Assembly (NCBI GenBank): GCA_028279475.1 | Contig: JANQNR010000004.1 | Location: forward strand, 62,001-126,000 | Reading direction: 5' to 3' | Length of the DNA: 64,000 nt | Origin: Rickettsiales bacterium | GTDB lineage: Bacteria; Pseudomonadota; Alphaproteobacteria; Rickettsiales; UBA998 | Shown here: positions 1 through 64,000 of the stretch, piece by piece | Position numbering within the stretch: position 1 is the stretch's first letter | Layout: every line of letters begins with the position of its first letter | The notes under the pieces: generated by a model | Seen by the model: the letters and a program-made list of their open reading frames with translations, nothing else | What the model was told of the DNA's origin: nothing | Database searches by the model: none | Made by a program: the position numbers and the translations under genes

Positions 1-615
1 AATGGCTGTTTGGTAATCATCACTCATGCCCATGCTGAGACAGGGAAATGCATATTTTTCTTTTAGCTTTTTCATAAGTGCATAATAAGGCGCAGGGGGT
101 TCATCGGCAGGGGGAATACACATCAATCCTTCAAGTTGAAGATTGGGCAACGCCTTACAGTGTGTAACCAATGCTTCCAATTCATTGGGTTTGACGCCCG
201 ACTTTTGCGGTTCCTCACCAATGTTGACCTGGATCATGCAGCGCTGGCATTTACCTTGTATGGCAGCTGCATGGTTGATGGTATCGGCCAGTTTTTCCCG
301 GTCCACCGTTTCTATGACATCAAACAGGGCAAGCGCCTGCTTTACCTTGTTCGTTTGGAGGGGGCCGATCATATGAAGTTCTCTGTCCGGGGATGCTGTT
401 TTCAATTCAGGCCAGTATTTTGCTGCATCTTGTACACGATTTTCGGCAAAAAAACGATGCCCGGATGCTATGAGAGCCTTGATCTTATCTAGTGGTTGTT
501 GTTTGGTAACGGCTAATAACAAGATATTGGGTTCTGCCAGTAACATCTGTTGCTGCTGTGCGTCAATCTCGCATAGTAGTTGGTGATAAACGTAGTCAAT
601 AGAATCATAATTCAT
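1..615 (-). CDS. yggS: YggS/PROSC-family PLP-binding protein (3' end cut by window edge)
   Basis: This open frame starts at an ATG at 613-615 and runs off the left edge, so 205 residues are seen (the family is usually about 215-235). Members are cytoplasmic single-domain PLP carriers that buffer vitamin B6 and have no known catalysis. Family landmarks visible are LLLAVTK with the PLP lysine at about residue 38, a FAENRVQDA segment, HMIGPLQTNK, a QVNIGEEPQKSG strand and the LQLEGLMCIPP loop. The frame is open throughout with no frameshift. No ribosome-binding site precedes the ATG; a CATAAA hexamer lies five bases upstream, so a leaderless transcript is possible. It is divergent from the porin gene. 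Identification is by family motifs; the C-terminus is unseen. Confidence 0.9.
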   Translation of the reverse strand, partial: MNYDSIDYVYHQLLCEIDAQQQQMLLAEPNILLLAVTKQQPLDKIKALIASGHRFFAENRVQDAAKYWPELKTASPDRELHMIGPLQTNKVKQALALFDVIETVDREKLADTINHAAAIQGKCQRCMIQVNIGEEPQKSGVKPNELEALVTHCKALPNLQLEGLMCIPPADEPPAPYYALMKKLKEKYAFPCLSMGMSDDYQTAI

Positions 616-838
616 TGTATTTTATGTGTATTTATATATTTTCTTGCTTCTTAAACCGAATCTTAACTGTTGTGTGATAGCAACAGTCACGGTTTCCGAT
701 CCCGATTTTTGTAGAAAAAACTTTCCTTACGGTTGGATGTTGTTATAAGTGCCCGTATATATGGGTGCAAGGACGCGCTCGACGCGTGACCCATTAGTGT
801 TTAACAACAAACGTGTAATTAAGTATAGGATGAAAATC
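616..838. promoter_or_regulatory. Divergent yggS/porin intergenic region with a 7-bp inverted repeat
   Basis: This 223-base spacer must hold promoters for both neighbours. It contains a perfect inverted repeat ACTGTTG (666-672) / CAACAGT (681-687) with an 8-base loop, which could be an operator or a small hairpin. A TATAAG hexamer lies at about 753-758, about 80 bases before the porin ATG, as a possible -10. No convincing -35 partner is seen. The call is tentative. Confidence 0.25.
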
Positions 839-1948
839 ATGAAAAAAATATTACTCGGAACGACTGGGCTGGTAGCTGCTGCAATGTTCGCAAATGCTGC
901 AACAGCGCAGACGCCAAAAGTAACAATCGGTGGTTTTGCTGATTTCCAGGCTGGATTCGTTAGCGATGATCTGGATGGAAGTGAGCGTTCTCACGGATTC
1001 CGCAACGATACAGAAGTGTCTGTACGTGTTGATGGTAAATCAGATGCAGGACTGGGTTATGGTGCTGTAATCGATCTGGAAGCTGACGTCAGTGCTGATG
1101 CAGATGGCGAAGGTGTAAACGCGTCTCGTACCTATGTATATTTAGAAGGTAATTTCGGTCGCTTTGAGCTTGGTTCTAACCAAGGTGCAGGTGCGACTAT
1201 GCGTGTCGATGCTTCAAGTCTGGCAGTTGCTACTGGTGGTATTGACGGTGCATGGACGTATTTTGCTAACAGCCCAGCTGGCGTTCCTTTTATCACAACG
1301 CCTTCTCTGCCGCTTGAGCATGGTTCTCTGCTAGCACTGGGTGGTGAGACTACAGATAACGTAAGCAAGATTACTTATTACTCTCCACGCTACTCCGGTT
1401 TCCAACTGGGTATTTCATACCAGCCTGATTTTGCTGACCGCGGTCAGTTGACCAGCCTGACAGATGTTGATGCCGGTGAATCTGGTGAAAATCTGGATGT
1501 TGGTGTGAACTATGAAGGTCAATGGGGCGAAGTTTCTGCCGCTGCTGCTGTAACTGGTCAGTTCGGTGATGGTGAAACTGCTGCCACTGAAGATCTTGGC
1601 GCTTGGAATGCTGGCCTGAATCTGGGTTATGCAGGTTTCCAACTGGCCGGTTCTTATGGTGACTGGGATGACAGTCTTGGCGCAAGCAGCACCGATGGTG
1701 ACTACTGGACACTGGGTCTGGGTTATTCTTATGGCGCGTTTGGTGCATCTGCTACTTACATGGATAGTTCCTATGAAGTAGGTGGTGCGGATAACGACTT
1801 TGATAACCTGGTATTAGGTGCTGACTACCAGTTGGCTCCAGGTCTGGTTCCGTATGCTGAGCTGAGTTTCTATGACTTCGATGCTGCTGGTACGGCATCT
1901 GATAATGACGGTACAGTCTTTATCCTGGGTACTCAGCTGTCCTTCTAA
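839..1948 (+). CDS. Alphaproteobacterial outer-membrane porin
   Basis: The product is about 369 residues and forms a general-diffusion beta-barrel in the outer membrane. The start is placed at ATG 839 because AGGA lies 8 bases upstream and the protein then begins with a clean signal peptide: MKKILL, a hydrophobic core, and a cut after ATAQ near residue 24. An upstream in-frame extension to 749 would bury this signal. The mature protein has alternating amphipathic strands, many Gly/Asp/Tyr, no cysteine, and ends in a terminal Phe (LSF), the BamA-recognition signature of barrels. The N-terminal VTIGGFADFQAGF and the FGRFELGSNQGAG segment are typical of the Gram-negative porin family. It is monocistronic, closed by a terminator at 1969-1999. 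Substrate selectivity cannot be judged. Confidence 0.88.
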   Translation: MKKILLGTTGLVAAAMFANAATAQTPKVTIGGFADFQAGFVSDDLDGSERSHGFRNDTEVSVRVDGKSDAGLGYGAVIDLEADVSADADGEGVNASRTYVYLEGNFGRFELGSNQGAGATMRVDASSLAVATGGIDGAWTYFANSPAGVPFITTPSLPLEHGSLLALGGETTDNVSKITYYSPRYSGFQLGISYQPDFADRGQLTSLTDVDAGESGENLDVGVNYEGQWGEVSAAAAVTGQFGDGETAATEDLGAWNAGLNLGYAGFQLAGSYGDWDDSLGASSTDGDYWTLGLGYSYGAFGASATYMDSSYEVGGADNDFDNLVLGADYQLAPGLVPYAELSFYDFDAAGTASDNDGTVFILGTQLSF

Positions 1949-1968
1949 TCGTTGGATAGTACGAAGAA

Positions 1969-1999
1969 AAGGCGGCTCTGATGTGAGTCGCCTTTTTTT
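1969..1999 (+). terminator. Rho-independent terminator of the porin gene
   Basis: A 10-bp stem (1969-1978 with 1985-1994, one G-T wobble) has a 6-base loop and runs into a T tract ending at 1999. It lies 20 bases after the porin stop codon. Confidence 0.85.
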
Positions 2000-2067
2000 A
2001 TGTGAAGGTGCAAGTTTGAATTGCATTTTCTTTACGTAAGAATTTCCTTGAACGGAGAATTCTTACA

Positions 2068-2613
2068 TTGAACTGCTATAGATGCTGCGTTATGTTTCGT
2101 TCCATGAAATATTCTGTATATCTTGTTCCCTTAATGATGTTACTACTTGTTGCCTGCGATGGTGAGGTGAAGACGGAATATCCGGTAGACCCTGAGCAGC
2201 GACGTGCTGATCAGCGTGGAAAATTGACTGGTGATGGTCTGATATTGATGGGGCGGGATGATGATAATGGTGCCGGTGGTGCTTCACCGATTGGCGTCAA
2301 TAGCTTCCTGTGGCGGGCAACGCTGGATACGGTTTCCTTCATGCCATTGGCTTCGGCTGATCCGTTTGGCGGTGTGATTATCACAGACTGGTATGAAGAC
2401 CCTGCTGCACCGGGTGAACGCTACAAGTTAAACACCCTGATTTTGGATCGTTCATTACGGGCGGATACGTTGAAAGTCACCGTTTTTCGCCAGCGCCGCA
2501 ATGAGGCGGGGGAGTGGCAGGACATGCAGGCAAACCCTGATACGGCACGCCGTATTGAGGATACCATCCTGACGCGTGCACGTGAGTTGCGTGTCAAGCA
2601 GTCTGTACAATGA
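2068..2613 (+). CDS. DUF3576 lipoprotein
   Basis: The product is up to 181 residues. It has a hydrophobic signal segment ending in LLLVAC, a lipobox with the lipidated cysteine, so it is expected to be anchored in the outer membrane. The body (SPIGVNSFLWRATLDTVSF, ADPFGGVIITDWY, RYKLNTLILDR, VTVFRQ) is the conserved core of the alphaproteobacterial DUF3576 family, whose function is unknown. The start is ambiguous: TTG 2068 has GGAG about 10 bases upstream, while ATGs at 2092 and 2104 would give shorter, more usual signal peptides but have no ribosome-binding site. It lies 81 bases upstream of the RND adaptor gene on the same strand and may share its transcript. Confidence 0.82.
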   Translation: MNCYRCCVMFRSMKYSVYLVPLMMLLLVACDGEVKTEYPVDPEQRRADQRGKLTGDGLILMGRDDDNGAGGASPIGVNSFLWRATLDTVSFMPLASADPFGGVIITDWYEDPAAPGERYKLNTLILDRSLRADTLKVTVFRQRRNEAGEWQDMQANPDTARRIEDTILTRARELRVKQSVQ

Positions 2614-2694
2614 TTGGTTCCTGGCTTGAAATGAGTCAAAAGCATACCGACATAGGTACCTGGCTGTAACAATTTTATAGGAAAACAATCCACC

Positions 2695-3837
2695 ATGCGA
2701 GCACAGATGACCCATATATATCATCGCCTGCATGGCTGGTATCACGGCTTGAACCAGCAAAAGCGCCTTACGGTCAATATTATTGCCGTTGTAGGGATAT
2801 GGGTGCTCTCTGGTGTATTGTTGGGGGGTGGAGTAAATGAGGAAGAAGCGATAACCCAGCCTAAACTAGCCGTGCAATCGCTGCGTGTCCAACCATCTGA
2901 GGCACAAAGCATTCAACGTTATGTGGAAATCTATGGTCAGACGGAAGCGTCGCAGGATGTGAACCTCGCAGCGCAAACCAGCGGCCGAGTGATTGCCATT
3001 CCGGCAGTAGAGGGCGATTCTATCGAAAAGGGTGATGTTATTGTCCGTATTGATCCGCAGGAACGTGAAGAGCGTGTATCTGCGCTCAAAGCTCTGGTTA
3101 ATGAGCGCAGTAAGGAATATAATGCCGCGCAGCGTCTGAGTCGTAAGGGGTTCGATAGTGAAATCAGCCGTGCGCGTGCGTTAGCAGCACTCAATCAGGC
3201 TAAGGCAGATTTGCGCCGTGCTGAACTTGAAGTGGATTTTACGGAGGTGAAAGCGCCGTTTTCAGGTGTGCTGGAGCGTGTCAATGTTGATATTGGAGAT
3301 TTTGTTGGTGTGGGCGTGTTCGGGGTAGAAGGTTCCATTGCCAGGGTATTGGATGCTGATCCGGTGCTGGCTACCGGTAATATTTCACAAAAAGACCGTC
3401 CTTTTGTAAATGCAGAGGCATCGGTGCCGGTCACCTTGCAAAGTGGGCAGCGTTACACTGGTCAAATCAGTTTTCTGGCAAGTGCTGCGGAAGAGGCCAG
3501 TCGTAGTTTTCCGGTTGAGGTAACATTGGATAACTTGAAGCAGCAGATTCCGATTGGTGTGTCGGTACGTATCCAGGTGCCACTCAATGAAGTGGGCGCG
3601 CACTTGGTGCCGGGTTCTCTATTGTCTTTGAATGATGAGGGCACCATACAAATCAAGGTGCTGGATGAACAAAATACCGTTCAGGCCCACCCGGTAGAGA
3701 TTGTCCGGGAAGAAAAAGAGGGCTTGTGGGTGCAGGGATTGCCGCCACGTGCACGCTTGATTACATTAGGCCATCATTATGTGGCAGAGGGTGATGCGAT
3801 TGATGCATCGCTGATTCAGACAACCGAGTCTAAATAA
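2695..3837 (+). CDS. RND efflux periplasmic adaptor (membrane fusion protein)
   Basis: The 380-residue HlyD/AcrA-type adaptor links an inner-membrane RND pump to an outer-membrane channel. One membrane anchor is at about residues 25-45 (TVNIIAVVGIWVLSGVLLGG), with no lipobox. Then come a split biotinyl-lipoyl domain (VNLAAQTSGRVIAI...EGDSIEKGDVIVRID and, later, TEVKAPFSGVLERV), a coiled-coil hairpin at about 120-180, a beta-barrel and a membrane-proximal domain. An ATAGGA ribosome-binding site precedes ATG 2695. Its stop shares one base with the start of the pump gene (TAATG), so the two are translationally coupled. Substrate is unknown, and no TolC-type gene is present in the window. Confidence 0.92.
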   Translation: MRAQMTHIYHRLHGWYHGLNQQKRLTVNIIAVVGIWVLSGVLLGGGVNEEEAITQPKLAVQSLRVQPSEAQSIQRYVEIYGQTEASQDVNLAAQTSGRVIAIPAVEGDSIEKGDVIVRIDPQEREERVSALKALVNERSKEYNAAQRLSRKGFDSEISRARALAALNQAKADLRRAELEVDFTEVKAPFSGVLERVNVDIGDFVGVGVFGVEGSIARVLDADPVLATGNISQKDRPFVNAEASVPVTLQSGQRYTGQISFLASAAEEASRSFPVEVTLDNLKQQIPIGVSVRIQVPLNEVGAHLVPGSLLSLNDEGTIQIKVLDEQNTVQAHPVEIVREEKEGLWVQGLPPRARLITLGHHYVAEGDAIDASLIQTTESK

Positions 3838-6800
3838 TGCACCGCCTGATTGACCTTGCCATTGATTCGCACCGCGTGGTGTTCATGGTGCTTGCGTTTA
3901 TTATTATTGCCGGTTCCATGGCGTATCAGGCTGTACCGAAGGAATCATCCCCCGATGTGCAAGTGCCGATTATTTATACCTCTTTGCGACTGGAGGGCAT
4001 TTCTCCTCAAGATGCAGAGCGGCTGCTGATCCGTCCGGTGGAGAAGCAATTACGCTCCATTGATAACGTCAAGAAGATGTCGGCGGAAGCGACGGAAGGG
4101 TTTGCTTCGGTGACACTGGAATTTCGTGCCGGGTTTGACCCGGACATGGCGTTGGCGGACGTACGGGCAGCGGTCGATAAGGCCAAGCCGGAATTGCCGG
4201 ATGATGCAGATGAACCTAATGTGCAGGAAGTCACCTTTAGCCAGTTTCCCATTATCAACGTAGTACTGAGCGGTGATGTGCAGCTCCGTACGTTAACGAC
4301 GCTTGCCCGTGATTTACGCGATAAGTTGGAAGGGTTGAGCAGCGTACTGGAAGCGAAAATCGCTGGGGATCGTGAGGAAATGCTGGAAGTGGTGCTCGAC
4401 CCGCTGGCATTGGAAAGCTATGGCATCAACCCGGCAGAAGTGCTGCGCCGGGTCAGCAATAACAACGTGCTGATTGCCGCCGGACGGCTGGACAATGCGA
4501 CCGGGCGCTATAGTATTAAGCTCCCTGGGCTGATCGAAACGGCCAAGGATTTATATAGCACACCCATTATCAATACGCCGGATAAGGTGGTAGTGCTGGG
4601 CGACATTGCCACGGTGCGCCGTACGTTCAAGGATGCGGAAAGTTTTGCTCGTATCAACGGGCAGCGCGCCGTTGGTGTATCGGTGTCGAAGCGTGCCGGC
4701 GCGAACATTATCGACACGGTTGAAGCAGTACGAGCACTGGTAGAAGAGGAGCAGCGCTTCTGGCCGCCGGGGGTGCAGGTGTCGTATTCCCAGGATACGT
4801 CCGGCGATATTCGTGACATGCTGCGTGATCTGGAGAATAACGTCGTGCTAGCCATCCTGTTGGTATTACTGGTGGTGCTTTATCACGTCGGGATACGTTC
4901 TTCCGTTCTTGTCGCGTTTGCCGTGCCAGGCGCTTTTCTGATTGCGGTACTATTTATCGCCATGGCCGGGTTTACGATGAATATCGTGGTGCTGTTTAGT
5001 CTGATTCTCTCTGCCGGGTTGTTGGTCGATTCAGCGATTGTGGTGTGTGAGTATGCCGAACGGCTGATGAAAGAGGAGGGGGAACGTCCAGCGCAAGCCT
5101 ATGCAAGGGCGGCGAAGCGTATGTCAGGGCCCATCCTCTCTTCAACGCTCACTACGTTGGCCGTGTTTATGCCGTTGCTGTTCTGGCCAGGGATTGTTGG
5201 GCAGTTCATGAAATATATGCCGATTACCTTGATTGTTACGCTGACCGGTTCATTGTTGATGGCGCTGGTTTTTCTACCAACGATTGGTAGTCGGTTGAGA
5301 AATAAGAATTCACGTCACTTCGGCGACTTGCCTCGCCAAAGTACAGCGGTGGCGGGAGGTCGGAGTCTATCACAATTATCTCCTGCTGTTGCACCAGATA
5401 CCGGCCTTCGCCAATATGACAATACTTACTCTGGAGCTATTCATCCTTTTACTCAGCGTTATCTGATGGCGTTGCAATGGGTGCTGGGTGCCCCATGGCG
5501 GGTGGTAAGCGCCGTATTGGGCAGCGTGGTCGTGGTTTTTGTTCTGTTTGGTACCATGGGGCCCGGTGTTGAATTCTTCCCGGATATTGAGCCGAAGAAC
5601 GCCAATGTGCTGGTGCGTACCGTTGGCAACCTGTCACTCAAGGAGAAAAACACCATCATGGAGCAGGTGGAGACGCGATTACAACCGCTCACGGATGAGG
5701 TCCGATTTTTCTATACGCAGGTGGGAGAGACGACACTGCGCGATAAGCCGGAAGACGTGATTGGGTTGGTACAGTTGGAATTTCGCAATTGGCGCCTGCG
5801 CCGCCCGGTGGAAGAAGTGTTGGCAGATGCCCGTGAGCGGTTGCGTGATCTGCCGGGTATCATTATCGAAACAGCAAAGCAGGAAGAAGGGCCGCCGACG
5901 GGAAAAGCACTGCAACTGGAATTTTCCAGCCGCTTTCCGGAGAAGTTGGATCCTGCCGTGACAGATTTTGTCAACGCCCTGGAAACAGAGATTGGTGGGG
6001 TAACGGATTTGGCAGATGATCGTCCCAAGCCGCGCATCGAATGGGAATATACCGTGGATCGTGTGGCCGCCGGGCGCAATGACGTGTCCGTGGCAGATGT
6101 CGGGCAGGTGCTCAAAATGGTGACGAACGGGGTGAAGATCAATGAATACCGCCCAGATGATGCTGATGATGAACTTGATATCATGGTACGTTTTCCTGAA
6201 TCGCATCGGACATTAAGCCAGTTATCGCAGTTACAAGTGATGACCGGGCAGGGAGTGCTGGAGCCGATTACCAATTTTGTCGAGCGAAAAGCCGAGCAGG
6301 CGGTCAGTATCATCCGCCGGGTTGATGGCGTCCGGGTGATGAATGTGAAGGCCGATGTGGTTGATGGCGTGTTGCCTGACGATAAGGTGCAGGAGGTCCG
6401 TGCCTATTTTGAATTAAATCCTCCCGATCCAGCCGTGCGACTAACATTTCGGGGAGAAGACGAAGAGCAGCAAGAGGCAATGCAATTTCTTAGCATGGCG
6501 TTTTTGATCGCGATTTTCACCATGATGCTATTGCTTACAGCGCAGTTTAACAGCTTCTACCGTATGGCTGTCATTATGAGCGCGGTGGTGCTTTCCACAG
6601 GCGGGGTTTTTCTGGGTGCGCTTGTCACTTATCATCCGTTCGGCATTGTCATGAGTGGGGTGGGGGTGATCTCCCTGGCAGGGATTGTTGTGAATAACAA
6701 TATTATTCTGATCGATACCTATGATGAGTTGCGCCAGCAGGGCATATCGGTGATGGAGGCATTGCAGCAGGCCTGTATGATGCGGTTGCGTCCTATATTG

Positions 6801-7055
6801 TTGACGGCAGGGACAACCATCCTTGGGCTGTTACCCATGGTGATTGGTTTAAATATCGATTTTCTGGGCTGGGATGCCACGCTGGGTGCGCCTTCTGGGC
6901 AATGGTGGCGGCAGTTATCCACGGCGATTGCTGGAGGGCTCAGTTTTGCTACGGTACTGACTCTGTTCCTGACGCCTGCCTTGCTGCTGCTTTGGGATCG
7001 AAAGCGGGAACACGTGAATCCGGCTAATCCGGCATTGAGTCCGCAGGGGATATGA
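3837..7055 (+). CDS. RND efflux pump, inner-membrane permease (AcrB/MdtB superfamily)
   Basis: The 1072-residue proton-driven transporter has the usual RND layout: TM1 at the N-terminus, a large periplasmic porter loop, TM2-6, a second TM7/periplasmic loop, and a final TM8-12 block ending in ALLLLW. The N-terminal [23 protein letters not shown] and the motif [17 protein letters not shown] in TM4, followed by [15 protein letters not shown], are diagnostic; the TM4 Asp belongs to the proton relay. The linker between TM6 and TM7 (about residues 480-535) is long and poorly conserved and contains an imperfect palindrome at DNA level. This pump and the upstream adaptor form a two-gene operon. Drug or metal specificity cannot be assigned. 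Confidence 0.93.
5323..5362 (+). repeat. Imperfect palindrome inside the RND pump linker
   Basis: Two arms (about 5323-5337 and 5351-5362) pair over about 12 bp with a 2-base bulge and lie in frame in the cytoplasmic TM6-TM7 linker, where sequence conservation is low. It resembles the in-frame palindromic elements known from Rickettsia, but no second copy was recognised in the window. Confidence 0.25.
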
Positions 7056-7071
7056 GGTAAGAACCCGAATT

Positions 7072-7731
7072 ATGAATACTCAGCAGCAACAGGAAATTTT
7101 TGACGTACCCGGTGGTGAGCGGCGTATATTGCTGCATTCCTGTTGCGCCCCCTGTTCGGGCCCGTTGATCGAGAAAATGCACGATGCAGGGCTGGAGCTG
7201 ACTATCTTTTTCTATAATCCGAATATCCATCCGATGAAGGAATACCGGCTGCGCAAGGATGAAAATATTCGCTATGCGGAAAAGCGGGGTATTCCGTTTG
7301 TCGATGCTGACTATGACGTGCAGGAATGGTTTTCGAGGGCAAAGGGTATGGAGCATGAGCCGGAGCGTGGTATTCGTTGTACAATGTGTTTCGATATGCG
7401 CTTTATACGGACAGCCTTGCATGCCCATGAGCATGGGTTCAAGGTCTTCACCAGTTCATTGGGTATTTCCCGCTGGAAGAATATGGAGCAGATCAATGAT
7501 TGCGGTGTGCGTGCTGCCGAGCCCTATGAGGATATCATCTACTGGACCTATAACTGGCGTAAGGATGGTGGTGGGGCACGTATGTATGAGTTAGCAAAGG
7601 AAGAAGCCTTTTATGCGCAGCAATATTGCGGGTGCATCTATTCCCTACGTGATACCAATGCCTGGCGCGAGCAAAACGGCCGTGAGAAGATCGCCATCGG
7701 TGAGACCTGGTATGAGCAAAAAATTTCCTAA
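7072..7731 (+). CDS. queH: Epoxyqueuosine reductase QueH (DUF208)
   Basis: The 219-residue cytoplasmic enzyme reduces epoxyqueuosine to queuosine in tRNA as the non-homologous alternative to QueG. The cysteine pattern of the family is complete: HSCCAPC near residues 22-28, RCTMCFDMR near 103-111, and YCGC in the C-terminal part. The SSLGISRWK segment is also typical. It follows the RND pump by 16 bases, so it may be cotranscribed by read-through, although there is no functional link. GAGG lies 14 bases before the ATG, a weak ribosome-binding site. Confidence 0.93.
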
Positions 7732-7755
7732 TCGTCTTCTTGTGTGAATCTCCAA

Positions 7756-7783
7756 TAGACAAGTCTGACCTGGCATTTATACT
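7756..7783 (+). promoter_or_regulatory. Sigma-70-type promoter of murC giving a leaderless start
   Basis: TAGACA (7756-7761) and TATACT (7778-7783) are separated by 16 bases. The murC ATG begins 7 bases after the -10 hexamer, the place where transcription should start, and no ribosome-binding site exists. A leaderless mRNA is inferred. Confidence 0.55.
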
Positions 7784-7789
7784 GGCCAG

Positions 7790-9256
7790 ATGATTACACT
7801 ACCCTTGAAGCGTTTGCCACTGGCACATACACTCCCCACGGAAGTAGGCGTCATCCATATTGTCGGGATTGGTGGGATCGGTATGAGCGGTATTGCCGAG
7901 ATTCTGCACAATTTGGGATACCGGGTGCAGGGATCAGATATTGCTGAAAATCCAAATGTTGTGCGTTTGAGGGAGCAGGGTATCCCCATTATGATTGGCC
8001 ATACACCGGAGAACGTCGATGAAGCAGGCGTCGTCGTAGTATCCTCCGCCATTAAGGGAGGCAACTCGGAAGTAGATACAGCGAGAGAGCGACGTATTCC
8101 CATTGTGCGCCGTTCGGAGATGCTGGCGGAGATCATGCGCCTGAAAATGGCAGTGGCAGTTGCCGGGACGCATGGCAAGACAACGACCACATCACTAACG
8201 GCCTGTCTGTTGGATGCCGGAGGGCTGCAGCCGACCGTCATCAATGGTGGGATCATTAATGCTTATGGCACCAATGCCCGACTCGGTAAGGGCGAGTGGA
8301 TGGTCGTCGAAGCCGATGAATCTGACGGTACGTTTACCCATTTGCCGGCAACAGTGGCCATTGTCACCAATATCGACCCGGAGCATATGGATTATTATGG
8401 TTCTTTTGATGCACTCAAAGACGCGTTCCGGCAATTTTTGAATAATATCCCGTTTTATGGATTTTGTGTGATGTGCCTGGATCATCCGGTGGTGCAGCAG
8501 TTAGTAGGAGAAACGCATGACCGCCGTGTGGTGACATACGGAATGAGTGCGCAGGCTGATGTTCGGGCAGTCAATATCACGGCAGATGGGGATGGACAGC
8601 ATTTCAGCGTAGAGATTTCTGAATATTTGGGAGAGGAAGCACACCGCATTGATGATCTGATGTTGCCGATGCATGGTGAGCATAATCTGGGAAATGCGCT
8701 GGCGGCGATTGCCGTGGCGCGGGAGCTAGGGATCAGCGGGCATACGATTCGGCGCGGCCTGTATGAATTCCGTGGCGTGAAGCGGCGCTTTACCCGTACC
8801 GGCTGCGTACAGGGGATTACGATTATTGATGATTACGGTCATCATCCGGTGGAGATTGCCGCAACCCTGAAAAGTGCACGGCAGGCGGCAGGTGAGCATC
8901 AGGTCATCGCGGTTGTTCAGCCGCATCGCTATACACGTGTACGGGATTTGTTGGCTGATTTTTGTTCCTGTGTGAATGATGCTGATGTGGTGATCATTAC
9001 GGATATCTACGCTGCAGGAGAAGCGCCGATCGAAGGGATTGACCGGGATCGGCTGGTGCAGGAGATTCGTCAGCGTGGCCATAAACATGTGCTGCCGCTG
9101 CGTGCTGAGGAGGCGCTGGCAGAATTGGTGCTTGAGGTGGGAGAATCCGGAGATTATGTCATCTGTCTTGGTGCCGGTTCGATCACCAACTGGGCACATG
9201 AGTTGCCGGAACAGATGATGGGGCAATTGCAGAAGTCGGGTGGTAGTGCGGCGTAA
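7790..9256 (+). CDS. murC: UDP-N-acetylmuramate--L-alanine ligase
   Basis: The 488-residue cytoplasmic ATP-dependent ligase adds the first L-Ala of the peptidoglycan stem peptide. It has an N-terminal Rossmann-like UDP-binding domain ([16 protein letters not shown]), a central ATPase domain with the P-loop [12 protein letters not shown] and the [10 protein letters not shown] and NIDPEHMD motifs, and the C-terminal Mur ligase domain with IDDYGHHP. Length is normal for MurC. In most bacteria murC lies in the division/cell-wall cluster beside murG and murB; here it stands alone between queH and rho. Its start codon sits directly at the predicted transcription start of its own promoter. Confidence 0.96.
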
Positions 9257-9274
9257 GGCCGTTTCTAACAAATC

Positions 9275-10528
9275 CTACGTATTCATCGAATCGAAGAACT
9301 CGGCATTGTTCTTCGTGTCTTTCAACTTTTTAATCAAGAACTCCATGCCATCACTGGCACCCATCGGGTCGAGGATACGGCGCAGCATCCAGACTTTGGT
9401 CAGATCGGCCTTATCCATCAGTAGGTCTTCTTTCCGTGTGCCGGACTTGGTGACATCAATGGCCGGGAAGATGCGTTTATCGGCCAGTTTGCGATCCAGT
9501 ACCACTTCCGAGTTACCAGTCCCCTTGAATTCCTCAAAGATCACCTCATCCATGCGTGAGCCGGTGTCAATCAAGGAAGTGGCGATAATTGTCAGCGACC
9601 CACCATCTTCAATATTACGCGCCGCGCCGAAGAAACGCTTTGGGCGTTGCAACGCATTAGCATCAACACCACCGGTCAGTACTTTCCCTGAAGAAGGCAC
9701 CACGGTATTATAGGCACGTGCTAGGCGAGTAATAGAATCGAGCAGGATCACCACATCTTTTTTGTGTTCCACCAGCCGCTTGGCTTTTTCAATCACCATC
9801 TCGGCCAGATTGACATGCCGGTGTGCGGGTTCATCAAACGTAGAACTGACAACTTCCCCTTTCACGGAGCGTGCCATGTCGGTGACTTCTTCCGGGCGTT
9901 CATCCACCAGCAGTACAATCAGCATACATTCCGGGTTATTTTCGGTGATCGCATGGGCGATATTCTGCATCAGTACCGTCTTACCGGTGCGTGGTGGCGC
10001 GACGATCAGGCAGCGCTGGCCTTTCCCGATCGGCGAGACAATGTCAATCACCCGGCAGCTTAAATCTTTGCTTGGTTTTTCCACTTCTAGCTTGAAGCGA
10101 TCATCCGGGAAAATCGGGGTCAGATTGTCAAAATTGACCTTCTTCTTCACCATCTCCGGCGCGTCGCCATTGATGGTAATCACCTCATCAAGAGCAAAAT
10201 AACGCTCGCTCTCTTTGGGGGCGCGTAACTCTCCCTCGATGGTATCTCCGGTGCGCAGCCCATATTTCCGAACAAAGGAGGGAGCGACATAGATGTCATC
10301 CGCACCGGCCAGGTAATTTGCTTCCGGCGAGCGCAGGAATCCGAATCCGTCCTGCAAAATTTCAATCGTACCGCCACCCTGAATGGTTTCGTCGTTTTCG
10401 GCCTGTTGCTTCAGGATCGCAAAGATCAACTCCTGCTTGAGCATGCCACTGGCGTTCTCAATCTCGTATTCTTCGGCGAGTGCGAACAACTCGTTGGGCT
10501 TTTTCAGTTTTAGTTCTTTGATGTGCAT
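9275..10528 (-). CDS. rho: Transcription termination factor Rho
   Basis: The 417-residue hexameric RNA-dependent ATPase terminates transcription. The N-terminal Rho_N helical domain ([20 protein letters not shown]) is followed by the RNA-binding cold-shock fold ([20 protein letters not shown]) and the RecA-type motor with Walker [11 protein letters not shown], Walker [12 protein letters not shown], the Q-loop and the R-loop TGGVDANAL. Length is standard. It is transcribed convergently with murC (18 bases between stops). A clear ribosome-binding site is absent; a weak CAGAAT hexamer ends six bases upstream of the ATG, so it may also be leaderless. Confidence 0.97.
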
Positions 10529-10671
10529 AAGCGTATTCTGTGTGAGAGGTAAATAATGATGAAAAATCTATCGGGAAATAAATATGGGGATAAGAATAAA
10601 ATCCCAAAATATGGAAAAATCATAACGCAAAATGCGAATGGGTCAAGTATTTTTTGGTGTATGAAATATAC

Positions 10672-10702
10672 AAAAAGGGTGACGCAGTTGTCCGCGCCAC
10701 CC
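10672..10702 (-). terminator. Rho-independent terminator after the capsid gene
   Basis: Arms 10677-10684 and 10694-10702 form a GC-rich stem (GGGTGGCGC against GCGTCACCC on the minus strand, one mismatch), followed by five T on that strand. It ends the protease-capsid transcript before rho. Confidence 0.7.
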
Positions 10703-10726
10703 ATTGGAATCGTAGCAAATACGTGT

Positions 10727-11920
10727 TTATACGGAAAGGCTAAGCAGCTTGATCGCATCCGTATTGACCACTTCGCCGCCCACACGCCGTGTCGTGTAGA
10801 ACTTGACGAACGGCTTGTCGGTGAATGGGTCACGCAGAATGCGCAGGCCGATACGATCGACGACCAGGTATCCCTCACGGAAATCACCCAGTGCCACCGA
10901 CAGTGATCCGCTGGAAGCAACCGGCATGTCCGCTGCTTGCACAACTGGTACACCAAGCAGTGTATCGGGTGCTCCGGCCGCCAGACCCGGCTGCCACATA
11001 TATTGATCCGTGGTGCTTTCTTTCAGCAGACGCACGGATTGAATCACGGTGCGATTCATCAGGAAGGTGGCGTTGCGTGTATATTCTTCCTGAAGGCTGT
11101 AGAATAGCTGGATCAATCCGTCCGCCGTGACGGCGCCATCGACGCCGGAGTTGACTTGCTCAATCTCACCGAAATTAGTGCCGGCAGGATATTGCAGGAT
11201 ACCGGTTGGCTGACCGCTACCAGTTCCATTGATAAAGGCCGTTGCTTCCATGCGGGCGAATTTGTCGGCTACTTTCTCGGCAATCCAGGCTTCTACATCT
11301 ACGGCGGCGTCATCCAACAGCTTTTGCGTGGCTTTCGGCTGAGCATACATTTCATGCACGGCGATAGTATTTTTACCAATCTGCGCTGTCGTGGTGTCTG
11401 TGACTGCACCGGTTTCCGTGGTCCAGGCCGCGCCCATGTCGCCACTATCCTCAATCACATCCAGCGCATCGGTAGAGATGACCTGTACCGTGGCCAATTG
11501 TCGCAGGGGCGAGGTGTCATAAATACGCTTGGCCACCCGCTCGCTCAATTCTTCGGTGACGAAATACCCGCCATCCGTATCACTTCCGACAGACAATGCC
11601 TTGGTCTGGAGTGCTTCCAGTCCGGAATCCATGCCTTTACGCAGATACAGCCCGAATGCCTGCTTGTATTCGTCATTGCTGGCATGGGCAGGGTATTCCG
11701 CCGTGCTCACTGCCGGGCGGTTATTGGCCGTTTCAATCCGGTTAAGGCGCTGCTTGCAGTGATCCATATTAAGGTTGAGACGCGCCAGATGCTCGTCATA
11801 GATCGGATCGGCGCTGCCATTGGCCTTGATCTCGCGATCACGGCAGGTGGCAACATCCTTGAACTGCTCCCAGGTTTTGCCCATTTCATAGGCGGTATCG
11901 TTGGTGTCTGAATAACTCAT
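10727..11920 (-). CDS. HK97-fold phage major capsid protein (GTA gp5-like)
   Basis: The 397-residue protein has the HK97 capsid layout: a hydrophilic, helical N-terminal scaffold-like segment of about 100 residues, then the fold starting near LSVGSDTDGGYFVTEELSERV and continuing through SPLRQLATVQVIS, AWTTETGAV, INGTGSGQPTGIL and LLGVPVV.A.DMP to FKVR-like RRVGGEVVN. This matches capsids of alphaproteobacterial gene transfer agents and related siphoviruses. The frame is intact. GAGGA precedes the ATG by 8 bases. The prohead protease is immediately upstream, the usual capsid gene order, but no terminase, portal, adaptor or tail gene is present in the window, so it looks like a relic or a displaced module. 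A terminator follows. Confidence 0.92.
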   Translation of the reverse strand: MSYSDTNDTAYEMGKTWEQFKDVATCRDREIKANGSADPIYDEHLARLNLNMDHCKQRLNRIETANNRPAVSTAEYPAHASNDEYKQAFGLYLRKGMDSGLEALQTKALSVGSDTDGGYFVTEELSERVAKRIYDTSPLRQLATVQVISTDALDVIEDSGDMGAAWTTETGAVTDTTTAQIGKNTIAVHEMYAQPKATQKLLDDAAVDVEAWIAEKVADKFARMEATAFINGTGSGQPTGILQYPAGTNFGEIEQVNSGVDGAVTADGLIQLFYSLQEEYTRNATFLMNRTVIQSVRLLKESTTDQYMWQPGLAAGAPDTLLGVPVVQAADMPVASSGSLSVALGDFREGYLVVDRIGLRILRDPFTDKPFVKFYTTRRVGGEVVNTDAIKLLSLSV

Positions 11921-11973
11921 AAGTTCATTCCTCTTGTTGGTTATGGGTTAAAAGTGAATGTGTGAATGGCGCG

Positions 11974-12543
11974 TCATACCAACCCGTGAATACACGCTAG
12001 CACTTTGTTGTAGCTGTGTTGCAGGCGCACGGACTCACCGCCATGTCCCTTCACAACGGTAATAAGCGCTGCTTCATTGGCCGGGAAGGTGACAATGCTG
12101 ACTTCCCACAAATCTATATCGGTAATGGTGCGAACGCCGGATTTGGACGCCTGATGATAGCGGCGGGGCGTGTAGCCAATACTCAGCCCATTCACCACGC
12201 TACGTTTCAGTAGGGCATAGGCCTCGCGGGCACGCGCCACTTCCATCATCAGTCTGGCTTTGATATAGAGGCCGCGTTCATCTTCCCGTAATTCTTCAAT
12301 GACGCCGATCGGTTCATTCATATGGTGCTGCCAGAGCAGTTTGATGTTGCCCTGACGCTGGGTAATGGTGCGTTTGAAGGCACCACGCTGGATAATGTCT
12401 TTCTGGGAATCCACGACATTAAACACGCTGGCATAACCAGCGAAAATGCCGTTTTCTTCCAATTGCTTGATTTCTAATGTTGCCGATGCCGTCTTTGACT
12501 CGTGCATGTCAGGCGATATGCCACGCTCATAATATCCACTCAT
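11974..12543 (-). CDS. HK97-family prohead protease (GTA gp4-like)
   Basis: The 189-residue serine protease of the herpesvirus-assemblin-like fold cleaves capsid scaffold during head maturation. It shows ENGIFAGYASVFNVVDSQKDIIQRGAF at the start of the fold, the His region LLWQHHMNEPIG, and the nucleophile region KRSVVNGLSIGY, with the usual LWEVSIVTFPANEAA strand. Both catalytic regions look intact. GGAG lies shortly before ATG 12543. It precedes the capsid gene by 53 bases on the same strand, as in GTA clusters. The C-terminal tail after about residue 165 is divergent. The hicA stop lies about 95 bases upstream. Confidence 0.9.
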   Translation of the reverse strand: MSGYYERGISPDMHESKTASATLEIKQLEENGIFAGYASVFNVVDSQKDIIQRGAFKRTITQRQGNIKLLWQHHMNEPIGVIEELREDERGLYIKARLMMEVARAREAYALLKRSVVNGLSIGYTPRRYHQASKSGVRTITDIDLWEVSIVTFPANEAALITVVKGHGGESVRLQHSYNKVLACIHGLV

Positions 12544-12638
12544 ACGCTGTCTCCTTGAACGGCAACGTATGGGGTGTGCTAATGCCCCGGAAGGGGTAAA
12601 TGCTATTGCTTCAGAATTTTAATAAGAGCAAGCAGTAA

Positions 12639-12836
12639 TCAAAATCGCTTTTTAAGTCCGGCTTTTTTCAGAATACTATTCGCCGTGTGAGGTGATGGGA
12701 TATTCTTTGAAATGATCAGGGGTTCGCCATTTGCGGTGCGCCAATGTTCATGTGAGCCCTTGCCATTGCCAGTATAATACGCTCCGGCCTCCGCTTTTAG
12801 TATATCTGTCAACTGTCGATAATAGCCTTTTCCCAT
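12639..12836 (-). CDS. hicA: HicA mRNA-interferase toxin
   Basis: The 65-residue protein has the double-stranded-RNA-binding fold of HicA toxins, which cleave mRNA. The motif GKGSHEHWR carries the expected catalytic histidine, and the C-terminus NSILKKAGL is the standard ending of the family. ATG 12836 shares one base with the hicB stop (TGATG); a TTG three bases earlier is the only alternative. Antitoxin-first order (hicB then hicA) occurs in a subset of hic loci. No truncation is visible. Confidence 0.85.
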   Translation of the reverse strand: MGKGYYRQLTDILKAEAGAYYTGNGKGSHEHWRTANGEPLIISKNIPSPHTANSILKKAGLKKRF

Positions 12837-13066
12837 CAATGAACTCGGTTTTCGAAGGACTTATCTATCATATAGAGCGGAGTAATATCAACCGTTTCTT
12901 GCTGATCATTGACTATGCTATTGACTGCCCACGGTACGACATCGAAGATTTCTTCTAATGTTTCGCAATCTACGAACATGCCCGGTAGTTCTTTACAACG
13001 TGCCTGGTACATTTTGTGCTTTTTGTCATACGATACTTCAATGAGGTACTCTGTCCCACGGTTCAT
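12836..13066 (-). CDS. hicB: HicB-like antitoxin
   Basis: The 76-residue product begins with the partial RNase-H-like fold typical of HicB (YLIEVSYDKKHKMYQARCKELPGMFVDCETLEEIF), which inserts into the HicA active site. There is little room for a C-terminal DNA-binding domain, so autorepression may be weak or need a very short ribbon. AGGAG lies 9 bases before the ATG. It is translationally coupled to hicA. The pair sits between the phage-derived protease/capsid genes and pdxH, all on the minus strand. Confidence 0.8.
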   Translation of the reverse strand: MNRGTEYLIEVSYDKKHKMYQARCKELPGMFVDCETLEEIFDVVPWAVNSIVNDQQETVDITPLYMIDKSFENRVH

Positions 13067-13184
13067 TGCGAGAAACTCCTGCGTTTTTGCTGTGTTGACG
13101 GCACTAATAGTAACGCAAGATCACTATTTTTACAAGTGGATGTATACGTGGGTTTTGTTGTTGGTAGCTAAATTTAGACCGTAT

Positions 13185-13787
13185 TTATGGAAACAACCAA
13201 TCTTTATCCCATGCACCGGCCGTGTTTTTGGTGAATTGCAGGCGATGGTGCAGGCGGAACTCCTTCTGTTCCCAGAACTCGATTTCTTCAGGAATAACCA
13301 GCCAGCCTGACCAATGAGGTGGGCGGGGAATAGATTGTCCTTCAAATTGCTGACTATATTCTTCTATGCGTCTGTCCAATGCATCGCGGGAGGGCAGGGG
13401 CGTCGATTGTTGTGATGCCCAGGCACCTAACTGCTTTTCCCGTACGCGTGAGGCAAAGTAGGCGTCGGCGATCTCCGGTGCTACGGCTTCTACTTTGCCG
13501 ACAATACGCACCTGCCGATCCATCGGCATCCAATAGAAGCATAGTGCTGCTTGATGATTAGCGTTGATTTCCTGACTCTTTCGACTTTCCAGATTGGTAT
13601 AGAAGAGGAATCCTTCCTTGCTATGGTCTTTTAACAGGACAATGCGTGCCGATGGCAGTCCAGATGCGTCCGCCGTCGCCAGACACATGGCGGTTGGCTC
13701 CTTGATGTCCGGATGTACAGTAGCGTTTTCCAGCCATTCAGAGAATAACGGGATGGGATCATGGATGTGATCGGGAATAAATGACAT
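13185..13787 (-). CDS. pdxH: Pyridoxamine/pyridoxine 5'-phosphate oxidase
   Basis: The 200-residue FMN enzyme makes pyridoxal 5'-phosphate, the last step of vitamin B6 synthesis and salvage. Family landmarks are PTAMCLATADASGLPSARIVLLK, GFLFYTN..SRKSQEI, ALCFYW, QVRIVGKVE, the SRVREKQLGAWASQQS stretch, and the C-terminal PHWSGW.VIPEEIEFW and RLHHR motifs that hold FMN and substrate. The C-terminus ends in DWLFP, close to the family L.P ending. No ribosome-binding site precedes the ATG; a promoter with its -10 5-6 bases upstream suggests a leaderless transcript. Confidence 0.96.
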   Translation of the reverse strand: MSFIPDHIHDPIPLFSEWLENATVHPDIKEPTAMCLATADASGLPSARIVLLKDHSKEGFLFYTNLESRKSQEINANHQAALCFYWMPMDRQVRIVGKVEAVAPEIADAYFASRVREKQLGAWASQQSTPLPSRDALDRRIEEYSQQFEGQSIPRPPHWSGWLVIPEEIEFWEQKEFRLHHRLQFTKNTAGAWDKDWLFP

Positions 13788-13792
13788 ATTTT

Positions 13793-13822
13793 ATTATTAA
13801 AAGATCGTAATAAGAGGTGCAA
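13793..13822 (-). promoter_or_regulatory. Candidate leaderless promoter of pdxH
   Basis: On the minus strand TTGCAC (13822-13817) is followed after 18 bases by AATAAT (13798-13793), five of six matches to the -10 consensus. The pdxH ATG starts six bases after the hexamer ends. No ribosome-binding site is present. Confidence 0.4.
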
Positions 13823-13903
13823 CTGATATTATTTAACCAGTTGTAATTCAATGGAATATATTGTTATTTCCCCTTGCGGAGGTGTTGCATTCTTTTAGGT
13901 GGC

Positions 13904-13929
13904 GTAACGCGCATCAGGGTGCTAGCGAA
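13904..13929 (+). promoter_or_regulatory. ECF-sigma (SigF-type) promoter of the bufferin operon
   Basis: GTAACG (13904-13909), exactly 16 bases, then CGAA (13926-13929). From memory, the Caulobacter SigF regulon, which includes DUF2282/DUF692 operons, uses GTAACC-N16-CGAA, so this differs by one base. Predicted start is near 13936, leaving a leader of about 60 bases with a good AAAGGAG site. Confidence 0.6.
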
Positions 13930-13996
13930 TAGAGGGGTGCAAGTCACTTAGATGGTTTGCATCATGTTACACAACCAATAGACAAAGGAGAAACCC

Positions 13997-14263
13997 ATGT
14001 CGATCAAATCAACTGTTACTAAGACACTGGCGATTGCCGCAATGACCACTGCTGTTGCTGGTTTTACTGCTGACGATGCTCAGGCCGGTGAAAAAGAAAA
14101 ATGCTACGGTGTTGTGAAGGCCGGTAAAAATGATTGCGCCAATGCGGCTGGTACGCATTCCTGTGCTGGTCAGGCCAAGAAAGACGCTGATGGCGGCGAG
14201 TGGGTATATGTACCAAAAGGCCTGTGCGATAAGTTGGCCGGTGGTTCAGTTACACCTAAATAA
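13997..14263 (+). CDS. bufA1: Bufferin precursor peptide (DUF2282, BufA1-like)
   Basis: The 88-residue protein has a signal peptide ([19 protein letters not shown]...AQA, cut near residue 30) and a Cys-containing mature region with four cysteines at 36, 47, 56 and 77. The KCYGV..AGKNDCA, THSCAG and PKGLC blocks are the DUF2282 signature. Bufferins are large RiPPs whose cysteines are converted by the MNIO enzyme to thiooxazole-type groups, then exported to the periplasm by the signal peptide and thought to bind copper. AAAGGAG precedes the ATG by about 7 bases. It is the first gene of a four-gene operon with bufB, bufC and doxX. The exact residues modified are inferred from family knowledge, not visible here. 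Confidence 0.9.
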
Positions 14264-14291
14264 GCCTGTTAACGTTTGAGGGAAATGCGGG

Positions 14292-15233
14292 ATGTCGGAA
14301 GCTAATCATGTATCTTTAACGCAAGAGCGCGTTGGAGTTGGGCTTCGGCACCCGCATTACCAGTATTTTCTGAATGACAGGCAGGATGTCGCCTTTCTTG
14401 AAGTACATCCCGAGAATTATTTTTGTGGTGGCAAGAACCTGGCGATTCTGGATGATATGGCTGCCGAGTATTCCATCAGTCTGCATGGCGTCGGATTATC
14501 ACTTGGATCAGCGGAACCGGTTGATACGATCCACGTAAAGCGATTTAAGGCGTTGGTAGACCGTTGCAATCCACTCTTTATTTCCGATCATGTATCCTGG
14601 AGTGCGTCCGGCAATGCGCATCTGAATGATCTGCTGCCGTTACCTTATACGGAAGAATCGCTGGAGGCGGTGTGTGCAAATATTGACCGCGTGCAGCAGG
14701 CAATGGGTCGACAAATGCTGGTGGAGAACCCCTCTAGTTATGTGGCATTCCAGCATTCCACCATGTCAGAGCCGGAATTTATCAATCGCATTGTCGAGCG
14801 TACCGGATGCGGGTTGATCCTGGATATCAATAACATCTATGTACAGGCGCATAATCACGGAGAGAATGCGCTGGATTATTTGCGGCATATTACAGTGAGC
14901 GCTGTACGCGAGATGCATTTGGCCGGATATATTTCTCAGGTGCTAGGAGAGAAGACATTACTCATTGACACGCACAGCCAACCAGTATGTGACAGTGTGT
15001 GGGGGCTCTATCATGAGGCGATCAAGCGGTTTCCTGAAGCCTTTACGCTGATTGAGTGGGACAAAGACATTCCGGAAGTCAATGTTTTGTTAGGAGAAGC
15101 ACGTAAGGCGGCAGAGTTAAAACATATGCATTTGAGTGCATCTTTGCCACGTAAGGGAACCATTGCCGTGCAAACGCCGGTGCGGAAGTTCGCTAATGAC
15201 GTTTCTTCCGGGAAGAGGGTGATATGCAACTAG
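14292..15233 (+). CDS. bufB: MNIO (DUF692) multinuclear iron oxidase, bufferin-modifying enzyme
   Basis: The 313-residue TIM-barrel enzyme uses a multinuclear iron centre to oxidise cysteines of the precursor peptide in the cytoplasm. Candidate metal ligands are in their usual places: HPENYF, SLHGVGLSLG, ISDHVSW, ENPSSYV, LDINNIYV, EMHLAGY, IDTHSQPV and IEWDKDIP. Length fits the roughly 280-320 residue family. It starts 28 bases after bufA1, with a GAGGG site upstream, and its end overlaps bufC by 10 bases. The tail beyond about residue 280 is a short basic extension. The family assignment is very secure; the exact product chemistry is inferred from characterised relatives. Confidence 0.93.
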   Translation: MSEANHVSLTQERVGVGLRHPHYQYFLNDRQDVAFLEVHPENYFCGGKNLAILDDMAAEYSISLHGVGLSLGSAEPVDTIHVKRFKALVDRCNPLFISDHVSWSASGNAHLNDLLPLPYTEESLEAVCANIDRVQQAMGRQMLVENPSSYVAFQHSTMSEPEFINRIVERTGCGLILDINNIYVQAHNHGENALDYLRHITVSAVREMHLAGYISQVLGEKTLLIDTHSQPVCDSVWGLYHEAIKRFPEAFTLIEWDKDIPEVNVLLGEARKAAELKHMHLSASLPRKGTIAVQTPVRKFANDVSSGKRVICN

Positions 15234-15985
15234 CCACCCTGCAACAACAATTTGCCGGCGCTTGTTTCGGACAAGAGATGCAGCCATGGGATGACGTGCT
15301 ACAAGGTGATAGTGCGCTCCATCAACCACGGCTCGAAATTTACAGCAATAATGTGCTGGGTAGCTTGAATGAGACGCTGGCATCTACTTTTGAAGCAACG
15401 CAGGCGCTGGTGGGTGAGGAGTTCTTTAATGCCATGGCAGCGCGGTATATTCAGGAAACCCCTCCTAACTCCGGGTGTTTGTATGATTACGGCGCCGGGT
15501 TCAGTCAGTTTATTGCTGGTTTTGAACATGCGCAGTCACTGCCGTATCTTGCCGATGTAGCGGCACTGGAATGGGTTTGGCAGGCAGCCTATGTAGCGCA
15601 GGATGACGTAGCCATGACACCACAGGAATGGGCTGGGGCGCAGCCTGAGCGTCTAACGCTTCGGGATAATGTACAATTAGTGACCTGCACCTATCCGGCA
15701 GAGGCGATTCGCCAGTTTGCGCTTCAGGAAGGAGAAACGCCGGAACTGACCCCTGGTACGTATCATTACCTGCTGCATCGTCCGGAACTGGACGTGGCAT
15801 GTCACGAAATTTCCCTCCCTATGAATGCGTTGCTTTCAGCGCTACAGCATCGTGCAACATTGGAAGAAGCCAGCACCATTGTCTTGCATGCAGATGAGGG
15901 CGCAGAACTTTCAGATTTATTTGCTGGGTTATTCCGTCTAGCATTGATCCAACAACCCGATACAGAGGAAGGAGAACCCCTATGA
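15224..15985 (+). CDS. bufC: DUF2063 partner protein of the MNIO enzyme
   Basis: The 253-residue protein has an N-terminal helical DUF2063 domain (LQQQFAGACFG...LEIYSNNVLGSLNETLASTFEATQALVGEEFFNAMAARYIQETPPNSG, then LPYLADVAALEWVW) and a C-terminal region of unknown fold (about 120-250). In MNIO systems this protein binds precursor and enzyme and is needed for modification. The older name putative DNA-binding domain is not supported by function. Its start lies inside bufB (10-base overlap) and its stop overlaps the doxX start (ATGA), so all three are translationally coupled. Confidence 0.88.
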   Translation: MQLATLQQQFAGACFGQEMQPWDDVLQGDSALHQPRLEIYSNNVLGSLNETLASTFEATQALVGEEFFNAMAARYIQETPPNSGCLYDYGAGFSQFIAGFEHAQSLPYLADVAALEWVWQAAYVAQDDVAMTPQEWAGAQPERLTLRDNVQLVTCTYPAEAIRQFALQEGETPELTPGTYHYLLHRPELDVACHEISLPMNALLSALQHRATLEEASTIVLHADEGAELSDLFAGLFRLALIQQPDTEEGEPL

Positions 15986-16482
15986 CTATTGATGCTATCA
16001 TGGCAACGGCCAATAAGGTGAAAGGAGCGTTGGAGCGCGTTGGTGAACCAATCGTGTTGCTGTTGACCCGTCTCTATATGTTCGATGTGTTTTTTACATC
16101 CGGCAAGAGCAAGTTAGATAATTACCTCAATGGTGACTGGTCAACGACCGTCTATCTGTTTGAGGAAATTCACCCGGTGCCTTTCCTGCCGGCGAATGTG
16201 TCGGCGGTGATGGGTACGGCAGGGGAGGTGATTCTCTCCAGCCTGTTATTAATGGGGCTGTTCGGCCGGTTTGCCGCGTTTGGTTTGCTGATTATGACGG
16301 GTGTGATTGAAATCTCCTTCAATTACGTCGATCCGGAATATACCACGTTTGATTCGCATTATATGTGGGCGCTCTTGCTTTCTGTGCTGATGGTGCGTGG
16401 TGCGGGGACACTATCGGTGGATACTCTCTTCTTCGGTGCACTGGAGAAGAAGGAGTCGGGAAAAAATCCGGTGGCGGCTTAA
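15982..16482 (+). CDS. DoxX-family membrane protein of the bufferin operon
   Basis: The 166-residue protein has about four hydrophobic segments, including LLTRLYMFDVFFTSGKSKL, a segment around MGTAGEVILSSLLLMGLFGRFAAFGL and another around YMWALLLSVLMVRGAGTLSVD. DoxX proteins are small quinone-associated inner-membrane proteins, and members of this kind often close bufferin operons, where their role is unsettled (electron transfer to the quinone pool is one idea). It overlaps bufC by four bases. No independent promoter is seen. The gene is followed by a palindromic repeat. Confidence 0.88.
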   Translation: MTIDAIMATANKVKGALERVGEPIVLLLTRLYMFDVFFTSGKSKLDNYLNGDWSTTVYLFEEIHPVPFLPANVSAVMGTAGEVILSSLLLMGLFGRFAAFGLLIMTGVIEISFNYVDPEYTTFDSHYMWALLLSVLMVRGAGTLSVDTLFFGALEKKESGKNPVAA

Positions 16483-16492
16483 GGGGAGTTCT

Positions 16493-16554
16493 CGTCATTC
16501 CGGCGAAGGCCGGAATCTTATCATTACCAGACCCCGGCCTTCGCCGGGGTGACG
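16493..16554. repeat. REP-like long palindrome (two nested hairpins)
   Basis: Two 8-bp hairpins with 4-base loops (ATTCCGGC/GCCGGAAT and ACCCCGGC/GCCGGGGT) are also complementary to each other, so the whole 62 bases can fold into one stem of about 21 bp with CGTC/GACG ends. This is the common GTCATTCCGG-type dispersed repeat of alphaproteobacterial intergenic DNA and may also end the bufferin transcript. Confidence 0.8.
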
Positions 16555-16709
16555 GACGCATAATCCACAAAAAAACTCGCATTCATTCGCCACCTGTCAT
16601 AAAATCTTCACACTTGAATGTTAATTTTTGTTATGACTTTAACAAGGTAGTGTGCTACTAGCCTCAGCTAACGCATAAACCGAACAGTATAACATAAGGA
16701 GTGTGAGTG

Positions 16710-17822
16710 ATGGCAACAACTGAATGGAAACCAATTCAAGGTACGGTAAAGAGTCGGAAAGAGGGTGCAGAGAGTAAATACAAGACTGCAGGTGAGTTAT
16801 TGGATGGTGTTGTTCATCAGTTCAACTTAGTAGCTGAGCGTTTTGCTACTATTGATAAATTGCAGCATATCAATTTTGCGCAATCAATTTCCCCCACTGT
16901 AACTTTTGTACAAGATGCAGATAACCCAGAGTTGCGTGCAGTATCAGAAGAACGGCAAGATATTACCGACAAAGTTGAAGTGACAGATTATTCGACAGCA
17001 AGCCGTGACCTGACTATGGCGAATATTGCGACTGCAGATAGCTGGCTTCGGTTAGAAGAGATTGAGCGTGAGCTTAATAATGCTGAAAAGAACTTTGTGG
17101 AATTTACTAGTGATGACCCAGCTCACCAAGCTTATAAAAATCAGTTGGCGGAACTAAAGAATAGTTTTCAACTAAACCCAGCCTATGTGCATGCTCATCG
17201 CCAGCGTGATGACGAAGGCAATGTTCTTACAAAAGAAGATGGATCGCCCAAATGGAAAATGGGAGATAAGGATCTGCTTAAGATTGAAGCGCAAATGTCT
17301 TCAAAGTATAAAAAAGGTGAAGAGCCTTTGATCAGGGATACATCAATTAGTATTGCAATTCCGGCGGCATTACTGTCGAGTCAAAAAGGCTTGTTCGACT
17401 CTGTAAAAGATAAAAAAGGTAGCGTTAGCATTGACGAGCACCGTAAAGCTGTTGAGGCATATCTGGAAACACCAGGAATCGCCAAGCGCGCTGAAGAGTT
17501 TAATGCAATGTCAAGAGAAGAAGCCATTGACTTACGCAATAAGCTCTCTGAAGAGTTATTCAACCAAACCAAAAAAGGACGGAAGTCCGATCTAATTGAT
17601 GTGAAAGCGGCAGTTGATCTGTTAAATCCAACCAAATTAAAAAATAATCTGGAAAATACGCCATTAAAAATGGCGAACAACATTCAAAGCTTTGCTGGTC
17701 CTGTGAAGCCAAAACGGGAACAAGCAACAGACCAAACCCCCGTGCAACAGGCTGAGCCTGTAGAAAAATCAGTAGCAGCGAAAGGAGCTGAACAAGAGCT
17801 AGCAGTTGCCGGGAAATCTTAA
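16710..17822 (+). CDS. Orphan soluble protein with Gln/Pro/Lys-rich tail
   Basis: I do not recognise this 370-residue protein. The start is ATG 16710 (AAGGAG 8 bases upstream). It has no signal peptide, membrane segment or cysteine, and is strongly charged. The N-terminal 110 residues are mixed helix/strand (GELLDGVVHQFNLVAERFATID). Residues about 110-320 are predicted mostly helical and Lys/Glu-rich, with a SIAIPAALLSS stretch in the middle. A low-complexity tail (about 325-370) carries repeated Pro/Gln/Glu/Lys. The DNA is more AT-rich than its neighbours, and it is bounded by dispersed palindromes on both sides. It could be a lineage-specific secreted effector or a cytoplasmic structural protein; neither is shown. 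Confidence 0.8.
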   Translation: MATTEWKPIQGTVKSRKEGAESKYKTAGELLDGVVHQFNLVAERFATIDKLQHINFAQSISPTVTFVQDADNPELRAVSEERQDITDKVEVTDYSTASRDLTMANIATADSWLRLEEIERELNNAEKNFVEFTSDDPAHQAYKNQLAELKNSFQLNPAYVHAHRQRDDEGNVLTKEDGSPKWKMGDKDLLKIEAQMSSKYKKGEEPLIRDTSISIAIPAALLSSQKGLFDSVKDKKGSVSIDEHRKAVEAYLETPGIAKRAEEFNAMSREEAIDLRNKLSEELFNQTKKGRKSDLIDVKAAVDLLNPTKLKNNLENTPLKMANNIQSFAGPVKPKREQATDQTPVQQAEPVEKSVAAKGAEQELAVAGKS

Positions 17823-17834
17823 TCCCGCTATACT
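17806..17834 (+). promoter_or_regulatory. Strong sigma-70-type promoter giving a leaderless start
   Basis: TTGCCG (17806-17811) and TATACT (17829-17834) are 17 bases apart. The ATG of the next gene starts at 17841, seven bases after the -10, with no ribosome-binding site. The -35 lies inside the end of the preceding gene. Confidence 0.6.
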
Positions 17835-17840
17835 GCCCTC

Positions 17841-18095
17841 ATGGCAGGATTTGTCGCAAAAATTATTAAGGAAACCGCGCTCGTCTACGACATTCGTTGG
17901 ATGGATGAGCGCGGTATTCCTTTGTTCGCCATCTTTGAAGTGGAAAAGGCCAAGTGGCGACCTTTCCTGGAGAAATTGGAGTCAGATGATCTGTTCATTC
18001 TCGAGGATTACGGTACGGTACTCCATAAAGGGGAGGGCGAGCCGAGTGAAGAACTCAAAGCTGAATTACGCCAGAAATACGGGATGTATGAGTGA
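17841..18095 (+). CDS. Small conserved-looking cytoplasmic protein, function unknown
   Basis: The 84-residue acidic protein (AGFVAKIIKETALVYDIRW, then FEVEKAKWRPFLEKLESDDLFILEDYG) is predicted alpha/beta, with a strand-rich first half and a helical second half, and no membrane segment or cysteine. I cannot name a family with confidence. It has its own consensus promoter with the ATG at the predicted transcription start, which supports a real gene. The stop is followed by a run of dispersed palindromes. No functional link to neighbours is visible. Confidence 0.75.
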   Translation: MAGFVAKIIKETALVYDIRWMDERGIPLFAIFEVEKAKWRPFLEKLESDDLFILEDYGTVLHKGEGEPSEELKAELRQKYGMYE

Positions 18096-18109
18096 TGGCA
18101 GTCTTTTTT

Positions 18110-18135
18110 CGTCATTCCGGGCTTGACCCGGAATC
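18110..18135. repeat. Short GTCATTCCGG-type palindrome
   Basis: Hairpin with arms ATTCCGGG / CCCGGAAT around CTTGA-type loop bases; related at its CGTCATTCCGG end to the element at 16493-16554. Confidence 0.65.
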
Positions 18136-18140
18136 TAGTA

Positions 18141-18246
18141 TTCCCTCCCCCGCTTGCGGGGGAGGGTTAGGGTGGGGGCTATGGCAGTAGTCTTCAATGT
18201 TGCAACAGCCCCCCTCCTGACCTCCCCCCGCAAGCGGGGGGAGGAA
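18141..18246. repeat. Long inverted repeat of C-rich/G-rich hairpins
   Basis: Two hairpins (CCTCCCCCGC/GCGGGGGAGG near 18144-18166 and CCTCCCCCCGC/GCGGGGGGAGG near 18221-18244) are mirror copies around a central AT-richer stretch, so the pair forms a 106-base inverted repeat. It looks like a dispersed non-coding repeat and may block transcription from either side. Confidence 0.7.
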
Positions 18247-18291
18247 TTTTGGGGTGGACTTGACTTGGTCTTAAGTAACAAGAAATAACCT

Positions 18292-18585
18292 ATGAGCCTT
18301 CAACCACATTCTGCTTCCGAATCCAACGACGTACGCCTGCGCCGTATCCGCTATCGCAGTTGGCATCGGGGCTGCAAGGAAACCGATCTGATCCTGGGAA
18401 ATTTTGCAGATAAAGCGCTCTCCTCGCTCACGCAGGATGAAATACCACTTTATGAGGCACTACTGGAAGAACAGGACGCCGACATCTGGGCGTGGCTGAC
18501 TGGTAAGTCTGGCCTTGATGATGGGCGCTATGACGCGTTGAAAGAAAGGCTACAGGCGTTTGCCAAGATGGGACAGAAAGCCTAA
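18292..18585 (+). CDS. sdhE: Succinate dehydrogenase assembly factor SdhE (DUF339)
   Basis: The 97-residue protein helps attach FAD covalently to SdhA. The motif is clear: RIRYRSWHRGCKETDLILGNFAD with the RGxxE residues, then the helices LTQDEIPLYEALLEEQDADIWAWLTGK. The first 15 residues are a variable extension. It is far from the sdh operon (53-57 kb). The stop codon overlaps the thiolase stop by four bases, tail to tail. No good ribosome-binding site precedes ATG 18292. Confidence 0.93.
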   Translation: MSLQPHSASESNDVRLRRIRYRSWHRGCKETDLILGNFADKALSSLTQDEIPLYEALLEEQDADIWAWLTGKSGLDDGRYDALKERLQAFAKMGQKA

Positions 18586-19706
18586 ATAGCTTCCAGTACC
18601 GTCGCAATGCCTTGTCCACCGCCGATACATTGTGTTGCTAGTGCGTAGCGACCACCCTGTCGATGTAGCAACTGCGCTGCTTTCCCGGTAATGCGAGCGC
18701 CGGAAGCGCCTAACGGGTGACCTAGTGCGATCGCGCCACCTTCAATATTGACTTTGCCGGCATCCACCCCAATTTGTTGCATGCAGGGAATGGATTGCGC
18801 GGCAAAGGCTTCATTCAGTTCCACCAGATCAATGTCGCCTATAGTAATTCCGGCTCGTGCCAGCGCTTTTTCCGTAGCGGCGACTGGCCCCAGTCCCATA
18901 ATTTCCGGCTTGATTCCGGCCACGGCAGAAGCTTTGATGCGCGCCAGCTTCGGTAGACCATGCGCATCGGCATAGGCCTCCGAGACGACCAGTACCGCTG
19001 CTGCACCATCTGTGAGTGGGGAGGAAGTGCCTGCCGTGACAGAACCATTTTCCAAAAAAGCCGGGGTCAGGTCTGCCAGTGCGTTTGCGCTGGTATCCGG
19101 GCGGATACAGCCATCTGTTCCGACTGTGCCTCCCGTTGTCTCAATGGGGATAATCTCTTCAGAAAAATCAGCTGCCGTTGCTTTTTGATGACTCGTCACG
19201 GCAAAGGATTCCTGAGCCTCTCGTGAGATGTCACAGGCCTTGGCCACATTCTCCGCTGTGAGCCCCATGCTGATATAGGCCTCAGGCCGTTGCTGATACA
19301 ATGCCGGGTTGGGCAGTGGGTTAAACCCGGTCATGGGAACGCGAGTCATGGATTCTACCCCGCCAGCAATAAATACATCACCGGCGCCGCTGGCAATCTT
19401 TCCGGCAGCGATATGGATGGCTTCCATGGAGGAGCCACAAAAACGATTCAAAGTCATTCCTCCAACGCTATCCGGCAATTCGGAGAGAAACACCACCAGA
19501 CGTGCCAGATTTAGCCCTTGTTCACCCTCTGGAAAGGCACAGCCGAGGATCAGGTCTTCAATTGCATTGGTATCCACGCCAGACGTATCAACTAGTCCTT
19601 TGATAACCATCGCGGCCAGGTCATCGGGGCGGACGCCGGCCAGTGCGCCTTTATGTGCCGGAGTGAAGGGAGAGCGTTTATAGGCTGAGATAACTGCATG
19701 CGTCAT
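18582..19706 (-). CDS. Acetyl-CoA acyltransferase / thiolase
   Basis: The 374-residue thiolase cleaves 3-ketoacyl-CoA or condenses acetyl-CoA in the cytoplasm. The nucleophile Cys is in LNRFCGSSMEAIH (near residue 90), the catalytic His in GGAIALGHPLGASGAR, and the acid/base Cys in ATQCIGGGQG. Length is at the short end of the family (about 380-400), with a slightly reduced cap region. AAGGA lies 9 bases before the ATG. No fadB-type partner is adjacent, so whether it serves beta-oxidation or biosynthesis is open. Confidence 0.9.
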   Translation of the reverse strand: MTHAVISAYKRSPFTPAHKGALAGVRPDDLAAMVIKGLVDTSGVDTNAIEDLILGCAFPEGEQGLNLARLVVFLSELPDSVGGMTLNRFCGSSMEAIHIAAGKIASGAGDVFIAGGVESMTRVPMTGFNPLPNPALYQQRPEAYISMGLTAENVAKACDISREAQESFAVTSHQKATAADFSEEIIPIETTGGTVGTDGCIRPDTSANALADLTPAFLENGSVTAGTSSPLTDGAAAVLVVSEAYADAHGLPKLARIKASAVAGIKPEIMGLGPVAATEKALARAGITIGDIDLVELNEAFAAQSIPCMQQIGVDAGKVNIEGGAIALGHPLGASGARITGKAAQLLHRQGGRYALATQCIGGGQGIATVLEAI

Positions 19707-19832
19707 GGTAGTAATTCCTTATCTATTCAATATAGTGAGCCCTATTAGTAACCACCACTATAACATGCGATGCTATCACACAGACGTTAAATGAGTGTTA
19801 GCCTGTGGCGCTTAGGCGACCGATGATTGAAG

Positions 19833-19838
19833 TATAAC
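19833..19838 (+). promoter_or_regulatory. -10 element of the hydrolase gene (possible leaderless start)
   Basis: TATAAC ends five bases before ATG 19844; no clear -35 is seen, and GGA directly abuts the ATG, too close to act as a ribosome-binding site. Confidence 0.35.
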
Positions 19839-19843
19839 GTGGA

Positions 19844-20689
19844 ATGGTCATAATGGCGTGTATGAGACGGTGGATAACCCGGCTGTTCATTGGTATAGCA
19901 GGCGCCTATTTGGCAGCTGTGGCATATCTTTATATGTTCCAGGAAGCGCTTATCTTCAAGCCGGATGGCCAGTATGCTCCACCGGATAGAGACGTATTAC
20001 CACAAATAGAAGAAGTGCAGGTCATGACAGAAGACGGGATTGCCCTGACCTCCTGGTTTCAGCCGCCACCGGAGGGAGCGCTGACTATTCTATATCTGCA
20101 TGGTAATGCTGGTGGGCTGACCAAGCGTACCGACTTTTATCGCCAGATTATTGAGGCTGGCTATGGCCTGTTGGCATTGGACTGGAGGGGTTATTCCAAG
20201 AATGACGGCAGTCCATCCGAGCAGGGATTATATATGGATGCCCGTGGCGCGATGGTATTTCTTGCTAATCAAGGCATTACGCCGGAGCAGGTGATTGTTA
20301 TGGGGCGCTCGTTGGGAAGTGGCGTCGCCACTTGGCTGGCGATGGAATATGCGCTTTTTGGCATGGTGTTGGTTTCACCTTATACGTCCATCGCCGATAT
20401 TGCGCGTGAGCGTTATCCGCTGATACCGGTGGCATGGTTGCTCAACCACCCATTCAATTCGCTCAGCCGTGCCTCAAGCATTGATGAGCCGGTACTCATC
20501 GTGCATGGGCAGAGGGATCGCGTGATTCCGGTTGAGCATGCACAGCACCTATACCAGGCCTTTAACCAGCGAAAAATACTGCATCTTTATGAAGACGCTG
20601 GACATAATGATGTCCCGTTTGATGATGTCATGGCCAGAATGCAGGCATTTTTTAGCGAAAATAACACGGCCAATACTTCGCAGCATTAG
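19844..20689 (+). CDS. Membrane-anchored alpha/beta hydrolase (BEM46/ABHD13-like)
   Basis: The roughly 280-residue serine hydrolase has an N-terminal signal anchor (RLFIGIAGAYLAAVAYLYMF), so the enzyme domain probably faces the periplasm. The domain has ILYLHGNAGG (oxyanion region), the nucleophile elbow GRSLGSG, the acid in HGQRDRVIP and the His in DAGHNDV. This is the BEM46/ABHD13 subfamily, whose substrates are poorly known. In-frame starts at 19844, 19853 and 19862 are possible: 19844 fits a leaderless start from TATAAC, 19853 has GGA nine bases upstream. It does not overlap neighbours. Confidence 0.88.
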   Translation: MVIMACMRRWITRLFIGIAGAYLAAVAYLYMFQEALIFKPDGQYAPPDRDVLPQIEEVQVMTEDGIALTSWFQPPPEGALTILYLHGNAGGLTKRTDFYRQIIEAGYGLLALDWRGYSKNDGSPSEQGLYMDARGAMVFLANQGITPEQVIVMGRSLGSGVATWLAMEYALFGMVLVSPYTSIADIARERYPLIPVAWLLNHPFNSLSRASSIDEPVLIVHGQRDRVIPVEHAQHLYQAFNQRKILHLYEDAGHNDVPFDDVMARMQAFFSENNTANTSQH

Positions 20690-20740
20690 CACAATAGTTC
20701 GATTTCACAAAAGGTTCATACAGATTTCTGTGATCTGCGG

Positions 20741-20746
20741 TATGAT
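20741..20746 (+). promoter_or_regulatory. -10 element of the Pro-rich orphan pair
   Basis: TATGAT ends six bases before ATG 20753. The AGAGG between them is too close for a normal ribosome-binding site. No -35 consensus is seen. Confidence 0.35.
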
Positions 20747-20752
20747 AGAGGT

Positions 20753-21094
20753 ATGATGAACCAGATTAAAGATATGCTGATCGATACGATTTCCAAAACG
20801 GAATTCGGTAAAAAGCTGATTGATACGGTCAATGGTATCCTCAAGCCAATTGAAGACAATATCATCAATCCTATCAAGGGAGCGATTGAAGGGGTCTATG
20901 TCGGCATACGCAATATGCTGCCCGAACCGATTGCCAATCTGATGCCTGCCGTTGAAACGCAGGCCGCCCGGCCCTCTGCACCGGAAACCAGGCCGACGCC
21001 AACTCAGCCGACACCGGCGGCGCAGGAACCGGTCAGTCCGCCTACGACGCCCAATACACCCAAGCCGCAGCCAGCTCAGCAAAAGGGAGCATAG
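20753..21094 (+). CDS. Small orphan protein: amphipathic helix plus Pro/Thr-rich tail
   Basis: I do not recognise this 113-residue protein. The first about 65 residues are amphipathic helix rich in Ile/Lys/Asp (QIKDMLIDTISKTEFGKKL, then a repeat-like ILKPIEDNIINPIKGAIEG), which could associate with a membrane surface or form bundles. The last about 45 residues are Pro/Thr/Gln/Ala only, apparently disordered. There is no cysteine and no classical signal peptide. The 585-residue orphan follows after six bases, so the two are almost certainly co-expressed. A repeated theme in this region is orphans with Pro-rich tails. Confidence 0.75.
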   Translation: MMNQIKDMLIDTISKTEFGKKLIDTVNGILKPIEDNIINPIKGAIEGVYVGIRNMLPEPIANLMPAVETQAARPSAPETRPTPTQPTPAAQEPVSPPTTPNTPKPQPAQQKGA

Positions 21095-21100
21095 CCAAGT

Positions 21101-22858
21101 ATGGCAGACGTCACCACCATGACCCGCGAGCAGCTCAGTGCGAAGGCGCGTGAGATTGTCGATAATATTCTGGCAACCATGCCACAAAACCCTGATTTGC
21201 CGATGCGGAGCGTGGATGAGGTGGTGGGGCTCTTTAAACTGGCAGATGATTTGGGAGTAGCGGCAGAGCTAAAAGTAGGAAAGGAATTAGCGCAAGTCCG
21301 CAAGGCGGCAAAAAGTAATAATATTCCTTTTGGTCCAGGGGATAAATACGAAACACTCGTTAAAGGCCAGATTAATACATTCATAGGCGGAATGGCTAAG
21401 GCCGTTGAGCTGGCTTCCAAAAAACTGATAGATGAGCATCCAGATTATAAAGGTCAGCAAGCAGCTGATAAGATGACAGAATATGTGGCAGACTATTTGA
21501 GGCGTGATCCACATAGCCGTGAAGCAATTGGGTTTATCAACGATTTAAGTGCAATTGCCGATCCAAACGTTGAAACGACATCAAGTGGTAATCGAGATCA
21601 GGTTATTGAGCAGCGTATTGAAAAGCTGGTTTATGGTGGAAATGAGCCGTTTTCTATTAGCAAGTTTTTAGCGCAACATGCACCGCAAGGGCAAGCACCG
21701 CAACAAACGGCAGAAGTGACGAAAGAGAAGAGTGCACCAAAGGCAGAGAGCTCCAATAAAAAACCTGTCGAGAAAGAAAAGTCGAGCACGTCGGAGAAAC
21801 CTACGACCCCTCCCACGCAGGCAAAACCGAAGCCTGAGTCCAATACGGACACCCAGCCGGAGGCGTCGCCGCCTGCACCGGCAAAACCATCCAAGCCCAA
21901 ACTAACCAATTTTGACAATGACGATGCCGCGGCCATTGCTGCACGAGTGGACTTATCTCAGGCTCCGGCAATTGCCAACCGGATTCAGGATGGTATTCTT
22001 GGCATAAAGGGCAGCCCCAGCTTCCGAAATGAACAGGTACCGAAGCATGGCAAGAAGGGCGGTGATCCGTTTTCTTGGATCACGCAATTCTGGATGGATA
22101 ACGTCCAGCCGGGCATGAATTGGCTACGGGATATGGCGATGGGGTTGCTTCATGCCGTTTCACTGTTGTTTGGTGGGGAAGGGTTTGGCAAAGCGTTTGC
22201 TTCAATTGGCGAATATCGTGCGCAGGCCAGTACCGGGCGACAAATGAAAAGTGTATTAGCAAATATCTATGGATCTGATCCGGTGGATATAGAATTCACC
22301 AGTAAAACCGGGGCAACGCCGGATGTCTATGTGCAGATTTCTACCTATCGTGGTGATTTGTTGCAGGCGCGGCGCGAGTTTGATTCATTCCTACGTAGTA
22401 ATGGCCGTCCAACCGGCGCCGATTATGATGCGGCACGGCAACGGCTGGATATGGCAGAGCGCCGTATGGAGGTGCTGGATGATCGCTTGCAGGCCGATTA
22501 CGGAAAGTCGGCAAAGGAATTATTTGATGAGTTCAAGGATTATAAGCAAAGTGTCATGTATGCGGTGGCGGAGTCTATGGGAGAGCAGGCGCGCGCGAAT
22601 GGGTTAAAAGATACGCCAGGAGCGGAACAGCTGATGGCAGGATTCCGTACCAACGCACCGGTACCTGAATTGACCCGCAATCGCAAGCAGGGGAGAGAGC
22701 ATCCATCACACGCACCATCGCGCCCAAGCATTAATCCGAATGATTATAATGTTGGCTATGACGCAAAGCCGGTACCTTCCGATGTGCCGCCGTTGGTTAC
22801 TCCCGGTTCGGTTCCTTCATTGACGGATCGGAGCGGGGAGATTCGCCTTCCGGGCTAG
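21101..22858 (+). CDS. Large orphan protein with Pro/Lys/Glu-rich linker
   Basis: I do not recognise this 585-residue protein. It has an N-terminal helical domain (about 1-195), a Lys/Glu/Pro/Ser/Thr linker (about 196-275), and a second domain from about 280 with an amphipathic to hydrophobic segment (WLRDMAMGLLHAVSLLFGG, near 340-360), a helical coiled-coil-like stretch (ARREFDSFLR...MAERRMEVLDDRLQADYG) and a Pro-rich end. There is no cysteine and no signal peptide. It is the second gene of a pair with the 113-residue orphan. Its last 62 bases overlap the end of mscS on the other strand. Domain order suggests a scaffold, or an effector-like protein acting at membranes, but nothing proves it. 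Confidence 0.78.
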   Translation: MADVTTMTREQLSAKAREIVDNILATMPQNPDLPMRSVDEVVGLFKLADDLGVAAELKVGKELAQVRKAAKSNNIPFGPGDKYETLVKGQINTFIGGMAKAVELASKKLIDEHPDYKGQQAADKMTEYVADYLRRDPHSREAIGFINDLSAIADPNVETTSSGNRDQVIEQRIEKLVYGGNEPFSISKFLAQHAPQGQAPQQTAEVTKEKSAPKAESSNKKPVEKEKSSTSEKPTTPPTQAKPKPESNTDTQPEASPPAPAKPSKPKLTNFDNDDAAAIAARVDLSQAPAIANRIQDGILGIKGSPSFRNEQVPKHGKKGGDPFSWITQFWMDNVQPGMNWLRDMAMGLLHAVSLLFGGEGFGKAFASIGEYRAQASTGRQMKSVLANIYGSDPVDIEFTSKTGATPDVYVQISTYRGDLLQARREFDSFLRSNGRPTGADYDAARQRLDMAERRMEVLDDRLQADYGKSAKELFDEFKDYKQSVMYAVAESMGEQARANGLKDTPGAEQLMAGFRTNAPVPELTRNRKQGREHPSHAPSRPSINPNDYNVGYDAKPVPSDVPPLVTPGSVPSLTDRSGEIRLPG

Positions 22859-24944
22859 GTGTATGTTCTATTGGTGATCCTGGTGTAATAATATGAAGGT
22901 CACGCTGTGGAAACGGAATCGTGATGTCATGCTCGCGGAATGCTTTATCAACAGCAAAGCGCAATTCACTGCTCACCCAGAAAATATCCCGAATATTGCG
23001 GATAAAGCAGCGTAGTTCAAAGTCCAGTGAACTATCGCCGAAATTCATAAAGTATACGTTGGGTGACGGGTAATTCCGTACCTGTGGATGGTCTTTAGCG
23101 GTTTGCAGCAACACCTCCCGCACTTTGTCGGTGTCGCTGCCATAGGCCACCCCAATGGCAATATCCACACGTCCCACCCGGTCATGCAGTGTCCAGTTGG
23201 TCACGGTTTCACTGATCAGTTGGGAATTGGGCACAATGATGGAGGCGTTCTGAAAGGTTTCAATTTCGGTAGAGCGGACACGAATCTTTTTGATGATACC
23301 CTGATATTCTCCGACAATGACCCAGTCTCCCACTTTAACCGGACGCTCGAAGAGCAGGATCAGTCCGGAGACAAAATTATTGAATATGGCTTGTAGTCCG
23401 AATCCGATCCCCACCGACAACGCGCCTGCGACAATCGCCAGATTTGATAAGTCCAGCCCAATCGAACTCATGCCTGCTAGTAGTGCGATTAATATTCCGA
23501 TATAGCCGGTGATGGCCAGAATAGCATCGCGTATGCCGATATTCATTTGGGTATAGGGAAATACGCGACTAGAGAGGAACCATTGAATCACTTTGGTGGC
23601 AACATATAAGGCAAAGAACAAGGCAATGGCAGCGCCGATGCTGGAAAAGTTAATGGTGATGTCACCAATTGGGATACCATGTTTGTATTGCTCTACCCAG
23701 GTGGTCACGTCTTCAGATGTTAACCCCCAGAAGAACAGGGTAGTCGCTAGCATGAGTAACGCCAGGATCGGTTCGATGACTGTAATAGCTAGTGGCGATA
23801 AGTTTTCCTGTTCATTCTGAATTTGAGGGGGGTGCGCCTTTTTATTGAGGAAAACCACCAATTGCCGAAGCCAGGCAAACATCAGCAGGGCAGCCAGCGT
23901 AATGAGGATGTTGAAAGAAAGATATAATCCAAGATTCGTATAGCCTGCCAGACTCATGAACGGGACGGTAATCAGTATCGCGCGGGTAATGTTACGTAAC
24001 CCGTTCCACAGCCAGACATAGGAGCGCTTGCTTTCTCCCAGTTCATTACTGGCAGGTTCAATGCGAAGAAAACGTATCTTTCCCAGTGCCAGAAACAGGA
24101 TGCTGGCCAGTGCAATACTGGCCGTCAGTCGAATCAGGTATTCCAGTAATGGCAGGGTGGTGATATTGAGTATATTAAAGCGCAGCAGGAACACAAAGAG
24201 TGCTGAAATAGCCAATATGGCCAGCCGTGTACGACTGAAGGAACGAATGACTTGAATGTGCTCCGCTTTCTCAAACAGAGTATTAACATGACGATTAATT
24301 GGGATGCTGATGCCACCAATGATCAGTACGGCGACGCTGATGAGTGCCAGCGCTCCCCATTGATTGAAGCCATGCGTATAGATGCGAAGATCTTCAAGAA
24401 ACCCGGTAAAGTCTTCCTGTTGAATGGGAAGACTGTCGCGTGCGAGTAGCTTGTTTCGTAGTTGCTGCTTCTGGACTTCATCCAAAGCGCTGAGAAGCTC
24501 TTCTGCTTTAGCCGTTGCCAATCGCGCCTGTTTTCGTTGTGCATCAATGCTACTGATTGTTTCGTTTAGACGTTTTCTATCTTTACGAATAGATGCTTTT
24601 TCATCTTCAGCATTCTCAGGTGGATCACCTAGTGCCTTCAGGAGATCTTTTTCTTTTTGGAGCGCCTCTTTCTTTTCATTTGCTGTGAGGTCAGCTTCTG
24701 TACGGATTGTGCGAAGCTGCGATTGATAGCGTTCCAAACCCTCCTGTTCCATGGAAGAGTCGCGATCTAGTGCTGTTTCAATCGTTTGCAGCGTAGATTC
24801 CCAGCTATTTAATTTATCGGAAAATGTCAGTACATTCTGTGCATAAGGTACAGATGGCAAGGCAATGCAGATAATCAGTAGCAATAATACAGAGAGGCAT
24901 CGACAGTAAGCGGTATGTGTGGAGGGTGACCGGAAACGATGCAT
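22797..24944 (-). CDS. Mechanosensitive channel with DUF3772 domain (MscS/MscK type)
   Basis: The 715-residue inner-membrane channel has a signal peptide (VLLLLIICIALPSVPYAQ), a periplasmic coiled-coil DUF3772 region (about 40-180), several TM helices (about 190-470), then the MscS core: TM3 pore helix with LSNLAIVAGALSVGIGFGLQAIFNNFVSGLILLFERPVKVGD, the beta domain VGEYQGIIKKIRVRSTEIETFQNASIIVPNSQLI and the alpha/beta vestibule ending at PFPQRDLHI. It releases osmolytes under membrane tension. It follows the OmpA-like gene by 13 bases, the last gene of the efp-suhB operon. Its 3' end overlaps the convergent orphan. Confidence 0.92.
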   Translation of the reverse strand: MHRFRSPSTHTAYCRCLSVLLLLIICIALPSVPYAQNVLTFSDKLNSWESTLQTIETALDRDSSMEQEGLERYQSQLRTIRTEADLTANEKKEALQKEKDLLKALGDPPENAEDEKASIRKDRKRLNETISSIDAQRKQARLATAKAEELLSALDEVQKQQLRNKLLARDSLPIQQEDFTGFLEDLRIYTHGFNQWGALALISVAVLIIGGISIPINRHVNTLFEKAEHIQVIRSFSRTRLAILAISALFVFLLRFNILNITTLPLLEYLIRLTASIALASILFLALGKIRFLRIEPASNELGESKRSYVWLWNGLRNITRAILITVPFMSLAGYTNLGLYLSFNILITLAALLMFAWLRQLVVFLNKKAHPPQIQNEQENLSPLAITVIEPILALLMLATTLFFWGLTSEDVTTWVEQYKHGIPIGDITINFSSIGAAIALFFALYVATKVIQWFLSSRVFPYTQMNIGIRDAILAITGYIGILIALLAGMSSIGLDLSNLAIVAGALSVGIGFGLQAIFNNFVSGLILLFERPVKVGDWVIVGEYQGIIKKIRVRSTEIETFQNASIIVPNSQLISETVTNWTLHDRVGRVDIAIGVAYGSDTDKVREVLLQTAKDHPQVRNYPSPNVYFMNFGDSSLDFELRCFIRNIRDIFWVSSELRFAVDKAFREHDITIPFPQRDLHIITPGSPIEHTPSPEGESPRSDPSMKEPNRE

Positions 24945-24957
24945 CGCTGTGTCTACG

Positions 24958-27348
24958 TTACATCAGGAAGATATCAGCGCGCTCGCTTTCACCTGAATCC
25001 GTTTTGTTGCCAAGCGCCTGAACGGAAATACGCACATTATCCACACCTAGATCAATCAGGAAGGCACGCACAGCAAGGGCTCGTGCCAGCGAGATGCGTT
25101 TGGAGATGCTCTTCTGGTCTTCAGTGCCAGATGCGTAGGCAATCACTTTGATATTGGTTTGCGGGTTAGCGATCAGTTCTTTTGAGAGATTGATCAGTGG
25201 TTGTTGGTAGGCCAAAGGCACTTCTGTTTCTGACTGCGAGAACACGACTGTCAATGTTGCATCATCGGCATCAGGTCCAATCACAATATCTTCTGCTGGC
25301 TTTGGAAGTGATGCTTCTTCCACAGATTCCGGAGATGGTAATGGTGTTTCTGATACAGTTGCTTCTGGTAATGGCGGGGGAGCTACATCATCATCAGGAG
25401 CAGCTGGCAGCTCTGGAAGCGTTGGTACGTCATTCTCTTGCTGGCCAAAAGGTAGTGGCGGCAACGAAGCTAACGCAGTTTCCTGCTTCGGTGATGGATT
25501 GGCAGCGTTGTCTCCGAAGTCGGGTAGTGGTGGCAGATTGTTGGAAGCATTAGGAGAGGCCGGAGCAGCACTATCAAATTGTGGTAGTGATGGTAATCCT
25601 GAATCAGGTGTATCCTGTTGCACAGATGGTGTTGGGACATCAGTCTCAGTCTGTGTTTCAGGAGTAGGCGAAGGTGGTACAGCTACCGGCTCTGATTCTT
25701 TTTGATCATCACTTCCGAGGAAGGAAGAAAATGCCGAACTCAGATTTGGTAAAAACCCTCCCTTTTCTTCTTTCTTATCTGTTGGCTTAGGTGATGCAGC
25801 CGTATCTTCTTTTTGAATGGAAGGCTCAGCTATAGATGGTTCTGGCAGTAACGCTTCCGTATCTTCCGACGTGGGAGGTGAATCTTCAGACGGTAACGGT
25901 TCTAGTATTGCTGTTTCTTCTGATATAGGAAGCTGTGTTGCAGGCATATTATCAAGCTCTGGAGCATCCGGAAGTGTTGCATTTTCAGGAGTTGGGAGTT
26001 CTTCCAGATCAAGTGAAGGAAAATCTTCCGGTGCTGATGGCAGGCTTGCCAAAAATTCCTCTGAATCTATATCATCTGCTGTTTCCGTTGCTTCTTCTGT
26101 TACTGCCTCTATTGCTTCTGTGGTGTCATCGATTGGTGATTCCGGCAATTCAGGAAGTGCAGCAAGTGGGGCTTCCAACGCTTCATCCACTTTTGCGTCC
26201 ATCGGTGGAGGTGGCAACACCGGGTCTCCAGAAGGGATATTGGCTTTTGTTGTTACCTCTTCAGTTTCTGGTGTAATTGGTGGCTGATGCGGAGCTGGCG
26301 GAGGAGGAGATTTTGCCTCTTCATCGTCACCGAACAAGGAGCTTAAGAACCCTTTTTTCTCTTTTGTTTGAGCCGGCGCAGCCGGTGTGTCAGCAACTGG
26401 TGGTTCCGGCGGAGAGGGAGGTTCTATGTCAGCAGTTGGCACAGGCGCAGGTGCTTCAGGTGTATCAAACGGCTCAAACGTCAAATCATCCAAATTTGGT
26501 TCCGGTAAATCACCTAATTCTTTTACGGCTGCTTCAAGTTCTTTTTCAGCTGCCTCATACTCCTTCATGGCTTTTTCTAATGAGGCATCTGTTTGCTGAT
26601 TATTAGGGAGTTCCGGCAAGTCACCAAGCGTGAGAGGAGGGGAGGCAACCTTCTGTTCGGTCACAGGTGGCAATACTGGCTCTGGTTGACCTTCAGAGGG
26701 GGCTTGCATCAGATCGTCCAGTGTTAATTCCAATTCTGCGGGCGCTTCGTCGCTACGTTCTTCAATGATTTCCAGTGTTTCGTTAGGAATAGGAGCAATG
26801 GCAAAATCCGGTGGTGTTTGAGGAACTGCAGTAGGCACAGGCGGCGGCGGTGCAACCGGAGCTGGTTTTTCTACCGTTTTTGGTGTTGGGATAGGTTTCG
26901 GTGGCTGAGGTGCTGGCGCAGGAGGTGCCTTTACCATTGTACGAGGTGGAGGTGGCGTGGTCTGTTTTGGTGTTGATGGCTGAGGTGGCGTATAACGTGG
27001 TGCCGGTGAAGGAGCTTGCTGTTGTACCACTGGAGGACGTGCGGCCACAACAGGAGGTTTGATCTGATATGGCGATGCTGGCGGGGGTGTAACAGGCTGG
27101 CGAGGTGGTTGCACGTATGGAGATTGTTGCACGGCAAATGGGGTGGCTGGTACGTTACGTGAGGCTTGCACTGATCGGCGCAACGCACGTAGCGCTTCCA
27201 GCCGCACTTCTACGCTTGGGCGTTCCGGGGTCAGGCGGCGTGCATTGGCATCCGACCCATAAAGGGCGGTTGCGGTCATAAGGCTGGCCATGACAATCGC
27301 TTGTACTGCGCGTTTTCCGGTAACCGGCTTCCTTTCCTGTATGCTCAT
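24958..27348 (-). CDS. Pro/Glu-rich protein with OmpA-like C-terminal domain
   Basis: The 796-residue protein has an N-terminal basic/hydrophobic segment (RAVQAIVMASLMTATALYG, signal or anchor). There follow about 650 residues of acidic, Pro-rich low-complexity sequence with many LPxLP units, one short coiled coil (EKAMKEYEAAEKELEAAVKE), and two related motifs KKGFLSSLFGDDEE and KGGFLPNL...FLGSDD. A C-terminal OmpA-like domain covers about 690-796 (INLSKELIANPQTNIKVIAYA, then RISLARALAVRAFLIDLGV). The GHTD peptidoglycan-binding motif is degenerate (YASGTED), although the Arg after LA is kept. The start is placed at ATG 27348; an extension to TTG 27399 lacks support. It lies in the efp-suhB-mscS run and may span the periplasm. 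Confidence 0.82.
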   Translation of the reverse strand: MSIQERKPVTGKRAVQAIVMASLMTATALYGSDANARRLTPERPSVEVRLEALRALRRSVQASRNVPATPFAVQQSPYVQPPRQPVTPPPASPYQIKPPVVAARPPVVQQQAPSPAPRYTPPQPSTPKQTTPPPPRTMVKAPPAPAPQPPKPIPTPKTVEKPAPVAPPPPVPTAVPQTPPDFAIAPIPNETLEIIEERSDEAPAELELTLDDLMQAPSEGQPEPVLPPVTEQKVASPPLTLGDLPELPNNQQTDASLEKAMKEYEAAEKELEAAVKELGDLPEPNLDDLTFEPFDTPEAPAPVPTADIEPPSPPEPPVADTPAAPAQTKEKKGFLSSLFGDDEEAKSPPPPAPHQPPITPETEEVTTKANIPSGDPVLPPPPMDAKVDEALEAPLAALPELPESPIDDTTEAIEAVTEEATETADDIDSEEFLASLPSAPEDFPSLDLEELPTPENATLPDAPELDNMPATQLPISEETAILEPLPSEDSPPTSEDTEALLPEPSIAEPSIQKEDTAASPKPTDKKEEKGGFLPNLSSAFSSFLGSDDQKESEPVAVPPSPTPETQTETDVPTPSVQQDTPDSGLPSLPQFDSAAPASPNASNNLPPLPDFGDNAANPSPKQETALASLPPLPFGQQENDVPTLPELPAAPDDDVAPPPLPEATVSETPLPSPESVEEASLPKPAEDIVIGPDADDATLTVVFSQSETEVPLAYQQPLINLSKELIANPQTNIKVIAYASGTEDQKSISKRISLARALAVRAFLIDLGVDNVRISVQALGNKTDSGESERADIFLM

Positions 27349-27432
27349 GTCAACGACATTAGCACCTATTTTAGGCGCTGCAACTACTAAACGCCGCAAG
27401 GTAAAAAAACGGAATTAAAAACAGAGTTTTTG

Positions 27433-28251
27433 TTAACGGCGTTGCATCATGACACGATGCGCCGCCGGACTACCCGCAAATATACAGGCATGCTCATAAG
27501 GATTTTTGTCGCTGCCGTCTGGCAGGCTCATAAGACCGCCAGCTTCCTGTACCAGCAACATGCCGGCTGCCAAGTCCCATTTTTGTAGTTTGGGGAACCA
27601 GGCGGCATCATAGCGTCCAGCGGCGACATAAGCCAGGTCCAGTGCCGCAGCACCACTGCGGCGGATTACCGCATCCAACCCATCTGCGTAGTCAGCAAGC
27701 GCCGAACAGTCAGCGGAATGCTGTCCACGGCGGCGTGAGGTGCCGGTTACAAAATAAAAATCCGTTTCCCGTTTAGAGACGTACATCCGGCGTTGATTGA
27801 CGTACGCGCCTTTCCCCTTTTCGGCGACGAACATTTCGTCATGCACTGGGTCGTAGACAATGGCAGCAATAAATTCGCTGGAATCGTCACTGTATTTTTC
27901 TACGGCAATCGACACACAGAAATAGGGGATGGCGTGCATAAAATTAGTAGTGCCGTCGATCGGGTCGATTACCCAGCGTATGCCTGGCTTTTTGCCTTCA
28001 ACATGGCCACTTTCTTCCATCAGGAATCCAAAGTCCGGCCTGGCACGCTGTAACTCTTCAAACAGGATTTTTTCTACCTTCTTATCGGTATTGGTAACAA
28101 AATCCATAGCGCCTTTACGGGAAATTTGCAGATGATCTACTTCTCCAAAGTCACGCAATATATGGCGGGTGGTTTTTTCTGCCGCCGCCGTCATGACATT
28201 AATGAGGGGTGTAGTCAGGCCATAGCGGCTATGTTGCTGGTAAGCAGGCAT
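27433..28251 (-). CDS. suhB: Inositol monophosphatase family protein (SuhB)
   Basis: The 272-residue Mg-dependent phosphatase hydrolyses inositol-1-phosphate or related sugar phosphates; in enteric bacteria SuhB also binds antitermination complexes. Metal-site motifs are present: MEESG, WVIDPIDGTTNFMHAIPYF and KWDLAAGMLLVQEAGG. Length is normal. Its ATG is 3 bases after the efp stop with AAAGGA upstream, so they are cotranscribed. The OmpA-like gene follows after 84 bases. Alternative specificity (for example PAP phosphatase CysQ) is less likely from the motif spacing. Confidence 0.92.
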   Translation of the reverse strand: MPAYQQHSRYGLTTPLINVMTAAAEKTTRHILRDFGEVDHLQISRKGAMDFVTNTDKKVEKILFEELQRARPDFGFLMEESGHVEGKKPGIRWVIDPIDGTTNFMHAIPYFCVSIAVEKYSDDSSEFIAAIVYDPVHDEMFVAEKGKGAYVNQRRMYVSKRETDFYFVTGTSRRRGQHSADCSALADYADGLDAVIRRSGAAALDLAYVAAGRYDAAWFPKLQKWDLAAGMLLVQEAGGLMSLPDGSDKNPYEHACIFAGSPAAHRVMMQRR

Positions 28252-28254
28252 ATG

Positions 28255-28821
28255 TTAGTCCTTTGCCCGTTCCACATAGGCGACGTTTTCGGTATCAATG
28301 ACCACTCGGTCACCGGCATTAATGAAGGGGGGGACCATAACTCGTACACCATTGGAAAGGATGGCAGGTTTGTTAGAAGATGCCGCCGTTTGTCCTTTTA
28401 CGACCGGTTCGGTTTCGGATATTTCCAGCGTGACTTGTGCCGGAAGCGTAACACTGATTGGCTCATTTTCATAGAGTTCCACGGTAACCTGCATCCCATC
28501 TTCCAGGAAAGCAATACGGTCTTCCAGCAGGTCTTTGGATAGGTGAATTTGCTCATAATTTTCTTGATTCATGAACACGAGATGCTCGCCTTCTTCGTAA
28601 AGGAACTGATAATCCACCTGATCAAGCCGCACGCGCTCGACGGACTCATCAGAGCGGAAGCGTTCATTAAGCTTGGTGCCATTGCGGATATCTTTCATCT
28701 CTACCTGGTTGAATGCGCCGCCCTTACCAGGTTTGACATGTTGGGTTTTGGTTACGACCCATAGCTGACTTTTATGTTCCAGTACATTGCCGATGCGAAT
28801 AGATACGCCGTCAATTTTCAT
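28255..28821 (-). CDS. efp: Elongation factor P
   Basis: The 188-residue translation factor rescues ribosomes stalled at polyproline. The three beta domains are recognisable: the KOW-like domain with [21 protein letters not shown] (modifiable Lys near 33), the central OB domain with [21 protein letters not shown], and the C-terminal OB domain with [20 protein letters not shown]. It heads an operon whose third gene is extremely Pro-rich, which fits a need for EF-P. AAGGA precedes the ATG by about 5 bases. No lysine-modifying partner gene is near. Confidence 0.97.
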
Positions 28822-28898
28822 AGTTATTCCTTTTATAATATGTGGAATTGGTTGTGCGGCGTTGTATCAGACCGCTCTGGCAAAGGCAACCGCTGCGT

Positions 28899-29924
28899 TT
28901 ACTGACGCCCAAAGATGAAGTTCGGAGACTTTTTCAGCGGCATGGGTGTGGTGTTTGATGCAGGGGAAGTCGTTTCTATGGCAGCTAGGCTTACATCCGT
29001 ATTAGAGTTGGAGGATGTTGGTGATGTGCCGGGAGATGTAACGAAATCCAGCATGCTATTAGAACGTTGTGATAATGGGGTAACGGTAACCACGGCATCA
29101 TGTTTAGGTTGTTTCGTGGAGACGGTAATTACCTTCATTGACGGTTTTATACGTTTGCTTTGGCTTTTTCGTTGATCAAGCGCATCATTTTTCAGTGAAA
29201 AAGTGCGTGTCTGATTGCCATCATTCATTGCCAGTTCAAAAGTAGAATCTTTTGGGCGTCCCACTTTCACCGGTAGGCGATGTACCTGTACACCACTCTC
29301 GGAAGCTACGGTGTAAGATGCATCTTCAAGTGATTTTCCTCCAGTGGCAACAACGATATCACGCCATTTTTTACGCACGGTTTTCAGATAATTCCGGCCT
29401 CTGGAAGCCGTGCGGGAGTGATAGGCGGCAATGGCTTTTGGCCAGGAACGTAGCTCATCGTAATTCTGACGCAGGAACTTCGCGGCATATTCGACATTAC
29501 GTGCCGGATTTAATGCTTCAGTGACGCCAGAAAACGCATGGGGGTGGTGCTTGAGGTTGACCTGCATACATCCGACATCAATGCTTTCTTTCCCACGCTG
29601 TTTAGCTCGGCGAATGGCCGTGGCAGCATCGTGCAACGTATCGAAATAATAGCCCTGGCCTTCAATATTGAGTGTCCATGGCCAAGGCATGGTACGACGT
29701 GCCGCCGGGTGGTAGCGTCCGGATTCTGTGTTGGCGATGGCCATTAGTAGATGTTTGGGAATGCCATGTTCTCGTTCGGCACGGGTAAAATATTGGGTGC
29801 AGAGGCCGGAAATAGTTTTTACATCATTGACTGGCGCTTCAGTAAAACGATCAGCTTGCGCAGCCATGGGCATCGCTCCCCATAAAAAACAGGTAATTAT
29901 CAGAATACTATGCTTCAATTTCAT
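28899..29924 (-). CDS. Lytic transglycosylase (SLT domain)
   Basis: The 341-residue exported protein has a signal peptide (IITCFLWGAMPMAAQA) and a family-1-like SLT fold at about 45-195, with catalytic Glu in IANTESGRYHPAA, then DVGCMQVNLKHHPHAF, NPARNVEYAAKFLRQNY and AIAAYHS. It cleaves glycan strands of peptidoglycan with anhydro-ring formation. The C-terminal about 145 residues are low-complexity Ser/Thr/Pro/Lys and have no known domain. Transcribed away from the next small secreted gene; it has TATCTT about 7 bases before the ATG and no ribosome-binding site. Its relatives occur near flagellar or secretion loci, but none is adjacent here. Confidence 0.9.
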   Translation of the reverse strand: MKLKHSILIITCFLWGAMPMAAQADRFTEAPVNDVKTISGLCTQYFTRAEREHGIPKHLLMAIANTESGRYHPAARRTMPWPWTLNIEGQGYYFDTLHDAATAIRRAKQRGKESIDVGCMQVNLKHHPHAFSGVTEALNPARNVEYAAKFLRQNYDELRSWPKAIAAYHSRTASRGRNYLKTVRKKWRDIVVATGGKSLEDASYTVASESGVQVHRLPVKVGRPKDSTFELAMNDGNQTRTFSLKNDALDQRKSQSKRIKPSMKVITVSTKQPKHDAVVTVTPLSQRSNSMLDFVTSPGTSPTSSNSNTDVSLAAIETTSPASNTTPMPLKKSPNFIFGRQ

Positions 29925-30001
29925 TCTTTATAAGATAACCTTAACTTCACAATAAATCCAGCGAAACGAACAGAACACTGGTATATATCGCCATATTCCT
30001 C

Positions 30002-30007
30002 TATATT
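30002..30007 (+). promoter_or_regulatory. -10 element of the small secreted-protein gene
   Basis: TATATT ends seven bases before ATG 30015; no ribosome-binding site is present, so a leaderless start is possible. Confidence 0.35.
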
Positions 30008-30014
30008 CTTACGC

Positions 30015-30338
30015 ATGCGCTATTATTACTATGCAATTTTGATGCTCATTCTATTGTTTTGCGTTCCGACTGTGGCGCAGGCGACGATACGTATTACAAA
30101 TTTAAGTGAGCACACGCAGTTATTCCATATTGAAGATGTCGGCAATCAGGAGCGGGTGATCGAAGTCGCACCGGGTAAGACCTGGAGCAGCGTGGCTCCC
30201 CGACTACTTATTCGCCCCATCAAGGGCAATGTGGCTGGAAAGCCACGGTTGGCACAGGAGTCGGATAGCTTTACTTACTGGCCGGATGGGACTTTTGCCA
30301 TTCAACAGCGCCGCCGCTTGCGGGGCAGAGGACAATAA
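30015..30338 (+). CDS. Small exported protein, function unknown
   Basis: The 107-residue product has a good signal peptide (YYYAILMLILLFCVPTVAQA) and an about 85-residue mature part with a beta-rich start (TIRITNLSEHTQLFHIEDVGNQERVIEVAPGKTW) and a basic tail RRRLRGRGQ. No cysteine remains after cleavage. The fold may be an immunoglobulin-like or pilin-accessory beta sandwich, but no family is recognised. It is separated by a weak terminator from hemB. Confidence 0.75.
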   Translation: MRYYYYAILMLILLFCVPTVAQATIRITNLSEHTQLFHIEDVGNQERVIEVAPGKTWSSVAPRLLIRPIKGNVAGKPRLAQESDSFTYWPDGTFAIQQRRRLRGRGQ

Positions 30339-30354
30339 TCGCCTTCTGTAGCGG

Positions 30355-30365
<11 letters not shown>
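30337..30365 (+). terminator. Weak terminator between the small secreted gene and hemB
   Basis: AATCGC (30337-30342) pairs with GCGGTT (30351-30356) including one wobble, followed by a T-rich run. It overlaps the stop codon and the -35 of the proposed hemB promoter. Confidence 0.35.
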
Positions 30366-31437
<1,072 letters not shown>

Positions 31438-31467
31438 CAAGTATAGCAGTTGTTTGCCCGAATCCCC

Positions 31468-31496
31468 TTGAGCCACCAAGCTAATCCATCCATATT
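31468..31496 (+). promoter_or_regulatory. Candidate leaderless promoter of the yhdP-like gene
   Basis: TTGAGC (31468-31473), 17 bases, CATATT (31491-31496), six bases, then ATG 31503. No ribosome-binding site precedes the ATG. Confidence 0.45.
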
Positions 31497-31502
31497 GAAC
31501 GT

Positions 31503-34418
31503 ATGACGGAGCCTCCCAAACGCACCCGCTGGCCAAAAGCGCTGGCGTATTTTTTTGCCGCCGCCATGGGGCTGGCATTGCTTTGCATGATTGGAGTTGT
31601 ACTGTGGCTTGGCACTGCACCGCGTCAAGTGGGGTTGATGACCCCTTGGCTTGAACGTCAGTTAAAGGATTATACGAAAGCGAGTTCTGTATCGGTTGTT
31701 TCACCCATTATCTATCTGAACAGCAAAAAATCCCGTTTGGAGGTTGAGCTTCCTCATCTGCATCTGGCGTTGCCCAAAGGAGTGATGGAAGTAGATACAT
31801 TAAGGGTTGCTGCACCTCTTAAGGCACTCTTGCGGGGAGCCATGGATTACGAAGGATTTCATGTGCAGCAGGTTTCGGTAATGCCGTCCGGATATGAAAC
31901 GCCATTGCATATTCAAGGGTTGCAAGTGCATCCGGATGCGCAGGAAGAGGGGAGAACGCATTTCTCTGTTGATATGAGTGGTATCGCGCCGACGGCGGCA
32001 TTGGAAGGCATAATCGACAGGGGAGATAGTGGTGTTACTTATGCGATGAATGCGCATGATATTCCTGCAGCGTTGATAGCGGTATGGGTGCCGGAGGCAG
32101 CAGGGTTGGGTGGGCAGATTAGTGGAGAAATCCATGCCATGTCGCCGGGTGGGCTATCGCCGACGGCGGTTACAGCGCATCTGAATATAAAGAATGCAAG
32201 TTTTCGTCATGCGCACTATTACCCGGACACCCCATTGTCATTAGATGCCGTAGATATGTCGGTTGCCTGGCAGCGCAGTACCTGCCAGGTGACGATACAG
32301 ACGTTGGATATTGTTCGTGGGGAAATGCGTTTGAATGCGGAAGGTGCAATGCAGGATGATTTGTCCGCCTTGCAAATAGAGGCGTCATTGGAACATTTAC
32401 AGGTCGATGATGTAGGCAAGCTATGGCCGCATGGGGTGGCGCTGGAACCGCGTGACTGGGTCACGCAGCGTCTTTCCGACGGTGTTGTGAAGCATGGTAA
32501 GGCAACCGTGATGTTGCAGCCGGGGATGGAGGTGCCATCGCTGAAGGCGTCATTGGATGTCGAGGGAGTTACGGTGACCTATGTCGATCATTTGCCCCCG
32601 GCGCGTAATGCACGGGGTAAGGTCTTCTTTACGGAAGACAGTATGCGCATTGAAGTGGCAAAGGCGCAGGCGATGTCCGGTGGCGTATTGACGGACGGTG
32701 TGTTGGATGTTGTCAGTTTTTCTAAGGGTGCCATCCCGATGGTTATTACGCTACCGTTAGAGGCCCCGGCAAAGGATGTGGCCGCCTACCTATCGGCGAA
32801 GCATCTGAACAAAGGAACGGAATTGCAGCTTGATCCGGAGCGTATTAAGGGACAGGTAAAGGGAACCATTGTCCTGGATTTTCCGTTATATCCGGAGAAA
32901 CTTGGCAAGGAAAATGCCAGCAGTTTTGATTACCTGAAAACGGATATTCAGGCCGAGTTACAGGGGGTGACGCAGTCCGGCGTATTAGGCGCCTGGAACC
33001 TTAAGGATTTTGGAGGGGCCTTGGCGCTCGATAACCAGCAATTAACATTAAAGGCGCAGGGACAGTTGCAGCAGGTGCCTGCGGTGCTGGACATTACCCA
33101 TCACCACGGGCAGACACCGGCTGATACGGATTACAGCGTATCATTGCAATTGCCTCCTGAGCATTTCAATGCGTTCGGAGTGCCGATTCCACCGGAAATC
33201 GTCACGGGGGTGACGCAGCTAGAAGCTGACATTCATGAAACATCGGAAAAAAAGACCATCAACGCCACGCTGGATTTTACGCAGGCCGAGCTGGATGGTT
33301 CGCGTATCAATTGGCAGAAGCCCAAAGGGGAGGCTGCAACATTGGTGGTCACCCAAACGATTCAGGGAGGGCACAACCATATTGACAGTATGACGTTCAC
33401 GGCACCGGACGCGCAGGCGAAAGGGACGATGGTGCTGGATCAGGAGGGGAATATCTATTCCGCATCTTTTTCCAGTATTACGACGCCGGACATGCAGTTA
33501 TCGCTGAGTTATGAACCCGGTGAACGGCAGGAAATCATTACGATTAAGGGGGAGCGTTTCCGCCTGAATACACTGGATGAAGAGAAGCCTGAGCAAAAAG
33601 ACCTAGAAGAACAAGAGCAAGCATCCGCTGAAAGTCCACTTGAGGCTTTGAATCAGCGCCGTATCGATGTGACTATCAGGCAGGTGCAGTTCAATGATAC
33701 GCCGCTGCGGGATCTACGTTTTTCGTCTTCTTGCGGGGTATCCTTATGTGATTCTTTGTCATTTGGAGTGCATTATAATGAGCGTGACAGTTTGAATGCA
33801 TCAATCCAGACACGGGAGGGTGAGCGTGTGGCACGAGCGGAAGGCACCGCTATCGCCACGTTGATAAAGGCATTGGATATTTCTGAGGATATTTCCGGTG
33901 GCAATCTGTCGTTTGACGGAACCTATGAGGGAGCCATCCTGAATGGCCGGATGGCGTTGCATGATCTGGTGCTGAAAGACGCGCCCATACTTACTAAATT
34001 GCTAACATTGGCCTCCCTACGGGGGATTGCCGATACGCTGAGCGGTAAGGGTATTGCTTTTGATGCGATCAAGGCAGATGTATCGTTTGATGGTCAAAAA
34101 GTGCAGGTTAAGAAGCTAACCGCCAAGGGTGATGCCATGGGGGTGTTGCTGGACGGAAGTATCCAGCCATTTGCCGATTATCTTGACCTTTCTGGGACGG
34201 TGATTCCGTCCTACACGTTGAATTCCCTGCCGGGCAAAGTACCAATTATCGGTGAATTACTGGTAGGTGGTGAGGATGAAGGCGTTTTTGGGACACGCTT
34301 CTCTGTGCGTGGTAATGCAGATGACCCAGATGTTATCGTCAATCCGCTTTCCATGCTAACCCCCGGATTTTTGCGTAATATCTTTGACGTCTTCCCAGAT
34401 GCGAAAAGTGAGGAATAG
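31503..34418 (+). CDS. YhdP/AsmA-like (DUF3971) envelope protein
   Basis: The 971-residue protein has one N-terminal membrane anchor (ALAYFFAAAMGLALLCMIGVVLWLG) and a very long periplasmic part of repeating beta strands, as in AsmA-like proteins that form a hydrophobic groove and move phospholipids to the outer membrane. The C-terminal block (LTKLLTLASLRGIADTLSGKGIAF, LDGSIQPFADYLDLSGTVIPSYTLNSLPGKVPIIGELLVGGEDEGVFGTRFSVRG, PDVIVNPLSMLTPGFLRNIFD) is the strongest family signature. It starts 65 bases after hemB. Length is shorter than enterobacterial YhdP (about 1260). Function is inferred from the family. Confidence 0.88.
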   Translation: MTEPPKRTRWPKALAYFFAAAMGLALLCMIGVVLWLGTAPRQVGLMTPWLERQLKDYTKASSVSVVSPIIYLNSKKSRLEVELPHLHLALPKGVMEVDTLRVAAPLKALLRGAMDYEGFHVQQVSVMPSGYETPLHIQGLQVHPDAQEEGRTHFSVDMSGIAPTAALEGIIDRGDSGVTYAMNAHDIPAALIAVWVPEAAGLGGQISGEIHAMSPGGLSPTAVTAHLNIKNASFRHAHYYPDTPLSLDAVDMSVAWQRSTCQVTIQTLDIVRGEMRLNAEGAMQDDLSALQIEASLEHLQVDDVGKLWPHGVALEPRDWVTQRLSDGVVKHGKATVMLQPGMEVPSLKASLDVEGVTVTYVDHLPPARNARGKVFFTEDSMRIEVAKAQAMSGGVLTDGVLDVVSFSKGAIPMVITLPLEAPAKDVAAYLSAKHLNKGTELQLDPERIKGQVKGTIVLDFPLYPEKLGKENASSFDYLKTDIQAELQGVTQSGVLGAWNLKDFGGALALDNQQLTLKAQGQLQQVPAVLDITHHHGQTPADTDYSVSLQLPPEHFNAFGVPIPPEIVTGVTQLEADIHETSEKKTINATLDFTQAELDGSRINWQKPKGEAATLVVTQTIQGGHNHIDSMTFTAPDAQAKGTMVLDQEGNIYSASFSSITTPDMQLSLSYEPGERQEIITIKGERFRLNTLDEEKPEQKDLEEQEQASAESPLEALNQRRIDVTIRQVQFNDTPLRDLRFSSSCGVSLCDSLSFGVHYNERDSLNASIQTREGERVARAEGTAIATLIKALDISEDISGGNLSFDGTYEGAILNGRMALHDLVLKDAPILTKLLTLASLRGIADTLSGKGIAFDAIKADVSFDGQKVQVKKLTAKGDAMGVLLDGSIQPFADYLDLSGTVIPSYTLNSLPGKVPIIGELLVGGEDEGVFGTRFSVRGNADDPDVIVNPLSMLTPGFLRNIFDVFPDAKSEE

Positions 34419-34542
34419 GCAACCGTGCGGGCAAAGGCACGGAAGCACGATTAGCATGACTTTCCCCACTATCGATGCTCAAAAATGCTGGACTTCAGCG
34501 TCAGGTTGATTATGAATTGCAGGCAGCTAGCGGAGAGCATCT

Positions 34543-36627
34543 ATGCCAACCATCAACATCAACGGAACCGATCACGATTTTGAAGACGGGATCACACTCA
34601 TTCAGGCTTGCGAAGAGGCAGGGGTTGAAGTGCCGCGTTTTTGCTACCATGAGCGGTTGGAGATCGCCGGTAACTGCCGGATGTGTTTGGTGGAAGCGGT
34701 GGGCGCTCCCAAGCCGGTAGCTTCTTGTGCCATGGGTGTCAATGATCTGCGCCCTGGGCCGAATGGTGAGCCACCTAAAGTGCGTACCGACTCGGAGATG
34801 GTGAAGAAGGCGCGGGAAGGGGTAATGGAATTTCTGCTGATTAATCATCCGCTGGATTGCCCGATTTGCGATCAGGGGGGCGAGTGTGATCTTCAGGATC
34901 AGTCGATGTATTTCGGTAAGGGAGAAAGCCGCTACGAGGAAATGAAGCGCGCCGTGGAAGATAAATATATGGGGCCGCTGATTAAAACCCATATGACCCG
35001 CTGTATCCATTGTACGCGTTGTATCCGATTCATGGAAGATGTGGCAGGAGTGTCTGAGCTGGGCGCAACCGGCCGTGGCGAAGGGATGGAAGTCACCACT
35101 TATGTGGAGCAGGCGCTGCATTCGGAAATGTCCGGGAATATCGTTGATTTATGTCCGGTGGGCGCCTTAACCTCACGCCCTTACGCGTTTGCGGCGCGCC
35201 CATGGGAGTTGAAGAAAGTCGAAACGGTTGATGTCATGGATGCGGTGGGTAGCAATATCCGAGTGGATGTACGTGGTAATGCGGTCATGCGGGTGCTGCC
35301 CCGGCTCAATGAAGACATTAATGAAGAATGGATCTCTGATAAAACCCGCCATGCTTGCGACGGATTGAAAACGCAGCGGCTCGACCAACCCTATATACGT
35401 GTGGATGGAACGCTGAAATCTGCCTCATGGGATGAAGCATTCGCCGCGATCCGCAAGCAAACAGAGTCTCTTGATGGAAAAGAAATGGCGGCACTGGCAG
35501 GCAATCTGGCCTGTATGGAAAGCATCGTGGCACTTAAGGAGTTAATGGCTGGACTAGGCAGCTCGCATCTGGATTGCCGTCAGGACGGTGCGATGGTGCC
35601 ATATGAGCAGCGTAGCGACTATCTTTTTAATACGACGATCACAGGGATTGAAGATGCGGATCTGGTGCTATTTGTTGGTGTCAATCCTCGCATGGAAGCG
35701 CCTCTGGTGAATACGCGGATTCGCAAGCGTTATTTGCGCGGAGACATGGTGCTGGCGAATCTTGGTATCCCGCATGATCTGACTTATCCGGTGGAAGAGC
35801 TGGGAGAAAATCCGGCGATTCTCAGTGAAATTGCTGCTGGAAACCATCCATTTGCCCGAGAGCTGGAGCAGGCAGAGCGTCCGATGATTGTTCTAGGAAT
35901 GAGTGCTCTGGCGCATCCGGATGCCGATGCTATATTTAGTGCGGCAAAGCAGGTGGCTGAGCGCTGGATGGTCAAAGAAGACTGGAATGGATTCAACGTG
36001 CTGCATAATGCGGCCGCGCGTGTTGGGGCGCTGGATGCCGGGTTTGTGCCGAAAAAAGGTGGCAGGGATATTGCCGGAATCATTGAAGCAATCGCCGATC
36101 AATCGATCAAGTTTTTGTATTTGCTGGGAGTAGATGAAATTGATACCTCCTACTTCGATGGTGCGTTCGTGGTCTATCAGGGACATCATGGCGATATTGG
36201 TGCTCAGTGCGCCGATGTGATTCTGCCCGGTGCTGCCTACACGGAAAAGGATGCAATCTATACCAATCTGGAAGGAAGACCACAATATGCGTACCGCGCG
36301 GCATTTCCTCCCGGAGAAGCGCGGGAAGACTGGAAAATCATACGGGCACTTTCCGAAGTGCTGGGACATACCCTGCCTTATCATTCATTGGAGCAGTTGC
36401 GTGAGCATATGGCGGTGCTGATTCCTTCTCTCAAGGCAATGGATGAGGCGACGCCATCTCCATTTGTACCTTCAGGTGCCGGGAATGCTGGCGCTATTTC
36501 ATCGGCGCCGTTTGAAGAAGCGATCCTGAATTTCTACATGACTGATCCGATCAGCCGCGTGTCCAAAACCATGGCGGCCTGTAGCCGTGAAGTAAAGGGT
36601 GACGTGCAGCAGCAGGAGGCGGCGTAA
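34543..36627 (+). CDS. nuoG: NADH-quinone oxidoreductase subunit G (complex I, 75 kDa)
   Basis: The 694-residue subunit of the peripheral arm of complex I carries iron-sulfur clusters. N-terminal 2Fe-2S ferredoxin domain: [22 protein letters not shown], and a further Cys; then [34 protein letters not shown], and [13 protein letters not shown] for the 4Fe-4S sites, followed by a molybdopterin-oxidoreductase-like domain without cofactor. GGAG precedes the ATG. NuoH follows with a one-base overlap (TAATG). Upstream is yhdP, so nuoA-F are not here. Confidence 0.97.
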
Positions 36628-37646
36628 TGGAAGCGTTTCTTGATTTCTGCGACATGTTAATGCCAGTGCTGGAACAGTTGCTGCGTATTCTGATGATTAC
36701 TGTGCCGCTGCTTATCGGGGTGGCTTATCTGACCCTGATGGAACGCAAGGTGATCGGGGCGATGCAACTGCGCCGTGGTCCGAATGTCGTTGGACCGTTC
36801 GGGTTGCTGCAACCATTTGCTGACGGGCTAAAGCTCTTCTTAAAAGAGGTCATCATCCCGAGTGAATCCAGTAAGGCTGTGTTTATCCTCGCGCCCATGC
36901 TAACTTTTATGCTGGCACTGCTGGGCTGGGCAGTGATTCCGGTGCATGAGGAATTCGTCCTTGCTGACTTGAATGTTGGAATTCTCTATTTATTCGCCAT
37001 TTCATCACTGGGTGTGTACGGAATTATCATGGCCGGGTGGGCGAGTAATTCGAAATATGCGTTTCTTGGCGCGATTCGCTCCGCCGCGCAGATGGTATCC
37101 TATGAAGTGTCGATCGGGCTGGTGATTATTACTGTGCTCTTGGCGGTGGGATCGCTCAACCTGACCGATATTATATTGGCGCAGCGTGAGCAGGGATGGT
37201 TTGCGTTTTCCGGCCTGTTCCCCATGTTTGTGGTATTCTTTATCTCGGCACTGGCAGAGACCAACCGTCACCCGTTTGATCTGCCAGAAGCAGAGGCGGA
37301 GTTGGTGTCCGGTTATAATGTTGAATATTCATCCATGACGTTTGCCCTGTTCTTCCTTGGTGAATATGCCAATATGATCCTGATGAGCGCGATGACAGCG
37401 GTGCTATTCCTCGGCGGATGGTTGCCACCGTTCGATCATGAGTTGCTGAATGCTGTGCCGGGCGTCGTGTGGTTTTTGCTGAAAGTCACGTTCCTGCTCT
37501 ATGTGTTTATCTGGGCGCGGGCGACGCTGCCACGCTATCGTTATGACCAGCTGATGCGGCTGGGTTGGAAGGTCTTCTTGCCGCTGACATTGCTGTGGGT
37601 GGTGCTAACGGCGTCCTATCTGAAGTTTAATAATTTATTGCCATAA
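36627..37646 (+). CDS. nuoH: NADH-quinone oxidoreductase subunit H
   Basis: The 339-residue membrane subunit of complex I has about eight TM helices and forms part of the quinone chamber. Diagnostic segments: [77 protein letters not shown] and [23 protein letters not shown]. It is translationally coupled to nuoG. A 78-residue orphan gene lies between it and nuoI, an unusual interruption. Confidence 0.97.
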
Positions 37647-37655
37647 GGAGGAAGC

Positions 37656-37892
37656 ATGGCATTACAAATACCCCCAAGAAATAAGAATTTAAATGAAAAT
37701 CGAAGTGTTTCAGTTGGCGCTGCTTTGGCTGGGGAGCTTGCGGAAGCTGGTGCTCGTGAATATTTTCGTCGTTTGAACAACCAAAATATTCCTGATAATG
37801 TGGTTACGGATATGTGCTATCAAGCTGCGGTTCGGTCTATAGGCAACTATTCAGCGATACATGCAAAACCACCAACAGCTTTAGAGATATAG
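37656..37892 (+). CDS. Small orphan gene inserted between nuoH and nuoI
   Basis: The 78-residue product has a perfect AAGGAGG ribosome-binding site 6 bases before its ATG, so it is translated. It starts with a basic, Asn-rich stretch (PPRNKNLNENRSVSVG), then a helix (AALAGELAEAGAREYFRRLNN) and one cysteine (DMCYQAAVRS). No signal peptide or membrane helix, and no family is recognised. Its AT-richer codon use differs from nuoH and nuoI. It is in the same transcription unit and could be a complex I accessory factor or a recent insertion. Which is open. Confidence 0.7.
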   Translation: MALQIPPRNKNLNENRSVSVGAALAGELAEAGAREYFRRLNNQNIPDNVVTDMCYQAAVRSIGNYSAIHAKPPTALEI

Positions 37893-37910
37893 AGAAATAT
37901 AGAGAGCCTC

Positions 37911-38399
37911 ATGAACGCCATTGCCCAAAGCGCCGGAGCCTTATTGTTACGTGAAATCATTGTCGGATTCTGGCTGACGCTGAAATATTTCTTCAAAACA
38001 CCGGTGACGATCAACTATCCGTATGAAAAGGGGCCGCTCAGCCCACGTTTTCGAGGAGAGCACGCGCTGCGCCGTTATCCGAACGGGGAGGAGCGTTGTA
38101 TCGCCTGCAAACTCTGCGAAGCGATCTGCCCGGCGCAGGCCATCACCATTGAAGCCGAGCAGCGCGCTGACGGGTCGCGCCGTACCACGCGTTATGACAT
38201 CGACATGACCAAATGTATCTATTGCGGTTATTGTCAGGAGGCTTGCCCGGTGGATGCCATTGTCGAAGGACCAAACTTCGAATTCGCCACCGAAACACGT
38301 GAAGAGTTATTCTACAATAAGGAAAAACTGCTGGGCAATGGCGAACGCTGGGAGCCGGAGCTGGCGGCAATGCTTATGGCCGACGCCCCGTATCGGTGA
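37911..38399 (+). CDS. nuoI: NADH-quinone oxidoreductase subunit I
   Basis: The 162-residue subunit carries two 4Fe-4S clusters (N6a, N6b) in the peripheral arm: [16 protein letters not shown] and [16 protein letters not shown], each with four Cys. The N-terminal amphipathic helix ([42 protein letters not shown]) docks it to the membrane arm. In most alphaproteobacteria nuoJ follows at once; here the next gene is an orphan on the other strand, so the nuo operon is split at this point. Confidence 0.97.
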
Positions 38400-38402
38400 G
38401 TG

Positions 38403-38864
38403 TCATCTGCTCAATGAAGGCGAGTGTTGCTGCTCATCCAGGCACCGGTTAAAGACCATCTCCAACTCTTCCAAAATTTCTTTTTGAACTGCTTCTATGT
38501 GTTGAATTTTGATGCAATTTTCATCAAGCTTGGTTTGTGAGACTGGTTGACCGAACGGTCCTGTAGCGTCTCGAAGGTAAGAGGTGCTTTCATCTTCCCG
38601 TTGCTGTACAAGCGTATTAAATACATCTTTAATATCTGTAAGGGATATCTCTTTTTTCCCGGTAGCTCTAAGGCCACTGATAATCCGAAGCATGAACCAC
38701 CCTATCTCATCCTGCCTGCATGCAAGACAATCATCTTTTATATAGGACATCGTTTCAGGAATAGGGGTATAGCGCTCTGTATCTGTTACACGCGTTTTTA
38801 GCGTATCGATGATTCCCTGCTTTTTCTGAGAGAAAGCTATTCTATTAATGGTTTGCTCGGTCAT
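38403..38864 (-). CDS. Orphan protein convergent with nuoI
   Basis: I do not recognise this roughly 153-residue protein. The start is placed at ATG 38864, with GAGG five bases upstream; ATG 38879 has no site. It is hydrophilic, helical and acidic (IQHIEAVQKEILEELEMVF near the C-terminus), has four Cys (two in DDCLACR, one in ENCIK and one in NRCLDEQQ), and no membrane segment or signal. It fills the break where nuoJ would be expected, with only three bases between stops. Its AT-rich composition recalls the small gene between nuoH and nuoI. Confidence 0.65.
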   Translation of the reverse strand: MTEQTINRIAFSQKKQGIIDTLKTRVTDTERYTPIPETMSYIKDDCLACRQDEIGWFMLRIISGLRATGKKEISLTDIKDVFNTLVQQREDESTSYLRDATGPFGQPVSQTKLDENCIKIQHIEAVQKEILEELEMVFNRCLDEQQHSPSLSR

Positions 38865-38962
38865 CTCTGCCTCGTGCATCTATATTTTCGACTAATTATA
38901 GCATGATATTAATATAAGTAAATTGTTCTCTGCGCTATGACTGTGAGCGGAGTTCAAACACC

Positions 38963-38990
38963 TTTACATCAGCACGAATTCGTCTATGGT
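38963..38990 (+). promoter_or_regulatory. tRNA-Val promoter
   Basis: TTTACA (38963-38968), 16 bases, TATGGT (38985-38990). The predicted start is about ten bases before the tRNA. Confidence 0.5.
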
Positions 38991-39006
38991 AGCGTCCTCT
39001 TTTGAG

Positions 39007-39083
39007 GGGCGGTTAGCTCAGTTGGTTAGAGCGCTACGTTGACATCGTAGAGGTCGGTGGTTCGAATCCACTACCGCCCACCA
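39007..39083 (+). tRNA. tRNA-Val (anticodon GAC), CCA encoded
   Basis: Acceptor stem GGGCGGT/ACCGCCC, anticodon stem CTACG/CGTAG with loop TTGACAT (anticodon GAC), T arm with GGTTCGAATCC, and encoded 3' CCA. The D arm TAGCTCAGTTGGTTAGAGC is standard. It reads GUC/GUU valine codons. Confidence 0.97.
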
Positions 39084-39172
39084 TCGCAAATGGTAAAAAG
39101 TCAGTGCCCAAGTTTCACCTTGTTCGTTGGTCCTAACCACCTCTTATTAAAAGTGCGAACAACGCTTACAGC
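39078..39172 (+). repeat. 95-bp direct repeat, copy 1 (starts in the tRNA 3' end)
   Basis: Begins CCACCATCGCAAATGG at the tRNA CCA end and ends GAACAACGCTTACAGC. Copy 2 is 253 bases downstream with only about four differences. The end forms an imperfect hairpin with following bases (GCGAACAACGC against GCGTTGCTTCGC). Confidence 0.85.
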
Positions 39173-39180
39173 GTTGCTTC

Positions 39181-39208
39181 GCGGGTTCGAATCCACTACC
39201 GCCCACCA
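39181..39208 (+). repeat. Duplicated 3' end of tRNA-Val (T arm to CCA)
   Basis: This segment repeats the last about 25 bases of the tRNA, GTTCGAATCCACTACC.. to CCACCA, without the rest of the gene. It is the sort of trace left at tRNA 3'-end integration sites. Confidence 0.75.
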
Positions 39209-39306
39209 TCCGCTTTCGCTCATTTTGCCGAAGGCAAAATGTAGCTTCAGCGCGACGAGCTGAAGCGTGTGAAACGGATGTCGCGCCGTAGCAAGGCGAA
39301 GGCGGA
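39209..39306. repeat. Structured 98-base element with cloverleaf-like pairing
   Basis: An outer 11-bp stem (39209-39219 with 39296-39306, one G-T) closes over a perfect 9-bp hairpin (39221-39229/39233-39241), a perfect 8-bp hairpin (39244-39251/39259-39266) and a weak 4-bp hairpin (39274-39277/39286-39289). A competing pair CGCGAC (39251-39256)/GTCGCG (39280-39285) is also possible. Whether it is a transcribed RNA or a mobile palindrome is unknown. Confidence 0.6.
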
Positions 39307-39330
39307 CGGTTCGAGCTTACGCGTCAAACT

Positions 39331-39425
39331 CCACCATCGCAAATGGTAAAAAGTCAGTGCCCAAGTTTCACCTTGCTCGTTGGTCCTAACCACCTTTTAT
39401 TGATAGTGCGAACAACGCTTACAGC
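39331..39425 (+). repeat. 95-bp direct repeat, copy 2
   Basis: Second copy of 39078-39172. It is preceded by a degraded tRNA-like end (GGTTCGAGC... CTCCACCA at 39309-39335) and ends just before the tldD stop codon at 39427. Confidence 0.85.
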
Positions 39426-39426
39426 A

Positions 39427-40857
39427 TTACCCGCCAACGTCAGTCCCGCCAATCGTAATACTGTCAATCAGCAGGGAGGGCTGCCCAACACCGACCGGCA
39501 CTGATTGGCCTGCTTTACCGCAAGTGCCAACCCCGTCATCCAAAGACAGATCATTTCCGATTGCCGTGATTTTCTGCATCACGTCGGGTCCGTTACCAAT
39601 CAGTGTTGCCCCCTTGATCGGGTGGGTGACTTTACCATCTTCAATCATGTAGGCTTCTGAAGCGGAAAATACAAATTTGCCGGAGGTAATGTCCACCTGA
39701 CCGCCACCAAAATGTACGGCATAGACACCGCGTTTGACGCCACGGATCATCTCCTGTGGGTCTTCAGAACCTGCCAACATATACGTATTGGTCATGCGCG
39801 GCATCGGGAGATGAGCATAGGACTCGCGGCGGCCATTGCCGGTAGGTTGCATACCCATCAGCCGGGCATTCATGCGATCCTGCATGTAACCTTTCAGGAT
39901 TCCATCTTCGATCAAGATATTATAGCCGCTTGGCGTGCCTTCATCATCAATCGTCAAAGAACCACGTCGTTTCTCCATCGTCCCATCATCCACGACGGTG
40001 ACGCCGGGTGAGGCCACGCGCTGGCCGATACGACCGGAAAACGTAGAGGTGCCTTTGCGGTTAAAATCCCCTTCCAGCCCATGACCGACGGCTTCATGGA
40101 GCAGAACGCCACACCAGCCAGGCCCAAGCACCACCGGCAGTTCTCCAGCTGGGGCTGGTTTGGCTTCCAGATTGACCAGCGCCTGCCGTAGTGCTTCATC
40201 CGCTTGTTTTTTCCATTTTTCTGGTGAGATATAATCTTCATAACCGGTGCGTGCTCCTGCGCCCGAAGAGCCGCTTTCCATCCGACCATCCTGCTCAACC
40301 ACGACTGAAATATTGAGACGCACCAGTGGGCGCTTGTCTGTCACGATGTCTTCGCCGGGGCGTAATACGGCAATTTCCTGATAATTCCCGACAATAGACG
40401 CTGATACCTGTGAAACACGATTGTCTTTCGCACGCAGGTAAGCGTCAATTTCTTCCAACAGTGTGACCTTATCAGAAAATGCCACACCCTGAATCGGGTT
40501 AATGGCATCGTATAACGGTACGGGCTTACGATTGACCGACAGGTTGATATGGTTTGATTCGCCGCTGCGTTGGATGCTTTGCACCGTTTGTGCTGCGCGG
40601 GCGATGGCGTCATGTGTCAGTTCGTTGGCGTGGGCGAAGCCACACGTGTCGCCGGAAACAGAGCGTAATCCAAAGCCTTGTGACGTATTGAAGCTAGCGT
40701 TCCGGATGCAGCCATCATCAAATGAGACGGATTCCAACTGGTCATATTCAAAGAATAATTCCCCATCATCCATGCCGTGCAGTGCATCGGCGACCAATGA
40801 TTCCGTGCGGCTTCGTTCCAGTTCGTTTTGTTCGAAGAAAAGATTACTTGTGCTCAT
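39427..40857 (-). CDS. tldD: TldD metalloprotease subunit
   Basis: The 476-residue zinc protease subunit works with TldE/PmbA to process peptides such as microcins and to degrade unfolded peptides. The HExxxH-type metal motif is in LLHEAVGHGLEGD; other landmarks are GSSGAGARTGYEDY, NRKGTSTFSGRIGQRVASPGVTVVDDGT, GMQPTGNGRRESYAHLPMPRMTNTY and the C-terminal GTCGKAGQSVPVGVGQPSLLI with TIGG.DVGG. tldE is not in the window. It is divergent from the oxidase operon. TldD/E proteases are known partners for maturing some RiPPs, but here nothing links it to the bufferin operon 24 kb away. Confidence 0.95.
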   Translation of the reverse strand: MSTSNLFFEQNELERSRTESLVADALHGMDDGELFFEYDQLESVSFDDGCIRNASFNTSQGFGLRSVSGDTCGFAHANELTHDAIARAAQTVQSIQRSGESNHINLSVNRKPVPLYDAINPIQGVAFSDKVTLLEEIDAYLRAKDNRVSQVSASIVGNYQEIAVLRPGEDIVTDKRPLVRLNISVVVEQDGRMESGSSGAGARTGYEDYISPEKWKKQADEALRQALVNLEAKPAPAGELPVVLGPGWCGVLLHEAVGHGLEGDFNRKGTSTFSGRIGQRVASPGVTVVDDGTMEKRRGSLTIDDEGTPSGYNILIEDGILKGYMQDRMNARLMGMQPTGNGRRESYAHLPMPRMTNTYMLAGSEDPQEMIRGVKRGVYAVHFGGGQVDITSGKFVFSASEAYMIEDGKVTHPIKGATLIGNGPDVMQKITAIGNDLSLDDGVGTCGKAGQSVPVGVGQPSLLIDSITIGGTDVGG

Positions 40858-40992
40858 GGCGTGACAGGTTAGCTAAGAACGCTCCGTTGCACCAGTGCTT
40901 TTATAAAAATATCAGGATTATGCTATTTACAAGTGTATCCGTTGCGCATAGACAATGCCTGTGCTACACAGCATGTGAAAGAATAACCTGGA

Positions 40993-40998
40993 CATAAC
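40993..40998 (+). promoter_or_regulatory. Possible -10 of the oxidase operon
   Basis: CATAAC ends six bases before the ctaC ATG; no ribosome-binding site and no clear -35. Confidence 0.25.
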
Positions 40999-41004
40999 AC
41001 TGAT

Positions 41005-41901
41005 ATGAGACAGCTATTATTTGTTGCATTGCTGGCCTTCGCAGCATTGGTAGGTAAGCCTGCATTCGCAGAACCTGAACTGATTGAGGGAATGGCCGAG
41101 CCATGGCAGTTATCGTTTCAACCGGCAGCTTCCCCAGTGAAGGAGCAGTTGGTCGGTTTACATGATTATATTCTGGTGATTATCACCATCATCACCATAT
41201 TTGTAACCGTGTTGCTGGCCTATGTTTGTGTGCGATTTCGGCGTAATCGTAATCCCAACCCCAGCAAAACAACACATAATACCATGTTGGAAGTCGCGTG
41301 GATTACCATCCCGACGCTCATATTAATTTCCATTTTTATTCCATCCTTGAAGCTGCATTATTATATGGACAAGGCGCAGGATCCGGATATGACGATCAAA
41401 GCGACTGGGTATCAATGGTATTGGGGGTATACCTATCCGGATCACGGGATTGATGAATATCTCAGCTATATGAAACAGGAAGACGAATTGTTGCCGGGTG
41501 AGCCAAGATTGCTGGCCGTGGATAACCCACTGGTGGTGCCGGTTAATGCAACGGTGCGGGTACTGGCATCCGCTGCTGATGTTATCCATAGCTTCGCAAT
41601 TCCTGCGTTTGGAGTTAAAACCGATACCATTCCCGGGCGCTTGAATGAAACTTGGTTTAAGGCAACAAAAACCGGTATTTATTACGGGCAATGCTCTGAA
41701 TTATGTGGCGTAAAGCATGGCTTTATGCCGATTGAGGTGCGGGTCGTTGAGCCAGACGTATTTGAACAGTGGGTGGTACGCGCTAAAGAAGGAGAATACA
41801 CTCTGGATGGGCTGGCTATCCCAGAAGATGCAGTGGCTGCTAATGCGCAAGAAATTCCTGCCAACGATAATGCAGAAAATGCGGAACCGGTATCACAATA
41901 A
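41005..41901 (+). CDS. ctaC: Cytochrome c oxidase subunit II
   Basis: The 298-residue aa3-type oxidase subunit accepts electrons from cytochrome c at the CuA site. It has a signal peptide, two TM helices (about 55-80 and 95-115), then a cupredoxin domain with ATGYQWYWGYTYPDHG, ADVIHSFAIPAFGVKTDTIPGRLNETWFKA and the CuA motif YYGQCSELCGVKHGFMPIEV. The C-terminal tail after about 260 is low-complexity. It is first in a long operon: ctaC-ctaD-ctaB-two small genes-ctaG-ctaE-DUF983-SURF1. Confidence 0.97.
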   Translation: MRQLLFVALLAFAALVGKPAFAEPELIEGMAEPWQLSFQPAASPVKEQLVGLHDYILVIITIITIFVTVLLAYVCVRFRRNRNPNPSKTTHNTMLEVAWITIPTLILISIFIPSLKLHYYMDKAQDPDMTIKATGYQWYWGYTYPDHGIDEYLSYMKQEDELLPGEPRLLAVDNPLVVPVNATVRVLASAADVIHSFAIPAFGVKTDTIPGRLNETWFKATKTGIYYGQCSELCGVKHGFMPIEVRVVEPDVFEQWVVRAKEGEYTLDGLAIPEDAVAANAQEIPANDNAENAEPVSQ

Positions 41902-41943
41902 TTTATCAGGTATAATTTATTAGGCATTAATGGAGCAATTTGA

Positions 41944-44459
<2,516 letters not shown>

Positions 44460-44468
44460 GGGGAGAAG

Positions 44469-44678
44469 ATGAGTAGCACAACGGAGACGATAACGGAGTC
44501 TGTTGCTGAAGTAGCCAATGACCTTGTTTCCTGCCCGGCCTTTACGCCGGCGGATGCCTATAGTCTGACGTCTGAGATTATCCTGTTGATGGGAGGTAGT
44601 TTTATCCTGGGATCGTTGGTGACGACCTTTTTGTTATTGATGTTAGACTTTATGCGCCGTAATCGTGCAGAGGAATAG
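44469..44678 (+). CDS. Small single-TM protein in the oxidase operon
   Basis: The 69-residue protein has an acidic soluble N-terminus with one cysteine (VSCPAF), one TM helix (IILLMGGSFILGSLVTTFLLLML) and a short basic end (DFMRRNRAEE), so an N-out/C-in topology is likely. GGGGGAG precedes the ATG. It sits between ctaB and a 39-residue membrane peptide, where alphaproteobacterial operons carry small poorly studied proteins. A role in oxidase assembly or stability is inferred from position only. Confidence 0.7.
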   Translation: MSSTTETITESVAEVANDLVSCPAFTPADAYSLTSEIILLMGGSFILGSLVTTFLLLMLDFMRRNRAEE

Positions 44679-44680
44679 AT

Positions 44681-44800
44681 ATGCCTAAGCACACTCTGCA
44701 TAAAACCCAGCGCTATCGTAACTATTTGGTATTGGCAGTGTTAATTTTTCTGATGATTGCTCTGTATAATCTGTCTATGGCTAGATTTGGGGGGCTATAG
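44681..44800 (+). CDS. 39-residue membrane peptide (CoxF-like)
   Basis: This very short gene encodes a basic N-terminus (PKHTLHKTQRYRNY) and one TM helix (LVLAVLIFLMIALYNLSMA). It lies two bases after the previous stop and ends 3 bases before ctaG. Small one-TM peptides called CoxF lie at this position in several alphaproteobacterial oxidase operons. The match is by position, size and topology, not sequence comparison. Confidence 0.65.
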   Translation: MPKHTLHKTQRYRNYLVLAVLIFLMIALYNLSMARFGGL

Positions 44801-44803
44801 GAA

Positions 44804-45346
44804 ATGGATGCCAGTCTGGAACAAAAGAATCGTTCCGTCATGCTCAGCCTGTTGGGGATTGTTGTCGGGATGCTGATGTTAAGTTATGCAGCCGTACCAC
44901 TCTATGACCTGTTTTGCCGAGTAACAGGGTATGGAGGAACCCCAACGCTCAATAGTGACTATTCCGGCATTGTGCTGGATCGTTCCGTGAATGTTGGGTT
45001 TAATACGGATAAAGCACCCGCCCTGGACTGGACCTTTGAAGCGTTGCAACGGGATGTGGATATTGATGTGGGAAGACGTCAATTAGTATTTTTTGAGGCA
45101 ACCAATCATAAGGATACGCCGGTTACAGCGACGTCTACTTTTAATGTGACACCGTTTAAAGCAGGACAGTATTTTGTGAAGACACAATGCTTCTGTTTTG
45201 AAGAACAGACGCTGGCTCCGGGTGAAACCATGACGTTTCCAGTGTCGTTTTACGTCGACCCTGCCATAGATAATGACGATGATTTGGATGACGTGAAGAA
45301 TATCACTTTGTCCTATACATTTTTTCCGGTAAAAGACGGTTCATAA
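44804..45346 (+). CDS. ctaG: Cytochrome c oxidase assembly protein CtaG/Cox11
   Basis: The 180-residue copper chaperone inserts CuB into subunit I. One N-terminal TM helix (SLLGIVVGMLMLSYAAVPLYDLFCRVTGYGGT) and a periplasmic Ig-like domain with the copper motif KTQCFCFEEQTL. The C-terminal LSYTFFPV is standard. Its start is three bases after the CoxF-like peptide. Confidence 0.96.
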   Translation: MDASLEQKNRSVMLSLLGIVVGMLMLSYAAVPLYDLFCRVTGYGGTPTLNSDYSGIVLDRSVNVGFNTDKAPALDWTFEALQRDVDIDVGRRQLVFFEATNHKDTPVTATSTFNVTPFKAGQYFVKTQCFCFEEQTLAPGETMTFPVSFYVDPAIDNDDDLDDVKNITLSYTFFPVKDGS

Positions 45347-45370
45347 ATCAACGTTTAGTAGGAAATCACC

Positions 45371-46195
45371 ATGAGCGCAGGCGAACCGAATCATCCCTAT
45401 CATGTACTGGACCCAAGCCCTTATCCGATCTTAACATCCTTTAGTCTGCTGGCACTGGTAGTTGGTGCCGTGATGTGGATGCACCAGTATGCGTTTGGCA
45501 TACCGTTGACATTTGCTGGTCTGGCTGCCGTGGTTGCATGTTGTTTTTTCTGGTGGCGTGCCACCATTCGCGAAGGATTGATTGACAAGGCGCATAACCC
45601 TGTAGTGCAGCATGGTTTGCGCTTTGGTATGGCGCTATTCATTGCTTCGGAAGTGATGTTTTTCTTCGCTTTTTTCTGGGCCTTCTTCAATGCCAGTCTG
45701 TTTCCCCGTGCCCTGATTGAAGACACCTGGGACATACTGACACTATCAGGAACATGGCCACCGGAAGGCATTCAAACCTTTGATCCATTCGGTCTGCCAT
45801 TCCTCAACACACTGGTACTGCTTCTATCCGGAACAACTGTTACATGGGCTCACCATGCCCTGCTACAAGGCAATAACCGTGACGTGGTACGCGGATTGGC
45901 GCTCACCGTTGCGCTTGGCGTATTCTTTTCCGGATTGCAGGCGCTGGAATATTCCCATGCTGCCTTTGGGTTGAGTGACACCGTATATGGAGCGACATTT
46001 TACCTGGCAACCGGATTTCATGGCTTACATGTCATCATGGGGACGATTTTCCTTGCTGTGAACCTGGTGCGCGCCATGCGTGGTACCTTAACGAAAGAAG
46101 GCCATCTAGGCTTTGAGTTTGCTGCCTGGTACTGGCATTTTGTTGATGTCGTCTGGCTGTTCCTGTTCGTTTTCGTCTACTGGTGGGGTGCCTAG
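45371..46195 (+). CDS. ctaE: Cytochrome c oxidase subunit III
   Basis: The 274-residue, seven-TM subunit stabilises the oxidase. Recognisable segments: HPYHVLDPSPYPILTSF, FIASEVMFFFAFFWAFFNASLFP, PFGLPFLNTLVLLLSGTTVTWAHH, FYLATGFHGLHVIMGTIFL and AAWYWHFVDVVWLFLFVFVYWWG. AGGAAATC lies before the ATG. The DUF983 gene follows after 7 bases. Confidence 0.97.
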   Translation: MSAGEPNHPYHVLDPSPYPILTSFSLLALVVGAVMWMHQYAFGIPLTFAGLAAVVACCFFWWRATIREGLIDKAHNPVVQHGLRFGMALFIASEVMFFFAFFWAFFNASLFPRALIEDTWDILTLSGTWPPEGIQTFDPFGLPFLNTLVLLLSGTTVTWAHHALLQGNNRDVVRGLALTVALGVFFSGLQALEYSHAAFGLSDTVYGATFYLATGFHGLHVIMGTIFLAVNLVRAMRGTLTKEGHLGFEFAAWYWHFVDVVWLFLFVFVYWWGA

Positions 46196-46202
46196 ACACT
46201 CT

Positions 46203-46568
46203 ATGGCTTTGGTGCATGCCCTTCTTTCCGGTAGATGTCCTGCCTGTGGCAAAGGAAGCCTGTTTAAGACGATGCTCCAATTTAACCATGAATGCCCGTC
46301 CTGTGCATGGCGCATTAATGACCAGGATATTGGTGATGCATCCGTCTACCCAGTGATGCTGGTGGTCGGCTGTATCGTTGGCGGTTTAGCTGTATGGGTG
46401 GAATTCACCTACCATGCATCCCTGTGGTTACATGCTGCATTATGGATACCTCTTACCTTGTTGTTAACCGTGTTTAGTCTGCGTATTAGTCGAACAGTCT
46501 ATATACATGCGCAGTATCGGCTGGAATCTCATGCATCAAAAGGAGACTCTCATGCCCCAGATGCGTGA
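46203..46568 (+). CDS. DUF983 zinc-ribbon membrane protein
   Basis: The 121-residue protein starts at ATG 46203, seven bases after ctaE; a longer in-frame start would sit inside ctaE. N-terminal CPACGKG.LF and CPSCAW cysteine pairs suggest a zinc ribbon, followed by two TM helices (PVMLVVGCIVGGLAVWVEF and LHAALWIPLTLLLTVFSL). DUF983 genes regularly lie between ctaE and SURF1 in alphaproteobacteria; function unknown, maybe oxidase assembly. Confidence 0.88.
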   Translation: MALVHALLSGRCPACGKGSLFKTMLQFNHECPSCAWRINDQDIGDASVYPVMLVVGCIVGGLAVWVEFTYHASLWLHAALWIPLTLLLTVFSLRISRTVYIHAQYRLESHASKGDSHAPDA

Positions 46569-47346
46569 CCGCCGCCGTAGCGCCAGATTGGAAAGAGAGC
46601 AGGAAGCGCTAGAAGCTAAGCGAGCACGCTGGCATCCGCCAACAGTTATGGCATGGATGTGCGTTGTGACGTCGACCACCCTGTTACTGGGGTTGTCTAT
46701 GTGGCAGTTTATCCGACTGGACTGGAAAGAAGGGCTGATAGCTGATATTAACGCTAACCAGTACAGTCGGGCCTATGGCACACTTCCTGAAGATATTGAA
46801 CTTATTCATCGTGATATGTCCTTTGCCCGAGTGCGTTTGAAAGGGAAATTTTTGCATCAGGATGAATTGCATTTGGCCGCGCGCTATTACCATAGCCAGC
46901 TGGGTTACCACATCCTTACCCCATTCAAACTGGACGATGGTCGAGTAGTGCTACTAAATCGCGGCTGGGTGCACGCCGATATGAAGGAACCGGAAACGCG
47001 TATGGAAGGGCAGGTGGAAGGCTATCAGAGTGTGATTGCCATGGTTCGGCTGGATAATGACAGAAACGCTTTTACCCCAGATCATGACACAGAGAAGAAT
47101 ATCTGGTTCTGGCGTGACCTTGACACGGCATCGTTTATTACAGGCTATGAACTGTTTCCTGTGAATCTGGATGTACTCTATAGCGCGCCCCCTGGGGAAC
47201 GTCCCATACCATCAAATGGATTAGTAGCACTACGAAATGATCATCTCGGCTATGCGCTCACATGGTTATTAATTGCGATTAGTGGCCTGATTATCTTTTT
47301 CAAATATCACCATCACGCTCCGAAGATTGAAGAGGAAGAGGCGTGA
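46552..47346 (+). CDS. SURF1 family oxidase assembly protein
   Basis: The 264-residue inner-membrane protein helps insert haem a into subunit I. The start is ATG 46552 with AAAGGAG seven bases before, overlapping the DUF983 gene by 17 bases. TM1 (WMCVVTSTTLLLGLSMWQFIRLDWKEGLI), a periplasmic domain with VRLKGKFLHQDELHLAARY, GYHILTPFKLDDGRVVLLNRGWV and PSNGLVALRNDHLGYALTWLLIAISGLIIFFKY (TM2) define the family. Its stop overlaps the GTG start of the M20 hydrolase (GTGA). Confidence 0.94.
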   Translation: MPQMRDRRRSARLEREQEALEAKRARWHPPTVMAWMCVVTSTTLLLGLSMWQFIRLDWKEGLIADINANQYSRAYGTLPEDIELIHRDMSFARVRLKGKFLHQDELHLAARYYHSQLGYHILTPFKLDDGRVVLLNRGWVHADMKEPETRMEGQVEGYQSVIAMVRLDNDRNAFTPDHDTEKNIWFWRDLDTASFITGYELFPVNLDVLYSAPPGERPIPSNGLVALRNDHLGYALTWLLIAISGLIIFFKYHHHAPKIEEEEA

Positions 47347-48554
47347 CCTACGACGCTTATCTGTCCTACATTGACGAGCAGTCGGAGCATATGAAACAGC
47401 TGGTTCATGATTGGTCGGCCATTAATTCCGGGAGCTATCATGTGGAAGGGCTGGCACGCATGCTATCTGTTCTGCAAGACAATTTTCTATGGTTAGACGG
47501 AACAATGGAAACCCTTGACCTAGTACCTGCACCGAAAATCAATTCGGAAGGTGAGGTAACAACAACACCACTCGGTCAGGCATTGCGCATCCGAAAACGC
47601 CCAGAAGCACCGATTCAAGTGTTTCTTTGTGGGCATTACGACACGGTGTTTGGCAAGGAGCACCCATTTCAAACTCCTATGGTTGTGGACGAAAACACCA
47701 TCAATGGTCCCGGTGTTGCTGACCTGAAAGGCGGGTTGGTGGTGATGCTCAAGGCACTGGAGGCCTTTGAAAAGTTTCCGCAAGCTGATAAGGTTGGATG
47801 GGAAATTCTTCTGAACCCGGATGAGGAAATCGGTTCTCCGGGTTCGGATGCATTACTGAAAGATGCGGCATCGCGTCATCATATCGGCCTGATTTATGAG
47901 CCTTCCTTGCCGGATGGCACGCTGGTTGCCGAACGGAAAGGCAGTGGGAATTATACGCTGGTAGTGCGTGGAAAGGCAGCCCATGCGGGTCGAGAACATC
48001 ATTTAGGGCGCAATGCTATCGTTCGGTTGGCGGAATTGACCGGAAGCGTGAACGCACTGAATGGCCAGCAGCCAGGCGTCACCGTTAATCCGGGTGTCAT
48101 TGAGGGCGGGTCTGCCTTGAATACGGTACCCGATCTGGCCATCCTGCGGTTTAATGTGCGTGTGCAAACGATGGAACAACAACACTGGTTTGAAGAACAG
48201 ATTGCCACCCTGGTCACGTCTGCGCAACAGGCAGATATGGATTATACGATTGCGTTGCATGGCGGTTTTACCCGACCACCAAAAACCTATGATGCCAAAG
48301 GTCATGCTCTTAAGGATGCACTATATAATACGGCACAAATGTTGGGACTTTCCCTACAATGGAAGGATACCGGTGGATGCTGTGATGGCAATAATTTGGC
48401 AGCGTATGGCCTGCCGAATGTGGATACGCTGGGGGTGAGGGGTGGAAATATTCATTCTGATAAAGAATATATCCTGCTGGATAGCCTGACTGAACGTGCA
48501 AAACTTTCTGCTTTACTGCTCATGCGGTTAGCTGCCGGAGAGGTGGTTCTATGA
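47343..48554 (+). CDS. M20-family metallohydrolase
   Basis: The 403-residue zinc-dependent amidohydrolase of the ArgE/DapE/CPG2 superfamily. Metal ligands are visible in LCGHYDTVFG, GPGVADLKGG, NPDEEIGSPGS and the C-terminal NIHSDKEY; the dimerisation domain follows at about 205-320 (RKGSGNYTLVVRGKAAHAGREHHLG). Its GTG start overlaps SURF1, and astA overlaps its end by four bases. Grouping with astA/astD suggests an arginine-pathway deacylase, perhaps standing in for AstE or AstB-linked steps, but this is inference. No signal peptide, so cytoplasmic. Confidence 0.88.
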   Translation: MTYDAYLSYIDEQSEHMKQLVHDWSAINSGSYHVEGLARMLSVLQDNFLWLDGTMETLDLVPAPKINSEGEVTTTPLGQALRIRKRPEAPIQVFLCGHYDTVFGKEHPFQTPMVVDENTINGPGVADLKGGLVVMLKALEAFEKFPQADKVGWEILLNPDEEIGSPGSDALLKDAASRHHIGLIYEPSLPDGTLVAERKGSGNYTLVVRGKAAHAGREHHLGRNAIVRLAELTGSVNALNGQQPGVTVNPGVIEGGSALNTVPDLAILRFNVRVQTMEQQHWFEEQIATLVTSAQQADMDYTIALHGGFTRPPKTYDAKGHALKDALYNTAQMLGLSLQWKDTGGCCDGNNLAAYGLPNVDTLGVRGGNIHSDKEYILLDSLTERAKLSALLLMRLAAGEVVL

Positions 48555-49564
48555 TTTTGCGACCTGTTGCTTATCAGGACAAGGACGCAGTCATTGCTAT
48601 TGCCGAAGCGGCAGGTATTGGTATGACCTCATTGCCGCCGCATCCTGATGTGTTGGCAGAGAAAATTGAGCGTGCCGTAAAAAGCTTTGAAGGAACACTG
48701 GATGACCCTGGTGATGAGCTCTTCTTCTTTGTGTTAGAAGACACCGAAACCGGCACCATTGCCGGAACGTGTGGTATAGAAGCGCATATCGGGCTGAAGC
48801 GACCGATGTACTCGTATAAAATCTCTACTGTTACCCAGCATTCCGATACGCTGGGGCTAGTGAATCGCAACGATATGCTGCAAATCGTCAATGATTATAC
48901 AGGTGTTTCCGAAATTGGGTCATTGTTTTTAATGCCGGAATACCGGCGTGACCGGCTGGGTCGCTTTCTCTCCCGTGTACGATTCCTATTCGTTGGGCTG
49001 TTTCGGGAGCATTTTGATGAGCGATTGGTAGCAGAAATTCGTGGCTGGCATGACGGAAAAGGCAATTCACCTTTCTATGACGCACTGGCAAAAAAGTTCT
49101 TCCAGATTGATTTTGCCAAGGCAGACTGGATTTGTGCCACAGAAGGTAACCGCTTTATCTCCGAGTTAATGCCAACCTATCCTATCTATATCAATCTGCT
49201 TCCAAAAGAGGCGCAAGATGTCATTGGCCGCCCCTATGTTAACAGTGAGCCGGCAAAAGCGATGCTGGAGCGTGAGGGGTTTCACTACCACAATTATATC
49301 GATATTTTCGATGGTGGCCCAACATTGGAAGCGCGTATTCAGGATGTTCGTGCCATTAAGGAAATGCAGGAACGTCTGATAGTAGCAACTGAGTCGGCCT
49401 CAAACCTTACAACGCGAGCTATGCTTTCTAATCAGTCCTTATCACAATACCGTGCCTGCCCTGGATTTGTTCGGGAAGAAGAAGGTGGGGTAGTGATTGA
49501 CGCCGCCAGTGCAGGCAAGCTAGGTTTGGTGTCTGGTGATACCGTTGTTTACACAGGAGCGTAG
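48551..49564 (+). CDS. astA: Arginine N-succinyltransferase
   Basis: The 337-residue enzyme transfers succinyl from succinyl-CoA to arginine, the first step of the AST arginine-degradation pathway. Typical blocks are MILRPVAYQDKDAVIAIAEAAGIGMTSLPPHPD, GTCGIEAHIGLKRPMYSYKIS, EIGSLFLMPEYRRDRLGRFLSRVRFLFV, AEIRGWHDGKGNSPFYDALAKKFF and INLLPKEAQDVIG. Start overlaps the M20 gene by four bases. astD follows after three bases. astB, astC and astE are not in the window. Confidence 0.95.
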   Translation: MILRPVAYQDKDAVIAIAEAAGIGMTSLPPHPDVLAEKIERAVKSFEGTLDDPGDELFFFVLEDTETGTIAGTCGIEAHIGLKRPMYSYKISTVTQHSDTLGLVNRNDMLQIVNDYTGVSEIGSLFLMPEYRRDRLGRFLSRVRFLFVGLFREHFDERLVAEIRGWHDGKGNSPFYDALAKKFFQIDFAKADWICATEGNRFISELMPTYPIYINLLPKEAQDVIGRPYVNSEPAKAMLEREGFHYHNYIDIFDGGPTLEARIQDVRAIKEMQERLIVATESASNLTTRAMLSNQSLSQYRACPGFVREEEGGVVIDAASAGKLGLVSGDTVVYTGA

Positions 49565-49567
49565 TAT

Positions 49568-50977
49568 ATGAACATGACATCTATTAATCCTTCGAATGGT
49601 GCTGTCCTATGGGAAGGAAACGCAACCGATGCGCAGGGAGTAGCACATACCGTTTCTTCAGCAAACACTGCATTTCAGAGCTGGTCACTGACCACTCTGG
49701 AAGAACGAATCGCTGTGCTGGAACGCTACGCAGAAGTGCTCAAGCGTCGCCGTGATGAAATTGCAGTCCTGATTGCGCAAGAAAACGGTAAAGTCATGCG
49801 TGAGGCGAATGCAGAGGCAGGGGCGTTGATCGGCAAGATCGCTATCTCGATTGAGGCCTATCATGATCGTACCGGGCGTCAGATGGCAGAGATGGACGGA
49901 GGTATCCGCCGTGAATTAGCACATCGCCCTCTGGGCGTGATGGCAGTATTTGGTCCCTATAATTTCCCGATGCACCTGGCGAACGGGCACATGGTGCCTG
50001 CATTGCTGGCCGGGAATACGGTGGTGCTGAAGCCAAGCGAAGATACGCCCGCCTGCGGAGAATTACTGGCAGCTTGTATGCAGGAAGCGGGATTCCCGGA
50101 AGGTGTGGTTAACCTGGTACAGGGCGGCAGAGACACCGGCGTAGCGTTGGCGTCCAACCGTGACATTGCCGGTATTCTGTTTACCGGGAGCTATGCCACC
50201 GGGCGTGCCATCCACCAATCATTGGCTGGACGACCGGAAATCATGCTGGCACTGGAGATGGGCGGTAATAATCCGTTGATTGTTCATGAGGTAAATGACG
50301 CAGAAGCCGCTGCTTCGCTGGTGGTGGACTCCGCCTTTGCTACGACCGGTCAGCGGTGCACCTGTGCCCGGCGACTGATTGTGCCATCAGGCGAGCAGGG
50401 AAACCAGCTCATTGAAAGATTCGTAGAAGTAAGTCGTACTATTCAGGTAGGAGCACCGGACGAAACACCCGAACCCTATATGGGCCCGATGATCAATAAC
50501 ATGCAGGCCGACGCGGTATTGCAGGCGCAAAGCCGGCTGGCCGGGGCAGGTGGACGCGTATTGCTGGAAAGTAAGCGCCTGCATGAATCATTACCGTTTC
50601 TCTCTGTGGGTATTGTGGATGTCACCGGTGCTGACATTGACGACGAAGAAATCTTTGGACCGCTACTGCAGGTGATCCGTGTGAAGGATATAGAGGAAGC
50701 GGTGCGCGTGGCCAATGATACGAAATACGGACTGTCTGCCGGGGTTATTACCGATAATCCGGCACATTGGGAGTATGCCTATCCGCGTCTGCGCGCCGGG
50801 ATTATCAATGTGAACCGCCCCCTGACGGGTGCGGCCAGTGCGTCTCCGTTCGGTGGTCCGGGCTGTAGCGGCAATTTCCGCCCCGGCGCTTATTATGCGG
50901 CAGATTACTGTGCGTATCCGGTAGCGACATTGGCCATGGATCAGGTAAAGGGAATAGCGCTAGCTGGAGTGAATTGA
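49568..50977 (+). CDS. astD: Succinylglutamate-semialdehyde dehydrogenase
   Basis: The 469-residue NAD-dependent aldehyde dehydrogenase oxidises N-succinylglutamate semialdehyde in the AST pathway. Catalytic Glu in LALEMGGNNPL, catalytic Cys in FATTGQRCTCARRL, and NAD-site FGPYNFPMHLANGHMVPALLAGNTVVLKPSE are AstD-like. The tail FGGPGCSGNFRPGAYYAADYCAYPVA also matches. It ends the operon five bases before a convergent orphan gene. Confidence 0.94.
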   Translation: MNMTSINPSNGAVLWEGNATDAQGVAHTVSSANTAFQSWSLTTLEERIAVLERYAEVLKRRRDEIAVLIAQENGKVMREANAEAGALIGKIAISIEAYHDRTGRQMAEMDGGIRRELAHRPLGVMAVFGPYNFPMHLANGHMVPALLAGNTVVLKPSEDTPACGELLAACMQEAGFPEGVVNLVQGGRDTGVALASNRDIAGILFTGSYATGRAIHQSLAGRPEIMLALEMGGNNPLIVHEVNDAEAAASLVVDSAFATTGQRCTCARRLIVPSGEQGNQLIERFVEVSRTIQVGAPDETPEPYMGPMINNMQADAVLQAQSRLAGAGGRVLLESKRLHESLPFLSVGIVDVTGADIDDEEIFGPLLQVIRVKDIEEAVRVANDTKYGLSAGVITDNPAHWEYAYPRLRAGIINVNRPLTGAASASPFGGPGCSGNFRPGAYYAADYCAYPVATLAMDQVKGIALAGVN

Positions 50978-50981
50978 AACA

Positions 50982-51764
50982 TCAAGATGCACTGTCGCCA
51001 TCATCCTGCTGCTTCTCTTTCATAATATCAGCAATATTCTTGCGTTTGTTGCGCTTGACCGTGACCATGGAAGTAAAGCGCCCGACCTGCTGCTGGTTTT
51101 CTTCGTCTCCTTCCGGCTTGTCCTTCGGTTTGTTCGCATCCCGTTTATAGGTGTTTTCCCGGCAGGTAATAGTAAAGCCACCTTCCGGCAAGGCTTCCAC
51201 CTCTAGAATCACCCGGAACAGAGGCAGGCTACCATCAAAGGTTTTACGGTAGATGATGGTATAGATTTTATTCTGTGAGGGAATGGTGACTTCCGGGAAA
51301 TCCTCAGCGAGCTTCATCAGGTCGCTATAAGCTTCGTCAATGCTGCCATAGCGCCAGCTTTTCTGCACTCGGCGCAATACCCAATAACCCCAGTCCGGAT
51401 GCTTGCCTTTCCGGCGTTTGCGTTGCGGGTGTTTGGCTGGTTCGATCTCCAATTTTCGTGCACCAACCGTATATTTACCATCCGGTGTCTCATCCACCTG
51501 AATCACGGCATAGTTGCCGATACAGCCTTGTTTGGCCTCATCGGCCGTTACTTCAAACCCTCGAATCCAGATGACGGTGGCATTGGCATCAACTGACTCT
51601 GACAGTGAAGACCGTACAAAGCGTTCGCCAATCTGCATAACTTTATCAATCGCGTCTTCTTTCGTTGAGAATGCAAAGCGTTGGTGAATGACGGCCTCAA
51701 TCAATGGACTTTTGATATTTGCCAGGACTTTTTTCTTCTTTTTAGGCTCAATTTCTTTTTCCAT
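50982..51764 (-). CDS. Orphan basic cytoplasmic protein
   Basis: I do not recognise this about 260-residue protein. It is very rich in Lys/Glu, with a KKKKK N-terminus, a middle basic run PAKHPQRKRRKGKHPDWGYWVLRRV and a C-terminal KRNKRKNIADIMKEKQQ. The sequence reads as two similar beta-alpha halves (ATVIWIRGFEV...KYTVGARKL and IYTIIYRKTFDG...GFTITCREN), so an internal duplication is possible. No signal, membrane helix or metal motif. A nucleic-acid-binding role would fit the charge, but this is a guess. GAGG is 12 bases before ATG 51764 and 9 before an alternative GTG 51767. Confidence 0.75.
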   Translation of the reverse strand: MEKEIEPKKKKKVLANIKSPLIEAVIHQRFAFSTKEDAIDKVMQIGERFVRSSLSESVDANATVIWIRGFEVTADEAKQGCIGNYAVIQVDETPDGKYTVGARKLEIEPAKHPQRKRRKGKHPDWGYWVLRRVQKSWRYGSIDEAYSDLMKLAEDFPEVTIPSQNKIYTIIYRKTFDGSLPLFRVILEVEALPEGGFTITCRENTYKRDANKPKDKPEGDEENQQQVGRFTSMVTVKRNKRKNIADIMKEKQQDDGDSAS

Positions 51765-51938
51765 CACAGGTATTTACCTCTATTACGCGAGTTTCGGTTA
51801 TGCTAAAGCATAAAGACTAAATTTTCTTTAAATTAGGATGCTGCCTGGCATTTGGCAAGTAGTATTCATAGGTTGGTAAAAGCAGGTTGCAGGATGAATT
51901 TTTTGTAGGCTATAGTTCATCTGGGAGACACACATACT

Positions 51939-53174
51939 ATGGAAGCTTTAACCTATTTGGCTATTATTTGGATTGGCGTTTATATTGCCGGCCTGTTGGC
52001 AAAGCCAACACGGTTGACGCCGGTGCTCTATTTTCTGGCGTTCGGGGCACTGGCCGTGAATATCGGTATCCTGCCCAAAGAAAGTGACCCGTTTATTCGA
52101 GGATTTGCTGACATTGGTATTATCATTATCATGTTTGCGCTGGGCTTTGAAGAGAATGCCGGCAATTTCCTGCGCAGCGCCCGGCGTAGTTGGGGGATTG
52201 CCTTCTTTGGCGGTGTTGCGCCGTTTATTGCATCCTATTCGGTGGCCGAGCATTTCTGGAATGATACAGGCATATCCATCATGTGCGGTTTGGCCATGAC
52301 TTCCACGGCGATTTCGCTAACCATCGTTTCCTTGAAATCTGAAAACCTTCATCAGTCAGCCCCTGCTAAAGGGGTTATCACCTCTGCTGTCATGGAAGAT
52401 ATTGCCTCGCTGGCGCTGGTCGCTGTGCTGGTGCCGATTGCCTCTGGGCAGGGAGAACTCAGTGCTTCCGGGATTGCCTTGACTGTTGGCAAAGCGGCAC
52501 TGTTTTTTACTTTATTGACAATAGCCGGACTATTTATTTTCCCGCATGATGGTAACCATGCGTTTCGCCGTATACCATTCATTGGTAAGTATGGTATTCG
52601 TCATTTTCTGGCATTAGGGGATGGTGAGCATGCCACGTTGACGGTGTTGCTCCTGGCTTTGCTGGTCGGATTGGCGGCGCATCATTTTGGATTCCACCCG
52701 GCGGTTGGCGCTTATATGGCCGGGCTCATTCTTAAAGAAGAATATTTTCATTTTGAAAAGAATGGTCAGCGAAACCATTATGAGCACACCAAGAATATTG
52801 TTGATAACGTTGCTTTCTCTTGGATCGGGCCAGTCTTCTTTGTCAATCTTGGTTCAAAAATTATCTTCGATTGGGATATTTTTCTGTCGGTCATCCCCGA
52901 AACAGTAACGCTGGTGCTGGCGATGATCATTGCACAAATTTCCTCATCTGCATTAGCAGCACGCTATACCGGACGGTTTAACTGGCCGGATAGTCTGCTA
53001 ATCGGGTTGGGCATGCTTGGCAGAGCAGAGCTGGCGTTTGTCGTATTGGACATTGCCTATGTGCAATACCAAATTCTCAGTGTGGAAGCATTCTATACGC
53101 TGATGTTCACAGCATTCTGGCTCAACATTACCGTGCCGATTTCGATCAGTTTATGGAAACGAAAATACGGGTGA
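51939..53174 (+). CDS. CPA2-family cation:proton antiporter
   Basis: The 411-residue inner-membrane exchanger has about 12 hydrophobic segments. Family markers: GFEENAGNFLRSARRSW, AMTSTAISLTIVSLKS, AVMEDIASLALVAVLVP (the TM Asp), GFHPAVGAYMAGLILKEEYF, GPVFFVNLGSKI and LGMLGRAELAFVVLDIAY. No RCK/TrkA-N domain follows, so it is the short form. Substrate (K+ or Na+) is not clear. A GGAG site lies 12 bases before the ATG. It is divergent from the basic orphan. Confidence 0.92.
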   Translation: MEALTYLAIIWIGVYIAGLLAKPTRLTPVLYFLAFGALAVNIGILPKESDPFIRGFADIGIIIIMFALGFEENAGNFLRSARRSWGIAFFGGVAPFIASYSVAEHFWNDTGISIMCGLAMTSTAISLTIVSLKSENLHQSAPAKGVITSAVMEDIASLALVAVLVPIASGQGELSASGIALTVGKAALFFTLLTIAGLFIFPHDGNHAFRRIPFIGKYGIRHFLALGDGEHATLTVLLLALLVGLAAHHFGFHPAVGAYMAGLILKEEYFHFEKNGQRNHYEHTKNIVDNVAFSWIGPVFFVNLGSKIIFDWDIFLSVIPETVTLVLAMIIAQISSSALAARYTGRFNWPDSLLIGLGMLGRAELAFVVLDIAYVQYQILSVEAFYTLMFTAFWLNITVPISISLWKRKYG

Positions 53175-53188
53175 GAAAGATACTCTTG

Positions 53189-53219
53189 CAAAAGAATTAC
53201 CTGCGAGAGGTAGCTTTTG
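53189..53219. terminator. Inverted repeat between antiporter and sdhB
   Basis: CAAAAG ... ACCT/AGGT ... CTTTTG forms a broken hairpin between two convergent genes; no T run, so it is a weak bidirectional terminator candidate. Confidence 0.3.
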
Positions 53220-53233
53220 AAGAGAAATCCGAA

Positions 53234-54031
53234 TTAATATTTCCGTTCTACCATTAGTTTTTTGATTTCTGAAATTGCTTTGGCCGGGTTCAGACCTTTC
53301 GGGCAAGTTTTGGCACAGTTCATGATCGTATGACAGCGATAGAGCCGGAACGGGTCTTCCAGATTGTCCAGCCGCTCACCGGTGAATTCATCACGGGAAT
53401 CAATAATCCAGCGGTAGGCTTGCAGTAAAATTGCTGGCCCAAGATAGCGATCGGAATTCCACCAGTAGCTGGGACAGGAGGTGGAACAGCAGGCGCACAG
53501 GATACACTCATAGAGTCCGTCCAGTTTCTCCCGGTCTTCCGGGGATTGCAGGCGTTCGGTACTAGGCGCCGGGCTTTCCGCCTGAAGCCAGGGCTGAATC
53601 GACTGATATTGCGCATAGAAGTGATTCATATCCGGTACCAGGTCTTTGATTACTTGCATATGGGGCAGGGGATAGATGTTGATTTCTCCCTGCACGTCTT
53701 CAATGGCCTTGATACAGGCCAGCGTATTGGTGCCGTCAATATTCATCGCGCAGCTACCACAGATACCTTCGCGGCAAGAGCGGCGGAAAGTGAGGGTTGC
53801 GTCAATATCGTCTTTGATGTGGATTAGGGCATCGAGCACCATGGGGCCGCATTTATCTGTGTCGACCTCGTAGCGATCAATGCGCGGATTCTCAGGGATG
53901 CCGTTATCGTCAACATCATCCGGACTCCAGCGATAAATGTTAAATACGCGCACCGTCTCGCTGGAAGAGTCAACTGGGAAATGGTTGCCTTTCACAGGTT
54001 TGGAATGGGTGGGTAGGGTAAATTCTGCCAT
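53234..54031 (-). CDS. sdhB: Succinate dehydrogenase iron-sulfur subunit
   Basis: The 265-residue subunit of complex II carries three iron-sulfur clusters: [15 protein letters not shown] (2Fe-2S), [16 protein letters not shown] (4Fe-4S) and [17 protein letters not shown] (3Fe-4S). It passes electrons from the flavin subunit to quinone. Start ATG 54031, GGAG eight bases before. It is separated from sdhA by an M48 peptidase gene, all on one transcript. Confidence 0.97.
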
Positions 54032-54046
54032 GATCAATGCTCCGGG

Positions 54047-54850
54047 TTAAACTTTCCTTTCGGGAATGAGGGGGTGGTTATTAGCTTGTTTGGTCTTGAT
54101 TTCCTGAATGGTTTTTTTCATTGCGACATAGCGTTCCGGGTTAGTCGGGTGCGTTGTTCCTACGTAGATGCTGTTTGGATTCTTGGCAGACATTCTCCGC
54201 CAGAAATTGGGTGCGGCAGAGATATCGTAACCGGCACGTGCTAAGATATACAGGCCGATATAATCGGCTTCACGCTCAAATCCTTTTGAATAACGTAGTA
54301 TCGCTCCCTGAGTTCCTAGCTTGCTAAGCCCGCCTTGCGTATTTACGCCCTGAGTTGCGGCAACGGTATCGATCAATGCTCCTACCAGCCCACCTAGAGC
54401 AGCATTATTGCGAGTGGAGTCCGGATGACGCATGATATTATGTGCCATTTCGTGGGCAACCACATACGCCAGTTCGATGTCATTACGAGCGAAATGTAGC
54501 ATATCCATCAGTACCACCACTTTTTCACCGTCCGCATAGGCATTCATGCCTTCGCCTTCACCCAGTATAATTGGAAATGTGCAGGGAAGGTTGCGCGTAT
54601 GAATGATTCGGCATAGCTCAGTGGCTGATGGTTGAATGCGTGCAGCAATTGCTTCAAGATTGGCTGAACCGGCCTTGCCTTTAGTCGGTGAGTTCTGCCG
54701 CGCATCCCTGGCCAGTGACTTCTGGATAGCGCGTTCTTGTGCTAATTCTTGCTCCGTCACATGCGGCGTATAGCTGGTCGCCTGCTGACAGGCAGAAAGC
54801 GGCAGCGTAAGCACACAGAGAATCAGAAGAAATCGGTTGCAATATGCCAT
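54047..54850 (-). CDS. M48-family lipoprotein metalloprotease embedded in the sdh operon
   Basis: The 267-residue protein starts at ATG 54850, with GAGG six bases before. Signal peptide with lipobox LPLSAC (Cys near 21) anchors it to the outer membrane on the periplasmic side. The protease domain has the zinc motif VAHEMAHNIMRH, with downstream Glu in GFEREADYIGLYILARAGYDI. Related proteins (BepA/LoiP type) degrade or assemble outer-membrane proteins. It lies 8 bases after sdhA and 15 before sdhB, so it is translated from the sdh mRNA. This position is unusual; no link to complex II is known. Confidence 0.9.
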   Translation of the reverse strand: MAYCNRFLLILCVLTLPLSACQQATSYTPHVTEQELAQERAIQKSLARDARQNSPTKGKAGSANLEAIAARIQPSATELCRIIHTRNLPCTFPIILGEGEGMNAYADGEKVVVLMDMLHFARNDIELAYVVAHEMAHNIMRHPDSTRNNAALGGLVGALIDTVAATQGVNTQGGLSKLGTQGAILRYSKGFEREADYIGLYILARAGYDISAAPNFWRRMSAKNPNSIYVGTTHPTNPERYVAMKKTIQEIKTKQANNHPLIPERKV

Positions 54851-54858
54851 TGGCGTCC

Positions 54859-56652
54859 TCAATAGACACGCGCCTTGGGCGGGATGTAGTCTACCTCATC
54901 TGTCAGCGTATATAAATGCACTGGTCGGTAGTCGATATCGACCTTGCCGGCGGCATCAATCCAGGCAATGGTATGTTTCATCCAGTGGTCATCGTCACGA
55001 TCAGGGTGGTCTTCCTGTGCATGTGCGCCCCTGCTTTCCTTACGATTTGCTGCGGAATGCATGGTAATGGATGCCTGCCCTAGCAGGTTATCCAGCTCTA
55101 ATGCTTCTACCAAGTCACTATTCCATACCATACTACGATCTTTAATGCCGATGTCTTGAAAAGACGTAAAGACGGCATCCATTTTTTTACATCCTTCCGC
55201 CAGTACGCTATCGGTGCGGAACACAGCGGCATGGTTCTGCATCGTGCGTTGCATGTCTCGGCGGATGGCGGAGGTTGGAGAGTTGCCATTGGCGTGGCGG
55301 ATTTGATCCAGCCGATCCAGTGCATGTTGTGTCGACTGTTCAGGCGGCGTACGGCGCGGCATGTTCGGGCTGAGTATTTCGGCAGCGCGATGCGCGGCAG
55401 CGCGCCCGAATACCACTAGATCAAGCAATGAATTAGAGCCAAGACGGTTGGCACCATGGACGGACACACAGGCGGCTTCACCGATTGCCATCAGTCCAGG
55501 CACTACGGCATCCGGGTTACCCTCATAGAGTGTAACAACTTCCCCATGATAGTTGGTAGGGATGCCGCCCATATTGTAATGCACGGTCGGTAGTACGGGT
55601 ATGGGTTCTTTGGTCACGTCTACCCCGGCAAAGATTTTTGCCGTTTCAGCGATGCCTGGTAGGCGCTTGTGAATAACATCCGCACCCAGATGATCCAGAT
55701 GTAGGTAGATATGGTCTTTTTCCGGGCCAACCCCACGTCCTTCGCGGATTTCAATGGTCATGGAACGGCTGACCACATCACGTGATGCTAGATCTTTGGC
55801 AGAGGGAGCGTATCGTTCCATAAAGCGCTCACCTTCGGAGTTGGTCAAGTACCCGCCTTCGCCACGCACTCCTTCTGTAATCAGGCATCCGGCACCATAA
55901 ACACCGGTTGGGTGGAACTGGACAAATTCCATGTCCTGTAATGGCAGCCCGGCGCGCAGTACCATACCACCTCCATCGCCGGTGCAGGTATGCGCCGAGG
56001 TGCAGGAGAAATAGGCGCGGCCATAGCCGCCGGTGGCCAGCACAACCATGTGGGCGTTAAAGCGGTGAATCGTGCCGTCATCCAGGTTCCATGCTAGTAC
56101 GCCACAGCATTCCCCTTTATCATTCATCAACAGGTCGAGGGCAAAATATTCGATAAAAAATTCGGCCTGATGCCGTAATGCCTGCGTGTAGAGTGTGTGC
56201 AAAATAGCATGGCCGGTACGGTCAGCAGCGGCGCAGGTACGCTGTGCAGCAGGACCTTCACCATATTGTGTCGTCATTCCACCGAATGGGCGCTGGTAAA
56301 TCCTGCCGTCTTGTGTGCGGGAGAAAGGGACGCCGTAATGCTCCAACTCAATCACTGACTCAATCGCATTTTTACACATATATTCAATAGCATCCTGGTC
56401 GCCCAGCCAGTCGGAACCTTTAACTGTATCATACATGTGCCAGCGCCAGTCATCTTGTCCCATATTGCCGAGTGCGGCGCTGATACCACCCTGGGCGGCG
56501 ACAGTGTGGCTCCGCGTAGGGAATACTTTGGTCACACAAGCAGTTTTCAACCCGGTTTGTGCCATACCAAACGTGGCACGCAAACCCGCTCCGCCGGCGC
56601 CGATGACAACCACATCATGATAATGATCAATAATTTTGTAACTTTCTGACAT
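54859..56652 (-). CDS. sdhA: Succinate dehydrogenase flavoprotein subunit
   Basis: The 597-residue flavoprotein oxidises succinate to fumarate. FAD-binding [19 protein letters not shown], covalent-FAD His in [18 protein letters not shown], catalytic [21 protein letters not shown] and [22 protein letters not shown]. Start ATG 56652; a 19-residue longer frame exists but overlaps sdhD. SdhE at 18292 is its likely flavinylation factor. Tail: IPPKARVY. Confidence 0.98.
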
Positions 56653-56656
56653 AACT

Positions 56657-57052
56657 TCACACCATAAAATGCAGGGTTCCGATGGCAAGGATCGTTCCGA
56701 TGCCGGCAATCGTGAACACCGCGTAATTGATTATCAACAAGATGGTTTTCATTATCGGGCAGTGGATATAGTCTTCAATAACCACCTGAACTCCCAGTTT
56801 GGCATGATAAAAAAGAGCGCTGAACAGCAGGAGGGAAAGCAGCGCATGATATGGGTTGACGATCCAGCTTTCCAGTGCATAGAGCGCATTATTCTGGGTA
56901 ATGCTCAGCAGGGATATAATAAACCAGAGTGATAAAGGAGCGATAACAATCGCCGTCAGGCGTTGCCAGACCCAATGATGTGTGCCGTCTTTGGCAGAAC
57001 CCAACCCACGTGCCTGTGCTAGCGGGGCTTTTAATGAATGTGATGATTTCAT
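56657..57052 (-). CDS. sdhD: Succinate dehydrogenase membrane anchor subunit D
   Basis: The 131-residue three-TM anchor starts at ATG 57052, which overlaps the sdhC stop (ATGA). [29 protein letters not shown] and [19 protein letters not shown] (haem/quinone region His and Tyr-Asp) are family features. sdhA starts four bases downstream. Confidence 0.94.
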
Positions 57053-57447
57053 ATGATCCCCCATATGTACAACCAGGTGGTTGCCGTCATAATAGCTGCT
57101 GCAATCAGCACTGCCATACCGCTTTTCGTTACACTATCAAGTGCAAACCCGTGTCCGGTATCCCAAAGCAAGTGGCGCAGGCCGTTGCAGAGGTGATAGT
57201 AAAAAGCCGCAGACCAGGCAATCAGCAGGATGGTGCCAATCGTGCCCTGAAAAAATTGTGACAGCGCTGTGTGCGCATTAACGTCATAAGCAGCCGTGAA
57301 CAGCCACACCCCCAGCACTAGTGAACCTAGTGAAAGAAACACGCCAGTCAAACGATGCAGGATCGACATAACCGAGGTGATCTGAGGTTTATATACCTGC
57401 AGATGGGGAGATAGAGGCCTTTGCGTTTTTGCTGAAGAGTGGTTCAT
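57049..57447 (-). CDS. sdhC: Succinate dehydrogenase cytochrome b556 subunit C
   Basis: The 132-residue anchor starts at ATG 57447. Markers: RPLSPHLQVYKPQITSVMSILHRLTGVFLSLG and the haem ligand region YYHLCNGLRHLLWDTGHGF. Three TM helices. It is the first gene of sdhC-D-A-M48-B. A promoter must lie in the about 50 bases between it and the ctrA terminator; none is clear. Confidence 0.94.
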   Translation of the reverse strand: MNHSSAKTQRPLSPHLQVYKPQITSVMSILHRLTGVFLSLGSLVLGVWLFTAAYDVNAHTALSQFFQGTIGTILLIAWSAAFYYHLCNGLRHLLWDTGHGFALDSVTKSGMAVLIAAAIMTATTWLYIWGII

Positions 57448-57494
57448 GAAACGCGATTCCAAAGTAGTTGAATATCGTACATGCACCAGCACTA

Positions 57495-57528
57495 ATAAAA
57501 AACGGGGACGCAATCAAGCGCCCCCGTT
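57495..57528 (-). terminator. Rho-independent terminator of ctrA
   Basis: Stem 57501-57511 with 57518-57528 (one mismatch), loop AATCAA, and a T run on the minus strand (A tract 57495-57502). Confidence 0.85.
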
Positions 57529-57552
57529 GCTGTAACACGATATACGTGTATT

Positions 57553-58281
57553 TTATGCTTCGGCTGTGGCTTTCGATGATGTGGCTACATCAATCGTAGG
57601 AGTCGCTTCCGGCTCTTTCAGCACATAGCCGCGCCCCCATACGGTTTCGATATAGTTCTCGCCACCGGAAAAATCAGAAAGTTTCTTACGCAGTTTGCAC
57701 ACGAAGACGTCAATGATTTTCAGTTCCGGTTCATCAATGCCACCATACAGGTGATTTAGGAACATTTCCTTGGTCAAAGTGGAGCCCTTCCGCAGTGACA
57801 GAAGCTCCAGGATCGCATATTCCTTGCTGGTCAGATGCACGGCCTTGCCATCCACTTCCACGGAGCGTGTGTCCAAATTGACTACCAGCTTGCCGGTACG
57901 GATGATGGATTCGGAATGTCCCTTGGAACGACGCACAATCGCCTGAATGCGAGCGATCAGTTCACCTTTATTGAATGGTTTGGTCAGATAGTCATCTGCA
58001 CCATACCCTAATCCTTTAATTTTCTGATCTGGTCCAGAAAGACCGGAAAGAATCAGAATGGGTGTAGCGATCTTGGCAGCGCGGAACCGGCGCAGCACTT
58101 CGTAACCGTCAATATCCGGCAACATCAAATCCAGGATGATGATGTCATAATCATAGATGCGACCGATCTCCAGGCCTTCTTCACCAAGTTCGGTGGTGTC
58201 GCAAATAATTCCTTCCGATGCTAGCGATAGCTCGATTGCCTTTGCTGTTGAAGCATCATCTTCCACTAGTAATACGCGCAT
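57553..58281 (-). CDS. ctrA: Cell-cycle response regulator CtrA
   Basis: The 242-residue OmpR-type regulator controls the cell cycle, flagella or motility in alphaproteobacteria. Receiver domain with Asp51 in [16 protein letters not shown], Thr/Ser and Lys (YLTKPF), and the winged helix with [53 protein letters not shown] and VWGRGYVL. High similarity to CtrA is clear over the whole length. The tail ends TAEA, not the AA degron of Caulobacter. A G-rich ribosome-binding site precedes the ATG. Divergent from fliI. Confidence 0.96.
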
Positions 58282-58531
58282 TTAAAACCCCTATATCCTT
58301 TATATTAGTTAAACAAAGCATGTGAGGCATTAACTACCTCGTAGATCGTGCAGATCAATAATACGGGCTATACAAGCATATAACCATATATAAGGATAGT
58401 CTTAATATTAATCGATCGCAACGATTTTAATTAATTTTTTTGATATGTGTATACAAGTCACAATTTTATGGGGCTGGTCTTGCGTTTTTTGGTGCGATAG
58501 TATTGAGTAACAATATGTATGGGGAGACATC
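58282..58531. promoter_or_regulatory. Divergent ctrA/fliI region
   Basis: This AT-rich 250-base spacer contains an inverted repeat AATCG/CGATT near 58409-58425 and several TTAA units, but none with the 7-base spacing of a full CtrA box. No GANTC site was found. A sigma-54-like element for fliI lies at 58469-58483. Confidence 0.4.
58469..58483 (+). promoter_or_regulatory. Sigma-54-like promoter of fliI
   Basis: TGGGGC (58469-58474), five bases, TTGC (58480-58483); GG and GC are at the correct 10-base spacing, two mismatches in the -24 box. Predicted start near 58495, 37 bases before ATG. Confidence 0.45.
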
Positions 58532-59890
58532 ATGACGATTCAGGCCTATTTGGATGCAGTGGAACGCGTGCAAACAACGCGTGTGAGCGGTTCTGTTGAA
58601 ACCGTGAAAGGGCTGGTGGTGACCTGCAAAGGGTTGGATGCCATGATGAAAATCGGTGATCGCTGTCAGATTGAGCGGCGACCGCACATGGGAGCTCGTG
58701 ATGGTTATGTGATGGCTGAAGTGGTGGGATTCCACCATGACCATGCGCTACTCATGCCATTTGGCCCTCTGGAGGGGATTGGACCGGGTTCCAGGGTGCA
58801 TGCCAATCAGACGACACCGGTGGTCAGCCCGTCACATGCATGGTTAGGACGTATTATCAATGCCTTTGGAGAGCCAATTGACGGTAAGGGGCCGCTTCCA
58901 GATGGGGAGTTGGGGTATCTGGTGCGTGGTACGCCGCCACCGGCGCAAATGCGAGATCGGGTGCGCGGTAAAATGGATATGGGAGTACGCGCCATCAATA
59001 GCTTTCTGACCTGCTGTCGCGGGCAACGTTTAGGGATTTTCGCCGGTTCGGGTGTCGGTAAGTCAATTTTAATGTCGATGTTAGCGCGTTACTCTAAGGC
59101 TAATGTCAATGTCATCGGTTTGATCGGCGAGCGAGGGCGGGAGGTGCAGGAATTTATTGAGGATGATCTTGGCGAGGAAGGGTTGAAGCGATCCGTTGTG
59201 GTGGTGGCAACGTCCAGTGAGTCGGCGCTGATGCGTCGGGAGGCTGCCTATATGACGATGGCGGTGGCAGAATATTTTCGTGATGCCGGGGAGGAAGTGC
59301 TGTGTCTGATGGACAGTGTCACGCGCTTTGCCATGGCGCAGCGTGAGATTGGGTTGTCTGTTGGTGAGCCGCCAACGACCAAAGGTTACACGCCAACGGT
59401 CTTTTCCGAATTGCCGCGCCTGTTGGAGCGCGCTGGGCCAGGGTTGAAGGGGCAGGGGGCGATCTCCGGCTTTTTCACGGTACTGGTGGAAGGTGATGAT
59501 ACGAATGAACCGATTTCCGATGCGGTGCGAGGCATTCTTGACGGACATATCGTGATGAGCCGTATGATTGCCGAGCGGGGTCGTTATCCTGCCATTGATA
59601 TATTGCGTAGCGTATCGCGTACCATGCCCGACTGTAATAACAAGGAAGAAAATGCGCTGGTGAATGCGGCGCGGGGGTTATTGTCCACGTATGACGATAT
59701 GGCGGAGATGATTCGGCTGGGTGCGTACCGCAAAGGCAGTGATCCGGAAGTGGATCGCTCTATTCAGTATTTCCCGGAGCTGGAAAAATTTTTGGCACAG
59801 GACAAGGATGAGCATAATACGTTGGAAGAGAGCTATGCGCGGTTGGCCGAGGTGATGGACTGGCAGCCTCAATTGCCTTTAGGTCAATAA
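58532..59890 (+). CDS. fliI: Flagellum-specific ATP synthase FliI
   Basis: The 452-residue ATPase powers export of flagellar subunits. Walker [14 protein letters not shown], Walker [37 protein letters not shown] and [17 protein letters not shown] are FliI/type III features, with an N-terminal beta-barrel domain and a C-terminal helical domain. GGGGAG precedes the ATG. It is the first of four flagellar genes on this strand. Confidence 0.96.
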
Positions 59891-59935
59891 TGTGTGCTAG
59901 GCAGATCTAGGAAAAAATATAGAAATCTGATAGAT

Positions 59936-59951
59936 TGGCACAGTACTTGCT
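59936..59951 (+). promoter_or_regulatory. Perfect sigma-54 promoter before fliK
   Basis: TGGCAC (59936-59941), five bases, TTGCT (59947-59951): full consensus. Predicted +1 is about 59962, two bases before the fliK ATG, so no leader remains if that ATG is used. Confidence 0.8.
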
Positions 59952-59963
59952 TAGTTATCCCGT

Positions 59964-61520
59964 ATGGAAGCATCATTGCTCACATTGCTGGGATTGGGGA
60001 CGCCGGAGGCCGGGAAGCAGGCATCCGTGATACCGGAATCGCCGTTGTCCAAGGCTGAGGCACCAGATGTACGTGACGCATTTGCCGCGCTGTTAACGTT
60101 AGCGGAAATCCGTTTTCGTGATGAGGGCAAGCACCGTGTGGCTCGTGGTGAAGAATTGGAAGCCGTAGAAGCGTTGGACGAACTTAGCTATTTTCGCAAA
60201 TTGGCGCAGGAGATGGAACAGGAGATGATTTCTGGCGTAGCTCCGGCATTTGTGGTGCCGGTTGAGCAATTGCCATTGCTGGAATCCTATGTGGCGGATG
60301 TCAGCTTTGACCCGGTAGCGGTGGCAACGCTGCATGATGGTGCTAACAGCCCGGTCGGTCGTATTCCGACTATACTATTGCCCGAAGAGATGACGGTCAA
60401 TGGTGTGGTAAGTGCCGATATATCCCCGGAAGTGGGAGACTATGTTCCGGTTGACGCTGTCGTGCAGTCGAAGACAGGACAGAATGGACAGATAAATCAG
60501 GACGTAATATCAAAAGCCGATAACGTGCCAACGGAAGATGTAATCTATACCGGCACGATAGAAAATAATCTGACACAGTTGCCAGTGGAAGCGCCTTTGG
60601 TGGCTCCCGTGACTCCAGATGTTGCAAACGCTGAGGTGACAGCTGCTGTTTCTCATAGTCCAGCAGTTGCGTTAACCGTGGCGCCGGTGGCGCGGACGAC
60701 GGCATCGGCGGCTAAAGAGGGTGCGACTATCAATGATACCATGTCGGTCATTGCTTTGCCGGAGCGTCGGTTGACATCAGTTATGCAGTCGGTTGATGCC
60801 GTCGATTCCGTGGATATAAAGCCGGTGATTGCCACGATCAACGGAAGTAACACTGCGGCAAACAATACTACTGTAAATGGTGCAATTAACCCTGATATGT
60901 CACTGCAAACCTTGTTCCGTGAAGTATTGACATTTGCTCCGCTTGACGAGAAAGCCGCATTACAAACCTTTGCTACTGAAACGCCGGAGATGGTAGGGGG
61001 GATAACGGAAAAATCTTCAGTATTTGATCCAAGATTATTGCAGGAACCGAGTTTTATCCGTCTGGCGACGGCGGAAGCGACCAAAGAACGCCTGACGCCA
61101 GCGCAGCAGGTGTCGGTACAGATCGTTCAGGCAACCGCGGAAGGGCAAAGCCGGGTCAGTCTGCAGTTGCATCCGGTAGAATTGGGGCAGGTGGATGTGG
61201 AGATGCAGATCGACGGCGATAATGTCACGATTGCCCGTATTACGACGGAGACACGCGAAGCGTATGAACTTTTGCGAGCAGACCGGGCGTCGTTGGAACG
61301 CATTTTGCAAGAATCAGGGTTGAAGACGCATCAACAGACGTTGGAGTTCAGCTTCCGGGGAGATGGTGAGCAACACCAAACCTCCTCAGGTGAGCAGGAT
61401 ACATCTTCGTCTGTTGCTACATCTTCTACGGAACAGGAACTAACAGAGGCGCAGGGTACGGAATCGATTGTAACGGATACTGTACTGAGTGTCACTACCG
61501 GGGTTAACATCAAGGTATAA
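59964..61520 (+). CDS. fliK: Flagellar hook-length control protein FliK
   Basis: The 518-residue secreted ruler protein has a low-complexity N-terminal two thirds (Ala/Val/Thr/Asp-rich, several helices near 30-90) and the conserved C-terminal hook-length domain (about 375-470): VSVQIVQATAEGQSRVSLQLHPVELGQVDVEMQIDGDNVTIARITTE, then LRADRASLERILQESGL. The Ser/Glu tail is unconserved. It measures hook length and switches export specificity. Start: ATG 59964 lies at the predicted transcription start of a sigma-54 promoter, with no ribosome-binding site; a downstream GTG near 60027 is the alternative. Confidence 0.9.
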   Translation: MEASLLTLLGLGTPEAGKQASVIPESPLSKAEAPDVRDAFAALLTLAEIRFRDEGKHRVARGEELEAVEALDELSYFRKLAQEMEQEMISGVAPAFVVPVEQLPLLESYVADVSFDPVAVATLHDGANSPVGRIPTILLPEEMTVNGVVSADISPEVGDYVPVDAVVQSKTGQNGQINQDVISKADNVPTEDVIYTGTIENNLTQLPVEAPLVAPVTPDVANAEVTAAVSHSPAVALTVAPVARTTASAAKEGATINDTMSVIALPERRLTSVMQSVDAVDSVDIKPVIATINGSNTAANNTTVNGAINPDMSLQTLFREVLTFAPLDEKAALQTFATETPEMVGGITEKSSVFDPRLLQEPSFIRLATAEATKERLTPAQQVSVQIVQATAEGQSRVSLQLHPVELGQVDVEMQIDGDNVTIARITTETREAYELLRADRASLERILQESGLKTHQQTLEFSFRGDGEQHQTSSGEQDTSSSVATSSTEQELTEAQGTESIVTDTVLSVTTGVNIKV

Positions 61521-61532
61521 CAAGAGGGATCT

Positions 61533-62306
61533 ATGACAGACGTATCACCCACATCAGCTTTAGGACTCATTCAGCAAGATGAGAATCCGTCCCGTGCGGA
61601 GCTGGATGCACAAAAGCTCGCCGATGATTTTGATGATTTTCTGTTGTTATTGACAACACAGTTAGAGAATCAGGATCCGACTGAACCACTCGATACCAAT
61701 GAGTTTACTCAACAATTGGTGATGTTTGCCAGTGTTGAACAACAGGTGGCCACGAACAGCAACATTGAGCAGTTGGTGGAAGCGACCGTAGCCTCCGGCG
61801 TGCAGCAAAGCCTGGGATATATTGGTAAAGCCATCGAAGCTGTGGGTGATAAGGGTGTGTTAGCTGACGGACAGGCGGTATTTGCCTACGAGTTGCCGCA
61901 AACCGCAACCCGCGTGGATGTCAGTATTCTCAATAGTGGTGGGCAAGTGGTGTTCAGCGGTGCCGGTAGTACAGATGCCGGAAGGAATACGGTGCTATGG
62001 GATGGCATCAACAGCTTTAACAGCCAGCAAATGCCGGATGGCACCTACCAGATTGTAGTCAGTGCCAGGGGGACGGGCGATAGCGAGCTGGACGTCACAA
62101 CTTTCACTACCGGGCGAGTGACATCTGCCGAAGTGGATGCAGAAGGGCAGACACTCTTAACGGTTGGTACGACAAAAGTGCCGGTGAGCGATGTGCGGGC
62201 GGTGCGTGAAATCACAACGGCACCAAACGTCGTTGATGAGGTGGCAGCCAATGACAATACGGGTGATGAGGAATCATCCTCGGATGACACAGAATTATCA
62301 GGTTAA
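61533..62306 (+). CDS. flgD: Flagellar hook assembly (cap) protein FlgD
   Basis: The 257-residue hook-cap protein. N-terminal conserved region FDDFLLLLTTQLENQDPTEPLDTNEFTQQLVMFASVEQQVATN, then the FlgD Ig/tudor-like core VFAYELPQTATRVDVSILNSGGQVVFS, FNSQQMPDGTYQIVVSARG. The C-terminal acidic Asp/Glu/Ser tail (about 235-257) is an extension. GAGG lies before the ATG. flgE follows after 15 bases. Confidence 0.94.
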   Translation: MTDVSPTSALGLIQQDENPSRAELDAQKLADDFDDFLLLLTTQLENQDPTEPLDTNEFTQQLVMFASVEQQVATNSNIEQLVEATVASGVQQSLGYIGKAIEAVGDKGVLADGQAVFAYELPQTATRVDVSILNSGGQVVFSGAGSTDAGRNTVLWDGINSFNSQQMPDGTYQIVVSARGTGDSELDVTTFTTGRVTSAEVDAEGQTLLTVGTTKVPVSDVRAVREITTAPNVVDEVAANDNTGDEESSSDDTELSG

Positions 62307-62321
62307 CAGGAGGGTTTTTCC

Positions 62322-64000
62322 ATGACACTTTACGGAGCATTATTTACAGGCGTATCCGGGTTAGATACGCAGGGGCAGAAAATCGGGATCATTTCCGATA
62401 ACATCGCCAATGTGAACACAGTCGGCTATAAGGAAGCCGAGGCACAGTTTGAAACATTAGTGATTAACCAGTCTAACCAATCGGCCTATTCACCAGGTGG
62501 AGCACGTAATGAAACACGCTTGAACATTGATAAGCAGGGCATTATTACGTCAACATCCGCTCCATCGGATATTGCTATTTCCGGGGATGGGTTCTTTGTC
62601 GTCAACGCATCCGCTGATGGTTCGTCACAGGATCTTTATTCGCGTGCCGGGTCGTTCCGTCAGGATTCTCTGGGGAACTTTGTGAACTCTCAGGGGTTTT
62701 TCCTGCAGGCATGGCCACTGGATCGCGATGGCCGTCTACCGGGACAGGTTGGTAACCTGAATACAATTTCCAGCGCGAACCTGGAGAGCCTGGAAACAGT
62801 CAATATTGAAGCGGCCAGTGGTGTGGCGCAGGCAACAACGGAAGTCGCGTTCGGGATTAATCTGAATGCCGGTGAAGATGTTTATCCGGGTGCCAGCGCA
62901 ACCATCAGCATGGATCCATTGGCTACGAACAATTTCGGCATTGATGCCGATACCATTATTGTGCCGGATGAAGCATCTGCTACGGCACCGCTATTCGGAC
63001 TGTCAACGCCCAACAACATTGCCCGCGGCGATCAGTTTACCGTGACTACCGGCAATGGGCTAAGCTATGATTATCAGTATGGCGGGTTCAGTATCGGACG
63101 GCAGGTGAGCAGCTCTAACCTTGCGACAAATACCGGTGATCGTAACACGGATTTATCATCCACAGACATTATCGGTGCGGGGGGGAGTATTACCCTTAAC
63201 AACGGTGACAGTTTCTATACTGTGGATGTTGGTGCCGCGCATGGCCTGTCGGTGGGTGATCAGGTGCTACTCAGCGGGGTGACGCTGGCCGGTCCATCGA
63301 ACGTGCCGATTTCGGAATTTAATGGTGTTGTGACTGTTGCATCGACGCCGGCTGCAAACACGTTTACTGTGTCAACGACGGTAGCGCATGCCAACCCGAA
63401 TACGACGGCGGCAACCGCTTTGTATAATACCCGTATTTATGCAGGAAATGTACTCGATGCAACAACGACATCACAGTCTTTCTTCCAAAGCACAGATCTT
63501 AATAATTATACTACGGCGGCGCGGAGCTTTACTATTGCCAATGCCAGTATTCCTAATGGAACAGCTACGTTCACCTATACGGCATCAAGCCCGAACACGG
63601 CGGCTGGACAGTTTAACTCCATGCTTACATTGGCGGAAGCCATTAATGATACGTCCGGATTGTCTGCACGCATTGTCGACGGGCGCTTGGTTGTGGGTGC
63701 ATCCGATGCCAATGAGTCGATTACCTTTGCCAATGTTGATTCAGCTGGTAGCGGTGGTTTGCTGGGAATTGACTGGCTAACTGAGCTTGATCTTGCTGAT
63801 GTGGCTGCGGGGAGCCGGCGTTTTTCAACGATGAATAATTTGGCGACCTTGGTGAATGCCGACGAGGGTGTGACAGCCGTCGTGAGTGATCCGCTATCCC
63901 AGGCAACGTTGGACATTCGTGTGGATGACCCGCTGGATACAATTCGCTTTACCGATTTCTTGGGTACGGCGACCGCTTTACCGAATGATCCGTTAACCGT
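62322..64000 (+). CDS. flgE: Flagellar hook protein FlgE (3' end cut by window edge)
   Basis: This frame is open from ATG 62322 to the right edge (at least 559 residues). AGGAGGG precedes the ATG by about 7 bases. The N-terminus MTLYGALFTGVSGLDTQGQ with DNIANVNTVGYKEAEAQFETLV is the classic hook/rod D0-D1 motif; FGINLNAGEDVYP follows. From about residue 200 the middle domain is large and full of Asn/Thr/Ser, with DIRVDDPLDTIRFTDFLGTATALP near the edge. So this is a long FlgE with an expanded variable domain, typical of alphaproteobacteria. The C-terminal D0 part is outside. Confidence 0.93.
   Translation, partial: MTLYGALFTGVSGLDTQGQKIGIISDNIANVNTVGYKEAEAQFETLVINQSNQSAYSPGGARNETRLNIDKQGIITSTSAPSDIAISGDGFFVVNASADGSSQDLYSRAGSFRQDSLGNFVNSQGFFLQAWPLDRDGRLPGQVGNLNTISSANLESLETVNIEAASGVAQATTEVAFGINLNAGEDVYPGASATISMDPLATNNFGIDADTIIVPDEASATAPLFGLSTPNNIARGDQFTVTTGNGLSYDYQYGGFSIGRQVSSSNLATNTGDRNTDLSSTDIIGAGGSITLNNGDSFYTVDVGAAHGLSVGDQVLLSGVTLAGPSNVPISEFNGVVTVASTPAANTFTVSTTVAHANPNTTAATALYNTRIYAGNVLDATTTSQSFFQSTDLNNYTTAARSFTIANASIPNGTATFTYTASSPNTAAGQFNSMLTLAEAINDTSGLSARIVDGRLVVGASDANESITFANVDSAGSGGLLGIDWLTELDLADVAAGSRRFSTMNNLATLVNADEGVTAVVSDPLSQATLDIRVDDPLDTIRFTDFLGTATALPNDPLT

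Follow-up and report, generated by a model that had tools for sequence, protein, structure and literature searches.

Does the four-gene cluster at 13997-16482 of the window, the whole 64-kb stretch of DNA that was analysed, form a complete bufferin operon, and what controls it? Bufferins are peptides that carry thiooxazoles derived from cysteines and sequester copper in the periplasm (PMC12452194). The set of DUF2282, MNIO, DUF2063 and DoxX genes is the published core of the Buf1 bufferin clusters, and DUF2282 genes are present in 4,072 fully assembled genomes (PMC12452194), so the operon belongs to an already known and very widespread system. The gain is therefore modest: an alphaproteobacterium with a small genome contributes a Buf1 cluster that is clean and complete, and, as a testable addition, control of the operon is tied to one particular sigma factor encoded elsewhere in the genome. 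The overall reading, which is held with high confidence, is that of a functional-looking Buf1 operon under an unlinked SigF-NrsF pair, which would be induced by copper stress and would make a thiooxazole-bearing, copper-binding periplasmic peptide.

Gene content and integrity of the operon

In the first-pass annotation, a bufferin-type operon of four genes was described, and the four reading frames start exactly where they had been placed and are all open (Table 1). The genes had also been described as joined by overlapping starts and stops, which is correct for bufB/bufC (10 nt) and bufC/doxX (4 nt) but not for bufA and bufB, which are separated by a gap of 28 nt. A profile search of the four proteins gave matches above the gathering scores for DUF2282, MbnB_TglH_ChrH (PF05114), DUF2063 and DoxX. 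The bufferin-type reading is borne out by a maturase above the cut-off of NF050167, a four-Cys DUF2282 precursor, a partner with DUF2063 and an RRE-like domain, and the Buf1 gene order. As judged from the sequence, these features support the assignment of 13997-16482 as a complete Buf1-type bufferin operon of the Caulobacter CC3254-CC3257 or 'gig' type.

Table 1. Features of the bufferin locus, in positions of the window
Feature	Coordinates	Strand	Details
SigF-type ECF promoter element GTAACG-N16-CGAA (-35 GTAAC, -10 CGAA)	13904..13929	+	26 nt, 67 nt 5' of the bufA start
bufA1 (DUF2282 bufferin precursor)	13997..14263	+	88 aa; PF10048 E 6.9e-26
bufB (MNIO/DUF692 bufferin maturase)	14292..15233	+	313 aa; PF05114 E 4.3e-102, NF050167 365.5 bits
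bufC (MNIO partner, PME type 1; DUF2063 + C-terminal RRE-like domain)	15224..15985	+	253 aa; PF09836 E 1e-22
doxX / HvfX-like membrane protein	15982..16482	+	166 aa; PF07681 E 9.7e-12
Imperfect inverted repeat, possible terminator or REP-like element	16493..16554		26-nt arms, 85% complementary

The four genes also follow one another as bufA-bufB-bufC-doxX in MAGs of related alphaproteobacteria and in Legionella (loci L004, L005, L006, L008, L018, L019, L021 and L022, the last from Legionella brunensis). At L006 (G029:C15), the MNIO match of G029 reads through one TAA, probably just beyond the gene end. The genome that contains the window has a single DUF2282 gene and a single MNIO gene, and a search of it for a second gene of either kind found none. 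The frames are open and closely packed, and the metal-site residues and the precursor cysteines are invariant, which upholds the earlier view of an undamaged operon. Together with the conserved promoter described below, the same features speak against a decayed or silent cluster, and the profile E-values of the four genes refute a chance arrangement; either explanation is considered extremely improbable.

Directly 3' of doxX lies an inverted repeat (CGTCATTCCGGCGAAGGCCGGAATC...) with an identical core at 5397-5412 in the window and a terminator-like stem at 16497-16516. On the other side of the operon, genes for a phage major capsid protein (PF05065, 1.3e-80) and a prohead protease (PF04586, 2.8e-36) are present at 10727-12543 (-), between rho (9275-10528) and pdxH (13185-13787), and are adjoined by a HicA-like ORF (12639-12839). 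No further phage genes were recognised there, and the reading given to this segment is that of a putative capsid-protease remnant or gene-transfer-agent-like piece. In addition, no Pfam or NCBIfam match was found for an ORF of 371 aa at 16707-17822 (+), and no Pfam match for an ORF of 585 aa with a Pro/Lys-rich middle at 21101-22858 (+).

Precursor, maturase and partner proteins

The precursor cysteines are located exactly where they had first been reported, at positions 36, 47, 56 and 77, and in a sequence comparison they are in register with those of the precursors of about 20 relatives. Homology to DUF2282, the lack of which had been named beforehand as grounds for rejecting the reading, was found at 90.4 bits (PF10048; cut-off 22.4). 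By eye, the N-terminus is Sec-like, with Lys and a hydrophobic stretch, and the signal would span residues 1 to about 30 (AQA-G) with the site at 28-31. A Sec signal peptide is described as acting as the leader in a passage of PMC13419390 that cites earlier work. In bufferins, modification affects the central cysteines, whereas a disulfide joins the two outer ones (PMC12452194). By analogy, Cys47 and Cys56 are the expected modification targets and Cys36-Cys77 the expected disulfide; cysteine modification and copper binding of the precursor are likewise expected from its family membership.

BufB scores above the cut-off of 310 bits of the NCBIfam model NF050167 (MNIO_BufB, 'MNIO family bufferin maturase'). 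The DUF692 metal site, which had been called intact, is indeed so: H65, H100, E145, D178, N181, H209, D226, H228 and E255 are invariant over 16 homologues. Which of these residues bind iron is presumed from what is known of the family. Residues 51-257 of BufB align with the TglH structure and residues 83-257 with that of MbnB, with conserved EN, D-x-x-N-type, H-x-AG and D-x-H motifs. In HvfB, substitutions of N175, D242 and H244 abolish activity (PMC13419390), and BufB has an Asn and a D-x-H pair like N175 and D242/H244, a likeness by kind and not by residue-by-residue numbering.

Several chemistries are known among MNIO enzymes (PMC12452194 Table 1), and in the captophorin paper it is left open whether MNIO-PME1 clusters yield thiooxazole alone (PMC13097082). 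BufB could thus install a modification other than 5-thiooxazole, such as an oxazolone/thioamide, on the two central cysteines. This is judged quite unlikely: BufB exceeds the equivalog cut-off for bufferin maturases, its scores against the MbnB, ApyH and ChrH models fall far short of their cut-offs, and the oxazolone/thioamide assignment of oxazolin has since been revised to thiooxazole (PMC13097082). A 5-thiooxazole is the more probable product; its formation, a four-electron oxidation, lowers the mass by about 4 Da for each cysteine.

Sequence-based searches for a solved structure found none for the DUF2282 precursor and no structure relative for BufC, and the fold route was therefore taken. 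An AlphaFold model of BufC, built from 13 relatives (pLDDT 89.4), has three significant PDB matches, namely TglI twice (8hci/8hi7, E 9e-7), which is an MNIO partner, and NGO1945 (3dee, E 2.6e-4), the reference DUF2063-RRE protein. These fold matches indicate that both domains are present, even though Pfam detects only DUF2063. The fourth protein scores 45.8 bits against the DoxX cut-off of 23.6 (PF07681) and 45.3 bits against the cut-off of 80 of the NCBIfam HvfX-family model, and so falls below the latter; the HvfX and HvfC models, whose cut-offs DoxX and BufC miss, are named after the oxazolin branch. A DoxX gene is common but not obligatory in Buf1 clusters.

Single-chain fusions of MNIO and DUF2063 (PF05114 + PF09836, 524-569 aa) were observed at L009 (658-2322, -), L010 (652-2346, -), L014 (766-2337, -) and L017 (1459-3165, +), all in genomes of the same order, and the MNIO frames at G003:C125 and G008:C16 are about as long. 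The passages on fusions in two papers on MNIO enzymes make no mention of this arrangement, which would set enzyme and partner at 1:1.

A SigF-type promoter element upstream of bufA

The interval chosen in the first-pass annotation opens at GTAACGCGCATCAGGGTGCTAGCGAA, and its first base, 13904, is also the first base of a SigF-type ECF element that the annotation did not mention. The Caulobacter SigF promoter is GTAACC-N16-CGAA, and the start site of CC3254-CC3257 was mapped by 5' RACE (PMC3511200). The element at 13904 differs from this consensus in a single base, with G and not C as base 6 of the -35.

In the 64-kb window alone, the element is no more frequent than chance predicts (1 observed, 1.05 expected), and it was therefore relied on only after a cross-genome test. 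Eight of 19 bufA upstream regions carry it, all with a 17-nt spacer after GTAAC (26 nt overall), and in shuffled bufA upstream regions 0.011 elements are expected on average. No matches were obtained when spacers of 10-16 and 18-25 were scanned in the 19 regions. In a set of 17 related genomes that carry bufA, the exact element is present in seven of the eight that bear NrsF and in none of the nine without it (upstream of G029 and G035, two of these nine, not separately inspected); the Fisher p of 0.0004 is indicative only, since it is uncorrected for kinship. In the eighth NrsF genome, G028, the element at the corresponding position has one mismatch, and a one-mismatch form is also found in G002, a genome of 83% completeness in which NrsF was not found. 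In a sigma-70 scan around the operon, promoter-like and terminator-like sites were as few as in shuffles or fewer, and the upstream region of bufA is better explained by the ECF-type element than by sigma-70 sites. What the sequences themselves show are the genes, the domains, the conserved residues, the promoter element and its association with NrsF across genomes.

The unlinked SigF-NrsF pair

The genome that contains the window has one nrsF (G000:C8:21446-22054, PF06532 E 5.9e-27), directly preceded by an ORF of 178 aa for an ECF sigma factor, on a contig other than that of the operon. The sigF-nrsF pair directly adjoins bufA in G020, G028 and G031 and is next to bufC in G006, which supports a functional link. 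Control of the bufferin operon by the unlinked SigF-NrsF pair is thus likely. In Caulobacter, CC3254-CC3257 are SigF-dependent (PMC3511200) and induced by Cu, a sigF mutant is Cu-sensitive, and the shared response to copper is that of the SigF regulon (PMC8224329). Since SigF control of such operons is known there, the regulatory link is useful but no surprise.

The Caulobacter SigF regulon also responds to dichromate and cadmium (PMC3511200), relatives of the operon are named gig for gold-induced genes (PMC8224329; PMC12452194), and no copper gene was recognised beside the operon in the window. These observations could suggest that copper binding is incidental and that the operon serves mainly another metal or stress (gold, silver, chromate, cadmium or oxidative stress). 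On the other hand, inactivation of sigF in Caulobacter leaves Cr/Cd sensitivity unchanged and makes the cells Cu-sensitive (PMC3511200; PMC8224329), and copper is bound by bufferins (PMC12452194). A main role outside copper is therefore regarded as unlikely, and copper stress is retained as the probable signal.

The SigF regulon of this genome was viewed through pattern matches only. Six GTAAC-N17-CGAA sites are present. Two of them fall within long ORFs and share their direction, and a third falls within a long ORF in antisense orientation; a clear target is seen for the site at bufA alone, and no such site was found upstream of sigF itself. Somewhat tentatively, with the chances put at a little under even, SigF-NrsF may be a one-target switch in this 1.98 Mb genome: of the six sites, only that of bufA would immediately precede a gene evidently connected with metal stress, and the sigF gene would have moved away from the operon and lost its own element. 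If so, NrsF and the element together could predict bufferin operons under envelope metal-stress control across the order.

Proposed working of the operon

The chemistry, export, copper binding and copper induction of the peptide can be outlined from studied relatives. Metal stress, copper above all, would lift the inhibition of SigF by the membrane protein NrsF, and SigF would then transcribe the four genes, bufA to doxX, from the promoter element at 13904. BufC would hold the precursor via its RRE domain and the Sec signal peptide would act as the leader, while BufB, with its multi-iron site and O2, would oxidise Cys47 and Cys56 to 5-thiooxazoles. The peptide would be exported through Sec, after which the signal would be removed and Cys36 and Cys77 would form a disulfide. 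In the periplasm, the thiooxazole thiols would bind copper, and the DoxX protein would have a supporting role.

Comparison with known systems

The methanobactin system (MbnABC) has an enzyme of the same MNIO superfamily with the conserved metal-site motifs found in the window, whereas its precursor is unrelated and the system acquires copper rather than buffering it. A methanobactin cluster was rejected, as the enzyme scores 76.4 bits against a cut-off of 325 for MbnB (TIGR04159) and the partner is a DUF2063 protein and not MbnC.

The Haemophilus HvfABCX (oxazolin) and fontiphorin systems, the EGKCG captophorins, share with the window an MNIO enzyme, a DUF2063-RRE partner and a DoxX-type protein, and the Sec signal on their precursor has a putative counterpart in the Sec-like N-terminus of the window's precursor. 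Their precursor, however, is a repeat peptide, whereas that of the window belongs to DUF2282. An oxazolin/Hvf cluster was rejected on the scores for HvfB (233.4 against 360 bits), HvfC (50.7 against 142) and HvfX (45.3 against 80).

The four-gene order of the window is found in L. brunensis (L022) and in the Legionella 'gig' operons. In L022, BufB is about 46% identical to BufB of the window, and bufA has no exact SigF element upstream.

In Caulobacter crescentus, sigF adjoins CC3254-CC3257 (CCNA_03363-03366) and has its own SigF element, and a second buf operon is present, whereas here the sigF-nrsF pair is on another contig, no element is seen upstream of sigF, and the DUF2282 and MNIO genes are single. 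The two systems have in common the gene order DUF2282-DUF692-DUF2063-DoxX, a GTAAC-N17-CGAA element upstream of the operon and sigF-nrsF in the genome.
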